Source: Stenopsyche tienmushanensis | Lineage: Eukaryota > Arthropoda > Insecta > Trichoptera > Stenopsychidae | DNA length: 64,000 bases | Direction: 5' to 3' | Assembly (NCBI GenBank): GCA_008973525.1 | Contig: WACJ01000042.1 | Span: 558,001 to 622,000 of the forward strand | Shown here: piece after piece, positions 1 to 64,000 of the stretch | How the letters are laid out: every line of letters begins with the position of its first letter | Numbering within the stretch: position 1 is the stretch's first letter | The notes under the pieces: model-generated | Seen by the model: only the letters and a program-made list of their open reading frames with translations | Databases searched by the model: none | Told to the model about the DNA's origin: nothing | Translations under genes and position numbers: made by a program

Positions 1-106
1 AATTATTAATACTGTAAAATTATATCAAATGACTTCCCCACCTTTTTCTCAGCTAATAATAAATTAGTTATTTATGCTCAATGCGAATAATAAATAAATG
101 AGTGAA

Positions 107-175
107 GCAATGTGTCAATTTAACAGAAACATCGGATAGCCTTGGCTGCGGGAAGACGTTCTTCCTCCGTGAACG
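107..175 (+). repeat. Family A fragment (short)
   Basis: This segment carries the family A signature seen in fuller copies at 543-1016, 27186-27589 and 54841-55235: an AATGTG-type start, a run like TTTAACAG, then the AGCCTTGGCTGCGGGAAGAC block. It is a mosaic scrap; the sequence after about 180 does not match the other copies. No coding function is inferred. Confidence 0.4.
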
Positions 176-542
176 ACCCGAGAGCAAAACGGCCCCGCAT
201 ATCGATCATCTCGATGAATATATTGGCGCGGCACAGGATCCCTGCCCCAGGAGTACCTACACTTCATTAAGTACATTGGTGTCAGAAATGGGATATTTTT
301 ATTGATTCTAAATAATTCACGTTTTTATAACTTTAAAATACTAATAAATTTACGTTACATAAATGCAATATTTTTAAAGTCATAAAATCACTATTTTTGA
401 TGATTCATGCCACATCCATAGGAAACTTCAGATTTTTTTATCTGGGGAAATTATAATTATTTTATAGTATTTGAACCGTTATTTTTTATATCGGTTTTCG
501 TTCTGGTATAAAAAACGGTTTTCAGTTAAGTTCCAATCGATT

Positions 543-1016
543 TGTAACGTGGGCGATTTAACATCCCCACGTAATAGCGCTGTTAGTTTAAGCACGTTTA
601 ATTCTCAAGATTAACAGCGACATCTTCCGTCTCTCTTCAGGTGCAATGTGTTATTTTAACAGCGCCATCTCTTGCGGCCCTACGGAGACATTGCACCTGC
701 ATACCGACCGATCGCTTCTTGCGCGTGCATCGTTGCCGGTTGGGTAGTGACGCATAAGAGGCGGGAGTCGGGGGGAGTATCGATTAGCCTTGGTTGCGGA
801 AAGTCGTCCCTCCTGCAGCCAGAACTCTCTCATTCTTGTGTGGAGTAAATAGTTTTTTAGGGAAGAGAGTCTTTCTATTCGACGCCCGTCTATTCCAATC
901 CATTCGTGCAGCAACATCACGGTCCGATAGAAGAACGGACCTGTGCGCTAGCGCGGCCATCCCGACGAGCCGTCTGGGGACTTTGCCCCTGAGAGCGCCC
1001 CCGCCTTAACGTTACA
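543..1016 (-). repeat. Family A interspersed repeat, longest copy
   Basis: A 474-bp less AT-rich block bounded by TGTAACGT at the left and ACGTTACA at the right, so the ends form a short inverted repeat. Inside are the arms CAGGTGCAATGT (638-649) and ACATTGCACCTG (688-699), an exact 12-bp inverted repeat around a 38-base loop. The same order of blocks, inverted, occurs at 27186-27589 and 54841-55235, which marks it as a dispersed element. Orientation is given relative to those copies. No transposase is present and no clear target duplication was found, so the class is unknown; a non-autonomous DNA transposon is the likeliest reading. A minus-strand frame ending near 651 is shared with the other copies and is described under findings. 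Confidence 0.7.
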
Positions 1017-1148
1017 GTATATTAATGAAATAGCCCAGGGCTGTGAATCGTTATTGTTTTTATTTCGGTTCAGTTCCAAACATATAAATCGGTCAAAAAA
1101 ACTTATTTTCTGGGATATTTTTGAATATTTTATTTTTTCTCACTTCTA

Positions 1149-1338
1149 CAGTCAACCCTCTTATAGCGTCCACTTCGATTGTGTCGATTGTACGATCAAT
1201 GCCCCCTCATGCGTGTTAATCACTTGTGCAAACTAAACACGTACAGATGTTGTATGAGTGCCTATGTTTCTATAGCGTTTTATTTGTATAACGTGGTTCC
1301 TATCTTGACGCTATAGAAGGGCTTATTGAAGGAACTAT
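1149..1338. mobile_element. Pogo/Tigger-like MITE
   Basis: The left end reads CAGTCAACCCTCTTATAGCG directly after TA, and the right end carries GACGCTATAGAAGGGC, giving an imperfect inverted repeat around the CTTATAGCGTC core. The subterminal AAGATAGGNACCA block also occurs next to the terminus at 14762. CAGTCAACC-type ends next to TA are typical of pogo/Tigger-group Tc1-mariner MITEs. The element is about 190 bp and has no coding capacity. The exact right boundary is uncertain by a few bases. Confidence 0.55.
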
Positions 1339-1339
1339 T

Positions 1340-3480
1340 GAATTAAATTTTAATTATTCTCACAGATCAACCCTAACTAATATAATTAATCACACGATTA
1401 TAAACTTTACAGATCCAGAAAATCATAATAAAATTGGATCAAAACAATCGAGCAGAAATTTTGTTGTTGCGTGAATGATTTTACGCGAATCGTTTAAATA
1501 TCGCGTAAATCTGTTTACATTGTTGTTAATAATCGTATCAAATACTCCATAAAAACACTTGAAGGATGCTTAGTACTTTGAACACTTTTCACGAAATAAT
1601 GGAATTAGTAATGGAAGATAAAATCGAATTAATATAATATAATCCCCCACTTGGGCGAATTCAATTTAGGTGAATTTAAAAAGTCTTTATGATATTTTAA
1701 GCTATAAATAAATTCATAGAGGGAAGAAAGGAACTACACCACAAAGAACACTGGACAAGTACTTCAATAACTCAGATAAAAGAGGAGAGATAGCATCCAG
1801 AGTATGCAGAATCTATGCAAATAATCGAGCGGTCCATATGTATTTTATATCACAATATATGAATACACATATGTTTTTCTTTTCCTTGCGATTTATTTTT
1901 ATTAACATGAAGGATTTGTTCAATAAAAAAATGGATTGAAGTCAAATTCGATTCGAATTGCGCTGAAATATTCGAATTTTCATATTGAAAATATAAGAAT
2001 TCAGATCGAAAATTTGCAAAAATTTGATACAAAATTTAATTTAATTTATTTTTTAATTATGGCAATAAATATAAATAAAATTATGAACATCTCGGTGTCC
2101 AAATTAGATTTGAGTCTCGTGCTGTAATTTAATTTTTGACTAAAAGCAGTGTGTTCATGTCGCCATATAAACTCTTTAATGACACATGACGCCATAGAAA
2201 AGTCGCGCCTTTCTTCTTTGCCTGCAGAAAAATCCTCTTTTTGATGGAAGAAAGTAGATTATCTCCACAGTTTTGAATCGAAAACTTTTTCAACGGATTA
2301 AAATGTTGCTTTTTTCGAATCCAATTTGAATTCCTTGGACAAATTTGAGCCGGCATCAAACATCGGCGCACGTTGTTTGCGTTCGCTCAGATAAAAGGCC
2401 ATGGGCCGTGTTCGCGTTTATTTGTCGAGTTGTTATCGACATTTTTTTCACTGCAGGATGGGTAGATTCAATAAAAGGGACGAAGGCACCGGAAAAAACG
2501 TCGGATAAAGCGCCCCCTTGACGCGGATACAAAACGAGCCACTAACATTATTGGGGGGATAAAAGATGGCGTCCGTCGGCTCCCATTAACGCTAAGTATT
2601 TTATCATACAGAGAGACAAACTAGCATAATCATTTTTTGCGAAATTCGCCCCCCCTCTAAAATATAGCCGGGGGGGATGTTTTTCTGTAATATGTAATTG
2701 AAAATATGATGGATGCACGGATAATAGGCGCCGGAGACCGATTTTGGGACATTGAGTGATCCATATTTATTAGCGTATCGTTTCCCCATGAGATTTTATT
2801 CACATCAAATACAAGTAGAGAGATTTTTCACTCAAAACTTTTTATCAAAATAATAAACAGCCCAGTGATGGGCAAAACGGTTATTGATATAGCAAGAAAT
2901 CAAAACATTTCACGTTTATAACGAGCAAATTTTGGCATAATTGAAGCAACAATATATAAAAAGACTTATTGCCTGAAAATTAGTTGAGTTTCTGAAATAA
3001 CTACTTTTATAAATGAGCCATTTTTTTAAAAATGATATTGATGATAAAACTAAAACTTTCAATTTAGAATATAAAAACTAATATAATTTTGATGAAAAAG
3101 TTTTTTTATTGTTTGCGCGTAAATAAAATTGGTATCCCAATTCATATTTAACGGTTATAACGAGCATCCATTTTACAAGCTATTTAAGCATTTTACAGGT
3201 ATTTTTATCACATTTGCAACTAATGATATTTACTATATTTTTAATATAAAAATATGCCAAAAATTGGTATAATGGGCCCCATATAATAATAATATACAAT
3301 AATAATAAATATAAACAATAAAATCATCAATATTGAACGTTTTCAGTGAATTTGTAAATATGAAAAAAATTGATCATTGTTAAGTGATACAATACTTTTA
3401 TTTGAAAGGTCACGATTCACCTATATAAATTAGCCTTTGAGGGGGCTTCTATGATCAAATAGATCATAGAAGACCCTGGC
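1340..3480. other. No gene seen; AT-rich intergenic DNA
   Basis: Mostly low-complexity AT-rich sequence. A less AT-rich patch lies at 2330-2570, but its frames are short and match nothing I recognise. No inverted-repeat ends or splice-bounded frames were found. Confidence 0.5.
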
Positions 3481-3770
3481 TACGCATTTATTCCCGTAAA
3501 TGCCGCAAAATGCCCCAAAAAATTAGGCCACAAGGTATGTGCGTACAACCGGTCCGCTTTTCGGAGCGCTGATATGACGAACAAATGCCTCGCGGTCGGA
3601 CGCCATACTCGAACATGTCTACAGAACGATTACGAATTTTCATTACAGAACGAAGTTATCTGAAGAAGGCTGATCGGACGGGTTGTTTAAATTTTTCAAT
3701 CGGTTGAAAATATTGTTGTCTTTATTTTATTGCGGGGATATCCCAGCTGTGTGGATCCAATGTTTACGCA
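3480..3770 (+). repeat. Family I dispersed repeat, copy 1
   Basis: Shares a collinear block with 45385-45665, including ACCGGTCCGCTTTTCGGA, the GATCGGACG and TTTATTTTATTGCGGG segments and a TGTCTACA motif, all in the same order and strand. Identity is clearly partial, so the copies are old. Neither copy encodes a recognisable protein. The second copy lies directly behind a mariner relic, so this block could be a transposon end or internal part. Confidence 0.55.
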
Positions 3771-5832
3771 ATAAGGAAGAAAAGAGGGATTAGACAACTA
3801 AGTATATATTTTAAAAATGGACAGAGTTAATTACTGTTGATTCATGTAAATTGGGATACAGGTCGTTAAAAAACCTACAGGACAAAAAATGTTAGGTCCG
3901 CTCTTTCGAAAGACCGCCACCTCACTTTTTTATGGAATAACTATCGTTTCAGGGCGTGGGTTTCAAATAAGGAAGATTCCCTGCCTCACCCTGTATCAGG
4001 AAAACATTCCAATAAATTTCTTATCCTAACGTTCCTAAAAAAATTAATATAATCGGAAAGCTAAACAGTTTTTACGGCAAGTCCAACTTTTCCATGTTAC
4101 ATTAGAAAATCTCGAATTAGTAGGAGTTTTGTATAATAATTTTTAAAACGTGGTCAATGATATAATCAATTTGCTGGTTGATGATGGATTTATATGAACT
4201 TGTTATACGCTGATGAAATACTTTGTTCTATTTTAATAATTTGAGTGTTTATGCCAAATAATTACAAGTGGCTGATGGATCGTCGCGTTGACAGAACAAG
4301 GGTTAAGAATACATTTTGGCCGTGAAGTTCTCCTCCGGTCATTGTTTCTATCAGTGTGAAAATTCTTGGAGAAACTCTAAGAAAACTAATTTAAAGCTGT
4401 GTCTGTTATTAGCTTTTGTATCAGCTTTGGTCCAGTAGGTGAGAAAACTTTAGGTAGGAAGTTTAATTGAATTTGCAACGGGGTCGTTGCAACCTATTGA
4501 AAATTCGTGGGTATCGTGAATAATGGATAAGTCAACCTTTGAAATCGCCGATTTTCCGGAGTGGTTTCTTTTGTATTCTGAATTCAATATAAGGCTAAAA
4601 CAATTTAAATTGCACTTGAGAGTTTTTGTGAGTTAATATTACAATGTTAAATTCCTGATATTCCTGACCGATAATGATGTGCCTGAGGGTCGTTGGATAG
4701 TGCTCTTCAGGGGAAGGACATTCTTGCAGCGAAACCTTAAGTGGACCCACTTCCAAGACATAATATATTCAAAGCACAGCATACAGAATAGATAGTAATT
4801 TGGGTTTTATACAAAATTTAGCTGAAGCAGCATCCAGGAACTCCATACTTACATCGACTACATTTGATCATTTTTCCCAGAATTTATGGTACTTCATGTG
4901 TGAAAAATCCATTAAGTCATTCCTATGTAAAAGCTTGAAAATAAAATAATAAATATACATTGCTGGAGCCAAGGAGATAAATTCAAATGTATTTTTAAAT
5001 CATGAAAATCTACGCTGTTTATAAATGTCATCGTATTTCATTCAAATGACTTTCATTGTTCTGCATAGCTCTGCAATGTTGAATTTTTACCCAAGCACAT
5101 TTTTATTGTCGTTTAGTCATTCAAAAAATGTAATAATTTCATAAAATTAAAATATGCCAGGTCGTTGTTGAGGCAATTTCGAGACATGGGTGCTCGTACG
5201 AGAAAATAATTTAATTTATCGCCCTCTTCACCTTCGCATTGCCTTTTGAGCCTTTGAAGGCTGCTCAAAAAGTTTCATTTTTAAATTAAAAATGCTGCAA
5301 AATGTATCCAAAGTACACGCCTATATCGCCATTAACATTTTCCATGTATCAAAAATATGTGTATTTATTCGCAAATAAACCTGTTGTTTGCACGTAAATA
5401 TCTAAGATGGATACAACGATATGCTTAATTGCGATCTTAGATAATGTTGACGCAAATTGTACTCGGGCTATGACGAAGATAATTTTCTAAGAATTACAAT
5501 CTATATCTGGTTATCTATTAATAAATAGAATCTATTTTTATTATAAATTTGCCTGAAATAATAATGAATCATGACATATTATATAATAATGCTTATAAGA
5601 CCGAAGAGCGAACAGCAATTATTATTAATATCATTATGATTGATGGTGAGCTAAATTTGTGTTAAACATTTCAAAATAATTAAATCAATAAAAAATCTAG
5701 AGAGATAGACCCCAGATGCGAGACCGCTGGGGAGCTGGCGGAGAGAACGCGTCTTCCCGCGAACAAAGCTTTCAGGGGACTCATATTTTTATTTCGTTTT
5801 GCAGAAAGTATTTTATACCTTAGTGAACCTAT
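3771..5832. other. No gene seen
   Basis: Two kilobases without a supported gene. A probable right end of the MITE family seen intact at 55704-55841 lies at about 3965-4000 (GATTCCCTGCCTCACCCTGTA). A small less AT-rich patch at 5705-5780 is not recognised. Confidence 0.45.
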
Positions 5833-6191
5833 TTAACACTTTCTCGTCGGGTTTCGCATATGTGTGTCTTTTGGGTATTATCAGTAGATGCAGAAATGCG
5901 TAACTGTGCGTCTTAGCCATTATATACTACTTAAAGACATAGATTTAATTAATATATTCTATAAATTATATTTTTTATTGCCTCCGGTACGCGCACCACA
6001 ATTTAAAAGGTACTGCTATGTATATATATATTCTATACAGTAAGATGTCCTTAACATTTTCTCCAAAAAAATCAGGATGTTTCTTATTAATCATAAAGTA
6101 AGAGTATATTTTCTAATATTACAATATTTTTGGCAATTCATCGCAAAAGGAAAAAGACAATGCTATGCGTAACCCGACTGAAATGTGTTAA
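5833..6191. mobile_element. TTAA-flanked MITE, family C
   Basis: Bounded by TTAA at 5833-5836 and at 6188-6191. Inner ends are CACTTTCTCGTCGGG on the left and CCCGACTGAAATGTG on the right, an imperfect inverted repeat that continues into a TTCGCATA / TACGCATA block. A longer relative with nearly the same ends spans 29082-29856. A TTAA target duplication is the hallmark of the piggyBac superfamily, so I call this a non-autonomous piggyBac-like element. It is 359 bp and non-coding. Confidence 0.7.
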
Positions 6192-6204
6192 TATGGTTTT
6201 TATA

Positions 6205-6720
6205 GCGTATTAGCGAATACCCGGCATGCATTGCAATGCTATAAGCGCTTGATAATTATTTGAAAAGAAACGCAGTACGTGGTTTATTGCTTCAGGTCAC
6301 GTGTAGCGCGAGGCAAAGAGCTGAAATCCAAAATCATATGCACACTGGCTTTCGTCTCAAAGACCGACTTAACCACCGTATTGTGTCTGCATCCTTTCTA
6401 TCCCCGTCCCCGTAGCCCAAATTTCATTTCATCATACCAATATGCGCCAACATCCATACAATATTTTTACTATACCTATGTTATTTCCACAATTATAAAC
6501 TGTTAGTTGACAAAGTTTTATCGCAATCGAATGAACAGTATGGCAGCGCATTAAATACAGACAAACAAAAATTGATTTTTACATATTAAACAATGCCTAT
6601 GTTACTCGCGCAATTTTTAGCAATAAATGAACGAAGTTTTATTACAATCTGATGAACGGTATAGCAGCGCATTACATACGAACAAACAAAGATTTATTTG
6701 ATTGATGAGAGATAAATATA
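6205..6720 (+). repeat. Helitron-like non-autonomous repeat with tandem units
   Basis: Begins with an AGCGAATACCCGGCATGC block that is also present in reverse orientation near 39160-39220, followed by a shared TTCAGGTCAC(G/T)TGTAGCGCG motif at about 6291. From about 6450 it passes into two degenerate units of roughly 120 bp, each carrying a TGAACGGTATGGCAGCGCAT-type block and TTTTATCGCAAT or close variants. The same units occur at 14300, 16735 and 58240. Terminal ACTAGCNNNTACCCGG plus microsatellite-like tails suggest a Helitron or similar element, but no hairpin/CTRR end was resolved. A 75-codon frame at 6279-6506 has no recognisable homology. Confidence 0.45.
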
Positions 6721-6936
6721 TAAAACCCTTAAATTGCAGGAATATCTACTTAATAATATATCTAATATAAAAATAGGATGAAAATCTGGACGCGAGTCGT
6801 CTATGAGGGTCTCGCGTATAAATTCCAATTTAAATATTTTCTGAATAAGGACTTATATAAAATCGATCGAATTAAATGCACATATTTACTTGAAATAAAA
6901 TCATATTTATAATTCTCAAGATGTCTACTATATATA

Positions 6937-7864
6937 TTAGGTAAAGCGGAAAGAAATGTCATTTTTTTGTTATTTGGAGAAAAAAACTATTTTAATAAAA
7001 TAATAGTCTGAAGGTGCAATGTCAAGAGAATATGGTGGATGTTGCAGCACTTCCAAATCCAGCTCCTTTATTTTGTTCTGCGTAATCCTTGCTGCGTGTG
7101 GTCTTGCATTATCACGCTGTAATATTCTTCTTTGGTTGTTAACTAGCACTGATCGCTTTTTGAGCATGTCCGCTTATAACCTATCTAATTGTGCACAGTA
7201 TAGCTCTGCTGTGACAGTTTGGCCAGGTTTTAATAGTTCGTAGTGAATTACGCCAATAAAATCCCACCAAACACAAAGGAGGATCTTTTCAAGGATAATG
7301 ACGGTTGAGGGGTAGAAACAGGTGCTTGATTTGAAGAAAGCCACTGTTTTTCCTTCTCGGACTGTTGTAGAAGACCCACTTCTCATTCCCAGTAACGATC
7401 CTTTTTAAAAATGGATCGGTTTCATCCTGGACAATAGCGATGAACATATGGTTATCCGTTGTTCCGAGATCGTTGATGATAGCTCGTGCGGTACCTAAAT
7501 TCCCTGTCTATGTATTTTCCCGAGACTTTCTCTGTTACCACTTTTGAATTTTTTGAACCACCTATGGCATTTTCGAATATTAGATATGTTGCCATATGGA
7601 TCCCGGATGCTCTGGGTGGCTTTTTTTTGCTTTTAATCCTTTGTCGAATGAAAACAGTAAACAAGATCGCAAATGGGTCTCATCAATTTCTGGCTTGGAT
7701 ATTTTCACTGTGGCTAAAAAATATAAACATGTTTGAACAAGGAAGACAAATAACAGAGCTTCAAAATAACATCAACCTTGACGTATTCACTCGACAGCAA
7801 CCCGAGGCAAACTGACGGTAAAGAGGCAACCATAAAAAATGACATTTCTTTCCGCTTTATCTAA
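6937..7864 (-). mobile_element. Mariner element, both TIRs, degenerate transposase
   Basis: Terminal inverted repeats of about 30 bp, beginning TTAGGTAAAGCGGAAAGAAA on the left and with the matching complement ending at 7864, are flanked by TA-rich sequence. The 928-bp length is shorter than the usual 1.3 kb. On the minus strand, transposase segments appear in order: VTGNEKWVFYN, where the first catalytic Asp of the usual GDE is Asn; then ILLCVWWDFIGVIHYELL; then DNARPHAARIT with the second Asp; then HPPYSLDIAPSDYYF with the third Asp at DD34D spacing. The segments are in different frames, and the N-terminal DNA-binding region is missing or unrecognisable. The transposase is therefore dead, although the ends are well preserved. 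Confidence 0.88.
6970..7420 (-). pseudogene. Mariner transposase catalytic-domain pseudogene
   Basis: C-terminal half of a mariner transposase inside the 6937-7864 element. The 6970-7167 frame holds the DNARPH and APSDYYF motifs. The 7174-7386 frame holds the WWDFIGVIHYELLKPGQTV stretch that in intact mariners lies between the first and second catalytic Asp. The GNEKW motif is in a shifted frame near 7395. At least one frameshift plus a D-to-N change at the first metal-binding residue rule out activity. Mariner transposases normally act in the nucleus on their own TIRs. Confidence 0.85.
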
Positions 7865-9575
7865 TATATTCTTGTCTGATCATAAATATAAACGAATGGC
7901 CGTCTAATCGATTTTTTATATAATAAAGACTATATTTGAATTTACATTACGCTGAAATCCGCAGATTTAGATAGATCGAGAACTGGATATGCAAGATTTT
8001 AACCGGCGAGTCTGGATAAAAATGGAAAGCTGGCAAATCCTCATTTGCGTAAATATTTTCAACGATAGAATATCAAATTTATATTAATTATACCCGATAT
8101 TTTTATGAAATTATGTTATTTTTAAAGCACATTTAGTATTTAATGTGTTACCGAGAGATAATATGTGGCTGAAGATAATTGGAATGGATTACGACCAAAG
8201 AGAGCTATTCCAAAAAGATTAAGCACCATAGAGATCGTAATATAATGGGAATTTTGATTAAATTATTTATAATAATCGTAGCCATCAAATGTTATGTAGT
8301 ACAGGGTGCGGCAACAAAACTACCTTATTTTTAAAACGATGAATAATACATTGTGTGTTACAGAGAGACATTTTAAGACAGTCCCCTGCATGATCGTTAC
8401 TAAACTCACATAACAATAAAAGTTAGGTCCTGTTCTTTTGTATGAATTTTAAGGCACCTGAACCAATATGTCTTATAGGGCATTTTATATTACAAAATCT
8501 ACCTGCACACGAAGAAATGCACCGAATAATTTTCAAGGAGCAAAGAAGGAACTTAAGTATTAACTTTTCAATTTTGTAAGAAAATAGGAAAGTTCGCCGG
8601 GGAGGGTGTACAAAAACAAGAATCAAGCAACATGTTTCACTTTAAAGGTCCTTGTGTTTGAGCAGTTGATGGTGTATTTGCAGTTTTCCGCCTTCAAGAC
8701 AGCAGAACTTTTTCATGGTCGTAATAGAGAAACTTGCTTGGGGAGCGGAGCAATTTTGAAGTTTCCTATATAGAAAATGCTAACATTTTACGAGCGAGAA
8801 ATTTTAATTTCGACTTATTAACTTTGGAATATTTCCGGAATTTATTGATTATTTTTATACCCGCGTTGTGGATATTGGATATTGGTAAATTTATCCATCC
8901 TTGATCCATTTTATTCAGGGGTTGCGGAGCGTTTACCTTGAACGTTGCTTGGTTGGATGTCAATCTTCATGTCAATTAGAAGCATAAGAAACGAAATACA
9001 AAAAACTACATCAAGCAGTGATATTATCGTTGTCGAGTCGGACTAGAATCATCGTGGTGATAAATCGCCCCGTAGAAAGCTACGTAGGAATTCGAACATA
9101 TGGATGCTAATGAAAACACCACGGTTCGCATTTATTTTCGTATAATTTTTCAACTAGACTTCCAATAATCTTTATGCCAAATAAATAAGAGCATATGTCG
9201 AATTCGAAGCGCTCACTTCAACCAGAAAGCAATAACAAAGCAATTAGGGGTTGCTCGGTGCTGGCTCACAAATTAATGGCGGGCTTAATCTGCGTACCCT
9301 CCAAGGGCGACCGATTACTTCCATTTCATTACATCCCTGTTTCGGAGAAGATTCGTCATGGTTTCAAAGGTCGCATGACACATGCCAACTTCTTTTTCTT
9401 TGGCCCAATTGTCATATTTAACCGAGACTCGACATTTCTTGGGAAGGAGTTCAAATTTTCTGGCATTCCAATGGCCTTTAAATAAGGACGCTCGACTTTC
9501 AAATATAAATAAAACCAATTGTGTGTGAGATATCTTCCCAACTTTTTTTTATATTGGAAAGAATATTTTATGGCA
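7865..9575. other. No gene seen; one MITE end
   Basis: Contains a left-end match (ACAGGGTGCGGCAACAAAAC, from 8303) to the MITE intact at 55704-55841, without an obvious partner. Overlapping 60-96-codon frames between 9195 and 9541 on both strands match nothing I recognise. Confidence 0.45.
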
Positions 9576-9835
9576 TTAAGTATGAAATATAATATCTTTC
9601 AAATGTTTGCCGTGGTTTTGATTGGTGGCACGTATTTGAGAGCTCCAATTTTCGACGACTTTTAGCAAAAATCTGGCTGAATTTGCTGATTGGCATTTGT
9701 TATGTTGACTTTGAGGGGATTAATTGTTTGTAGTTTATATGCATAAACCTTCGATTTAAGATAGCTACAAAAGAAGAATTCTAAAAGCGTTAATATCGCT
9801 TGTGCGGAATGTCCATCGTGGCAAACGCTGTAGCA
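9576..9835 (-). pseudogene. Mariner-superfamily transposase C-terminal relic
   Basis: Minus-strand sequence ends with VVENWSSQIRATNQNHGKHL followed by KDIIFHT and a stop at 9576-9578. This is the typical C-terminus of insect IS630/Tc1/mariner transposases of the type whose catalytic motif is DLTPLDFFLWG. Further upstream an ATMDIPHKRY-like segment corresponds to the ...TMDILRE part after the second catalytic Asp. The frame is interrupted by stops and frameshifts. The same family reappears at 63690-64000 with better preserved motifs. The upstream part is cut by a family B fragment that starts near 9870. Confidence 0.65.
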
Positions 9836-9869
9836 CCGTCCTGTTAGAACTACATATCGATGCTATCCA

Positions 9870-10030
9870 TATCGGAGAAATATGCGGAGAAGCTCTCCGT
9901 GTCTGTCTCCTGAACTGCGTTACGTTCTCTTTCTGTCTCTGTTTGTCTCCGAACTCAATGTACAAGAGTGCTTTTTCTGAATAGTGGAGGGGAGTTCCAG
10001 ACCCTGGGATAGTACTCCTTTAGTGATTAA
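9870..10030 (-). mobile_element. TTAA family B fragment
   Basis: Shares with 23580-24041 the run of GCTCTCCGT, GTCTGTCTCC, CTCTTTCTGTCTCTG, CTCAATGTACAAGAG, the CCAGACCCTGGGA hairpin and AGTACTCCTTTAG, and ends at TTAA (10027-10030). Only the terminal 160 bp is present. Confidence 0.65.
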
Positions 10031-11749
10031 GATCTCCTCAATTATGTTTAATTTTTTAAACAAGGTAGTTTCCCTGCCACGCCCTGCACATAAGCAATAA
10101 ATTAACGTAGGGCTAATTGTGATAGATTGATTCGCTAAATAATTATAATATAATGATAAACTACCTAACTTATCGACGATCTTAGTAGGCTAAATCAGTT
10201 TGAACGTCACGGAAAGTGAAACTTCAACTGGCAATTGGTTAAAAAGAGAGTGAGAATCGTTTATGTTATTTCTGTCTTCGATGCATACACTGCATCTACT
10301 GTGTATGTGTGAGCTACGAGCTATGCGTTTAGTTTATTATATATTACACAAGCACAGTTTACATAGCATAAAATTATATTTTCCTAGAAGCTAAGAAGTT
10401 TGAAAATTGGATTGAAAAGCAAGCGTTCTTAGTTTCCATAAAAGTAAGAAACCATATTTAGTTTTCCATAAAAGCAAAAAACTTTTTAATATGACTACGT
10501 TGAATTTATTTAACAGTTTCCTGGAATATATAGAATGTAATTTTTGCTTGGCTGATTAATGTTTTAACCATTGAATCACGGATTAAGTATTTTTCTAGAT
10601 CCAATCAATACTATACATGGGAATAAATATCTATTTTTCGTATAAATAATTTAATGCATACAAATTCTAATTAATTATTGTTTAAAGATAAACGACTCCA
10701 TTAAGGAGATTCCTAATGATATGAAGGAAAGTCATGTTAATAGCATTATAATCATAGTTGATCTTTGGAAAATATATCACATAACATTGCTATTAATATT
10801 TAATTAATCATTTCATGGAGGTATACTAATTTTACATTTCAAAGAGCTGTTCCTCATTTTAGACAGACAAAGCGATGAGTATTTCAGACAAAGGCCCCTT
10901 TTTTTGTCCGGAGCGAGCAAACATTCAATGGCGTCGTAACGTCTATTCTACTAAATTTTTACTTTATGTCCATCGATCGCACTGATGAAATTACTCCGGA
11001 CTATATTCAGATTACGTCCAAAGATTGTACTCGGAATGGAAAGAAAATTCAAATGGAATAAATTAAGCAATACGCAAAAATGAAGCAAAACTCACCTTCC
11101 AACCCCCCCATCTATTTCGGTCGAACATTCTTCATAAATTTTATATGAAATTGAAAACTTTCTTGTTTGTTCGACGTCCGTTTGAGCGAGAATTTTCAAA
11201 CCGATACAATATGAATTATTCCACGACTTTCATTATTCAACCCGGCCTTAATCTAAAGATTTTCATTGTTCCAGTGCCTATATTCGGTGGGATTATCCGG
11301 TTTTTAAAATTCTAAAACCCAAAAGAAGCCTATTGTAGGTTTAGCAGCCATTGTAGTTTTTGAGTGTCGCCTTGAATATAATCGTGTCTTTATATAAAGA
11401 CTGCGAATTTCAAGATAAGGCATGTTAGGGATCGATCCTACGCAAATTCCCGGCTTTGGAAAATTCAACAATCTTCCCGGCTCCACTCAGCGAGGCTTAT
11501 TTGCAGAAGAGCTGTCTTCCGATTGTTGACAAAGCCTATCTGATGCTTTACACGCAATTTATTTGGCCAATAATCTCTGCTCTTCTATCGTTTTGCGAGA
11601 AGCTTTTCAGATCTGATCGCGGAGGATCAAGGTGCACTTCAATGTATCTCAAAACGGAAGATGCGTGATATATTAATTTCACGGCCAAAAAACCACTACT
11701 TTAAAATAGAGTCATTAAAAAATTGATATAAATACCAGCAATGTATATA
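10031..11749. other. No gene seen
   Basis: Starts with a right-end match (GTAGTTTCCCTGCCACGCCC, about 10065-10084) to the 138-bp MITE family. The rest is AT-rich. Frames at 11304-11486 and 11456-11668 overlap on opposite strands and resemble no known domain. Confidence 0.45.
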
Positions 11750-11940
11750 CTGGGTGTATTCCAAAAGTCATGAAATATATTTTTTTGGCACACCCATATT
11801 GGTCGCATAGTATTCAAACTAGTTGCGTAAGATGGGAGAGACCCTTAACTTTACACCGCATCAAAGTTAATCAAATATTAACAATTTGTACCGGTATTAT
11901 CAAAAAAATATATATTTCATGACTTTTGGAACACAACCTG
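11750..11940. mobile_element. Mariner-type MITE, long TIRs
   Basis: About 191 bp. The left arm from 11750 contains TTCCAAAAGTCATGAAATAT and continues into a T run. The right arm, read in reverse complement from 11940, contains the same block after CAGGTTGTG. The arms match over roughly 35 bases with small indels, and the outer bases are CTGGGTG versus CAGGTTG. The pattern of a GGTTGT start then CCAAAAGT is typical of mariner termini. The interior is non-coding, so it was presumably moved by a mariner transposase in trans. Confidence 0.75.
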
Positions 11941-14100
11941 AACCCACAAGAAGTTGTAAACCCAAGTCATAAAAATATTAATAATATTGAAATTCTTGAA
12001 CTTGATACTTAAGCGAATGATGTAAAAATGTAAAGCATTTATATACACTTAAACCTTTTTTGTGCGGTAGATGCGTTCTGCAGAAAATCGCACAAAAAAA
12101 GCTATGACTTAAATAGAAAAAATGAAGATGCATTCAATGGATTTTAAAAACCGCATAACTTTGAAACAGCTATATAAAATATATCCAAAATCGCATAAAA
12201 AAAGTTAATAAAAAAAACAATGTGTCCCATACCCACCCAGTGTCAATATCATCATTTTCTATGTAGATTTTCTCTTTTCAACAATATAATTATAATTAGT
12301 AAAGATGTCACAAAATGGTGACTGTTTAAAAAAAATTCAGTCAAGTCATTTTTTTGCCTTATTTTGTCAGTTTTAATTTTTTTTTGAATAGTTAAAAAAT
12401 AAATTTTGACATATATCTGGTAGGAATAATAGAGAGTTATATATAAAAGATTCGTATCCAGTTTGAAGTAAATTAATTTATTAAAACTTGAGATATGTTG
12501 TCAACCGTGTTGAAAAAAGTGGTTTCGAGATAAACGCGTTAAAAGATTTCATTATGGTAGGACCGGTCAAGTTGCCGCGTCACTTAAATAGCTATAACTC
12601 CGTAAGTAGTCGGAATTTTGGAAATTCCTTTTGAGAATATGTTTTTAAAAGTCGAAACATTGGAAAAATGCAAAAAAACGAAATCTAGTTTTTCAAAAAA
12701 CCAGAGTAAATTTATTTCCTATTTTATCCCAAATATCACAATACGTATTCGTTAGTGAAATTTAAAAAAAGAAAAAAATGATTTAAAAAAATCGCATAAC
12801 TTCGAAATCGCACAAAAATAAGTCTGAGTGTATTATTTTTTGTGTATCAAAGGCAAATTATGAGCATTTTTATTTTTAAATTAGCGGTTGGAATGAGTTA
12901 ACCTGCGTTGAGACAATCGATTATAATTATGAATATTTTCGACCTCCCAAATTGATGCTTCTTCTTATAAAAGTGTCATTTCTATTATAAAATTCTAGAG
13001 AAGAATTTTTCCACGGGTTGAGATTTTAAGATTATTTGAATATGAATTTTTAGGTAAAAAAGGGTTTATGAGTGATATGTTAGTATTTACGATCTGATTA
13101 AGATCCTGAATCTTCATAATAAAACGCCAAATGCTAACCAATATTATATAATCATCCGGTTTATTTTCAAGTTATTTTCATAGAAGAACTGTAATTTATT
13201 ATTATACCAAAATCATATTCTCTTATATGTTCTCAATTTCACGTTTCAAAAGGTCATAAAATGCAACAGAGGTTCTAATGTGATATGTTCGTCGCATAAA
13301 GAGATCTTTTCAAACGTGCAACCCCGAACGATGTGACGCCATTCAAAATTTAATAACGCCATGTATCTTCACGCAATTTTCTCAAAATGGACTTTCGAGT
13401 CTTAATACACCTCCTGCACTATCTCATAGGTTTATTGCGAAGTATATCAAATGTGCAGTTTGACTTTTATGCCGCTGTAAAGAGTCGCATCACGTCCGCT
13501 GCAGCTGCAGCGAATGCATCTTTACAAATCCTCAGTCAAATTTTCAATATGTGACAGCGCTTTGTAAAATGCATTCGAAGAATGGAAATATGTAATCGTT
13601 ACGATGCCAGAATGCATTTGAAGCATCGTCGTCCTTACAAATCGCTTTATCTCATAGCTAAATCAAAGCTCAAACGGCTCTAATGCGATCACGATTTCGT
13701 CGAGCTTTTATTGCCCATTCAGTGTCTCTTTACAAAAGCTCTTCTTTTCAAAGGCGACGTGTATCTTTCGAGTAGTTTTCGTGTCATTTGACATTCGTAC
13801 GTGCAATATGTATGTAAATAAGGATAATAACCTTACTGTATATAAATAGCTTTGTATGAATTGTAAAAGTAGTAATGACCCCGCGGCACACTCGCTTTGG
13901 GGCTTTATTAACATTTGCTTCCGTTTTCAGCGATTTCATGAAAGCACTTCATTTTTTTATAATTGCTGTGAATGTATTTCATTCGGGCTTGGATTTTTAA
14001 GAACCCTTTTGACGGCTTTAAATTCTGGAAACGTTCGACTAATCCGCAGAGTACCAAAACTAATATTTATGTTAAAATAACACCTATACAGTATTACAAG
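11941..14100. other. No gene seen; A/T-rich then mixed composition
   Basis: From 11950 to 12850 the sequence is poly-A/T rich with several TCGCATAA or TCGCACAAAA blocks (for example near 12090, 12190 and 12790), a weak dispersed motif. From 13300 to 13720 composition is more balanced, with a GCAGCTGCAGCGAATGCATC stretch, but no long frame. Confidence 0.4.
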
Positions 14101-14170
14101 GATGCCCAATTGGTCGATCGCGATCGACTGGTCGATCTTAAAGCAAAATTTGGTCGATTCTGAAAACATC
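14101..14170. repeat. hAT-like terminal motif with GGTCGATC repeats
   Basis: Contains GGTCGATCGCGATCGACTGG, a palindrome, then GGTCGATCTTAAAGC, AAAATTTGGTCGAT and AACATCCG. Nearly the same string is at 51333-51395. GGTCGATCGCGATCGAC-type blocks are common at the ends of some hAT elements, which is the basis for the class name. No transposase lies beside it. Confidence 0.45.
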
Positions 14171-14204
14171 CGTAAATATTGAATGAAATATATTATTTTA
14201 TAAA

Positions 14205-14640
14205 AATACTAGCTGGTACTTAGTACTAGCGCGTTGCTGCCACAGAATTAATAATTCTTTAAATATCGTTTGAAATTTGAAAGAGTTATTTTGCTTTATT
14301 AGAAATTATATAAATAATGATTTTTTTTGTTTTATTATAAATATGAACAAACATTGATTTTTATATATAAGATCTACTGTAAGTGAATTGTACTATACCT
14401 ATATTATTTGAAAAAGTGCAAACAATAAGTTGGCAAAGTTTTATCGCAATCAAATGAACGGTATGGTAGTGCATTAAATACGGACAAACAAACATGATTT
14501 TTATATATTAGACTATGCCCATGTTACTTGCGGAATTCCTTAGTAATACGTGGACGAAGTTTTACTGCAATTCGAATGAACGGTATGGCAGCGCATTTCG
14601 AACGAACAAAACCCAATTCATTTTAATATTTATGTTCTAT
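14205..14640 (+). repeat. Helitron-like repeat with two tandem units
   Basis: Starts at an ACTAGC...GCGTTGCTGCCAC block comparable with 6208 and the reverse strand near 39200, then runs through a 380-bp stretch that is closely matched by 58195-58590. Two units of about 120 bp carry ATGAACGGTATGG(T/C)AG(T/C)GCAT and end with AACAAACA or AACAAAACCC. Order and flanks are preserved between the two loci, so this is a dispersed element and not a chance satellite. Confidence 0.55.
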
Positions 14641-14761
14641 TTTTCAATGTTCTATTCAAATCTACTAAATATGTGCATAGGATTGAATTTTTGATCGGAA
14701 AATGATAAAATAGACATTCAACATCGGCTTCATATTCATCATATGAACATTATAACTATTA

Positions 14762-14830
14762 CAGTCAACCCTTATATAGCGACAAGATAGGGACCATGAT
14801 ATAGATAAAAAACGCTATAGAAAGTTAGGC
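14762..14830. mobile_element. Pogo-like terminus
   Basis: CAGTCAACCCTTATATAGCG directly after TA, followed by ACAAGATAGGGACCATG and ACGCTATAGAAAGTTAGGC. It matches both ends of the MITE at 1149-1338. The partner terminus was not located. Confidence 0.5.
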
Positions 14831-15019
14831 ATCCATTTTCATATTATAAATAACTTTGTAGGTGTTTATTGTACGCGACTGATAATTTGATAATTTTTTT
14901 CACCAAAATTCGCAAGATTCGCCAAAAACGTTTGGCGACACAGAACATGCTATAAAAGAGATTAGTGTACGAAAAAATCGCTGCAAATGCTATAGAAAAA
15001 AAAAAACTTACAGAAGTGG

Positions 15020-15310
15020 TCGTCATTTGTTGATGATTGATGTGATGACTCTCTAGTTTGTACTCGTTCAAAAAAAAATCGTTTAAATATTATATTAATT
15101 TATAGAAATACAAGTGATTTCACGATTATGAGATTTTTCGCAATATTTAAGAATATTTAGACGTGTAGGGGTATCTTTACAGTACAAACTTGCCATCGAT
15201 GTACGAGTGTATGATGAGATGCAAGACACTCTCCGTCTCTGTCTGCGATTCTCTAATCTCTGCACTCAATGTGCGAAAATATGCTTTCTTTTTCGATCGA
15301 TTTTATTTTT
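15020..15310 (+). repeat. Family E 3' block, copy 1
   Basis: Shares with 30430-30790 the TTGATGATTGATGTGATGAC block, a TTTAGACGTGTAGGGGTA block, then TCGATGTACGAGTGTATGAT, CCGTCTCTGTCTG and CACTCAATGTGCGAAAATA. Parts recur at 27050-27170 (reverse), 33310-33420 and 42150-42250, where they sit behind hAT transposase 3' ends. Confidence 0.6.
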
Positions 15311-15329
15311 TTAAGATTTTCAATATTTT

Positions 15330-16734
15330 TGATTGAAGATATTATGAATCGTAATATTTTTTTGCAAAATACAAGTTAAGGCTGAGATTCAAAGCGTTTC
15401 GAAGAAACTCATACATTACTTTTAAAAAAGCTTTCTAACTTTCTAAATCCAGCCGTCATATATTTCATGTGCTTTTAAGGGAGAGAGTCAAAAGTTTAAC
15501 ACCCCACGGAATTTCTCGGCATCGACGGGATTGTTCTTATATAACTTGATAAAAAATTTATGCGAATGCTTTTCGATGCTATCATGGGACGTTTGTTAAT
15601 ATTTTAATTAATTTGATCCTCATTCGGGGATGAAATTCGATATCATTGCCAAATTTCAATAAGTCGGCATTAACTTGCCGTCCGCGGGGAAATGGAAAAG
15701 CATCCACGAAATTGAATACGAAATGAAGATTCTATATGAACTATTTTTTAGCATCGATGCCTTAAGTTCAATATCGTATGATTGCTCGGAAATGGTTATA
15801 CAAGATTAATTCCACATCGGTTTTGTGCTCAGTTGACCTCAAATATTGTTTATTTGCCTACCATGCTTAATCCCTCTAAATGATAAATAGGCACGATTGT
15901 CTTCTGAATTGTGCTTAACATGGCAATTGGAAGACAATGCGAACCATTGTGCAAATAATGCCACGAGATAGTAAAATACCTCTAATCCCAACTATATTAA
16001 ATTTAATACTATGGATCAATCATAAATGGATCCATAGACATATATTGTAGAACCACTTCATATATGTCAGAATTTGAAGGCTTCTTGCATCTTGTTGAAA
16101 GCTCCATATTTGCCGGAATTAATTAAAAGCAATTTGTATAATTTATGATTGCATTATATTTGGAGCTTTTAGTATTCAGATGGCAATTCAAATATGTCAG
16201 CGATTTAAATTCAATTCAAAGCTCGAGAGCACTTTTTTAAGAGGCTTTGTTGTGTGAGGATATAAATCATGATCTCCATAGGAATTCTGCGAAATCGCTT
16301 AATATAGAAGAATATTCAACAGATTGTCGGTCTGTATGCAGACGCTCACAAATAAAGACGATTTTTTTTCTTAATCCCACGCGCAGCCCCCGGAAGATTT
16401 CCTCGAAAGCCTCCCTGAAAGTTTTACGAACCGATCCGATAATTTTCTCGATTCGCATTATTTAATTTTCCTCATAAATTCCGCCACGGGGATTTCAATT
16501 AGTTTTAAAATATGTATTTTCCGTTCAATTTAAATACTTCAGAGTTATAAGAAAACTTTTCACGTAGTATAATCGAAGCAATAAAAAACATTAGGCGATT
16601 AAACAGGCAATAAATATCAATTATTCTTAACGGGTCTGAACCTAATATAAAAGAAGAAAACGGTATCTTAATATATTAGGAGGACCCAGAATATATTGAA
16701 TAGAACTAGTTGATTGCATTGAAATAATTATCTC
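15330..16734. other. No confirmed gene
   Basis: Only one item drew attention: a minus-strand frame at 16267-16458 containing REAFEEIFRGLRVG, preceded on that strand by ACTTTCAG, which could be a splice acceptor. It resembles the helix-8 region of GPCRs but is too short to call. The rest is AT-rich and unremarkable. Confidence 0.35.
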
Positions 16735-17020
16735 CTTTTTTTAATATATAAAAATGAATTGGGTTTTGTTCGTTCGAAATGCGCTGCCATACCGTTCATC
16801 GAATTGCAATAAAACTTCGTCCACTTATTGATGAGGATTTCGCAAATAACATAAGCATAGACTAATATATAAAAATCAATGTTTGTTTGTCCGTATTTAA
16901 TGCGCTGCCATACCGTTTATTCAATTGCGATAAAACTTTTCCAAATTTTTGTTTGCACTTTTTCAAATAATATAGGTATAGTGTAATTAACTTTAAGTAG
17001 ATCTTATATATAAAAATCGA
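16735..17020 (-). repeat. Helitron-like tandem units, two copies
   Basis: Two adjacent units begin TATATAAAAAT(G/C)AAT, continue with GTTTGTTTGTCCGTATTTAA or the variant GGGTTTTGTTCGTTCGAAAT, then GCGCTGCCATACCGTT and AAAACTT. They are the reverse complement of units at 14300-14640 and 58240-58590, with a unit length of about 120 bp. Confidence 0.6.
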
Positions 17021-18960
17021 TGTTCGCATGGGAAATTGAACAGAATTCATCAACAACTCTGCTATATTGTGCATGCTTAATATCAACATATAATTCCACA
17101 TGAATTAGATTGCAATATTAAAAATATATGTTGAATTCAGTAGGAAATTAATTTCAAACGCTATACATAAACTCTTCATTGATTAACAGACATCAGATGG
17201 CTTCAGATGACATGACAGATGGCTTGTTTGAAAGGCAAAACTATGATTAAAAATGTATATTGTATGATATTTCCAAGATAGTATGCAAGAATGAGATTCC
17301 ATCTTAGGAGGTCAATGTGATCAAATCTCGATGTCATCCATTATTCACTGTTGCAGCTTGGTAAAGCTATCACAGTAGACAACTTCAAATAATGTATGAG
17401 AAAATGAATTTTCTATCATCTACTAACGTTCATATTTTTCTAAATGTACATAATAAACGGAATATAAATAGATATTGTAATTTAGAAAAACTTTTGATGG
17501 AAAATAATGAATAAAAAGCGGACATTTCATATGAAAATAATTTATATTTAAAATTTTAATTTATGCCATATTAAATGCATCAATTAAGCTTTTATTCAAT
17601 GCTTTAAAATTCTTTTGGACTGAACTAAAATAAGGAGGCACAAAAGAAATACGTTCTAAATATGTACTTTAAGGAGGCCCTTTGATGAATGCTTAAAGAT
17701 TTAAAGATTAAAATATGAATTTAAAAAAAATACAAACTAAAGAGCTATGATTAAATCTTACATTGGGTGTTATTTTTTAAGATAATGAACTGTATTTCAG
17801 GAATTATTTATGATTGATGAAAATCTATTTTTTCTCTAAAGGCAGTTAGAAAAACCTGTTGCTTGACTCGTGTCTTTGATGCCAACTGCGATCTTTTAAA
17901 TGTTACATCATAATACATTTTCTACAAAACACAAGGAAAAGCGAGATGAATAGAGGAAATGGAAAAATAACTGAATTTTATATTATGTGATCCGCAATCT
18001 AACGTGATGACTTCTGTTCGTGAAAACTTGCAGTCTTACATCAGAATTCATGCACTAAGTATAGTATATTCTGACGTTTATACATATTTACGTCATAACG
18101 TTAAGGCAATAGGAAAATTGCAAAACATACACTGAAGGGAAGCATTGGTAATAAAAGGTAAAAAGGAAAAGAAAGAAGATTTCCAGCTGCCTTTAAAAAA
18201 ATATGTCGACTCAAGTCAATTATTTATCCCATTTTTCGGGAGCAGAATAAGTAGGAGACATAAGGTAATCGCCACAAATGGACCTCTCAATGTAATGGGT
18301 TTTAAATTAATGCCGGATCAGGTCAAAGGTCCTTCAAAGTGCCCCAAGAAAAAAAGCTTTGTTACCAAACCAAGTAAAATTAAAGAGAGAGTCATAATGG
18401 GACTCTAGGGGACGAAAACATCCCCTTGAAACATTGTTACCGAAATCACACGTGAGGTCACTTCGGAAGAAGGAAAATCGATAGACAAAGTTCATGGCTG
18501 CGCTCGTAAATTTTACTCTAGAAACCTCGTATGAGAATTTTATTTTGGTGTATATAAATTCTTACGTTTTTTAAGCTCAATATGGATGCTTTGAGTGCTT
18601 AAAATCTTAAAGATTAAGACTCAATTCGCCCGGGAGATGAGTACTCCCTTCCTAAGCCCTTCAGCTTCCTGGGATACGTTCCCCAAAGACTATCCGAAAT
18701 AGAACGAATTATAAACAAAGTCTTATTAAATTGAAAAAAAGGGGCGCGCACAAAAAGGACAAGCTTCAATCAAACGACTTCTTTAAAACCGCGCTAATCT
18801 TTTCAGACGTTACTTCTAATATATTCGGATATACAGGATATTTTGCATATGGATTGAAAATTTTTTTTTAGTGGTCGGGGGAAGGTTTTTTGCTACGATT
18901 CATACACAGGCCCGTATCAGAGTTGTGGCCCTATATCTTAAGTGTCATTCTTTATTAATT
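17021..18960. other. No gene seen; one unrecognised frame
   Basis: A plus-strand frame at 18145-18408 (87 codons) is lysine-rich at its start (KGKKEKKED). I do not recognise it, and no promoter or splice signals support it. The remainder is AT-rich. Confidence 0.4.
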
Positions 18961-18963
18961 ATT

Positions 18964-19170
18964 CTCCAGATCTGACACCACTGAATTTATTTGTCTGAGA
19001 ACGTGTCCTATTCCGTGACTCGCATGATCTCAGATCTGACACCGCTGAATTTCTTTGTGTGGGGACATGCCCTATTCTGTAGCTCACACGATCTCCAGAC
19101 TTAATACCACTGGATTTATTTGGGGATATGTCCTATTCCGTGGCTAGCATGGTCTCCAAATCTGACACAA
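18964..19170 (+). pseudogene. Tandemly multiplied transposase motif
   Basis: Three units of about 61-65 bp, plus the start of a fourth, each begin GATCTC(C)AGATCTGACACC or a variant and end near CCTATTCCGTG(G/A)CT(C/A)GCAT. Read in + frames, they encode SPDLTPLNLFV, RSDTAEFLCVGTCP and SPDLIPLDLFGD. These are degenerate versions of the SPDLTPLDFFLWG segment around the third catalytic residue of insect mariner-superfamily transposases. The motif has therefore been duplicated in tandem within a dead transposon, which is unusual. Frames differ between units and stops occur. Confidence 0.6.
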
Positions 19171-19204
19171 ATAAAAAAAATAAGTAAAAAGATGGAGGTG
19201 ATCA

Positions 19205-19345
19205 GATAGTGACACAAATGCATCCGTCTTAATAATTATATTTTTTTAATGCAAGAAGAGGTTACAGCTACGTGATTACAAATGATCTAGCGGGAAGAAT
19301 ACCTTTTCCCGCAGCTGAGGCAATCTATCGATTCTCCCTCTGTCA
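19205..19345. repeat. Family A-related fragment
   Basis: Shares with 32705-32860, and with the reverse complement of 49180-49312, the run of GTCTTAAT, AGAGGTTACAGCTA, GCGGGAAGAA...TTCCCGCAGC and CAATCTATCGAT. The GCGGGAAGA/CTTCCCGC pair forms a small hairpin, and the same hairpin segment occurs inside full family A copies. Confidence 0.5.
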
Positions 19346-21284
19346 GTGTTCTTTCTCTGTTAGTAAAACGCAGAGAAGATAAAAAGCTGTCGTTAAAATA
19401 TCGTAAATCAAACAAATCTTTATTGATTTCATAATTGATATTTTTTCATTGAGATTGTCAAAAAATTATGATTCAAGCGCTGTAAATAAGGCTGTGGAGT
19501 TCTGTAGTTCATTTATTATCTAGTTTATATATGTATAAGTATTCCCACGAAAGCACAGACGATAAAATTTTGGCATACGAAAAACACAGTTATGTATGAT
19601 TAAAAAATAGATATTGTTCTTCAGTTTAAAAAGACGTTGTAAGCTTAGACTTTAGATGTTTGCAGACTCGTTGCATGCATTATTAAATTTAATGGATGGC
19701 ATATTTGTCGTGGATGTTCGCAGAAAAATATTTTTAATGGGGTATCTTTCATGATGTATGACGTTGTTGCAACTCCGATGCATTCCAGTATGTGTGTAGG
19801 AAGAGCGATGGTGATTTTAATGCGGTCCTCATAATTGGAACATCGGATTTCATCGCAAATACCTCATCTCTTTTATTTTCATTTTCAAAAGGAAATTTCC
19901 GTATAGGGTTATTTTATGAATTTCAGACAAAATTTATCATAGACAAAAGGCAATTCACTCTATGCACGAAATTTCACCCTCACGATTTCAACCATCATGA
20001 AGAGGTAAATAATCATAAAATAAATTTAAATCATAACCTGAACAAATTCTTGCTTTATTACAGTCACTCGTGGTTTCAAATTAACGAAAATATTCCTCTT
20101 TAATCAGACATAATTGCATTATTTATCGAAAAACTGTTGGACTGTGAATATCTTCTGAGAAGACAATTTTCTTGTGATTGTTTTAAATTAAGTTCAATTA
20201 TCAGAATATAGCGAATGGAACTGATTAATTGCATTGAAATTGTTAATAATATGAAATACAAACATATTTTTCATGTCAAGATGTTTAAATTGGCGTTTAA
20301 TAGAAAGATAAGATTACTAAACAAATTTCTACTAGGAGGACCCGTTGAAGTGTTCGAAAATTTTGAAACCTTATGTATGGATACGGTGACGGAAATGGAA
20401 ATATTTTTAAACATTATTATGTTATAATGAAATTATAACAGTTTAAAGATGTCAATAAGGTTCCAAAAAATTAAATCTGACAATAGAATATTAAGGGACG
20501 TTTCTGCCTTATTGGGCCTAAAAGTGATTGATTTTTTAACATTTTTTTATTCGAAAAGTATTAGTTTATAGAATGTTTATATTTAGTATATTAACTAGAC
20601 GATTTCTATTGAAAACAAAAGTATTTTTTAAAGTTTGACAAAATATGACAGTGGGAGTGGGGAGAGCCACGTTTGTCGGTGCACGAACTATGATTGACAT
20701 TCTTCCCCACGGAAGTCTTAAGTCCTGGACAGTTGATTTGTTACAAAAAAATTAAACATATTTTTATTTTGTATAATATTTTGCATAGTTTAACCTATAA
20801 TTAAAAGGAAATATTGTGAAATAAAAAAATAGTGTGCAATCGAAGAAAAGTTTGTGTTTTTACCAACATTTTTTGTTCATTAAATAAAAACGTTTGAATA
20901 TTTTTAGATAATTATAGGTCAATCGATGAAAACGCTTATTGTACACATGCCAGCCAAATTTCATAAAGAATTCTTATCTAGGGCGTGTGGGAGTACTTCC
21001 GTGAGCTTGGAAAAAGTAGTTTCGATAAAAACGCGTTTAAAGTTTCTCCTTTTTCTTCGAATTAAATTTATATCGCCTTGAAATTTACTTAAACATTGGT
21101 TTTTTGGGCCGATACAAGAAGATTTTTTTAAAATCAACAATACAGAAACATCCCTTAAGGGATGAATCGAGAATAGGAGGAGCGTACAATTTTGACAACG
21201 ATACACTCAAATTACTAATTGAGACAGATCATGACAAACAATCGAGGAGTAATCGCAAAGACTGGGATCCCATTGGGGCTATTT
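19346..21284. other. No gene seen; a 103-codon frame of unknown status
   Basis: The longest frame is at 19792-20103 (+), Phe/His/Asn-rich, with no motif that I recognise and no supporting signals. Composition matches the surrounding non-coding DNA. Confidence 0.4.
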
Positions 21285-21350
21285 AATACTCGCTGACAAA
21301 ATGAATAGGATGGGCGTTATGGGATAGGATGGGTACCGCCCGCCTTGACT
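21285..21350 (+). repeat. Family M short repeat, copy 1
   Basis: ACTCGCTGACAAAATGAATA, GGATGGGCGTTATGGGATAG and GGATGGGTACCGC...GCCTTG form a block that is matched in reverse complement at 26985-27060. The double (A/G)TAGGATGGG core is distinctive. Confidence 0.5.
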
Positions 21351-21439
21351 GAACACAAAGATAAAAAATCTAATTCCAAGGTCTAAACCCGAATTAGCTT
21401 ATTATTAAAAAGGTTATTTTGTGCATGTGGAAGGATTTA

Positions 21440-21785
21440 GCAGGGAATCATTCATTGTTAGTTAATGAAACCGGAATAAATTATAACTACACAGATTTAT
21501 TGTCGACAATTAAAGGTTTTGCATCAAGAATTAAAAGAGAAACGTCTGTATTTATTCAACAGAAAGCAGACGATACTGTTTCATGATGTACACCCTCATA
21601 AAGTAATACTGGATAAAATACGGGAATTAAAGTGGGAAGCGTTACCGCATTTTCCTTATTCACTGGAACTCGCTCCGACGGATCTTCACCTTTTCAGGTC
21701 CATGGAGAATAAAGGGTTAAAATTAATTTTTGCTTTTAAGCCTGAAAGTTTTAACAAAAAAAGGGATCATTTAAACAACATTTGA
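21440..21785 (+). pseudogene. Mariner transposase relic, C-terminal half
   Basis: Plus-strand frames contain NETGINYNYTDLLSTIKG, which fits the region before the second catalytic Asp (normally ...YCQQLDRL), then ILFHDVHPHKVILDKIRELK and WEALPHFPYSLELAPTDLHL followed by FRSMENKG. In intact mariners these read HHDNARPH...SPDLAPSDYHLFRSL. The second catalytic Asp survives in HDVHPH and the third in APTD. The main frame is 21519-21785, with a shift near its start. It is more diverged than the 6937 element and belongs to a different copy lineage. TIRs were not found. Confidence 0.8.
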
Positions 21786-22239
21786 ACATTTAAAAAGATC
21801 AAAATGTTTAGGCACCAATCTAATAAAACAAATTATTCATATCATCATATGGTGTATACATTTAATTTCCATGTAAGTGGAGTTGACCTTTTGCAATAAT
21901 TCATGTCGACCTTAGAATAATAGCAATAGAAAATAAATTCATTTTCTCATAAATAACGAATTTTCCAACAAGGCTGTAATATTTGTCTTTTGATTATGTA
22001 TGAGGCTGTAGATTTCCCCGGAGGCATCATTGCGACATATGAGTCCAATTATACACTTGTATTTAAAATTTGTATCGAGTGTTGATACAGTGGGCTCTTG
22101 TTCCATCTGAATATCATAAGGATTTAGGTTCAAATCCAGATTCTGAAATAAATCTTCATCGTAAATTGAGACAATTAAAAAATCATATTCAAACTTAAAT
22201 ATTAACATAACTAAAAACAATTGTAGATATGACATAATT

Positions 22240-23579
22240 TTGCATGAATTTAGCCGAAAATGATCTTATTTTGGAATTTAAAATAAGCCGAAGATGTGCA
22301 ATTGACAAAATGGTTACGTCCAACATTAGCCCGGTCGGAAAAACAATTTAAAAGCAATAAAAAAGTTTTTATCCATTTTCATTTGCTGAACGATATCCGA
22401 ATCATATCAACTGTGCTCATTAACCCTTTCGCGCGATTCAAATCACGTAAAAGGCCCTGTAAGAAGTGTCTTTGTATTAGAAGCACGTCTTCTTCCCGTA
22501 TTACCCTTACAATGCTTCACTTCTTCGGTAAAAATAAATATATCCTTTTCGCCCGCGCCCTTGGAGGCTTTCAAGACACTGTCACGAGAGGATCTTCTAA
22601 AAATGGGATAAAGGCCCGCTGTCATACACGTCTTGATAATTCGAAATAAAGACATATTTTTCACGGGAAATTTGATAAATCTGGGAGAAAGGAGAGCCGT
22701 CGGCCTTGATGGTGGAACCCAAGTTCATTGTCTTCGAATATGAGTCCCGAAATACGTAATTTATTAAACGGTTCCACGTGGAGTCGAGTAGCTTTCGAGG
22801 AGTTAATTATTGTTCAAAACATCTTCTTTGTTGCTATCCTATAAGTTTGGTATGCATGAATTACTCCAAAGAGCATGATGATACATGCCAAATAATATTT
22901 ATATCCATGGCTAAATCAATTATTCGACTGTATTTTTTTGATCCGACATTCAACACGAACCTTTTAATTAAGTTTATCTTTCAAAGGTCTACTCGTCCGA
23001 AGGACAGCTGTTAACAAATGTGTGTTTATTAAGGCAAATATTTCAATTTGCTTTGTGGAGTTCAATTGGGAAAATGATTCCATATGGGATGCAACATTTT
23101 ATTTCAACTTCAGCTATTTTTAATTAAATTTGTGAATGAAAAGCATAACGCTTTTGAAGATGCAAATTGTGTTCAGTGCTGTGTTATTCATTAGTTTATT
23201 GACGTCAATGGTTTTTATTTTTCGTCGAATTTTAAAGCAACCATTTTTAAATACATTTTTGTTTAACCCTTCAGTTAATGAATGTTTCTATTGCCTCCCG
23301 TCAATAAAAGTGGTATGGTTGGACCCTCATATATTTTGTATGGGAATGAATGACGACTACAAAAAGTGAAGATATTATGGAGAAGATAAATACGTTTTTT
23401 GAGACTGGAGGTTAAAAGTGGAAAAACGTTTGTGGAGTTTTTCAGAAAAAAGTAAAAAAAGTAGCTTCCAAAGCAAACTGCATGATTCACCGGTATCTCC
23501 TTATCAGTAAGACACTTTCAACTCCTCTACAAGAGATACTTGATTTACTGATAAAAATCGTAAATTACATCAAATCTGA
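22240..23579. other. No gene seen
   Basis: A 117-codon basic frame at 22296-22649 is overlapped by an opposite-strand frame and has no recognisable motif. A piggyBac-like TTAACCCTTTCGCGCG string at 22421 may be a solitary transposon end. Confidence 0.4.
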
Positions 23580-24041
23580 AGCTCTCGATACCGATTACTT
23601 TCTGTCAGCTCTTATCAGCGTAAGACAATCTTCAATTTGGGACAGAATCAATTGTAAATAAGCACTGTTGATAGCATACAAGACCACGTTATTTCTTTAC
23701 ATAAAAAATACACAAGAAATCGATTTATTTGCTCCTGCTTTAGAAGGCAATGATAATCGGACAAAGACTCGTTCAACAAGCAGCCACGAACAGTAAGCAA
23801 TTAAATAAATACACACTGTCCATAGCACACAATTTTCGGTCATTTCTATGCGTAAAAAAATAACACACGGATCTATACAATCGTGCGATGTATGCGGGGA
23901 AGCTTTCCGTCTCTGTCTCCCGAACAGCGCTACGTTCTCTCTCTGTCTCTGTCTGTCTCCGAGCTCAATGTACAAGAGCGCTCTTTCTGAATAGTGGAGG
24001 GGGGATCCCAGGCCCTGGGACAGTACTCCTTTAGGGGTTAA
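23580..24041 (-). mobile_element. TTAA family B element, long copy
   Basis: Collinear with the reverse complement of 38481-39014 and 57450-58005 and in the same orientation as 29259-29775: GATTACTTTCTGTCAGCTC, GCGTAAGACAATCTTCAATT, TTCGGTCATTTC, the CCGTCTCTGTCTCCCGAAC and CTCTGTCTGTCTCCGAGCTC tracts, AATAGTGGAGG, the CCAGGCCCTGGGA hairpin and CCTTTAGGGG, ending at TTAA (24038-24041). The far end is truncated near 23580. No intact gene is present; a 116-codon minus frame inside it is partly shared among copies. Confidence 0.75.
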
Positions 24042-24469
24042 TGACAAAGCTTGGTTGAAAAGAGTAACATATCTAGCAGATATACTAGAGCAGCAAAATA
24101 GGGTTAACCTGAAACTTGAGCGTGGATTTATAACTCTTCTTCATTTAAAAACGAAAGAAAGAAATAAATCAAATGTTGAGAATGTCGCGAGGTTGGTGTT
24201 AACAAAAATTCACTCACGATTTTTGAGGCTGGTCAATAACATGCAACTTTAACCATCGTATCAAATTAATTATTAAACATAATTATATTTTAATGACCTT
24301 AATATTTTATTTAGAAATTTAAAAACAACTTTTGCCGTATTACTAAAGATGCCTTTTTCAATTGCATCGGGTCACATGACTTTTATAAAAAAGGGGACGC
24401 CATCCGAAAAAGGTTGGGAATCTAAGCTCTAGTAGCTTGAAAACCAGCCTCGTGTGCACTGGACATTAG

Positions 24470-24505
24470 ACTATCGTTTATATATAATATATATATATAT
24501 ACTCC
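24470..24505. repeat. AT microsatellite
   Basis: A TTTATATATAATATATATAT-type run, ordinary simple-sequence DNA. Confidence 0.7.
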
Positions 24506-24532
24506 CCATGCATTTGTTCCATAATATCTCCC

Positions 24533-24571
24533 TTAACCCTTTGCGCTCCTATGTCGAATCTGATTCGACAT
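24533..24571 (+). mobile_element. Solitary piggyBac-like terminus with palindrome
   Basis: TTAACCCTTTGCGCTCCT is followed at 24551-24571 by a perfect palindrome: arms ATGTCGAATC and GATTCGACAT around one T. A related end in reverse orientation closes at 30247-30250 (GGACCGCAAAGGGTTAA). TTAACCCTTTGC starts are typical of piggyBac-superfamily ends. The partner end of this copy was not found. Confidence 0.5.
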
Positions 24572-26980
24572 TGATTTTATTCCGGAGCTGGCAGCATAAA
24601 TTGAGAATCATCTAACACATGTGGGTCATTTAATAGTTGTGTTCTGGCGTGTTTCTGGACTATCATTATGACAGTCTGGCGACTGAGTGTCGTTGGGTTT
24701 GAGAGACAAGGGAGTGGAAATCTAGTGAAAATTAAATATAATTAAATCATACTGTCAAAGTAGTTTTTTTAAATTTTATATGAATTAGTGAATAAAAAAT
24801 CATTTATAAGTGTTGCCAGACTATTTACTGCGTTTTAATATAGTACCAGACTGGTTTAAACTATTTTTAATATCTTATATTAAAAATAAATCTGGGTCTG
24901 GCCAGACCACTTTCAATGAAAATAGAAATATCCTTCATTTTCGAAATAGAAGGATCCCAAAATTTATTTTAGCTACTATTAAAAAATTCATCGCAAAAGC
25001 AAAAAGGTGTGACCAGACCATCTTATTGATAAACGGGGTAAAAAATATTACGTATTTTTAAAAAGACTATATAGAAATATACTTGCATTATGTATTGCGA
25101 ATGAAACACATATCTAAGTAAATACTTGGAATAAGAATCGAATCTTTTCCTTTATTATTATTTGTACGGAAATGTTTGCAAGAACGTTTGATTTTAAAGA
25201 AACCTGTCAAAATGCTTTTACTCTTTTTATCCAAAGAACGTGTAGAATACTCAAATGCTATTGTTATTTTCTTATTTTGTAAGGCAACAAGCCAAAACAA
25301 TTTGCGCTCATATGTGGTAAATCTGAAGGCTCGATTTAGTGTAGTAGAACAAATTGAAAAGTGTAGATATGAATATTTTTAAAGTGTATTTCATAATACA
25401 TGTGACAGGGAAAACTTCTTATTTGAAAAAGGGGTTCTGAAGCGACAGATATTCTGAGAAGGGTGACACTCTAACGTTTTTTGTTACAGTTATACAGAGG
25501 ACTGTCTTTAAATATCTCTCTGTAACATGGACAAAATAATTCAACTGATATCTGCTATACTGCTTGTGTTATCCATTTTTAGTTTAGTTTACTTTTCGAT
25601 ACATCTGAAATTCATCTTGGGATAGGGAATTTTAAAATACATTGGGATTTGAAGTCTGTAAACTCCTATTGGACAAATATTCTCGCATCCTTAGAGAAAT
25701 AGAAGACTGTATTTATTCAGCACCAACGGACACGTGTACACGTGTTCCAATATTCGATTTCTTCGAGCGCAACATGAGAAACAAATTAAATTTTAAATTA
25801 CAAGCCAACGTCAAATGCTTGTGGACTCTGGGGGTCTTTTCTTTAATTAAAACTTCCCCCATCAGAGTGTTATTTCGTATCGCTTCCTCACTATGACGTT
25901 TTGTAGAATGTCAGGCGTGTTTGCAGTTTCCGCTTCCGACGGATATCGCCGACGTAGCGAATTCCAACCCCCCGTTCCCGGGCCGTAAAAGCCTTCGATT
26001 ATCTTTTTTCAATACCCAACAAATGACCCGTTCGACCAAAACGGTTGAAAGTCAAACAGTGGTTAATTAAAATGACGGCTCAATGGGCACGGCGGCCATA
26101 CTCTCATGCAAACACAAAAATACGTTTCATGGTGTACATCCCGGAAGTTTGGATGTTTCCGTTGAGCGTGCGATTATATCCCGTATTGGAAACCTGGAAA
26201 TTTGAACTTTCATTAAAATTTCAAATCCCCGATGGATGTAAACGGCGAGCTAAATTACACGCTTTCATTAAACCTATTATAGAGAAACGTTGATAGAGCA
26301 ACAACATCGGCTTTTAAATATATATTGGGACGAAAATTCAAAGCCATACCAAAAATGAACATCATCCTATAATATACAAAAAGTTTATAATCTCGAGATT
26401 AAGTTGTAAATAGCATGGGCTAAAATATCACTCGAATGAAGATATTTTAAAAAAATAACACAACATAGAGTTGATATGAACTGATCACGATTTGATTGAA
26501 TAGGGATATCAAAAAATATTCGTGACTGTCACCGTAGCAGTATCAAATGGTAAATAAATTGGACTATTAAAAGTTCACATTGAATCGCCCCCTCTACGGA
26601 GATAAAATAAAGGATGTGGTCGTATGCTGCGAGTCCGCGTCGAGGCTGCGGAGCCCTATCGATACCAAAAGAAACGGATGCCCTCGTCTTTAAACACAAC
26701 AATTCAATGCATATTTTCATCGCTTTGGCAATCGTTCGATCCTTTTTTTCCCGATTTCGATTTTAAATACATATCCACTTCAGCTGCATTTTTGAGTCGT
26801 TTTTTTTCTCAGACTGTGCTCCATGGACCAGTTTAATTGTGCAAGTGCGCAGATTATCATGAAACAGTATCGTCTGTTTTCTGCTAAATAAATACGAACG
26901 TTTATATTTTAATTTTCGATGACGAAACTTTTAATTGTCTACAATGAATTTGTGCCCCTGTGGAACTATTTTATTTGTGT
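24572..26980. other. No gene seen
   Basis: Region 24810-25030 has four scattered CCAGAC-containing strings, possibly remnants of a short repeat. Frames at 24810-25061, 25642-25896, 26045-26293 and 26624-26836 are short and unrecognised. The patch 25900-26290 is less AT-rich than its surroundings. Confidence 0.4.
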
Positions 26981-26984
26981 TCGA

Positions 26985-27060
26985 CCAAGGCGCGTGATAT
27001 CCATCCTATCCTATAATACCCATCCTATTCGCTATGTCAATGAGTTTTAACGCTTCGAGT
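26985..27060 (-). repeat. Family M short repeat, copy 2
   Basis: Reverse complement of the 21285-21350 block, with CCATCCTATCCTATAATACC and CATCCTATTCGCTATGTCAA. It lies directly before a reverse family E block. Confidence 0.5.
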
Positions 27061-27170
27061 GCTGAAAATCTGAGACAGACGAATGTCTTACGTCTTATTA
27101 TACACTCACATATCGGTTGTAAGATCGTATTGTAAAGCTACCCCTACACGTCTAAATATTCTCAGATATA
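27061..27170 (-). repeat. Family E 3' block fragment
   Basis: Contains GAATGTCTTACGTC, TATACACTCACATATCG and CCCCTACACGTCTAAATATT, the reverse complement of the block at 15130-15240 and 30640-30740. Confidence 0.55.
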
Positions 27171-27185
27171 TTTTTATTTTTTTAA

Positions 27186-27589
27186 GTACGCGTAATAACG
27201 CGCTAACGCGCGGGTCCGTTTTTCCTATCGGGCCGTGATTTTGCTGCATGAATGGATGGGAATAGATGAGCGTCGAATAGAAAGACTCTTTTCTAAATTA
27301 CTATTTATTCCACCCAAGAAAGAGAGAGAGAGAGATTTGGCTGCAGGAGGGACGACCTTCCGCAACCAAGGCTAACCGACAACTCTCCCGACTCCCGCCT
27401 CCTGCGCGTCACTACCCAACCGACAACGTTGCGCGCGCAAGAAGCGATCTGTCAGTATGCAGGTGCAATATCTCCGTAGGCCCACAAGAGATGGCGCTGT
27501 TAAAATAACACATTGCACCTGAAGAGAGACGGAAGATGTCGCTTTTAACAGCGCTACTATGTGGGGATGGTAAATCGCCCACGCTACAC
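27186..27589 (+). repeat. Family A interspersed repeat, copy 2
   Basis: Collinear with the reverse complement of 543-1016 over most of its length: CGCGGGTCCGTTTTTC, GCTGCATGAATGGATGGGAA, GGCTGCAGGAGGGACGACC, CGCAACCAAGGCTAACCGAC, then the inverted repeat with arms CAGGTGCAATAT (27460-27471) and ACATTGCACCTG (27510-27521). It ends at a CCCACGCTACA block that corresponds to GTAACGTGGG in copy 1. A GA microsatellite, AGAGAGAGAGAGA, interrupts it at about 27322. Confidence 0.75.
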
Positions 27590-29081
27590 ATCTTTGAGTG
27601 TTTTACAGTTATTTTTATTCTGACATAGACTAAGCTCAAACACAATGTCTCAAAATGTTCGAATACTTTCGGGTCCTCCTAATACAATTTATTTAATTTG
27701 AATTTTTATTATATTACTAATTTTTCATTGTAAATATCTAAGATCATGTTGCAAAATTTATTGCATATATAAAATATTATTTAAAACCTCCTTTTGAACA
27801 CATTATTTACAACAGTATGGATCGGTTAATTTTCGTCCTATTTGAACAATGTCAAAACTAACTTAATTGGGCAAAGTAAATATACTTTTTGTGCAAACTT
27901 ATAGCTTGGGGTAGCAACGAATATATTTGCCACCCTCGATTCGATGTTAATCATTTTTTGTAGGCATTGTTCTAAACAAGCCAAATCCTAAAGATTTACA
28001 TGACCTTTTGTGTTGAGCATAATCAAACAACTTCCATTGAAAACTCCTTGTCAGTTGGTCAAATATTTAACTCCAACGTTGATAAAGCTTAAGACTTTAT
28101 CAATGTCTAATATCGTAACCATTTTTGATTTTGGATCATTCAATATGGATGTATCTATTGATCTGTGTATATGACGATATGTTTGTGTTATTGACATTTT
28201 ATTAAATTTACACACGCTAAAAGATAATTTTATTATAAACATTATTATATATTAAAAAATATTAATAATACACGCATTTCAGTAGAATTATTTAACAAAT
28301 AGTGACAATCAATTAACTCTATAATCAATATTACGGTAGACACGTTAAAGATATATTTCAGTATATATTTTTTCCCAGAAGAAATCAAAGCAGATCCAAG
28401 GCCATGCTTATATTATATCAACCCCTAAAAATATATATTTAATATTGAGCAACCCCCAAAAAAATATAATTCAATCGACTTGATTGAATTTCAATATTTC
28501 TATATTCGTGTTTTGAATATGATTAAGTTAAATTGCATCATATTATCCCTATTTTTTCTGGCATAAATTTCCCCGAAAAAATCTAATGGATCAACGAAGT
28601 TATTTAAACGTGACAAGCATTATATAATATTTGATCTAAAAATTAATTTACGGTCGCTCAATTCGAATTTAGATCATCCCAAAATTAGGCCGCAATAAAA
28701 CTATAAAATAAATTTAAAACTTTGCTCCAATAAAAACTATCCATAAATTTAGTTACACATTATATAATATTTACAACCCTTGTTTGAATTATTATCCATG
28801 ATTCCGCATTTAGGTTCGGCGTATTTTATATAATAGCCTTATTTTCTCAAAGATATAATATGGCGAGCTGATGACTTCCCCGGGGAGATAAATATGTTTT
28901 AGACGATACAAAAATAGTATAATTAGATATAAATCTATATCTATAATAGAATATATTTTTGGATCAACACGAGAAAATATTATTTTTATAGTCATACAAA
29001 CGATCATAATTATGTTGCGCAAAAACTGTATTCGGAAGTACTCAAAGTATAGCGACACGTGTCTCTCCCGCTGTTTGTTTA
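27590..29081. other. No gene seen; strongly AT-rich
   Basis: Only short frames rich in Ile, Lys and Asn. Nothing with a domain signature or paired termini was found. Confidence 0.45.
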
Positions 29082-29856
29082 TTAACACATTCCTGTCGGG
29101 CTACGCATAGCATTAGTCTTTCGATTTATGCGGGGCGTATTTGTAATTATCGCGTTAGACCCTTTTTTTTAAAGGCAATTAATCACATGGTTAAAGATTG
29201 TATCCGAAAGACGCACATTTGCTCAACGCAATGGATATGTTGCGTTAGATCTTTTTTTTTAACCATTTGAGGAGTGTGCAAATTTAAAATCGATGAAGTC
29301 GTTGATGCCATAATCGCTTTACACCAATTACTTTCTGTCAGCTCCTATCAGCGTAAGACAATCTTCAATTCGAGGCAGTCAATTGTAAATAAACACTGTT
29401 GATAGCATATAAGACCACGTAATTTCTTTGCATAAACAATACACAAAAAATCGATTCATTTGCTCCTGTTTTAGAAGGAAATGATAATTGGATAAAGGTT
29501 CATTCAACAAGTAGCGACGAACAGAAAGCAATTAAATAAATAAATATTGTCGATAGCATAAAATATTCGGTCATTTCTTTGCGTAAACAAATAACACACT
29601 TGAAATTGAAATAATTATTAGTCGATAAATTTGGGCTTTTCCGTCTTTGTCTCCCGAGCTGCGCTACGTTCTCTTTCTGTCTCTGTCTGCCTCCGAGCTC
29701 AATGTACAATAGTGCTCTTTCGAATAAGTGGAGGGGGGGGTCCCAGACCCTGGGATAGTACTCCTTTAGAGGTAAAAGCCAATTAATCATATGCTCCGCG
29801 TCTACCAATAGTATACAAAAGACGCGCATAGACGTAAGCCGACGGGAATGTGTTAG
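29082..29856. mobile_element. TTAA family C element carrying a nested family B element
   Basis: The outer termini are TTAACACATTCCTGTCGG at 29082 and CCGACGGGAATGTG followed by TTAG at 29853-29856. They form a 17-bp inverted repeat with one mismatch, and the right TTAA has mutated to TTAG. Relative to the 359-bp copy at 5833-6191 it is enlarged by an internal block at about 29259-29775 that is a family B copy (TTAACCATTTGAGGAGTG on one side, CTGGGATAGTACTCC on the other). A GGCAATTAATCACATG-like string lies on both sides of the inner block, suggesting an internal duplication. Everything here is non-coding. Confidence 0.7.
29259..29775 (-). mobile_element. TTAA family B element (nested)
   Basis: Same orientation as 23580-24041. 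The left end has TTAA at 29259-29262, and the right end reads CTCCTTTAGAGGTAA with the final TTAA degraded. The C-rich CTCTGTCTGCCTCCGAGCTC tract and the CCAGACCCTGGGA hairpin are present. It sits wholly inside the family C element, so B inserted after C. Confidence 0.7.
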
Positions 29857-30229
29857 CTGTTCATAATATACTATTTATAATAAAATATTATTAAACCGAT
29901 CAAATAAGGTTAGTTTATTTGTAGATATGATTTGGGATAACAATTAACCGGCTAATATGAGCCAATCAAAATATTACGCTTAAATTCTCAATTTTTAATA
30001 GTGAAGCTCTATGCTATTTACAGTGTAGTTCGAGTTATAAAACTTAGTCTGGTGAACACTATAAATATTTTAGAGTAAGGCAAATTTGAACAAGTTGTAT
30101 CCTACGGCTTTTAAATAGTATCAATAATTAAAATTAATTAAAACCTGTGCCAAATATGAGTATTTCGATTCAAAATCGATGGCAGAAATAATTTACATGG
30201 AAACAAAATCAATGTCTCAACATGTGAGA

Positions 30230-30250
30230 CATAGGACCGCAAAGGGTTAA
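30230..30250 (-). mobile_element. Solitary piggyBac-like terminus
   Basis: GGACCGCAAAGGGTTAA closes at 30247-30250 and is the reverse complement of the 24533 terminus type. The matching opposite end was not resolved. Confidence 0.4.
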
Positions 30251-30289
30251 TAAAGTCGGTCAAGTCCATCTATTAACGTTCTTAACACT

Positions 30290-30790
30290 TATCGTCCACA
30301 CAAATCAAATTTATCTCAGCGCCGTGTAGCGTGAATAAATCTTGTATATTAATAAATTAACCTTAACACTGTTGATGTTGAGCTCCATAATAGCATTTCA
30401 AATAGAATCACTTGATGATCAAAAATATAATCATTCATCCGTTGATGATTGGTGTGATGATTCTCCATTTTGTACTCGATGAAAATAAAACGTTCAAATA
30501 TTGTATTCCTTTATAAAAATATCAAAGTGATTCCTTGTATTCGTAAAACTTGATACGGAATTTTAATCTAAAAGTGACAAAATAATAAAAGAGTTCGTAA
30601 ATGTAATGTTTGAAATAATTATTTGAATAAATTTCGGAATATTTGAGTTTAGACGTGTAGGGGCACCTTTACAGCGCGACATCGATGTAAGAGTGTATGA
30701 TGAGACGCAAGACATCCGTCTCTGTTTCTGATTCACTAATCTCCGCACTCAATGTGCGAAAATACACTTTTTATCACTCGATTCTTAACT
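30290..30790 (-). mobile_element. hAT 3' end relic with family E block
   Basis: Begins with the segment shared with 33060 and 41430 (AGCGTGAATAAA, TTAATAAAT, CCTTAACACTGTTGAT, then GCATTTCAAATAGAA), the minus-strand 3' part of an hAT transposase, here without a readable frame. It runs into TTGATGATTGGTGTGATGAT and TTTAGACGTGTAGGGGCACC, the non-coding tail shared with 15020-15310. Confidence 0.55.
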
Positions 30791-32699
30791 TGGTGGATGT
30801 AAGTATAATATTTTGAAATAATCGATAAAGTAAAAAAATATATTAAATTGCTAGTTAGCGTAGCAGGTTTTTAAATGGTAAAATTGTTTTGGATTATACA
30901 AACATTTTAATTTTTATATTTAAGTAGTGTTTGTGCGATTGCCTTGGGTGTTTTAGTTTCTTTCTTTCAAAAAATAACTCTTTGTTCACACGGTTGATTA
31001 AATTGTTCTCTTACGTACATTTGCGAAACATTCAAAGTATTTTTACTTTGAATGAAACAACTCGAATGTTTAACAACCCCAAACAAGAAGCGAGGTCTCC
31101 GTCGGTTAGCGGCCATTTTTCGTAAAATACGAGGTGTTGACTTTTGAACTTTTTTTTCTCCTGGAAAGTTTTCTTTCTTGGGCCGAAATGCGAGCAAGAC
31201 TCTTCATCGCGAATTCGTACATAAATATTGAACTTTTGACATGAATATGTAGGCTACCGAAACGCGTTGCGCAACGCGTATCATAAATATTCGCGGAATG
31301 AATTCCGAAAGCTACATTCATGAATTCTATTATACGCCGAGAATGAGGTAAAAGGGCGTATCATTCCTGCTTTTTATTTCCTTCGCCGCCAGTTTTTTAC
31401 TTGGAGCGATTTTCCGCCTCGGAGGACGTTAAATGCTCACGTTTGTGCGTTTAGTTTATTATTGTGAGCTAATTTGTGGGTAAATTTAACGTCGGCTGAA
31501 GAAATTAAATATGCCCACATAATGGCCACGTAAAAAGATCGCCCAAAGTTGATGAGGGTATGTAAACTATAATTCGCTCAACTGAAACAACATTATCAGA
31601 ATCCCTCTCTGTAAATGGATGCTTGAGGGTCGTGGGTGGGATATTTCACCACAGTTCTGATCCTCATATTTTTTATTTACAAACTCCACGTATTATTAGG
31701 ACTAACGAGGAGTTAACATATATTTTAACACTAAGCAGCAAATATGAATAATAACCCATACTTTCAACAGGTTATTTATTATAGATGCTATTTACAATTT
31801 TCCCCATTTATAAATATAGGAAATAACTTCTGTATTTCGTTCTTGTGCGAATTAAAGATACACAAGAACGAAAAAAGACATACGTCTAAAATGGATTCGG
31901 AAATTTGAAGGTATTTGACTTAAATCATCTCATTTCTTTACTAAGGTTCTTACATTTCATATAATATTGAAGACTTGTTACAATTATATTTGCTTTGATA
32001 ATGAATTTTCTTTCGCCTTATTATTGATCTTGGATAATATAAAAATAAAATCGAAAAATATCATCGGCAATGCATTAAAAATATACGCATAAAACGAGAG
32101 TCACCCCTATGTTTTTGGAGTAAATTAGACGATTTTTACCATTTGATTGTGATTATTAAATCCTGATAAATCACAAACGCTACATTTTTTTATTGAGATT
32201 TCAGGAAACGTGTATTTTAATAGTTGCACTTAAAAAAAGCTCTTTTAAGAAATGTCAAGCCAGTCATTTTGACATCTTTTATATTGATTCTGAAAAATTT
32301 TCAGCCTTTAATGGGATATTCTAGTCTAGATTTTTTTTGATGTTGCCATTTTATGATTTATTTATTTGAGGTAGGGACTATAACGACATATTTAGTTATT
32401 ACGAATATTTGAATTTTTAAAATTTTAGATGACTAGAAGGGTTGAAATCATGTCAACCAATATACACCCTTTTTACCCTTTACACTTTATCGACCAATAA
32501 CTTTTTATTTTTTATTTTTTTTTGTTGTATATTTTAAAAATGTCAATCTGGTTAGAAATGTATTTGTCTTTCTTTTTTATCGAACTTGAAAAATACCCAA
32601 TATTTGTACCTCTAGACTAAAATACCCTCTTAAAAAACTCCATTTGATAAGTTCCCTTAGGTGGAGGTAAATAATATATGAGACTTGAAAATATATGAC
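30791..32699. other. No gene seen
   Basis: Region 31080-31450 is less AT-rich and includes GCGTTGCGCAACGCG (31262-31276), a near-perfect palindrome of unknown meaning. Overlapping frames at 30931-31125 and 30967-31197 are on opposite strands and unrecognised. Confidence 0.4.
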
Positions 32700-32704
32700 A
32701 TTTT

Positions 32705-32860
32705 TAAGATAGGTTAGATTGGTGACACAAATATATGCATCTTGACAATCATATTTTTTTTAATGGAGAAAGTGGTTACAGCAACGATATTACAAATAAG
32801 TCTGCGGGAAGAATACATCTTCCCACAGTCAAAGCTATCCATCGATCCTCTTTCCTTGTT
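32705..32860. repeat. Family A-related fragment
   Basis: Matches 19205-19345: GTGACACAAATATATGCATC, an ATATTTTTTTTAATG stretch, GTGGTTACAGCAACG, GCGGGAAGAATACATCTTCC and CTATCCATCGAT. Confidence 0.5.
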
Positions 32861-33019
32861 CCCTACGTGTTCACATTATGTCTACTTCATTAAGACTTGA
32901 TATAATTTTAATCAAAGTTAAAATCTATATTTTTTTCTAAATTGAATTTTATATTCTTATAATTTAAAAAGACCAATCCTAGATAGATAGAGTTTTAAAT
33001 CTTTGATTAGGAAGTTAAT

Positions 33020-33420
33020 TTTAAATTGAGTCAAACAAAGATACTATATTCGTATGTTCACCACTTATCTGCCAGACAAATCCAATTTCTCCCAGCACCG
33101 CGCAGCGTGAATAAAGCTTGTACATATATCCATTAGATGAACCTTAACACTGTTGATATTGTTAATCCCCATAAATAGCGCTTCAAATATAATCATTTTT
33201 GGTATCGGGCTGAGTTTTAAATATTTAATTGAATTTTGAGGTTTTATACTATTTATCATGATTCTAAGAAGATCCCCAAACATGAAGGCTTCTGAATATG
33301 ATTATCTTCTAGATCTGTCTGGAATATTTAGATGTGTAGGGGTACCTTTACACTCTCTCCGCCTCTTTCTTTGATTCACTAATCTCCGCACTCAATGTGC
33401 GAAAATATTATTTCTGTATC
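33020..33420 (-). mobile_element. hAT 3' end relic, copy 2
   Basis: Collinear with 41380-41560 at the start (AATTTTAAATTGAGTCAAAC, then GATACTATATTCGTATGTTC, ACCACTTATC). The minus frame 33065-33283 contains IFEALFMGINNINSVKVHL, which parallels LFETLFMGLNHIKSVKVHL at 41456-41692. It then joins the GTGTAGGGGTACC and CACTCAATGTGCGAAAATA blocks of family E. The hAT dimerisation motif itself is lost here. Confidence 0.6.
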
Positions 33421-33779
33421 ACTCAAGTCCGATCGCAACTTATGCGCGATTACTCATCAACGGTTGATTAGGGTAAATTGATCTTTACAGATATTTTTTT
33501 TAAACGTTTTTATTGTTCAGTGTACTTTATAAAATGATTGAAGCGTAAGGTTAAATTAATTCTTGTTGAAGTGTTGAAACTGATCTGAAAGCTGATTAAC
33601 CAAGGCAAACAAATAAATATAAAACCAGTTACAAAAATCGAGAACTTTAGTAGGTCATGTCTTAAAAGTTATCAAGGATATTTAACATTTTTAAACAAGT
33701 CTCGAGATGAATTTAACACACATAAATAATTCGATTTATAATGATTTACCAAGTGTTAGTTATATTGTGTTAGTTCTTA

Positions 33780-34090
33780 GACTCTTATTTAAGATTTGGG
33801 TTTAAATCCAGATTGTGGGGAAAAAATCCACCATACCAAATAATCCGGAATATGTTTTCGATCGTTTGTTTCGATTTATATTTATTTTAAATTTCCTGAA
33901 TTTAAGTGAGAAAAAATTGAGATGATCAATGATGTTGGGCAGGGTCAACTAGGAGATGTTAATTTGCAATAATTATTTAAAAAAAAGCCTGCCTAAATCT
34001 CAAATTTAAACAATCTTATCTTAATCTAACCATATGTGAAAGACAATGATAAATCTCTACATTAAAATCCTTAATCCCTATGGAGATAAC
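33780..34090. repeat. Family H weak dispersed repeat
   Basis: TTAAATCCAGATTGTGGG, GATGATCAATGATG, CAGGGTCAACTAGGAGATGT and ATTTGCAATAATTATT appear in the same order as at 35140-35370. A TTCAAATCCAGATTCTGA string at 22130 and GGTTCAAATTCAGACCGTGG at 55949 may be further copies. The resemblance to a tRNA B-box is noted but no A-box was found. Confidence 0.4.
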
Positions 34091-34530
34091 CTACATTTCT
34101 TAACGGATAAAGGACCTTGCGAAGAAGAAATGGAGATGATTCATCCAATTTAACCGAATAAAATGATTATTTTCCGCAGGTTTTAGTCAATATTTTTGTA
34201 ATAAAAACTCTAAGATTATTAATAGCTAAACTGAACACACGCTAAAAATTTATTTCCAAATTGGAATGTTCTAATGTAACTTTGCTCTTCAGCTGATTGC
34301 ACACATCATGTTTTTGCTGTTTTTGTGAAAGCTTTAGCAAAACTTTTGATTTCCATATAATACGTGACATTTAAAACGTCACATAGCAAACAGGACTCGA
34401 AGTTATAATTGAAAAGCATGAAAAAATTCCGAGAGCAATTTTCGACATGCGGGCTGTAATTTATTCCATAAATTTATTAAATATGATTTATGGAGTCTGG
34501 TTGTTTCAAAATTGGATTAGGTATGCTCAC

Positions 34531-34655
34531 CTGCTTTGTGAGGATGATAACGACGAGGATATAGCCGTTGAGGAGTAGTCCCAAGGCGGTGATTATGGTC
34601 AGTGGAATGCTCAGCGCCAAGGATACCATCCCGATCTTCGGTGTCCGAACAGATC
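34531..34655 (-). CDS. Candidate exon: TM1 of a class A (rhodopsin-like) GPCR
   Basis: On the minus strand a 125-base segment translates without stop to ...KIGMVSLALSIPL, TIITALGLLL, then NGYILVVIILTKQ. It is followed at once by GTGAGCATA, a consensus splice donor (GT at 34530-34529), with the last codon CAG complete. A long hydrophobic helix containing an Asn (N1.50 position, context LLLNGYILV), then a basic residue after the helix, is the class A receptor TM1 signature. Codons are GC-richer at third positions than the AT-rich flanks, as expected for constrained coding DNA. The proposed acceptor is ATAATAG at 34656; it has a weak pyrimidine tract. An alternative is an initiating ATG inside the segment (GGGATGGTATCC), giving a very short N-terminus. 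An in-frame TGA lies just upstream of the acceptor, so the exon cannot extend further. TM2-TM7 exons were not found downstream. The subfamily is not assigned. Confidence 0.55.
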
Positions 34656-34656
34656 C

Positions 34657-35099
34657 TATTATTCAGACTCCTCTTTCTTCCATGGCCGATTTTGTTATAT
34701 ATATATTTATTTAATAAAATATATTTATCACTTCTGCGAATATCATTTGAATGGCAATGCCATTTGTAAAATTTCACATCTTGCTCTTGAACGCGTTTTG
34801 TATAAACTTTCAGTGTCGAAACAGATATAAAAATTATCTTCTCTCTTTAAATATTTAAACACTTATATATATTACTAAAGCTCGTTTTGTGATTGAATCG
34901 CCTTTTTTACATGGTTATATGAATAATTTGGATTTAAATATATGTTTATTAAAAATATTTTTTAATTTCACTTCTTTTACATTGGGATCCATTGGACCTG
35001 AAACAAACAAACAGAATTCAATCAAAAAGTGTATCAAAGACGAAAAATCAACATCTAAATACATTAATCATTGTATTATTTCGTAGAGCAATATTTTGG
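34657..35099. other. Possible intron or upstream DNA of the GPCR candidate
   Basis: AT-rich, with a TATATATATATTTATTT run near 34697 and a 65-codon plus-strand frame at 34889-35086 that is not recognised. Confidence 0.35.
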
Positions 35100-35139
35100 T
35101 TTTTAGTATGATAATAGTTTAGATTCTGAACTCTTCTGG

Positions 35140-35370
35140 TTTGGTTTCATATCCAGATTGGGAACAAAATTCTTATTTGAAGTTTATCCGATCCTGAATC
35201 TAAAAATAATGATAAGATCACGCAGGGTTGACTATGAGTGTTTTGATTTGCAATAATGATTAAAACATAATTTTATAATAACGATAATTTTGCTCTTCCC
35301 TTATTTGCTCCCATCTTTTATTTTTAATTCATCCTAGCTTAACACACGTGGAAGATAATGGGAAACACAC
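35140..35370. repeat. Family H weak dispersed repeat, copy 2
   Basis: CATATCCAGATTGGGAAC, GCAGGGTTGACTATGAGTGT and ATTTGCAATAATGATTAAAA follow the order of 33780-34090, then TTAACACACGTGGAAGATAA compares with CATATGTGAAAGACAATG there. Confidence 0.4.
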
Positions 35371-35439
35371 AAAAAAAAGTTTTTAAAAAAAGTAAGATTA
35401 TTTAAATATAACATTTGGGATTCTTTAGGAATTAAGGCA

Positions 35440-35690
35440 ACACATTTCGATCTCTATCACCGAACGAGTGAAATCCTGAACGTGTTCCGTTGTTCATCGC
35501 AGCTGACTCGTTGGTCGGGACCATCGTTTACGAACCGAGCTGCGATCGATCACGTATCACGCCGTGCTCTTAACTGCGGGTTCGCGTGCAAAGTCGATAA
35601 ATTGCCGTGTAAAAATACGCACGTGATCATGGATGAGCTATCATGTTCAACATGCATTCAACGTTATTTATTTGCATTTTTTTAATAATC
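35440..35690. other. GC-richer island, no recognisable gene
   Basis: A 67-codon plus frame (35482-35685) has no motif that I recognise. The stretch is rich in short palindromes (GCGATCGATCACG, CACGTGATCATG). It abuts a truncated family B copy. It could be regulatory DNA or unrecognised repeat; nothing decides this. Confidence 0.3.
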
Positions 35691-35699
35691 CTTTCTATT

Positions 35700-35989
35700 T
35701 AGGAAGGAAATGATAATCGGATAAAGACTCATTCAACAAGCAGCGACGAAAAGGAAACAATTAAATAAATAAACACTGTCGATAGCACACAATATCCGGT
35801 AATTTCTTTGGATAAAAAAATAACAAACTTGAAATCGAAATCATTATTGGTCGATAAATTCGAGCTAACGATCTATGCAATCGTGCGATATATGCGGGGA
35901 AGCTCTCCGTCTCTGTCTCAAGAAAGTGGTCTTTTTGAATAGTAGAGGAGGGATCCCAGGCGCTGGGACAGTACTCCTTTAGGGGTTAA
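35700..35989 (-). mobile_element. TTAA family B element, truncated and internally deleted
   Basis: Matches 23730-24041 from GAAATGATAATCGGATAAAG through CGTGCGATATATGCGGGGAA and GTCTCTGTCTC, lacks the CTCTTTCTGTCTCTG tract, then resumes at GGATCCCAGGCGCTGGGAC and ends CTCCTTTAGGGG plus TTAA (35986-35989). Confidence 0.7.
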
Positions 35990-36866
35990 TAACTTATTAT
36001 GGCTATCTCCAGGTATTTTTGTATAATGCCGTTGGTTTGGGCAATCCAAGAAATATCGCTTATTGTAGTATTCCATTCTCAGGGAAGCACTGTGGTTCAT
36101 AAAGATGAAAATCTCTTTAACAATTAGTAATGATTTATCGACGATCGAACGACGAATTGTTTTTCTACTTCAATGATAATGCCGAAAAATAATGTATTTA
36201 TTTTTGACACCCCTAATATTGCATCTAAATAAATGCGGTCATAAATGTTATGAAATTTGGATGCGCGCGCATTTGGATACATACCGAACAATAAGCATCG
36301 GGCCGTCATATTGTATTCCATATGTTTTGCAATAATATGCACTATATATGTATAAAAAACCGATCATAAATATTTATAGACATAATGATTTATGTTTGCA
36401 TCAAGGCGCTAATTGACTTTGATTCGATTGTATAGCGAACGAAACCCTCGAAATCAGATTAGGAACCTCATAGACTTCGTCTGCGTCTGAGTTTGTGTCT
36501 AAAATGGAATTACGTACGTACAAGCCGAAAATTGACTCTTAATGGTCTGAGAGAACAGGAGTGAAGCTACTGCTGACACGGTTAATTAGGCAGTGGGGTT
36601 GGGGTGGACCACAATTTTCACGGTGAGCAAATAGCCCCACACCAGCGCTGCGGATGATGTCAATAGTTAAAATCACAGTTGACCCAAAAATACATGTGAC
36701 GCAATCGGATATCGTAACCTGTAATTAGGACTTTCGTAAATAATTAATCATGTCTAATTTCGAGATAATGATAATTTAATACACGCCGGAGTGTTTCATT
36801 ATTTAACACATTCAATGTTACACGTTTGTGCGCCAACAGCGTCTCAGCAACGTGTGTAATAATGAA
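35990..36866. other. No gene seen
   Basis: Region 36430-36720 is less AT-rich, with GGGGTTGGGGTGGACCAC at 36596, but no frame or repeat match was recognised. Confidence 0.4.
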
Positions 36867-36959
36867 TTAGGTTGTCCCATAAGTTTCTTTCGCAAATGAA
36901 CACAGATCTAATCATAGCCATGGTTGAAGAAAGCGAAATAAACTTATGGGACACTCTAA
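36867..36959. mobile_element. 93-bp mariner-derived MITE
   Basis: The left arm TTAGGTTGTCCCATAAGTTT continues CTTTCGC. The right arm, in reverse complement from 36959, reads TTAGAGTGTCCCATAAGTTT then ATTTCGC, so about 27 bp of TIR with three mismatches. The interior is only about 40 bases. The TTAGGTTGTCCCATAAGT start is a classic mariner terminus. Flanking bases are TA-rich. This is an extreme internal-deletion derivative. Confidence 0.85.
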
Positions 36960-37899
36960 TATTTAAACGACTTTGTACACCGGTGTTTTCGTGACGTTTG
37001 CGCCGTATTATCGCGACGTACACCGGCGTTCTTGTGAAATCCGATGCTTTGAATCGAGTCCCATTGAATGAAGCATATTTTCGAATAGTTTGCTGGAGTA
37101 TTGTTCAAAATGCGGGGGCTTTTGGATGGGTTCCGTCTCCTTTTAAGATTTAATTATCTTTATTATCCCGTACAATAACATGGCAAATGCTTCGCTCGTC
37201 TTTGTGATATCTTTGGGTTACAAGTACATGTTTCTGGGTCATGAAGAAGTACTTACGGGGTGTATCATCGTAAAACGAGCATTTTACGATGTTACAGATA
37301 AATTTTCTAAGATAGATTAAAACTTTCACCGCTGAAAATGTCTTGGACGCCATAATTGCTCGTTTTATTTCGTTTCTTATGAGAAATTGGTCGATCAGAT
37401 TAATTCGCAATAGATATTTTATTGAATTCGGTATTGATATTAAATAATACACAAATTGTGCATTATGCAAACTCCAGATCATTTGCTATAAATTATAAAT
37501 TGGAAATATATCACTGTGCCACAGTACTAATGAAGACTTGTAACGGGATAATTGGATATGTTATATGCCACTCAAATGTAATGAGGTTCATCAGCCATTG
37601 TTACAAATATATGTACGTATTGTTATGTTAATAATATAATACAAGCTTCAATAAACAAGTCCTTCTATGAAATATGATATAAAAATTAGTTTGTGAATTT
37701 GTATGTGTGTGATTCTATCTGTAATAATTTATTTTGGATGAGTCTAAATATTTTTGTTTGAATTAAATAAAATAGAGTTAACGTTAAGAAGCATAATTTA
37801 ATCGACAGCTTTACAATTGAATAAATTTTGATTGATCTATTTGTAATCATGTTCAATGAGATAGTATGGATTTCGCTCATTAACGTTTATTATGTTATT
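36960..37899. other. No confirmed gene
   Basis: A minus frame of 110 codons (37150-37482) and a plus frame (37422-37631) overlap and are not recognised. Near 36969 and 37019 there is a repeated TTTGTACACCGGTGTT / GACGTACACCGGCGTT motif, a short direct repeat. Confidence 0.4.
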
Positions 37900-38480
37900 A
37901 TCTGTTTATTTGTAGTCTATACATTCCTATACCAATCAATCGATTACAATGAAACTTTAGTGAGTGATTAGGCGTATATCCAAGAAGGTTTTTATAAATC
38001 AATCTTTATATACTGGGTATTTTGAATATGTTAAATTTGATAAAAACATCTTAAACTTAAAAAGTATTTTCTTAACCCTGACCATGGCAAACTGGTAACT
38101 CTTCAAGTTTAACGACTTATTAAATGATTTCTATGACATTTAGTAACAAAGTTTAAAATAGTTGTTAGTTTTTCGTTTAGAGAATTTAGAAGTTGTCATT
38201 TCTCATCCGTTTACATATTTTTTGTGACTGAAGCTCAGAACAAAATATTGAAAAAAAATCTATTTCGACAACCCTGACATTTAAAACATATGGTTTATGT
38301 GTAAAACGTAGTAAAAGACCCCTCAGCCTCCAAAAAAATGTTGTCGGCCCATATGCAAAACACCCTATATATATAAAAAAAAATATCTGTATGTATGTTT
38401 GTATTATATACATTCCCATATCATTCAATTGATTGCAATGAAACATTGGCGAGTTATTGGGCATATAGCCAAGAAGGTTT
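37900..38480. repeat. Satellite-like units interrupted by a TTAA element
   Basis: Two diverged units (37905-38010 and 38375-38480) share CATTCC(T/C)ATA(C/T)CA, TCAATTGATTGCAATGAAAC or its variant, and GCCAAGAAGGTTTTT. Their layout parallels the Helitron-like tandem units elsewhere. The second is split by the family B element at 38481-39014 and seems to continue at 39015 with ACTAATCTATATTTATAAAA. Confidence 0.5.
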
Positions 38481-39014
38481 TTAACCGTTTCATGAGTACT
38501 CACGGAAATATCCGTTTTGACCTTCACTATTCAGAAAGGGCACTCTTGTGCATTGAAGCTCCGAGGCGGACAGAGACAGAGAGAACTTAGCGCAGTTCGG
38601 GAGACTGAGACGGATAGCTTCTTCATATGCATCGCATGATTGTATAGATCGTTAAGCCCAAATTTATCGACTTATAATGATTTCGATTTCAAGTGTGTTA
38701 TTTGTTTACGCAAAGAAACGACCGAATATTGTGTTATCGAGAGTGTTTATCTTCTCTGCGTCTTGAATGAGTCTTTGTTCAATTATCATTTCCTTCTAAA
38801 GGAGGAGCAAATGAATCGATTTTTTGTGCATTGTTTATGTAAAGAAATGACGTTGTCTTGTATTCACTATCAAGTGTTCATTTAGAATTGACTCTGCCTC
38901 GAATTGAAGATTGTCTTACGCTGATTAGGAGCTGACAGAAAGTAATCGGCGTAAAGCGATTATGACATCAACGACTTCATCGATTTTAAATTTGCTCACT
39001 AACGAAAAGGTTAA
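38481..39014 (+). mobile_element. TTAA family B element, both ends
   Basis: TTAA at 38481-38484 and 39011-39014 bound 534 bp. Inner ends are CCGTTTCATGAGTACT on the left and CTCACTAACGAAAAGG on the right; both TIRs begin TTAACC inward. The body is almost collinear with 57450-58005. It interrupts a repeat at AAGGTTTT/TTAA/ACTAATC, so the TTAA is a target duplication. The shared frame segment FDFKCVICLRKETTEYCV (within 38640-38885) also appears at 29500-29640. No transposase is encoded; mobilisation in trans by a piggyBac-type enzyme is inferred. Confidence 0.82.
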
Positions 39015-39029
39015 ACTAATCTATATTTA

Positions 39030-39240
39030 TAAAAATGACTGTCCGTATGTGTGTGCTGAATCTGTGTTCTATCCTTTCAGTCCGCGCTACAAGTGACCTG
39101 AAGTAATAAATCTCGTAACTGCACTACTGTGTATCTTTTCAAAATATTACTAAGCGCTTGTGGCACTGCAACGCATTCCGGGTACTCGCTAGTACGTGCT
39201 GTATGCTGTATGAACGCATTATGTGCGTGCATACTCATCA
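39030..39240 (-). repeat. Helitron-like repeat, reverse copy
   Basis: The reverse complement gives a TACCCGGAATGCGTTGCAGT block, GCCACAAGCGCTTA, then TACTTCAGGTCACTTGTAGC, in the same order as 6208-6310. Confidence 0.5.
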
Positions 39241-39699
39241 AAGGGTGTCTTTAAATATTTGTTGATTCTATTTGTTCTACTATGATTATGACTAATAGTC
39301 TAAATTAGTTGTCTGTTTATCTTTGTGTTTCTGCGGGAATGCTTGGGAAGTATAAAATTTTGCTTAATAGAGCCAATTTTTGTATGTTAATTTAATTAGT
39401 GAGTATAAGAATAAATGTTTTAATATTTATTGTTTCATTTGTAATGTAGATCCTTGGTCAAGTTCTAGGGGCCCAGTTATCACCATCGTGGGCTGTATTC
39501 CCAGTTCCTCTAGCAGGCGACGGTATCCTCAGGGCGAGATTTCCCAGATCTACGGCTACCATGTCATCCATAATGTCGGCGTGAAGGACTTGGTTAATAG
39601 GGGGACTCAGACAAGTCATAATCCTTCGATAAATCCTTTTGTACAGAGCCCCGATATGGCACGAGTCGCTGAGGTTCGAGACAAACCGAAAAAAACTAG

Positions 39700-40090
39700 T
39701 GATGGTCCAACGATAAGGGGCGCTACAAGTTATCGCGGTGTACAGAACTGTATACAAGGATGTGAGATAATCCCTCCGGTGGATCTTCTGGCACATAAGA
39801 GGATCTTGAACTTTGAAGATCTAAAGAATCACACAGCATATGAACAGAAACTGAAGAAAACCTGGCAACGGAGATGGGATCAGACCAACAAAGAAAGATG
39901 GACCCAACGATATAAGTCATCGGAGAGCCCGGAAACACGTAGAGACTACCTTCCGTCTTATACATGTTCTGATAGAACATGGTTGCTTTGGATTCTATCT
40001 AAAACGGATAGGCGAAGAGGCAACCATATTGTGCCACCATCGCCAGGTGGAGGTTGATGACTTGATACACACTATTAATGCTTGGAATCG
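39700..40090 (+). pseudogene. R1/Jockey-type non-LTR retrotransposon ORF2 3' relic
   Basis: Segments typical of the C-terminal part of R1-clade ORF2 occur in order but in different frames: GALQVIAVYRTVYKDV from about 39718, IIPPVDLLAHKRI from about 39768, LKKTWQRRWDQTNKERWTQR from about 39850, and HGCFGFYLKRIGEEATILCH from about 39979, with a following CHH that fits the terminal zinc-knuckle-like motif. The intact family reads RRGALRV..AYRTVS, PI(D/E)LLA, W...W, HGCFG.YL.RIG and C..C. At least two frameshifts and one stop make it dead. The 225-codon frame at 39380-40057 covers part of it; its first half (39380-39690) is not recognisable. Confidence 0.7.
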
Positions 40091-40099
40091 GGGTAACTG

Positions 40100-41379
40100 A
40101 GCTTAAAGGCAAGAACATGATCCGCAACATGGTAGCGAGCAAAGAAAATTGACCGAAGAAGAAGAACAACAACTGAATGACCATTAAAGAAGACAGCGAA
40201 ATAGAGAGGCGCAAAGTGTCATCAACAATAGAAGGGGCTTAATGGCCAGACCATCTGCCCCCCTGAAGTAATGTGATGAACCAAGGGAGAGATTAAGTCA
40301 GTAAGAATCTGACATTACATTGGGACCTGCTAGCTCTAGCGTCTCTCATGAAAGATTCCTCTCCCACAGGATAAAAGGCGTAGACGGCGCTTCCGAGGAA
40401 CTCCAGACCGAACCCAATCTTGAACTGCATTACGCGATCCTCTCGAATTCTCCCCAGTTCCGACCCGAATTGAGATTTAAACCGAATTAAAAGTCGGATT
40501 CCCAAATCAAATTTACTAAGTTTAGCTTCCCTCACATTTTTATACTCGTATCCGCCGACCTCCCCACTATCTTTTGGATGCTTCTCGATTCTTTAGCGAT
40601 TTCCATTCAATCTGAAAAATGTTGTTTCCGCCATCGTATTCACTGCAGGATGTTTCGATTATTCTAAAATCAACATCCGCTCGAAGGCACATATAAGGTG
40701 TCCAGGGTCGTAGGCAGCTGAGTTTAGTCAATTTTTATGAAAATAAATTTTCTTTAGAAAAAATTGGAAAATTAAAATATTTTCATATCAACCCCGATCT
40801 TTCCACGTTACAAGTGAATTAGTCAACCAATAAAATAACAATCAACATAAAAAATGAGAGCTTATATTTGGGTTTAGTGAAAGTTCAAGAGCAAGGAGAC
40901 AATTTCAAAATTCACCAAACAGCTCTTGAATAGTTATTTCGAATCAAAAAACGGCATTAAACTAGAACAACGTCCAAAGGCACTCCCACAATCGCTAATT
41001 TTGCATAAAGTTTCTTTGTTTAATACCTCCCGCAAAACGTTTTTCCAAAAACCACCCTCGCTGGGAAACTTGTTTGCGGTCTGTGGCCTTTGAAACGGTA
41101 TGCTTTGACGACGCTTTGAAATAAGACTATCGCAACGTTTTGTCGGCGCAAAGGGGACATTTCACAATGGCGGATATTTTCAAAAAGTTTCGTCATAAAT
41201 GGCAGATTTGTTGAGGGAAAAAATTAAATCTCCCCCGCAAAATTCCCGGAAAACGAATAACGAAATGCGGGACCATTTCGCTCAATATATATTTGCATTT
41301 GAAAAACATTCAAATGCTGAATGGACGCTCATTTGTATGCAATTGACATTTCGCATTTTGACCCTTTGATTGGTGTGTT
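40100..41379. other. No gene seen; possible retroelement tail then unique DNA
   Basis: Sequence at 40090-40290 is A-rich and may be the remainder of the R1-type relic's 3' end. From 40300 to 41340 the sequence is of mixed composition without recognisable frames. Confidence 0.4.
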
Positions 41380-42250
41380 AATTTTAAATTGAGTTAAATA
41401 TAGATGCTATATTCGTATATCCACCACTTATCGTCCTCACAAATCCACTTTTCTCTCAGGACGCGTGGCGTGAGTGAAGCTTGTGTATTAATAAATGAAC
41501 CTTAACACTTTTGATATGGTTGAGCCCCATAAATAGCGTTTCAAATAGAAACACTGTTTTGGTAGCCAGGCAACCTTCTGCTGAAAATGCACGCTCAGCC
41601 TCCACACTCGTTGAAGGTATCGTCATCAGATATTTAAATCCTAGTTCGATTTGATGACCACGCGAGCCCCCGTTTTCGTTTAATACCATCAATGTAAGAC
41701 ACGGACTAAAACTTGCAAATTTCCCAATTTCCTGAAAAATTATTTATTTCCGTCGCTGCAGATGAATACTTATATACTATAATACTTTGATGTGATTCAT
41801 AATTATATTATGGAGGAATACAAAAATTCTGAACCACATATCTATTATATTTCATATCGATATTCCCATTATTAGAGTCGAAGTGTAGTAAATACATCAC
41901 CGGTGGGGAAACGTTAATATAACAATTACTGGTAAGGTTAATATACAAGATACAAGACTGTTATTGCCCCTAGGCGTCGTGTAAGCTTGCCAATTTGTAG
42001 TTTGCGTCCAGATTTCGGCGAGAATGTCTCGATTTAGTAGCCGTCATCGTGCTGGTGAATTGTACTATTTCTGTTAGATAAAAATTTCAATCCCGAATTT
42101 TTCGGGATTATGTGCACCTAAAACTGTCCGGTATCCCGGGATTGAATTCCCTACGCAAGACTCTCTCTGTCTCTGTCTCAAATTTACAATCACTGCACTC
42201 AACGTGCGAGGATGCTCTTTTTGTATTAATTACGAACGCATATATGCGCA
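41380..42250 (-). mobile_element. hAT element 3' half relic, best-preserved copy
   Basis: Contains the hAT dimerisation-domain fragment at 41456-41692 and a non-coding tail matched almost base for base by 48360-48970: CCGATTTCC or CCAATTTCC, GTCGCTGCAGATGAATACTT, GAGTCGAAGTGTAGTAAATA, CATCACCGGTGGGGAAA, CCCCTAGGCGTCG, and a cluster of CCCGAATTT(T/C)TCGGGATT and TCCCGGGATTG motifs. It ends in the CACTCAACGTGCGAGGATGC block of family E near 42200. Confidence 0.75.
41456..41692 (-). pseudogene. hAT transposase C-terminal dimerisation-domain fragment
   Basis: The frame contains KYLMTIPSTSVEAERAFSAE then GCLATK and LFETLFMGLNHIKSVKVHL. IPSTSVEAERAFSxxG is the conserved core of the hAT C-terminal dimerisation region (usual form (I/L)P(S/A)TSVxxERxFSxAG). 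Only about 78 codons are open; upstream domains (BED finger, RNase H core) are absent. Confidence 0.85.
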
Positions 42251-43500
42251 ATTCCTAATCAACGGGTTATGTTACCAATCAAATGGCAAAATTCGATAGT
42301 TCTAAATTTGGTCCTAATCATTTTGCTTCCGACCATTACTGCTGAGATTTCAATTTAAAATGATTATAACAAAGTATCGATTGCAGCTCGTTTCAAGAAT
42401 TTTAAAATAATCAAATTCATTATTCCCACGGGTTTTTTCGCTTTTGCGTCGTTTCAAGTTTCAATACAGACTCAGGTGGCTTTTACCAAGAAAAATGATT
42501 AATTATACTTCTTTCTCAAGCAACAAAAATATTTATTAAATATTGTTCCTGTATAAACGAAATTCCTCGTTTGATTTTGATCGAATGTTATATTAAGCGT
42601 ATTTTGTTCGATTAAATAATGTTGTTGTTTTGTGTATGTGGATCGCACATTTAATTGGTTTGTCAACATTTGCGACCTAATTGAGTCACAAAAACGACAT
42701 TTCCTCGCGAAAACAAATTAGCTACAAAAAATAGATTTTTCGCCTTTTGAATTGGAGCAAAGGCGACATTGGTCTGATGATCAAAAGGTTTGTCGTTTTA
42801 TTGTCGGAATTTTTTTCGCGCGAAGACATCCAAGTCTTAGCGCAAAGACGAACCGAGACTTCAAAGCATCAATCAAGTATTTAGCGAGACGCCTTTTCAG
42901 GACCTAAGCTCAAAAACCTGGACAAAATATTATTTCAAATTATATTTTAATATCGCTCTAAACTTCACGCAAGAGGGCGCGCCTCAAAGGACATCGTTCC
43001 ATGAGATACAATGGAATCTCGTGTACAATTTAGGGCCTGTTCAAATTCGCCGTAATATATTTTAGGGTAGTGTTTCTTTTTAATATTGTTGAAAGGGGGC
43101 CTCAATAGTTTTTATTAAAATGCCTGTGCCATAGTCGCGTATGGTACGGAAGAAAAGCGTTTATGTGTTATTTGATGCCACTCTATTTTAGCACCAAATT
43201 CCTCAAATATCATACCGAAAATTGATAGCAACCAATTCTATCGTATTTCAGAAATTTTGTCGGAAATGTTGAAGAAAATCTAGTATGTGTTTCAATGTAT
43301 CAAAATTTGATTCTTGCGTTTGGCACGTCTTGAGCACATAGCTGCCAAAAATATTGGAATTTTAATTATACTGATGAAAAAATCTTTCAATGTGTAAAAA
43401 CATTATTGAACTGCCAATGTAATATTTTTTCAGCTTAAGACGTTATAATATATATTTTTATAGCTTCTAATTGAGGGCATTAATGTGCCTTGATAAATCG
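42251..43500. other. No gene seen
   Basis: Mixed-composition DNA with a less AT-rich patch at 42690-43030. No repeat match or frame that I recognise. Confidence 0.45.
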
Positions 43501-43509
43501 AACAAATAG

Positions 43510-43975
43510 ACGGAGGAATGACCGAGGAAAATCTCAATATAGTCATCATTCAGCAAAAATTGTATCAAAATACTAATCATCCAGAGAGTATACGGTGTGA
43601 ACATTCTGGGCATTCATCTCGCACACAACTTCTTGTAACCAAGTTTTTTCGATACAATATCACCAAGGAGACTTCAACAAATGTCAGGAAATTCATCGTG
43701 AAGGTCATCAAGCGTCACACGGCGGTCATTTAGCACTTATACTCCAATTTATAGCACAAGTTTGTCATAAATCACTGATGGTCTACCACTCTTTGTCTCG
43801 TCATGAGTATCAGTACGACCTTCTCTGAACAACCTAATCTACTTCCTAACATATTGTAGATTCATCATATCATTACCAAAAACTTCCACGCGTTTCCGAT
43901 AGATATTCGCGGCAATATTGTTCTGTAAAGTAAAAAAGCGGATGATAGCGCGAATCTCGTACGGACGGGAGATGG
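43510..43975 (-). pseudogene. Mariner-type transposase N-terminal half relic
   Basis: One minus-strand frame, interrupted by stops, reads QNNIAANIYRKRVEVFGND, IRLFREGRTDTHDETKSG, RPSVIYDKL, then RRVTLDDLHDEFPDI, SLLGDIVSKKLGYKKLCARW and MPRMFT. This is the paired helix-turn-helix DNA-binding half of insect mariner transposases, with the usual GR..V.DE.RSGRPS, ISR..L..I(V/L)...L.YRKLCARWVP(K/R)ML landmarks. At least four in-frame stops are visible (after VRK, in the YDKLVL linker, and before SLLG). The catalytic half is missing to the left of 43510. It could match the catalytic scrap at 45190-45420 in family but not in orientation. Confidence 0.75.
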
Positions 43976-43984
43976 CGAGAGCGC

Positions 43985-44090
43985 GCGACGACCTTTTCAT
44001 CAGAAAAATTTACTGTGTCTGAACAAAATGGCTGACAAACACGCGGGATTAAACAAATTTACCGTTAGTATCCCCCCTAAACGCTGAGTA
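43985..44090 (-). repeat. Family G block, copy 1
   Basis: TTTACTGTGTCTGAACAAAA, TGGCTGACAAACACGCGGGA and TACCGTTAGTATCCCCCCTA match the reverse complement of 50740-50835. It directly precedes the mariner N-terminal relic, so it may be that element's 5' untranslated part and terminus. Confidence 0.6.
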
Positions 44091-45189
44091 TACCAACTTT
44101 GAAACAAAATAAATCCAGGACCTTTGTAATCTTGACGAACGACTTAACAAATTTCTTTACCAAAATTATAGACCACATTCTTAGAGATATATACTTTTGA
44201 GAAATGAAATTTAAAATAAAAAACGATTTTTTTACCGTGATAAAGTATGATAGAATTACAATGAATTTCGTCAAGAATAGTTGTTTTTAATTTGAAATAA
44301 ACTATAGAAATTAAATCGTGACAAAGTAAAATGTGATGCATTGACATTTGCATCAGGACAATCATATGATTAGGTTTAGGACTCATTTTCCATTGTAATT
44401 AGAATGGAAGCCGACAAAAGATGTGAACTTCAACACTTCTGCAATTTGACACTGTTCATTAGGGCCACTTTGGTTAAAATTTTCAGATACCAACAATTTC
44501 TGGGTTTTAATGGAACAATTTTCATTGACGTAATTTTGCTCCGAAGAAGTTTTCATAAGTCGCGTTAAGCGATTCTCCGTAAAACCCTCTCCCAATACGA
44601 AATTCAATACATACAATATTTCGCTCATCGAAAATATTATTCATTCTCATCAAAATTCAATCATTCGCCACGGGCAGCAAACTTTAGCAAATTCAATTTG
44701 CTCATTTTGCATCGTCTTGGTGGAAAATATTACGATTCCAAATTCGAAAGCTCGGCTTTCCGTCAGGATATCAGAAAATTTGAGCGATGCTTTGGGAAAT
44801 CGCTATAAATACATCAATTAATAAACTTCAATGGTCTCTAATCCTTTTCACCCCGTCTTAACTTGTTAGGTAATTTTATAATTGGATAAAAAAGAGCATC
44901 TCATAAATACGGCGATTGATTTCCCATCCGATTGTATTTGCAGTGGAATAGTTCTTTCCGAAAGAGCGATCCAACTGCGAGACTTTAATGTTGAACCGCT
45001 TTCTAAAAATTGTTTAAAGCCAATTCAAGGGCATTAGAAAAAAATATCGATCAAGGCTCACGTTTCCATCTCCCCTAAAGACTTTTCTTGTAATCACAGC
45101 ACATGCGTTAACATGCGGACCATCGATAGTTTTTCAAAAAATTCTGTACATCGCATATTGACTGAAAATTTGGACATGATAAAGCTGTG
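44091..45189. other. No gene seen
   Basis: Overlapping minus frames of 65-81 codons between 44077 and 44628 are hydrophobic and Asn/Lys-rich, as expected for AT-rich non-coding DNA. No motif was found. Confidence 0.4.
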
Positions 45190-45420
45190 CGCAAGATAGG
45201 TGCAGCGTTCGTTCACAATGGAATCAAAATAGCGTGATGAGTGTTTGGTGATATTTCTCAGCAATAAAGTTTTTTGAGTTTTTAAATCAATTCAGGATGA
45301 AATATGGGTCCATCACTTCATATCTGAGACAAAGGAACATGGAGAGCTCCCACTGATCCGAGCTGTTTATCGCACGCAACTATATCTACACATTTATCGC
45401 CGAAAATACCGCAAAACCAA
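45190..45420 (+). pseudogene. Mariner transposase first-catalytic-motif relic
   Basis: Near 45294-45340 the plus strand reads QDEIWVHHFISETKEHGEL. The family form is GDE(T/K)WV(H/S)HF.PETK.QS.EW, so the first catalytic Asp is present although the Gly before it is Gln. Upstream and downstream frames are broken. It leads directly into family I copy 2. Confidence 0.6.
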
Positions 45421-45665
45421 AAGAGAACGGAGTGGCTAAAGGTTTATGTCCAACCGGTCCGCTTTTCGGACCGCTCACATGATGAATGAACGTCTCGTGA
45501 TCGGATGCCATACCCGAAAATGTCTACATCACGATCATGAACTCTCATTAGAAAACGAAGCTGTCCGAAGAAAACTGATCGGGTGGGTTATTTAATTTTA
45601 CAATCGTGTTTATTTTATTGCGGGCTTATGGCGACTGGGTCGGTCCAAAGTATCAATATATAAAA
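45385..45665 (+). repeat. Family I dispersed repeat, copy 2
   Basis: Collinear with 3480-3770: CCAACCGGTCCGCTTTTCGG, the CATACCCGAAAATGTCTACA block, AAACGAAGCTGTCCGAAGAA, CTGATCGGGTGGGTT and TTTATTTTATTGCGGG. Followed by two CGACTGGGTCG strings at about 45638 and 45681, a short direct repeat. Confidence 0.55.
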
Positions 45666-46189
45666 ACCACGTGCAACTCTCGACTGGGTCGATATTCTGC
45701 GTTTTGCGCCCGTGGACAGGCGTCTGCTTTTTTACCCTCTTGTTACGGCCCTGGATTAAAGCCCAAGTCTTTTGAGTTATAAATCCAACTTATAATCACG
45801 GAATCCAATCAAATTAACAGCTCAAAATATATTGATCGTTGAATGTCTCATCATATACCTAAAATTCTCTTATTCATGATCAAATTTCGGTTTAGAGATG
45901 GAGGGAGTTAGAGGAGAAAGAGATTTTCCTTATGATGATATCATAGATAATCCACTTTTTATTCCCAGTTATCATCCGGATGAAGAAGGGTTCGATTTTG
46001 TTCCGTGCAGGCAGAGATGTGATCTTAGTTTTCATTTATTACTAACACGAATCATCTTCGTTTTAGTTCATTTTCTATATCATTATGTATACATTCAGTG
46101 ATAACGAGAGAGAACCAAATATGCGTTAAATTAATATGCGCATACTTGCTGAAGCTTATTGTAACCGGATCGGACAGAACTTTTCGGTA

Positions 46190-46310
46190 CTTTCGGTAAT
46201 AACCTAATAATAATGTTATTAATCAAAAATAAAAATGCCCATGTGTTGTGCCAACCCTGAACAAGAAATGCTTAAAACCCGTAAATGATCCCGCAAAAAG
46301 TCGAACAACT
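46190..46310 (-). repeat. Family F block, copy 1
   Basis: The reverse complement reads GCGGGATCATTTACGGGTTT, AAGCATTTCTTGTTCAGGGT and TGGCACAACA, matching the plus strand at 55262-55315. An adjacent plus frame at 45898-46101 begins with acidic residues (DDIIDNPLFIPSYHPDEEG) but its function is unknown. Confidence 0.5.
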
Positions 46311-48085
46311 TTTTATGCAATTTCTAAATTCGCTGGCAGTTAAAAGGTTAACTTGAAAATGACAACCTTTTAGAATATTTTATTGATCCAATGAATATGA
46401 TAAGAAATATAGGGTTTCAAGCAATATTAATTAATTATATTGAACAGTTTGTTAATTGAGTGTCGAATCCGATTATCTTTGAAGGTTTCAAGCGTCTGTG
46501 TTGAAAACCTATATTCGATGTTGTATATTATAATATATTGAATTTCACTGAACGTCATTCTTTTTGTTTGTTTCACTATTGATAAGACGGTAAAATTTAG
46601 ATTGTGCAATAATTAATCTGAGATATTTTTAGCTGTAAATTTGTAGCTAAACATTTCAAGCGCAATCGCTTTTAAGGGTTGGTTTAAAATTAATTAAGAC
46701 CTTTTTTATAAGCGGGATAAAAATACGACCCAATTAAATTAGCGCGCCCCTAAAATATTTGCGTGGCGAAAATTCGTCTACAACGCGACGTTTTCACAGG
46801 CAAATCGCTTCAAAGTTTCAACGTCAAAAACAAATAAGGAGACACAATTTTGCATATTGCTTGCCATTAGAGTCCGGAGCCTTTTTTGAAGTTCACCAAA
46901 TAGTCCATAATCCATCTCCATAATGTCCATGCAAATAGACCCACACGCAAATGGCGCTCAACCCCTAAATAATGGAGTGTCTTAATCGATTGTTCCCCTG
47001 CAGTGTCGTTAAACCCATAACGACTTACATTTGTGAAAACTTTCAGGGTCGAACAAACAGAAAGCCGTGCTTTTAATGCCAACGGCCTCTTTTCTACGAA
47101 TTGCCGTACTTGAGGTTATCGTCCTTCCTTGGCTGAACCTTCAAATTGATGACGAGCGTATTTTTGTAAATAAACACACGTTAAAAAACGGTATTATGAT
47201 GACCTACATCTGCGCTTCCTTGATTAAAGCTCATCCATGTTATTCATGAGGGATCCGTTTAGGGCTGAATTATTGATGTGGCCATTTCAGCCAAAGCAGA
47301 ACTTCAAAGCAAAACATATTTAATTCAGAATTTTATCGACTATCATGACTTCATGAGTGTCTTCGTTTGTATTTATTTGGTTTTGTCAAGGATCGGGGGC
47401 CTGTCTCTTCGGTGGGCGTACTATTTTCGTTCGGAGCTGAAATGTCAAGGGGGTACGACGTAACAGTACTCCGATAAAAATAGGGGGTTCAGTGGAGCAA
47501 TGTTTTTGTCACATTAAAAATTCAACGGCTCAAACGTTTGCCCAAAACGATTCTTTAAAAATAGAGTCGACACAATGGAGCAGAGCCTCCAAATATATAA
47601 TCCCTCCTCTTGTATAATACACAAATGTGACAAAAGCATTGCATGAAAACAATATTTTTACTGGAACTCCGGGATTATGTAACATATTGAATTATGTATG
47701 TCTTGGTTCTCGAAATATATACGTATTTTCGAATTGGCATAATGGATAGATTCTGCCCTATTAACTATAATAGATCTGGTAACAATACACATGGAAGATA
47801 GTATTGAAAATTCCAATTGATTGTCTCCATTTAAATACTGCCAATTAATACAATATTTTAGATCTGGCAAGGACTTATTTGTCAAAAATTGTTAAAAAAA
47901 AAATTAAATTAGACAATGCTGTACTAAAATTCTAGAATAAATACATATTTAACCCTATAAATACCGCGCGCACAAATATGTGTTATTGTCGAAATGGCCC
48001 TTTAAATTTGTGCACATATTTTTTATATTAAAATTATATTTTAAAAATTTTATACATACGTTATTTTAAATGCACGGAAGAAATA
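46311..48085. other. No gene seen
   Basis: Frames at 46867-47082 and 47067-47249 are short and on opposite strands. Region 46740-47460 is less AT-rich. No conserved motif was recognised. Confidence 0.4.
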
Positions 48086-48089
48086 GTAT

Positions 48090-48200
48090 CCCCACGCAAG
48101 TTCACTAGATTAATCGCGACATCTTTCTGTCTCCCTTCAGGGGCAATGTGGCAAATTAACAGTGACCTATCTATCTCCCAGCGGACACATTGCAGAGGGA
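48090..48200 (-). repeat. Family A fragment
   Basis: Contains CCCCACGCAAG, GCGACATCTTTCTGTCTCCC, TTCAGGGGCAATGTGG and GGACACATTGCAG, the diverged inverted-repeat region of family A (compare 610-699). Confidence 0.55.
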
Positions 48201-48359
48201 TCAAACCCAAAGGCTAACATGTAAATTCTTCATTTATTTTTTAGATCAATTGAATTACGCGGTAAATCAAAATACCCTAAAGTTTTGAGGCCCTTAAAGG
48301 GTAGGTAAATAAATAAAGGACATTTTAATGTTTTTTTTCCCGACGCTTGGTGTCTCTTC

Positions 48360-48970
48360 CCTGTCACAATCTTTCATACTATCATCATCAGATATTTAAA
48401 TGCTAGTTCGAGTTGATGACCGCGTGAGCCCTCATTTTCGTATAAAACCATCAATGTGACTGATAAAATTCCTTTCTGCTGAGACACGGACTAAAACTTG
48501 CAAAATTCCCGATTTCCCGACAAATTATTTATTTCCGTCGCTGCAGATGAATACTTATATACGTTCTTACTTTGATGTGATTTGTAATTATATTACGGAG
48601 GAATACAAAAATTCTGAATCCCGCATCTATTATATTTCATATCGATATTCCCATTATTAGAGTCGAAGTGTAGTAAATACATCACCGGTGGGGAAAGGTT
48701 ACTATAACAATTTGAAAAACATACATGTACGCTTTATATGTATACATAGATTAGACAGTCACTGCCCCTAGGCGTCGCATAAATTCACCATTTAGTAATT
48801 ACGCCACTGTTTCCAAGCGTCCAGATTTCGTCGGGAATGTCTCGATTGGTGAGGTGTACGATTTCTGTTAGATAAAAATTTCAATCCCGAATTTCTCGGG
48901 ATTACGTTTACTAATCCCGGGATTCTTAAGTACCTAAAACTGTCCGGGATCCCGGGATTGGATTCCTTAG
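48360..48970 (-). mobile_element. hAT 3' end relic, copy of 41620-42150
   Basis: Near-identical to the tail of the 41380-42250 copy: CATCATCAGATATTTAAATG, GTCGCTGCAGATGAATACTT, GAGTCGAAGTGTAGTAAATA, CATCACCGGTGGGGAAAGG, CCCCTAGGCGTCG and the clustered CTCGGGATT and TCCCGGGATT motifs. It starts only after the dimerisation domain, with the short CTAGTTCGAGTTGATGACC part retained. The close match suggests a recent family. Confidence 0.75.
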
Positions 48971-49169
48971 CTAGGAGTGATTTCTTTCAAAACTGACCCA
49001 AGGTGAGCATCGTTCATGCTGGATTTGACAGGAGACTTATTTCGAGACGTTCTTCCAAACATGGAAATTGCCTCACATGGGAATCCTTATGACTTTGAAT
49101 AGTTTTGTTTCTTCAATTTCGACTGTTGTTTATGTAAAACCTAATGTACTGTTGACCTAATGTACGGGA

Positions 49170-49312
49170 GTGGCGTCTATCTCTGTTCTTACGCATGCAT
49201 CGCTTTCCATCTTGTGGTAATGCGCAAGAAACACGAATCGACGTATGGCCTTGGCCACGGGAAGATGTCCTTCCCGCAAGCTCATAGCTATAACCTCTTT
49301 CGTCATAAATAA
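49170..49312 (-). repeat. Family A-related fragment
   Basis: The reverse complement carries GTTATAGCTATGAGCTTGCG, GGAAGGACATCTTCCCGTGG, CCAAGGCCATACGTCGA and TTGCGCATTACCACAAG, aligning with both full family A and the 19205 and 32705 fragments. It therefore links the two subgroups. Confidence 0.55.
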
Positions 49313-50735
49313 AGATAATAATTAAGACAACAGTGTTTCTATCAGCAGCTGACCAACTCCATTCTACTGCTCGTCATTACCACGGCCCGAAAAAAAACGA
49401 ACCCACAGAATACGCCCCCCGCTCCAAGTTACAACATCAATCAATTTTCGTTCACAACTTCATCATTTCTCAAGATCTTCTAAGTTTTTTCCGAAGAATT
49501 TGATATTTACAATCTGACTAAATTAAACATGCATCAAAAGCAGGATAATTAATAGAAAAAACCTTCGTATCTAAGTATATTTATTGGTATGCGAACCACC
49601 ATTTGATTTTCACTAATTTTATCGTTATTAAATTTAAAAACAAAATTCGGCAAGAAATGAATAGTTTATGAAAATACAAAACGATAAATATAATGGCTCT
49701 CTGTAAACCAAACACTCATTTCATCCCCTAGGCTAAGGGTCGCCACTTAAAAAGATTCTTCAGGGTATTTGATACAATGTAAACGGAATTATTCAATTTG
49801 AATCACTGTAACTATTAAAGATCAAGTTTTGGCATAGCGGGATGCTTCCTGGAATCTTATTATTAAGGTTCGAGTTCTAAATTATTAATAATCGTTCAGT
49901 AAAATCCTCAACGCTGAAATCTTTGTTTTTTTTTTGTTTGTAAAAAAATGTGACAGTTGTATAAACTTTGGATTGTTTATCAGTTCGTCGCTTATTATTT
50001 ATGCTGAAGATTATCATAATGTATATCTAACATAATGGAAATGCTTTTTCAGATTATGAACTACTGCCATTAAGTTCAACTATTGATTCTAATAAGTAAT
50101 ACCCATATTTGATTAAATTGAAGCAAGAAATCGATAAGAAAGGGTCAGGGTTGAATGATGAAAAACGTATAACATTCCAGCATAATAAATTACTAAATTA
50201 CAATATAATTATTGTTTACTTTTACTGATAAATACCAGAAATTCATATTCTCAACGATTTTATCATATTTCAATCTGGAAAACATGCATGGCTTAATGAT
50301 GAACCATGATATAAATGAGCCATGGCTTACTTGCATCCTTTATTTACGAAGGCATAAATTGGTACCAAACGAAAATTATTTGAATCTAAATGAAGTGTCG
50401 TAAAATTTATTTCATCGTATATGTGCTGGAAATTTATGGCGCAGATCAAATGATTGGTTTTCGCGATGACTTAAATCTTATTTGATGTAGAGCTCGTAAA
50501 TGGTGTTTTATATTTTTCCAATTTATTCAACAATACATTAATAGAATTATAAACTAGTAACCTTGATCGTTGGATGGAAAATATTTATTTTTGTAGCGAG
50601 CGTATGCATGGTTGCATGGTTATGAGAATGTGTTTTTAACGTGTGCACGGGATTGAGTGAAGCGCATGGTAGAAAGTAAGGTTGCAAGGACTCCCGACGC
50701 CGAGGATTTTTTGTTGTTTTAAAATTGGCACATCT
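49313..50735. other. No gene seen
   Basis: AT-rich. A 63-codon plus frame at 50212-50403 is unrecognised. A weak H-like string (AAGGTTCGAGTTCTAAATT) is at 49865. Confidence 0.4.
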
Positions 50736-50739
50736 GGTG

Positions 50740-50840
50740 CATAGGGGGGATTTTAACGGTTAGTTTTTTAGGTCCCGCGTGTTTGTCGGCCATTTTGTTC
50801 AGTCACAGTAAATTATTCCGATGGAGAGGTCGCAACGCGC
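50740..50840 (+). repeat. Family G block, copy 2
   Basis: Reverse complement of 43985-44090: TAGGGGGGATTTTAACGGTT, GTCCCGCGTGTTTGTCGGCC and ATTTTGTTCAGTCACAGTAA. Sequence after 50840 diverges from the other copy. Confidence 0.6.
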
Positions 50841-51332
50841 TTCCGCCACCTTTTCAGCTTTCTTCGTGGACTCTTCTAGCAGGACAACTTTTATGGACTT
50901 TATCATGACAGGGAATGAGACGTGAATGTGTCACTGTATCCCAGAATCCAAAAGACAATCATAAATGAGCTGGATACTGAGACTTTGATGACTATTAGGG
51001 CATACCACATGAACATTCGGAATTCATTCATTTTTTTGGTATGGGCTAAGAAGCCTTTTTTGTACATGGTTTATTTATTTTTGCACGATTATCTTTTATC
51101 GTGCAAAAACATTTCCAATAAAGATCATGCTCAAAGATAATGAAAAAAATCCGTTTAGATTATAGAAATTGTACTCAAAATCTCAAATAGGCTATAATTA
51201 CTACTCAAATTTCTTTTTTGTCGTCTTTTTTATTGTCGATTGATTTACTTCCAGAGATTTTGAAATATATTTTATATATTTTTGATATTCAAAATATTAG
51301 CTATGTATATTTTTGATGCATTTATTTTACCA

Positions 51333-51395
51333 GTCGATCACGATCGACCGGTCGATCTTAAAGCAAAATTTGGTCGATCCCAAAAACTTCCGCGA
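51333..51395. repeat. hAT-like terminal motif, copy 2
   Basis: CAGTCGATCACGATCGACCG, GTCGATCTTAAAGCAAAAT and TTGGTCGATCC, followed by AAAAACTTCCG, match 14101-14170 with few differences. Confidence 0.45.
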
Positions 51396-51624
51396 TCGAA
51401 TGATCAAGATATAATCGAAATAACAACTTGTTTTAAAAAAAAAATATAAAAGATCGAACCTTCTGGAAGCAGAACACAATAATATTCCAGATGATGATAG
51501 GAGCAACGTCCATATCTTAATTACCTTAATTTCCATATAAACTGGGCAATGGAATTACCTTACAAGAAGATCGCTACGAGAGAAGGACAACATTAAATCG
51601 AGTATAAAAAAGATGCCATACAGT

Positions 51625-51830
51625 CAAGCTTCGAGTCAACTTTGAGTCAGCTTCGGCTCAGCTCCGAGTGAGCTTCGAGCTAGCTTCGAATCAGTTTCGT
51701 CTCAGTTTCGAGTGAGCTACGAGTCTAGTTCTATGGCTTAGTCAGTTTCGAGTCTAATCAAGGTTCAGTTTAAGGCTCAACTTGAATTTAGATTTACTTC
51801 TAAGCTCGAGTTTGGGTCTTCTACGCCTCG
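51625..51830 (-). repeat. 11-bp degenerate minisatellite
   Basis: Tandem units such as GCTTCGAGTCA, GCTTCGGCTCA, GCTCCGAGTGA, GCTTCGAGCTA and GTTTCGAGTGA repeat with an 11-bp period from about 51628 to 51730, then decay to about 51830. A period of 11 is not a multiple of three, so it is not coding. Confidence 0.8.
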
Positions 51831-54800
51831 CCGTCGCAGCTTCTTCAAAATGGAGCGAATAAACATGCTGTGGAGAAGCAATCGTCTTTGGAATCAAACC
51901 CCATCCATCCCTCGTCAGTCCTTCCAAAAAGAGGTAATTTGAATACAAAAGTTGAAGGGTGCATTCACAAAAACGATAAGCTCCTAAGCCAAAAGAGGTA
52001 GGGCACCCTTGTCTTAGACTATCCATATTATCTACAAAGATAAATGGATCTTCAACATATCAATTATTATTTATGGCTATCGATCTGTTGTATCATCCAA
52101 AGCATTTTTTAAAATATCTTTGATATTCGCAATTACTTCAAAAAAATCCTACGAACTTATTGAGTGATGTTTCATATAATATATCTGAAATATTTGTGAT
52201 AAAAAATGAGTTTAAAGGGCATTTTTAAGACTATGTATAGATTCGTTAAGTGGGTATACTCTGACTAAACGTCTGGGTAAGGGTTGTGCTGCGAATGACT
52301 GATGTGAAGTCGACACCGACGATGACGAGAAGTCAAGGGAAGCCCAAAGTGGCGTTTCTGTGCCTTTAACGACCTCGTTTTGGTAAGGGTTATTTTAGGA
52401 GCGCCCCGGGCCCCGACTGTCTTAGACGACTGACTTCAACTACCCTTGTGAAGCTCTAACGACCTTTTTCAGCGCCCACGGCCTAAAGAATATGTTTACG
52501 AAATGTCCCGAAACTTCTTACAAACTATATAATTTAGCAATTGTTTGGGCTTCCGGTCGGGGAATCGGCACGGAAGTTGCTAAACGATACGATTCAATTC
52601 GTACGAAAAGGTAGATCAAAGGGCTGACGGAAAAAGTTTTCATTCATTAGTCTGCCAAATTGGAAGACTAAATTTAATTTTATACAAAAGTCAAAAGTAG
52701 GCTCATTGCCTTTTGTTGAGCTGAAAAAAAATTGTATCATTGTAAAAGTTTTGTACATAAGGGTTGTTAATACGATCCTGGAATTTCAATGAGATATAGC
52801 AACAATGCTGTATTATACTCATTTTTCCTTCTGTTTACCTGAATGTATATTTTTTAATACACTTTAATTTATTATATTTTAAATCAAAATGATTTCATTG
52901 TGTAACATATTTGAACGGTTGAAATTACGTCCTCATCCAAATAAAGGCACAAATTTAAAACATGCCTTTGAAAAATATTATATATATGTGAACAGTTACG
53001 TTCGTACATAATATAAAAATAAACTGACAATAATATTTCAATTCCAAGATTTTTTCGATGAGCGTTCAATAATGCATCTAAGTAGTCAAAAGCTAAAAAA
53101 GTTTTTCAATAGTATTCCTTGTTTATCTTCAATCGACTCATTTGCAATGGGAAAAAATCTTCAGATCGTTGACTATTATGAAACTTCATCGGCTTAAAAT
53201 ATCATAATTCAAAACACGTTATTGAGCGTATCTTTAAATTCAAATTTAAAAGTCTAAGTAGGACAGTAGCCAAGTAGTCCAAATAGTATTGGTTGGTTTA
53301 ATTATTGGAACAAACATTAGTGAATAATAACCTAAAAATAACATAAATGTGTACTGATGCTTTTAAAAACATTCTTCCTCTCACAACCAAAAAATCGAGT
53401 GATTTTAAGTCCCTGCTGTTATGATGGTCTAATATGAAAACAGAAAATGCTGCTAAATGTTATTTAACTCCTAACGAATGACCTAGTATTTTGAGACTAT
53501 TGCAAAAATTGCTAAATGTTTAATATGTAAAGTATTGAAATGAGGCTGTACATCATCTGAATAATTTGCTATGAATTGTGTATAATTTTTAATTAAGATT
53601 ATTTAGGTTTAATTATAAATATAGCGTAATATAGTAACAGTCAACATTTAAGTTGACAAATCATGATCCCTTAAGTAAAAAGCATCACGCACGGAAGCAA
53701 ACCACTTAAACTTGTCTAGGCTGAGACTTAAAACACACAAAAAACTTAAATTTTGTTTCCGACCAAGCCTCGGTGCAAAAGTTAAAGAAAAACATCAACT
53801 TTATACGGATTATATAGCACGGGAAAGTTCACGGCATAAGCACTTTATTAGTTATAAAAAGCTCCATATTAAACGTACGATACCGTCGAAGTACCCAAGG
53901 GCTATTTTTTTCATATTATCAATAAAATATTTATATATAAATCTGACGATTTTAAAATAAGACCATGATATTGCGAGCTTTTATACCGTTATTTTATTAA
54001 AATTGAGCAAGACATTCGAGAATAAGGGCGGCTTTTATAACCCACGCATGCGGTCAAACAATCCCAAGAACAGCGCATTCAATTACATTTTCATATATTT
54101 GAATATTCTCAGATTTATAATGTGACTTTTTTTTTTAGCATATATTGCCTAATGAAAATTTTCTTTGAGCCTTTTATGTTTGCCCTTCCTGGAAACCAAA
54201 ATACAACCCACACGTGTAATTAATCCGAATCCGAACATGTTTTCTTTCCATTGTTTCGTAATGATTTGATTAAATTAGAACGTCAGGCGGAATTGATTTC
54301 ATCAAAAAATTTCATGCATCAAGGGCTGTTGTACATTTTTTTTCAGTTTGGGGTTGAAATATTAAACAGCACGTAAAGGTCAAGGCATGATACGGACGAA
54401 AAGGACGTTATCAATGCCAGGAACGAATATGTAAGTAAGCAAATGTCCGACTTGGAAAGAAAGCCTATGCTATTATCGATATTCAAGATCATTAAAATTA
54501 GAAATAATTACCAAGGGTTGACCCGAAACCCTTTCATTAATTCAAAATCCAAAGTTACACTTCTTTGAACCCGATCGGAGCGAGTGGGTGTTTTGATTTT
54601 AATTACAAAAAGTAATCCGCAATTATAATATTCGACCCTATCCATGGATATATTAATCCTTGAACAAATTAATAATTTGGAGAGATTGAATCTCTTTATT
54701 CCATTCATAGATAATTGCAGAGTACACCATACCAAGTGTTACTAACGTCATCCAAACTAATTGTGAAAAACACAACAATCATAACCACTTAGCTTTTTAA

Positions 54801-54840
54801 CTGTAAAAAGTCGTTTGACTTATATATTTTGTGTGTGTCC
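51831..54840. other. No gene seen over three kilobases
   Basis: Frames at 51754-52026, 52884-53069, 53712-53960 and 54508-54735 are unrecognised. Region 52250-52520 is less AT-rich and contains CGCCCCGGGCCCCGAC at 52402. No repeat match was found. Confidence 0.45.
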
Positions 54841-55235
54841 TAGCACAACGGTTCTTAAACTGGGGGCAGAGTTCCCGGACGGCTCCCCGCCCCCCACGTG
54901 TTGAACAAAAAGACTCTTCTCTAGATGATACTTTATTTACATGAGAAAGAGATCTGGCTGCAGGAAGGACGTCCTCCCGCAGCCAAGGCCAACCGACGAC
55001 TCTTCCCGATTCCCATCTCCTGCGCGTCACTACTCAGCCGGTAACGCTGCACGCGCAAGAAGCAATCGATCGGTATGCAGGTGCAATGTCTCCGCAGGGC
55101 CACAAGAGATGGCGCTGTTAAAATAACACATTGCACCTGAAGTGAGACGGAAGATGTCGCTATTAATCTGAAGAATTAAATCTGCTCAGACTAACAGCGT
55201 TATTGCGTGGGAATGTTAAATCCCCCACGCTACAA
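54841..55235 (+). repeat. Family A interspersed repeat, copy 3
   Basis: Left part starts ACAACGGTTCTTAAACTGGG, a string close to hAT/Charlie-type termini, and differs from copies 1 and 2. It then joins the common core: ATCTGGCTGCAGGAAGGACG, TCCTCCCGCAGCCAAGGCC, the arms CAGGTGCAATGT (55078-55089) and ACATTGCACCTG (55128-55139), and the GTGGGAATGTTAAATCCCCC / ACGCTACA end. The core has lost very little to indels relative to copies 1 and 2. Confidence 0.72.
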
Positions 55236-55254
55236 TACCAACAAATGAAGAATT

Positions 55255-55350
55255 TAAATGTCCTGCGGGATTATTAACGGGCTTTAGGCATTTCTTGTTC
55301 AGGGTTGTCACAACATATATTTAATATTTTTATTATTTTATTTTTTGTTA
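55255..55350 (+). repeat. Family F block, copy 2
   Basis: GCGGGATTATTAACGGGCTT, TAGGCATTTCTTGTTCAGGG and TTGTCACAACA match the reverse complement of 46190-46310. Confidence 0.5.
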
Positions 55351-55703
55351 GTATTATATACACTTTATTGATATGATAATTTATATAGGGTTTTCTCTGT
55401 AATAATACTTTTTCATCATTGATTCATCACAAAATAGATTCAGTTGTGTAGCAAAGATCATTCAATGGGGAATTTATTTAAAAATGCGCAAACATTTTAG
55501 GATCTACCACTATATGTCCCTATCATAATAATTTTTAGGTATATAACAATATTTATTTTTCTATGAAAAAACATAGCAACTGTCGTTTTGAGTCGTTTAA
55601 GTGAGCAAAATTATTTATTTGGATATACAATAATTATGTGCCAATAAGAATGACCAAATCGATGGAAATTTAAAGAAACGCCCGCAGAATCTTTGAAGTA
55701 GTA

Positions 55704-55841
55704 CCGGGTGCGGCAGGGAAACTATCTTATTTTAAAAATGAATAACTCAAACACTATAGGAGATATCAGTTTAATTATTTTTTAATCTTTATCGCTTTGG
55801 GATGCGAATTTTAAATAAAGAAGTTTCCCTGCCGCACCATG
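55704..55841. mobile_element. 138-bp TA-flanked MITE, intact
   Basis: The left arm CCGGGTGCGGCAGGGAAACT and the reverse complement of the right arm CATGGTGCGGCAGGGAAACT share 17 contiguous bases, both followed by a TTATTT stretch. TA dinucleotides flank both ends (55702-55703 and 55842-55843), the expected Tc1/mariner target duplication. Single ends of the same family occur near 3965-4000, 8303-8340 and 10050-10090. Confidence 0.85.
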
Positions 55842-55849
55842 TATTTGTA

Positions 55850-57079
55850 TGCATAAAAGAGCTTTTTACATAATTCGCAAACATTTCTTGCTCATTTTTT
55901 TAACCCGAACTTTTACAATAAAATTCAATAATCATCTAAAAATATGGTTCAAATTCAGACCGTGGGAATAAAATCTGTATATCGTCACAAATTTGGAATA
56001 AACAAAGCGGTACAGAGACGCTTATGATTGAATTTATAGCAATCATTGAAATATAATGATGATGATTTTGTTACACTCTTATAGATATTATCCTGCCTAA
56101 AATCTTGTTAAATTAATGCTTATCCTATTTATTTAATGGGGAATATCATATGAAAAATGATTTCGCTAGAAGTTAAATAAAAATGATCGACGTTATGGGT
56201 ACTTGTTTTCATACATTTATGAGCTTGGGGGGAACGCTTTTAAGTCATTAAATCGTAAATAGAACTTTCATTATCATATAATGTTATTGATTTATATTTT
56301 ATACGGCGGTATAAAATATTTATTGATGTAATTTATGAAAAATCATCGTTCCGGGTAATTCGCCCAAACCGACTTACATAATATTGGAGGGTTGCGTGTC
56401 CGAAACGCCGGTCGTAGACTTCCCAAATTTTACTTACAACCTAATAAAATGCACAATAATTGGGAGAAAATGTGTTTAATGAACAACTTTACATTAGGAC
56501 CCATAAAATTGATGGAAAAGTTGATTTCCGCACGAAATGAGAGTTGAAGGGCGTTTCGGCTCGGGGTCGAAAAGCTTTCGTTTCGGAAAGCTCATTTGTG
56601 AACTTGCGTCTCTGAAATTCGCTACGAATTAAACTTTGCGAGCTTCGCGAACGCAGGATAAGCCGACTTGAAATTGAGACATTACTTGATTAAACCTTAC
56701 ATCAAATTTATTTCGCATCTATTAAATTAATAACCGAGAAATGATTTGTGGGCGCTCATGGACGCAGAGCTTAAAGTATCAAATACGTAAAGAGCTCCCA
56801 ATTAACTCGGACGCTGCTTCACAAACAAAATGTAAGACGTCCAAGTAATTAAAAGAACTTTGCAAAGTTATTATTACTGGCGATGGGCTTCTCAAATCCT
56901 AGAGTTGAACTTTAAACTATGGAATGAACGAAAAAGTTAACCGACAAATTTGTGGAGAACGTAATTGCAGAAAGTCTTCGCCGGGAAAATCTGCTTGAAG
57001 AAATTTTATCCTCAAGGTTCAACGTGTTAAATAACGTTTGATTGATAATTTAAGAAACATTTCTTTAGAAAAACTATTT
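55850..57079. other. No gene seen
   Basis: A family H-like string occurs at 55949-55975. Region 56340-56700 is less AT-rich (TTTCGGCTCGGGGTCGAAAA near 56553) with no supported frame. Confidence 0.4.
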
Positions 57080-57422
57080 AATATTTGTATTTAAAAATGA
57101 TGAATATTTTATATGTGATACTTTTGAAATTCGTAGAATTGTTGAAAGTCGGTTGAGTGAATATGGAATTGTTTTTGAACATGAAATAGTAGCAACAACG
57201 ACTGATGGTGCTAGTGAGATGAAAAAGTTTGGGCGTAAAAGTCTCGTCGTCAATGAACTTTGCATAAATCATCCTATACAACTAGCTGCAATTGAAACGT
57301 TGTACCAGAAAACTTATCAAACAGAAACAGAAGAAGACTTAGATTATTCCAGTGAAGACGAACAAAACACTAAAGAAAGTGACTCCGAAAATGATAATTC
57401 AGGAACTAAAACCAAATCGTAA
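57080..57422 (+). pseudogene. hAT transposase catalytic-region fragment
   Basis: The frame reads NDEYFICDTFEIRRIVESRL, SEYGIVFEHEIVATTTDGAS, EMKKFGRKSLVVNELCINHP and IQLAAIETLYQK, then an acidic tail rich in E, D and S. The (I/V)V(A/S)(T)TTDGASVMKKFGR...LCxxHxIQLAVxDVLYKK pattern is the hAT RNase H-fold segment with the first catalytic Asp (TTTDGAS). Flanking parts are missing. A family B element starts 28 bp downstream. It is a different stretch from the C-terminal fragments at 41456 and 33065, so it may come from another element. Confidence 0.82.
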
Positions 57423-57449
57423 GTTTGAGTCCTAACTTCTATGATGCTC

Positions 57450-58005
57450 TTAACCTGTATGGGAGTACTATCGGAAATATCCGTTTTGACCTTCACTATT
57501 CAGAAAGAGCACTCTTGTGCATTGAAGCTCCGAGGCGGACAGAGACAGAGAGAACTTAGCGCAGTTCGGGAGACTGAGACGGCGAGCTTCTTCATATGCA
57601 TCGCATGATTGTATAGATCGCTAAGCCCAAATTTATCGACTTATAATGATTTCGATTTCAAGTGTGTTATTTGTTTACGCAAAGAAATGACCGAATATTG
57701 TGTGTTATCGAGAGTGTTTGTTTATTTAACTGCTTGCCGTTCTTCGCTGCGTGTTGAATGAGTCTTTGTTCAATTATCATTTCCTTTTAAAGGAGGAGCA
57801 AATGAATCGATTTTTTGTGCATTGTTTATGTAAAGAAATGACGTGGTCTTGTATTCACTATCAAGTGTTCATTTACAATTGACTCTGCCTCGAATTGAAG
57901 ATTGTCTTACACTGATTAGGAGCTGACAGAAAGTAATCGGTGTAAAGCGATTATGACAACAACGACTTCATCGATTTTAAATTTGCTCACTAACGAAAAG
58001 GTTAA
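57450..58005 (+). mobile_element. TTAA family B element, most complete copy
   Basis: TTAA at 57450-57453 and 58002-58005 bound 556 bp. Ends are CCTGTATGGGAGTACT and GCTCACTAACGAAAAGG. The body is near-identical to 38481-39014 and adds the TTATTTAACTGCTTGCCGTT segment missing there. No TIR longer than TTAACC was seen. Confidence 0.83.
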
Positions 58006-58194
58006 TGATACTCGAAAAATTATAAAATTGTTTAAAAAAGGGACAAAAAAATTCTTGAATTGCAAAACTGCATTAAAAATCATTGATTGATTTGAAAATG
58101 GACCATATTTGGAACGTATCAAATATTGCCGTAATGAGAAAAAATTTTTGATGTACTTCATCCTATAAAATTGACGATTGAAGCTTTTATTCCA

Positions 58195-58590
58195 AAACTA
58201 TCGTTTGAAATTTGAAAGAGTTATCTTAATTAGAAATGATAGAAATAATGAAATTTATTTTATTTTGTTTGTTTTATTATAAATATGAACAAACATTGAT
58301 TTTTATACATGAGATCTACTGTAAGTTAATTGTATTATATCTATATTATTTGAGAAGGTGCAAACAATAAGTTGGCAAAGTTTTATCGTAATCGGATGAG
58401 CGGTATGGCAGCGCATTAAATACAAACAAACAAACATTAATTTTTATAAATTAGACTATGCTTATGTTACTCGCGGAATCTTTAACAATAAATGGACGAA
58501 GTTTTATCGTAATCCGATGAACGATATGGCAACGCATTTCACACGAACAAAACCCAATTCATTTTTATATATTAGATTTTCTATTGGAGA
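58195..58590 (+). repeat. Helitron-like repeat with two tandem units
   Basis: Closely matches 14261-14640: ATCGTTTGAAATTTGAAAGA, ATTATAAATATGAACAAACA, GTGCAAACAATAAGTTGGCA, CGGTATGGCAGCGCATTAAA, and ACACGAACAAAACCCAATTC at the end. Confidence 0.6.
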
Positions 58591-59515
58591 AGATGTCCAA
58601 TATCAATACAACTTTATCAAACAACATGTATGCAGTACTAAAATAAAAAATCGCACAAAAAGGAAACAAGCCGCTTATTGGTTTAATTCATTTTTTACAA
58701 AAGCCTGACTTCATCGCAAACGACAAGCACTTTTACAAATGCCTTTAACAAATGATTGACTGCACCTTTTCAATAATTTGCAATAGATGATTCAAGATTA
58801 CATCAAAAATATGGTTGGGGTGGACACCGCTAACCTATTAGTCACATCTTACTGCTTTATGCACAAAAAAGTATTGGAGAAAATTGGTTTTGTTTGGCGA
58901 ATTTTAAAAATTGAAGTGAAAAAATGATCACTTGTAACCTATATATGTATACAATAAAGTGTCAATAAATATCGAAAACATTTTTATTTAAGTTTAAGTT
59001 ATATACCTATTATTATATATATACATATATTATTTGAGTTATATACCATTTTTTCCCAATGTATTATCATAAACATAATCTTAGACAAATATACTAAAAA
59101 TCGCTTGGAGTGCTAAGGGTTAAGGGACTTTCTCGACACTTATAAATTACTAAATAAATAAATAACAAAGATCACAAAGGCTAAATTTAATGAGTCTGAT
59201 TGCAAAATATTAACCTGTATTTGTAAAAATGCGGTTACACAAATTTAATCATCTCCAGAGGATAAACCCATATCAGTGATAATCAACAAAAAAGTGCATT
59301 TCTCAAATCAAATCCAAGCTGATTGATGTCTTCGGGACCATTGCTTACAATTGCGATTTGTTTTTTTAAACGTTTCATGTATGTTAAAATATACCAAGGA
59401 TTTCTTGAAAACACAAATATAAAACTATAAAAATAAAAACAGTATTGGAATTTTTTGTTCATCAACTTTGTGTATTAATGCTATATTTTTAATTTTACAA
59501 AACAACAAAATATAA
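58591..59515. other. No gene seen; one transposon end
   Basis: Contains GGAGTGCTAAGGGTTAA closing at 59123, a probable solitary piggyBac-like end. The interval is also the expected 3' region of the ankyrin array; no convincing polyadenylation signal was identified. Confidence 0.4.
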
Positions 59516-59880
59516 TTAAATTATAACTATGTAAAACACAAAAGAAATTTTCCATTGGTCCAATTTTACGTAATAAAAAAATAAATTCACAACATGGAGG
59601 CGATTTTGTAAAGCAGAATGATGCGAAATCCCTGATGCTGTTACGTGTATATCAGCTTCATATTGCGATAACAATCGAAATGCCTCCAAATGGCCATACA
59701 ACGATGCATTGTAATGTTCGTTGGTAGCGATGATATTCGAACCGTATTTAACTAATAATCAAATAATATTAAAATAATTTTGTGGGTGGTAAAAGTTTTC
59801 GATCATCTTCGTCAAGATCATAAAAATTATGTCATATGATAAGAGCAGCGAATCTACAAATAGGATTTTTTGCGCTGGGT
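59516..59880 (-). pseudogene. Degenerate continuation of the ankyrin array
   Basis: On the minus strand, downstream of the ankyrin stop codon, frames read PICRFAALII, DLDEDDRKLLPPTK, RFEYHRYQRT and then, from 59701, YGHLEAFRLLSQYEADIHVT, ASGISHHSALQNRLHVVNLF. They align with the order of the 97-residue unit (GHPIDDRD..., GSNINAVN..., GHLEAV..LLQYGADIHATASGTPLHCAAQENHLHVV). Stops and frame shifts are frequent. The gene's array was therefore once at least one unit longer, or these are the decayed remains of an older version. Confidence 0.75.
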
Positions 59881-59884
59881 AAAG

Positions 59885-62800
59885 TTAAAGAGCCCCAGAT
59901 GCGTACAAATCATCTTCATATTGCAACAGCACTTTAACTGCATTCCTACACCCATACAGAGACGCATACGCTATAGGAGTGATGCCGAGTTTGCACTCTG
60001 CTCTAATATTCGAACCCTTTTGAAGTAATCTTTTAATTATATTAACGTGACCCTCCCTAGCTGCCCAATGTAAGGGCGTTCGGTCGTTTTCGTCGAGATA
60101 CTCAAGAGGATTTCCTGACGAGAGCAGCAAGTCCACAATTTGGAGATGATTTTTAAACGCTGCGCGATGTAAAGGAGTCCCTGATGCTGTTCCATAAATA
60201 TCAGCTTTATTTTGCAACAACAATCGAACTACATCCAAATGGCCATACATGGATGCAAGTGTCAAAGGCGTATTGTCGTATTGGTTAACAGCGTTGATAT
60301 TCGAACCTTTTCCAATTAATCTCAGAATAATGCCAAGGTTGCCGCTTGAAGCTGCATAATGTAAAGGAGTCGCGTTGTGTTCATCGCGATCATCAATAGG
60401 ATGTCCACACGAGAGAAGTAATTCAAAAATTTGGAGATGATTTCCTTGCACTGCGCAATGCAAAGGAGTCCTTGATGCTGTTGCGTGTATATCAGCTCCA
60501 TATTGCAATAAAGTTTTAACGGCTTCCAAATGGCCATTTGAAGAAGCTTCTGTCAAAGGCGTGTGATTGCTTTCATTGATAGCGTTGATATTCGAACCCC
60601 TTTCAATCAATTTTCTAATGGTTGCGGAGCGACCCTTTAAAGAGGCCCAATGTAAAGGCGTCGAATCGTATTTATCGATATCATCAATTGGATGTCCAGA
60701 CGAGAGCAGCAAATCCACAACTTGGACATGATTTTCTTGCACTGCGCAATGCAAAGGAGTCTTGGATGATGTTGCGTGTATATCAGCTCCATATTGCAAT
60801 AAAGTTTTAACTGCATCCAAATGGCCTTTTAATGAAGCATCTATCAAAGGTGTGTTATCTTTTTTGTTGATAGCGTTAATATACGAACCATTTTCAATTA
60901 ATCTTCTAATGATATCAGAGTGACCGTTTAAAGCAGCCCTATGCAAAGGCGTCGAATCGAATTTATCGCGATCGTCAATAGGATGTCCAGACGAGAGCAG
61001 CAAATCCACAATTTGGAGATGATTTTCTTGTGCTGCGCAATGTAAAGGAGTCCCTGATGCTGTTGCGTGTATATCAGCTCCATATTGCAATAAAGATTTA
61101 ACTGCTTCCAAATGGCCATTAAAAGAAGCTTCTAGCAAAGGTGTACTATCGTCTTTGTCAATAACATTGATAGTTGAACCATTTTCAATTAATCTTCTAA
61201 TGATATCAGAGTGACCGTTTAAAGCAGCCCTATGTAAAGGCGTCGAATCGTATTTATCGCGATCATCAATAGGATGTCCAGACGAGAGCAGAAAATCCAC
61301 AATTTGGAGATGATTTTCTTGTGCTGCGCAATGTAAAGGAGTCCCTGATGCTGTTGCGTGTATATCAGCTCCATATTGCAATAAATTTTTAACAGTATCC
61401 AAATGGCCTTTTAATGAAGCATCTATCAAAGGTGTTTTATCGATTTTGTTAACAGCGTTAATATTCGAACCCTTTTCAATTAATCTTCTGATGATGTCAG
61501 AGTGACCGTTTAAAGCAGCCCTATGTAAAGGCGTCGAATCGTATTTATCGCGATCATCAATAGGATCTCCAGACGAGAGCAGAAAATCCACAATTTGGAG
61601 ATGATTTTCTTGTGCTGCGCAATGTAAAGGAGTCCCTGATGCTGTTGCGTGTTTATCAGCTCCATACTGCAATAAAGTGTTAACTGCTTCTAAATGACCA
61701 TTTAATGAAGCTTCTAGCAAAGGTGTATTATCGGTTTTGTTAACAGCGTTAATATTCGAACCTTTTTCAATTAATCTTCTGATGATGTCAGAGTGACCTT
61801 TTAAAGCAGCCCTATGTAAAGGCGTAAATTCGTATTTATCGCGATCATCAATAGGCTGTCCAGACGAGAGCAGCAAGTTCACAACATGGAGATGATTTTC
61901 TTGCGCTGCGCAATGCAAGGGAGTCTTGGATGCTGTTGCGTGTATATCAGCTCCATATTGCAATAAAGTTTTAACTGCATCCAAATGGCCTTTTAATGAA
62001 GCTTCTAGCAAAGGTGTGTTATCGTCTTTGCTAACAGCGTTAATATTCGAACCCTTTTCAATTAATCTTCTGATGATGTCAGAGTGACCTTTTAAAGCAG
62101 CCCTATGTAAAGGCGTCAATTCGTATTCATCGCGATCATCAATAGGATGTCCAGACGAGAGCAGCAAGTCCACAACATGGAGATGATTTTTGTCTGCTGC
62201 GCAATGCAAAGGAGTCTTGGATGCTGTTGCGTGTATATCAGCTCCATACTGCAATAAAGTGTTAACTGCATCCAAATGGCCTTTTAATGAAGCATCTATC
62301 AAAGGTGTGTTATCGCTTTTATTGACAGCGTTGATATTCGAACCATTTTCAATTAATCTTCTGATGATGTCAGAGTGACCCTTTATAGATGCCCAATGTA
62401 AGGGCGTCGAATCGTATTTATTGCGATCATCAATAGGATGTCCAGACGACAGCAGCAAATCCACAACTTGGAGATGATTTTCTTGCGCTGCGCAATGCAA
62501 AGGAGTCGCTGATGCTGTTGCGTGTATATCAGCTCCATATTGCAATAAAGTTATAACTGTATCCAAATGGCCTTTTAATGAAGCTTCTAGCAAAGGTGTG
62601 TTATCTTTTTTGTTGATAGCGTTAATATACGAACCCTTTTCAATTAATCTTCTAATGATATCAGAGTGACCGTTTAAAGCAGCCCTATGTAAAGGCGTCG
62701 AATCGTATTTATCGCGATCATCAATAGGATGTTCAGACGAGAGCAGCAAATCCACAACTTGGAGATGATTTTCTTGCGCTGCGCAATGCAAAGGAGTCGC

Positions 62801-63013
62801 TGATGCTGTTGCGTGTATATCAGCTCCATATTGCAAAAAAGTTTTAACTGCTTCTAAATGACCATTTAATGAAGCAACTAGCAAAGGTGTGTTATCGTCT
62901 TTGTCAATGGCGTTGATATTCGAACCATTTTCAATTAATCTTCTAATGATATCAGAGTGACCGTTCTTAGCTGCCTGATGTAAAGGCTGTTCAGATGAAA
63001 CAAGCACGTCCAT
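59885..63013 (-). CDS. Intronless ankyrin-repeat protein with ten 97-residue super-repeats
   Basis: An uninterrupted frame of 1042 codons from the first ATG (63013-63011, context TTAGTTATGG) to TAA at 59885-59887. An upstream GTG at 63040 extends it by nine codons but is not a likely eukaryotic start. The N-terminus is MDVLVSSEQPLHQAAKN, with no signal peptide. It then has ten units of 97 residues, each made of three ankyrin repeats (33, 32 and 32 residues): GHSDIIRRLIEKGSNINAVN..., GHLDAVKTLLQYGADIHATA..., and HLQVVDLLLSSGHPIDDRD.... An eleventh partial unit ends in QYEDDLYASGAL. Canonical TPLH and G-A-D/N signatures are present in most repeats. There are no other domains, no membrane segment and no cysteine-rich tail. 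Ankyrin arrays serve as protein-binding scaffolds; the partner here is unknown. Central units are highly alike, and units 9-11 are divergent. An alternative 5' exon spliced at TTCATCTGAACAG/CCT (62987/62986) is possible. Confidence 0.88.
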   Translation of the reverse strand: MDVLVSSEQPLHQAAKNGHSDIIRRLIENGSNINAIDKDDNTPLLVASLNGHLEAVKTFLQYGADIHATASATPLHCAAQENHLQVVDLLLSSEHPIDDRDKYDSTPLHRAALNGHSDIIRRLIEKGSYINAINKKDNTPLLEASLKGHLDTVITLLQYGADIHATASATPLHCAAQENHLQVVDLLLSSGHPIDDRNKYDSTPLHWASIKGHSDIIRRLIENGSNINAVNKSDNTPLIDASLKGHLDAVNTLLQYGADIHATASKTPLHCAADKNHLHVVDLLLSSGHPIDDRDEYELTPLHRAALKGHSDIIRRLIEKGSNINAVSKDDNTPLLEASLKGHLDAVKTLLQYGADIHATASKTPLHCAAQENHLHVVNLLLSSGQPIDDRDKYEFTPLHRAALKGHSDIIRRLIEKGSNINAVNKTDNTPLLEASLNGHLEAVNTLLQYGADKHATASGTPLHCAAQENHLQIVDFLLSSGDPIDDRDKYDSTPLHRAALNGHSDIIRRLIEKGSNINAVNKIDKTPLIDASLKGHLDTVKNLLQYGADIHATASGTPLHCAAQENHLQIVDFLLSSGHPIDDRDKYDSTPLHRAALNGHSDIIRRLIENGSTINVIDKDDSTPLLEASFNGHLEAVKSLLQYGADIHATASGTPLHCAAQENHLQIVDLLLSSGHPIDDRDKFDSTPLHRAALNGHSDIIRRLIENGSYINAINKKDNTPLIDASLKGHLDAVKTLLQYGADIHATSSKTPLHCAVQENHVQVVDLLLSSGHPIDDIDKYDSTPLHWASLKGRSATIRKLIERGSNINAINESNHTPLTEASSNGHLEAVKTLLQYGADIHATASRTPLHCAVQGNHLQIFELLLSCGHPIDDRDEHNATPLHYAASSGNLGIILRLIGKGSNINAVNQYDNTPLTLASMYGHLDVVRLLLQNKADIYGTASGTPLHRAAFKNHLQIVDLLLSSGNPLEYLDENDRTPLHWAAREGHVNIIKRLLQKGSNIRAECKLGITPIAYASLYGCRNAVKVLLQYEDDLYASGAL

Positions 63014-63066
63014 AACTAAGTACGTATTATCGTTTACCACCGTAATATATTCACGAAACTGTTTCG

Positions 63067-63106
63067 ATGAAACTGTGTTGTAATCGTGAAACTACCTTTA
63101 TATAAG
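63067..63106 (-). promoter_or_regulatory. Core promoter of the ankyrin gene (TATA plus initiator)
   Basis: Minus-strand TATATAAAG lies at 63104-63096. An initiator-like ACAGTT has its A at 63074, 30 bases from the first T of the TATA box, the canonical TATA-to-start distance in arthropods. The implied leader is about 60 nt and contains no ATG before the 63013 start. This is sequence inference only. Confidence 0.6.
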
Positions 63107-63685
63107 CTTTATAATATTCATTTTATCTCCTATCTTATCTCCAATTTAATATTGCTTCTACATCTGGAAAAAGGCTCTTGTATAAATATGTATTTCTACA
63201 GTTTTAAAATGAACTCACTAATCAAAAGGTTAAGACGCTTCTTTTGTACCAGCGCATCGTTCGCGATTCTTGTGTACCACACAGAGGTACAATGGTTGTC
63301 GAGAAATAAAGTTTTAAGCAGAGTTTATGAGCTCCATAAAGAAATAGGACTGTTTCTCGAAAACCAGAACACAACAAGAAAAAAATTAGTACTCTAAAAT
63401 GAAAGATTAAACATTTGTCGAAATTCTGGCGTATTTTGCTGATTTTTTCAGTGAAATGAACAGTCTGAATATCTCATTACTGGGAAATATGAGGTATATC
63501 TCAACAGTAAAAGATAAAATTGCAAGTTTTCTGTGTAAATTGGAACTCTGGAACTGGAAAAGTGTCTTCCATCAATATTTCTTCAGTCCTAAAGCACAGT
63601 GCTTCCAGGTGCCCACCCCTCCTCTAGAACGTCCCCAGAGAAGGTGAGGCACAATGAGGAAGACTGACTTCCAAAAGTCCATCAT
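63107..63685. other. No gene seen upstream of the ankyrin gene
   Basis: Plus frames at 63086-63397 (103 codons) and 63456-63647 are not recognised. The former starts inside the promoter on the opposite strand, so is likely chance. Confidence 0.4.
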
Positions 63686-63689
63686 CAAT

Positions 63690-64000
63690 TTGAAGGGGAT
63701 TGCTGCACACAGGCATAAGATTGCTCCCCACCGTGGCTTTGCTTTTTGGCACGTATTCGAGAGGTTCAATTTTCGATGACTTTGTCGCATGAATCTGGCT
63801 GAATGTGCTGGATGGGACTCGTTACATTGTTTTTTTAAGGCATAAATTGTTTGCGGTTTATACGCATGGATCTGCAATTTAATATAGTCCCACAGGAAGA
63901 AGTCTAAAGGAGTTAAATCGGCGGACATTTCACGTCGCCGCCGCGCAAGAAAACCATACCCTCAAATCACTCACGCAAAATGTCCATCGTGACATACGCT
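63690..64000 (-). pseudogene. Mariner-superfamily transposase relic, truncated by window edge
   Basis: Minus strand reads YVTMDILRE at the window edge, then FEGMVFLRGGDVKCPP, and after a frame change DLTPLDFFLWDYIKLQIHAY, KPQTIYALKKQCNES, a second frame change, then VIENWTSRIRAKKQSHGG. The family form is ...TMDILRE.F....(I/V)SR.GDV.WPPRSPDLTPLDFFLWGYVK..VY...P.TI..LK...EI...VIENW..R......GGH. The third catalytic residue region (DLTPLDFF) is intact, but frameshifts disable it. The same C-terminus is seen at 9576-9835. The N-terminal half lies beyond 64000. Confidence 0.78.

Follow-up and report, generated by a model that had tools for sequence, protein, structure and literature searches.

The window, by which we mean the whole 64,000-nucleotide stretch of Stenopsyche tienmushanensis DNA that was analysed (C42:558001-622000), carries an ankyrin-array gene on its minus strand, with candidate core promoter elements upstream and the remains of a further array downstream. 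Its features, listed from upstream to downstream, are:

63134..63139, minus strand: GATAAG motif
63122-63127, minus strand: GATAAA, occupying the alignment column where most other loci show GATAAG
63097..63105, minus strand: TATA box TTATATAAA
63070..63076, minus strand: initiator-like ACAGTTT, ~30 bp downstream of the TATA box
59885..63013, minus strand: ankyrin-array gene in a single frame, ATG at 63013 and stop at 59885, 1042 codons plus the stop
62699..62989, minus strand: unit 1 (97 aa), nearest to unit 1 of other loci
60662..62698, minus strand: units 2-8, the interior, with no consistent positional counterpart elsewhere among the family loci
60080..60661, minus strand: units 9 and 10, nearest to the penultimate and last full units at other loci
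59888..60079, minus strand: partial unit 11, two ankyrin repeats, a C-terminus common to close relatives
59560..59884, minus strand: decayed remnant of a further array 3' of the stop, recognized by eye and from repeat family D7 (59606-59707)

The open frame runs over 59885-63040 (minus strand; 1051 codons counted from a GTG), with its likely ATG at 63013, from which the first ankyrin repeat begins after just 8 residues. It contains 0 stop codons against 13.2 expected, a comparison that is conditional on having chosen an open frame. The encoded array comprises ten full units of 97 residues (291 bp) and a 64-residue piece amounting to two thirds of an eleventh; each unit is made of three ankyrin repeats (33, 31, and 33 residues), which gives the protein 32 ankyrin repeats in total, or 10 and two-thirds three-ankyrin units. 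Tandem Repeats Finder returns a period of 291 with 10.1 copies, 87% matches, and 0% indels, and ungapped copies follow one another at exactly 291 bp, bearing out the unit length that had been given in an earlier, sequence-only reading of this DNA. The surroundings of the array look transposon-like by eye; Pfam, run on three flanking frames, finds no domain of a transposase.

The same reading had called the array homogenised, which is true to a moderate degree only: units 1-8 share 85-94% DNA identity with one another, the figure against the other units is 81-84% for unit 9 and 70-75% for unit 10, and no two units are identical, the closest two differing by 5.8%. It is extremely unlikely that the array is an artefact of assembly. 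Tandem arrays are prone to mis-assembly, and passages of the genome paper describe an assembly from PacBio data of two pooled females with a mean subread of 7.6 kb (PMC6302954), but at 3.1 kb the window array is below the mean read length, and its closest units are as far apart as just stated. Units 1-9 do have A, A, K, K, G, G, G, K, and R after ATAS, just as claimed, with unit 8 reading ATSS instead of ATAS and unit 10, absent from the earlier account, reading GTASG. A linkage of SLN with GHLE and of SLK with GHLD had been proposed for the same nine units; the pairing of N and E, or of K and D, holds in 9/9, but SLN is replaced by SFN in unit 7 and by SSN in unit 9, and unit 10 (SMY-GHLD) breaks the link. 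Nor do the N/E and K/D types cluster by neighbour; they instead alternate, the order in units 1-9 being E,D,D,D,E,D,E,D,E. Permutation tests detect neighbour clustering over all 10 units (p = 0.017) and over units 1-9 (p = 0.029), but not over units 1-8 (p = 0.14) or in the interior with the first and last two units dropped (p = 0.39). The neighbour signal of the window is weak, and it rests on the divergent end units.

The genome assembly (451.46 Mb, 549 contigs) has a mitochondrial COX1 that matches a Stenopsyche entry at 100% identity over 447 aa. A search of it with the window protein produced at least 74 matches on 21 loci (44 of 286 candidates scored), to which a second query added one locus, on C169, for at least 22 loci with the 97-residue unit. 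The 21 loci analysed have main frames spanning 750 to 7,444 aa, with 8 to 77 unit matches per frame (partial ones counted) and a unit-to-unit spacing of exactly 97 aa in 414/433 cases. One main frame with the conserved start is present in 18 of them. The other three arrays are interrupted or truncated: C518_519 is split over two frames, C518_668 is without the conserved start, and the 3' end of C126 continues in another frame. Matches that read through a stop number 6/74 for the window-protein query and 3/45 for the second query, some of them at frame ends. Family genes are clustered: C518 has four, and C246, C376, C520, and C169 have two each. The longest frame (7,444 residues and 77 unit matches in 22 kb of C520) contains 9-, 11-, and 20-unit blocks and 57 identical unit pairs; because the mean subreads are only 7.6 kb, this 77-unit gene may partly be an assembly product. 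Five family proteins scanned with Pfam (the window protein and four relatives) are all ankyrin throughout, the window protein matching Ank_2 at E 2.7e-274, and none has a credible non-ankyrin domain; WCX, DUF7234, DUF249, UPF0300, and others pass whole-protein cut-offs, but no single stretch passes, and all overlie ankyrin repeats. The window gene belongs to a caddisfly multigene family, apparently intronless, of pure ankyrin-repeat solenoids.

We found no earlier report of a caddisfly 97-residue ankyrin family among the open-licence papers listed, and the word ‘ankyrin’ is absent from the main text of the S. tienmushanensis genome paper (PMC6302954). The best 120 of 7,010 and best 120 of 7,716 database matches include no homologue of >38% identity in another species, a result that does not prove lineage restriction, the caddisfly coverage of the database being uncertain. 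Gene transfer from bacteria was considered, given the apparent lack of introns and the presence of ankyrin proteins from symbionts among the database matches; identities are low, and ankyrin repeats are unable to settle the matter.

The family also shares a core promoter. In the 19 loci that have sufficient upstream sequence, ~160 bp 5' of the ATG are alignable throughout (19/19), whereas by eye the DNA further out is not, close relatives excepted. The aligned promoters contain an exact GATAAG in 18/19 cases, TTATAWA in 15/19, and AYARTTT, ~30 bp beyond the TATA box, in 18/19; the GATAAG of the window sits 12 bp upstream of its aligned GATAAA site. Over 20 loci, one with only 61 bp of upstream sequence, the proximal 200 bp contain GATAAG at 5.25 per kb and the sequence farther upstream at 0.54 per kb, as compared to 0.19 per kb in the window, and the held-out 22nd locus (C169) has GATA and TATA elements too. 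A promoter that is common to the loci and lies upstream of the presumed start argues for duplication at the DNA level rather than by retrocopying, and also for co-regulation. Retrogene origin, the hallmark of which is loss of the parental promoter, was rejected on account of this block, which aligns upstream of the presumed start at every one of those loci. GATA factors drive gut or fat-body genes in insects, and the motif hints that the caddisfly genes are expressed under common control, perhaps in one of these tissues. The RNA of the genome paper was taken from bodies whose guts had been removed (PMC6302954).

Comparison of the loci reveals how the arrays change. Seven close relatives (window included) have a common N-terminus in 6/7 cases and a common C-terminus in 7/7, and their unit numbers differ. 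The array ends can be matched by position between loci, unit 1 with unit 1 and window units 9 and 10 with the final two full units in that order, but window units 2-8 have no consistent positional match, and the nearest unit is found within the same locus for 290/411 ungapped full units. End units compared between loci have pS of 0.14-0.22, and the window interior 0.144; unit 3, the sole interior index compared between loci for pS, gives 0.265. Between loci, interior units therefore seem to share an older ancestry than end units, which is what turnover would lead one to expect. The corresponding pN/pS values are 0.32-0.47 for end units between loci versus 0.58 for the window interior.

Several paralogues preserve discrete events. 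Consecutive units 6-9 of C192 are 0-0.3% apart, and units 18-27 of C234 are almost alike. Two genes on C246 have 15 collinear 3' units at 99.3-100% identity and differ in their 5' parts: one has a two-unit duplication (units 2,3 versus 4,5 at 96.2 and 99.0%), while in the other, units 7 and 8 have one closest partner in common, as do units 9 and 10, which fits one-unit duplications, although these units are >5% apart. Neighbour tests reach p < 0.05 for the whole array in 14/21 loci and for the interior in 10/18, the interior result being above 0.05 in the other 8/18 and three more loci having too few units. The earlier proposal of unequal crossing-over or gene conversion with the frame kept open is borne out across the family as far as the gain, loss, and exchange of units go, by the shared ends, differing unit numbers, and paralogue duplications; whole-unit exchange with an intact frame is well supported, and we are highly confident of both the existence of the family and its turnover by whole units.

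The proposal of recent exchange in local blocks does not carry over to the window array itself, given the distance between its closest units, the absence of interior clustering, and a run-length conversion test with an overall p of 0.32 (8/36 pairs below 0.05, uncorrected). There, the four-gamete test fails for 236/435 pairs of informative sites, and linkage declines slightly with distance (p = 0.027). The window array is shuffled, but longer ago, and it is in paralogues that recent one- and two-unit duplications are seen. Ordinary repeat-protein birth and death, through slippage or unequal crossing-over and with no special role, is a rather unlikely account of these patterns. A published account (PMC5120217) calls horizontal repeat evolution with dN/dS <1 universal, and the window value of 0.58 would suit it, but homogenisation throughout a locus, a family of at least 22 loci, a promoter in common, and the contrast of ends and interior together exceed what a single repeat protein presents.

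Selection on the units was assessed in several ways. The between-unit dN/dS comparison that had been suggested for the window shows departure from neutrality (the value just cited for all units, 0.57 for units 1-9), and values within each of the 21 loci range over 0.33-0.63; change in the window is purifying overall, with a constrained framework. These ratios at all 21 loci, the value of 0.28 at core positions, main frames of 750 to 7,444 aa, and the conserved core promoter make it very unlikely that we are dealing with mostly dead, repeat-driven sequence, in which satellite-like amplification would have left largely pseudogenes; what speaks for such decay is the degraded array that follows the stop codon both in the window and in certain close relatives, the interruption or truncation of 3/21 loci, and the neighbourhood that looks transposon-like by eye. 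We mapped unit columns to ankyrin positions, taking the positions varied in DARPins (2, 3, 5, 13, 14, and 33) as the ligand face and setting them against chosen exposed-back and core positions. On this assignment the marker residue after ATAS is position 5 and the SLN/SLK residue position 14, both on the ligand face.

In the window, ligand positions have a pN/pS of 1.32 (CI 0.93-1.90), other exposed positions 0.65, and the core 0.28, and over all loci the three values are 0.92 (0.74-1.12), 0.46, and 0.26; these intervals resample columns and treat unit pairs as independent, which they are not. Ligand positions change faster than other exposed ones in the window (pN 0.278 versus 0.137, p = 0.0017), and over all loci the contrast holds for unit pairs <=8% apart (p = 0.0057). 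Position 10 varies as well, in two of the three repeats per unit. The ligand face is freed by more than exposure alone, and diversifying selection at its positions is possible; relaxed constraint suffices as an explanation too, because ligand pN/pS is near 1 and its interval includes 1 in 5/5 sets tested. The suggestion in the sequence-only reading that a binding surface is under selection to turn over rapidly therefore gains from the faster change at ligand positions and is left plausible but unproven by an interval that includes 1.

Units 5-8, modelled with an alignment, are predicted to form a regular ankyrin solenoid (pLDDT 95.4), and the PDB fold matches to this model include DARPins, ankyrins, and NOMPC. 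The whole window protein modelled from its single sequence without an alignment gave no usable structure (pLDDT 36.5). Together, the Ank_2 match, the units 5-8 model, and its PDB matches identify an ankyrin-repeat protein in the accepted sense of tandem repeats predicted to stack as a helix-turn-helix solenoid. Such a solenoid might be a structural or elastic scaffold, an ankyrin spring whose length is free to drift and whose ligand positions are merely unconstrained. We regard this as somewhat improbable: ligand-site pN/pS near 1 rather than clearly higher, the lack of an effector domain in 5/5 scanned proteins, the presence of NOMPC and ankyrins among the fold matches, and the strongly constrained framework (core 0.28) are all in keeping with a spring, but tighter constraint at other exposed positions than at ligand positions is not obviously predicted by it.

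The best overall explanation, which we consider probable, is a family of ankyrin solenoids that undergo whole-unit turnover, likely changing the binding groove. Under this explanation the protein would be cytosolic and serve as a modular scaffold for binding; the length and groove of the solenoid would change as units undergo unequal exchange and conversion, and the array ends would act as fixed caps. Its most likely role may be the recognition or sequestration of variable protein ligands, an assignment that we make tentatively. More specifically, the loci might constitute an insect germline-encoded library of DARPin-like binders, that is, co-regulated solenoids in which unit exchange and groove diversification create new surfaces for recognizing variable proteins of non-self or symbiont origin, a solution reached separately from fungal NLRs and with no NLR domain; this fuller version is speculative and, in our view, unlikely.

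Among known systems, the canonical ankyrins (ANK1-3) likewise have a long ankyrin solenoid, and ankyrin-1/2 are the best PDB sequence matches (6.9e-124), but the caddisfly units are far more alike and belong to a multigene family; neither ZU5 nor the death domain is among the 15 Pfam names on the window protein, whose frame stops at 59885. Latrotoxins have a large non-ankyrin N-terminal domain ahead of their repeats, and kinship with them was rejected: repeats here start 8 residues in, and the latrotoxin matches (E 7.9e-66 and weaker) reflect ankyrin-to-ankyrin similarity, since they are weaker than those to ankyrins. Other super-repeat ankyrin proteins also have internally similar arrays (P0001, P0011, and P0019, period 101; P0241, P0243, and P0248, 66-67), but their periods are 66-68 or 101 rather than 97, and some carry extra domains; none of the 239 database matches listed has a top period of 97. 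DARPins share the fixed framework and variable positions 2, 3, 5, 13, 14, and 33, whereas the caddisfly protein is natural, has three distinct repeats per unit, and varies at position 10 in two of them.

In fungal NLRs, including the hnwd WD40 family and the ANK and TPR NLRs of Podospora, the published accounts describe homogenised repeats, repeat-number polymorphism, and concave-face changes in WD40, ANK, and TPR domains (PMC2873952, PMC4986451). The likeness lies in tandem repeats homogenised within a locus, number differences from copy to copy, several family members, and variation gathered on the concave ligand surface. The caddisfly family differs in being animal and built of a three-ankyrin super-repeat, in showing number variation between paralogues, and in a pN/pS interval that includes 1; against the fungal yardstick of >85% repeat identity over >=100 aa, window units 1-8 are 73-89% identical in protein, 85% being reached by some pairs only. 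The window protein and the four relatives scanned with Pfam have no NACHT, NB-ARC, or effector domain, and because no NOD domain was found, the family is not classed as a fungal-type NLR. Its evolutionary regime nonetheless resembles that of the fungal NLR repeat domains, without the NLR part. With many loci that share a unit length and a promoter type, the family is a clean system for studying exchange, conversion, and binding-face selection jointly, and, if expressed, it would be a natural animal counterpart both of engineered ankyrin libraries and of the fast-evolving repeats of fungal non-self recognition, stripped down to the repeats without a signalling domain.

One uninterrupted frame of 7,444 residues (G000:C520:1731514-1753857; family loci L028–L030 on contig C520 of the genome assembly) carries 77 ankyrin unit matches, partial ones included, and ~230 ankyrin repeats in total, with higher-order repeats of 9, 11 and 20 units inside it; this may be a genuine giant gene, or else an expansion through assembly. 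In three family loci (L019, L021 and L037/L038; contigs C169 and C37) the last ankyrin is followed by a short terminal stretch rich in lysine and hydrophobic residues (KKKNIF... or KKKNLF...).

The window holds these further features:

18963-19168, tandem repeat, 64-bp period, 3.3 copies
38481-39014 and 57450-58005, dispersed repeat pair
51622-51728, minisatellite, 11-bp unit AGTCAACTTCG/AGTCAGCTTCG
57153-57422, plus strand, transposase-like fragment near the gene (by eye)
63086-63397, plus strand, transposase-like fragment near the gene (by eye)
63572-63928, minus strand, transposase-like fragment near the gene (by eye)

By eye, the three fragments resemble hAT/ZBED-type and mariner-type transposases; a Pfam scan of these flanking frames gave the transposase reading no support. 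The dispersed pair, 92–97% identical and with additional relatives in inverted orientation, is probably a recent interspersed element. The minisatellite shows 22- and 44-bp higher orders, and translation of the 64-bp repeat yields a recurring SPDLTPLN-like motif, which we take, by eye, to resemble one in mariner-type transposases.
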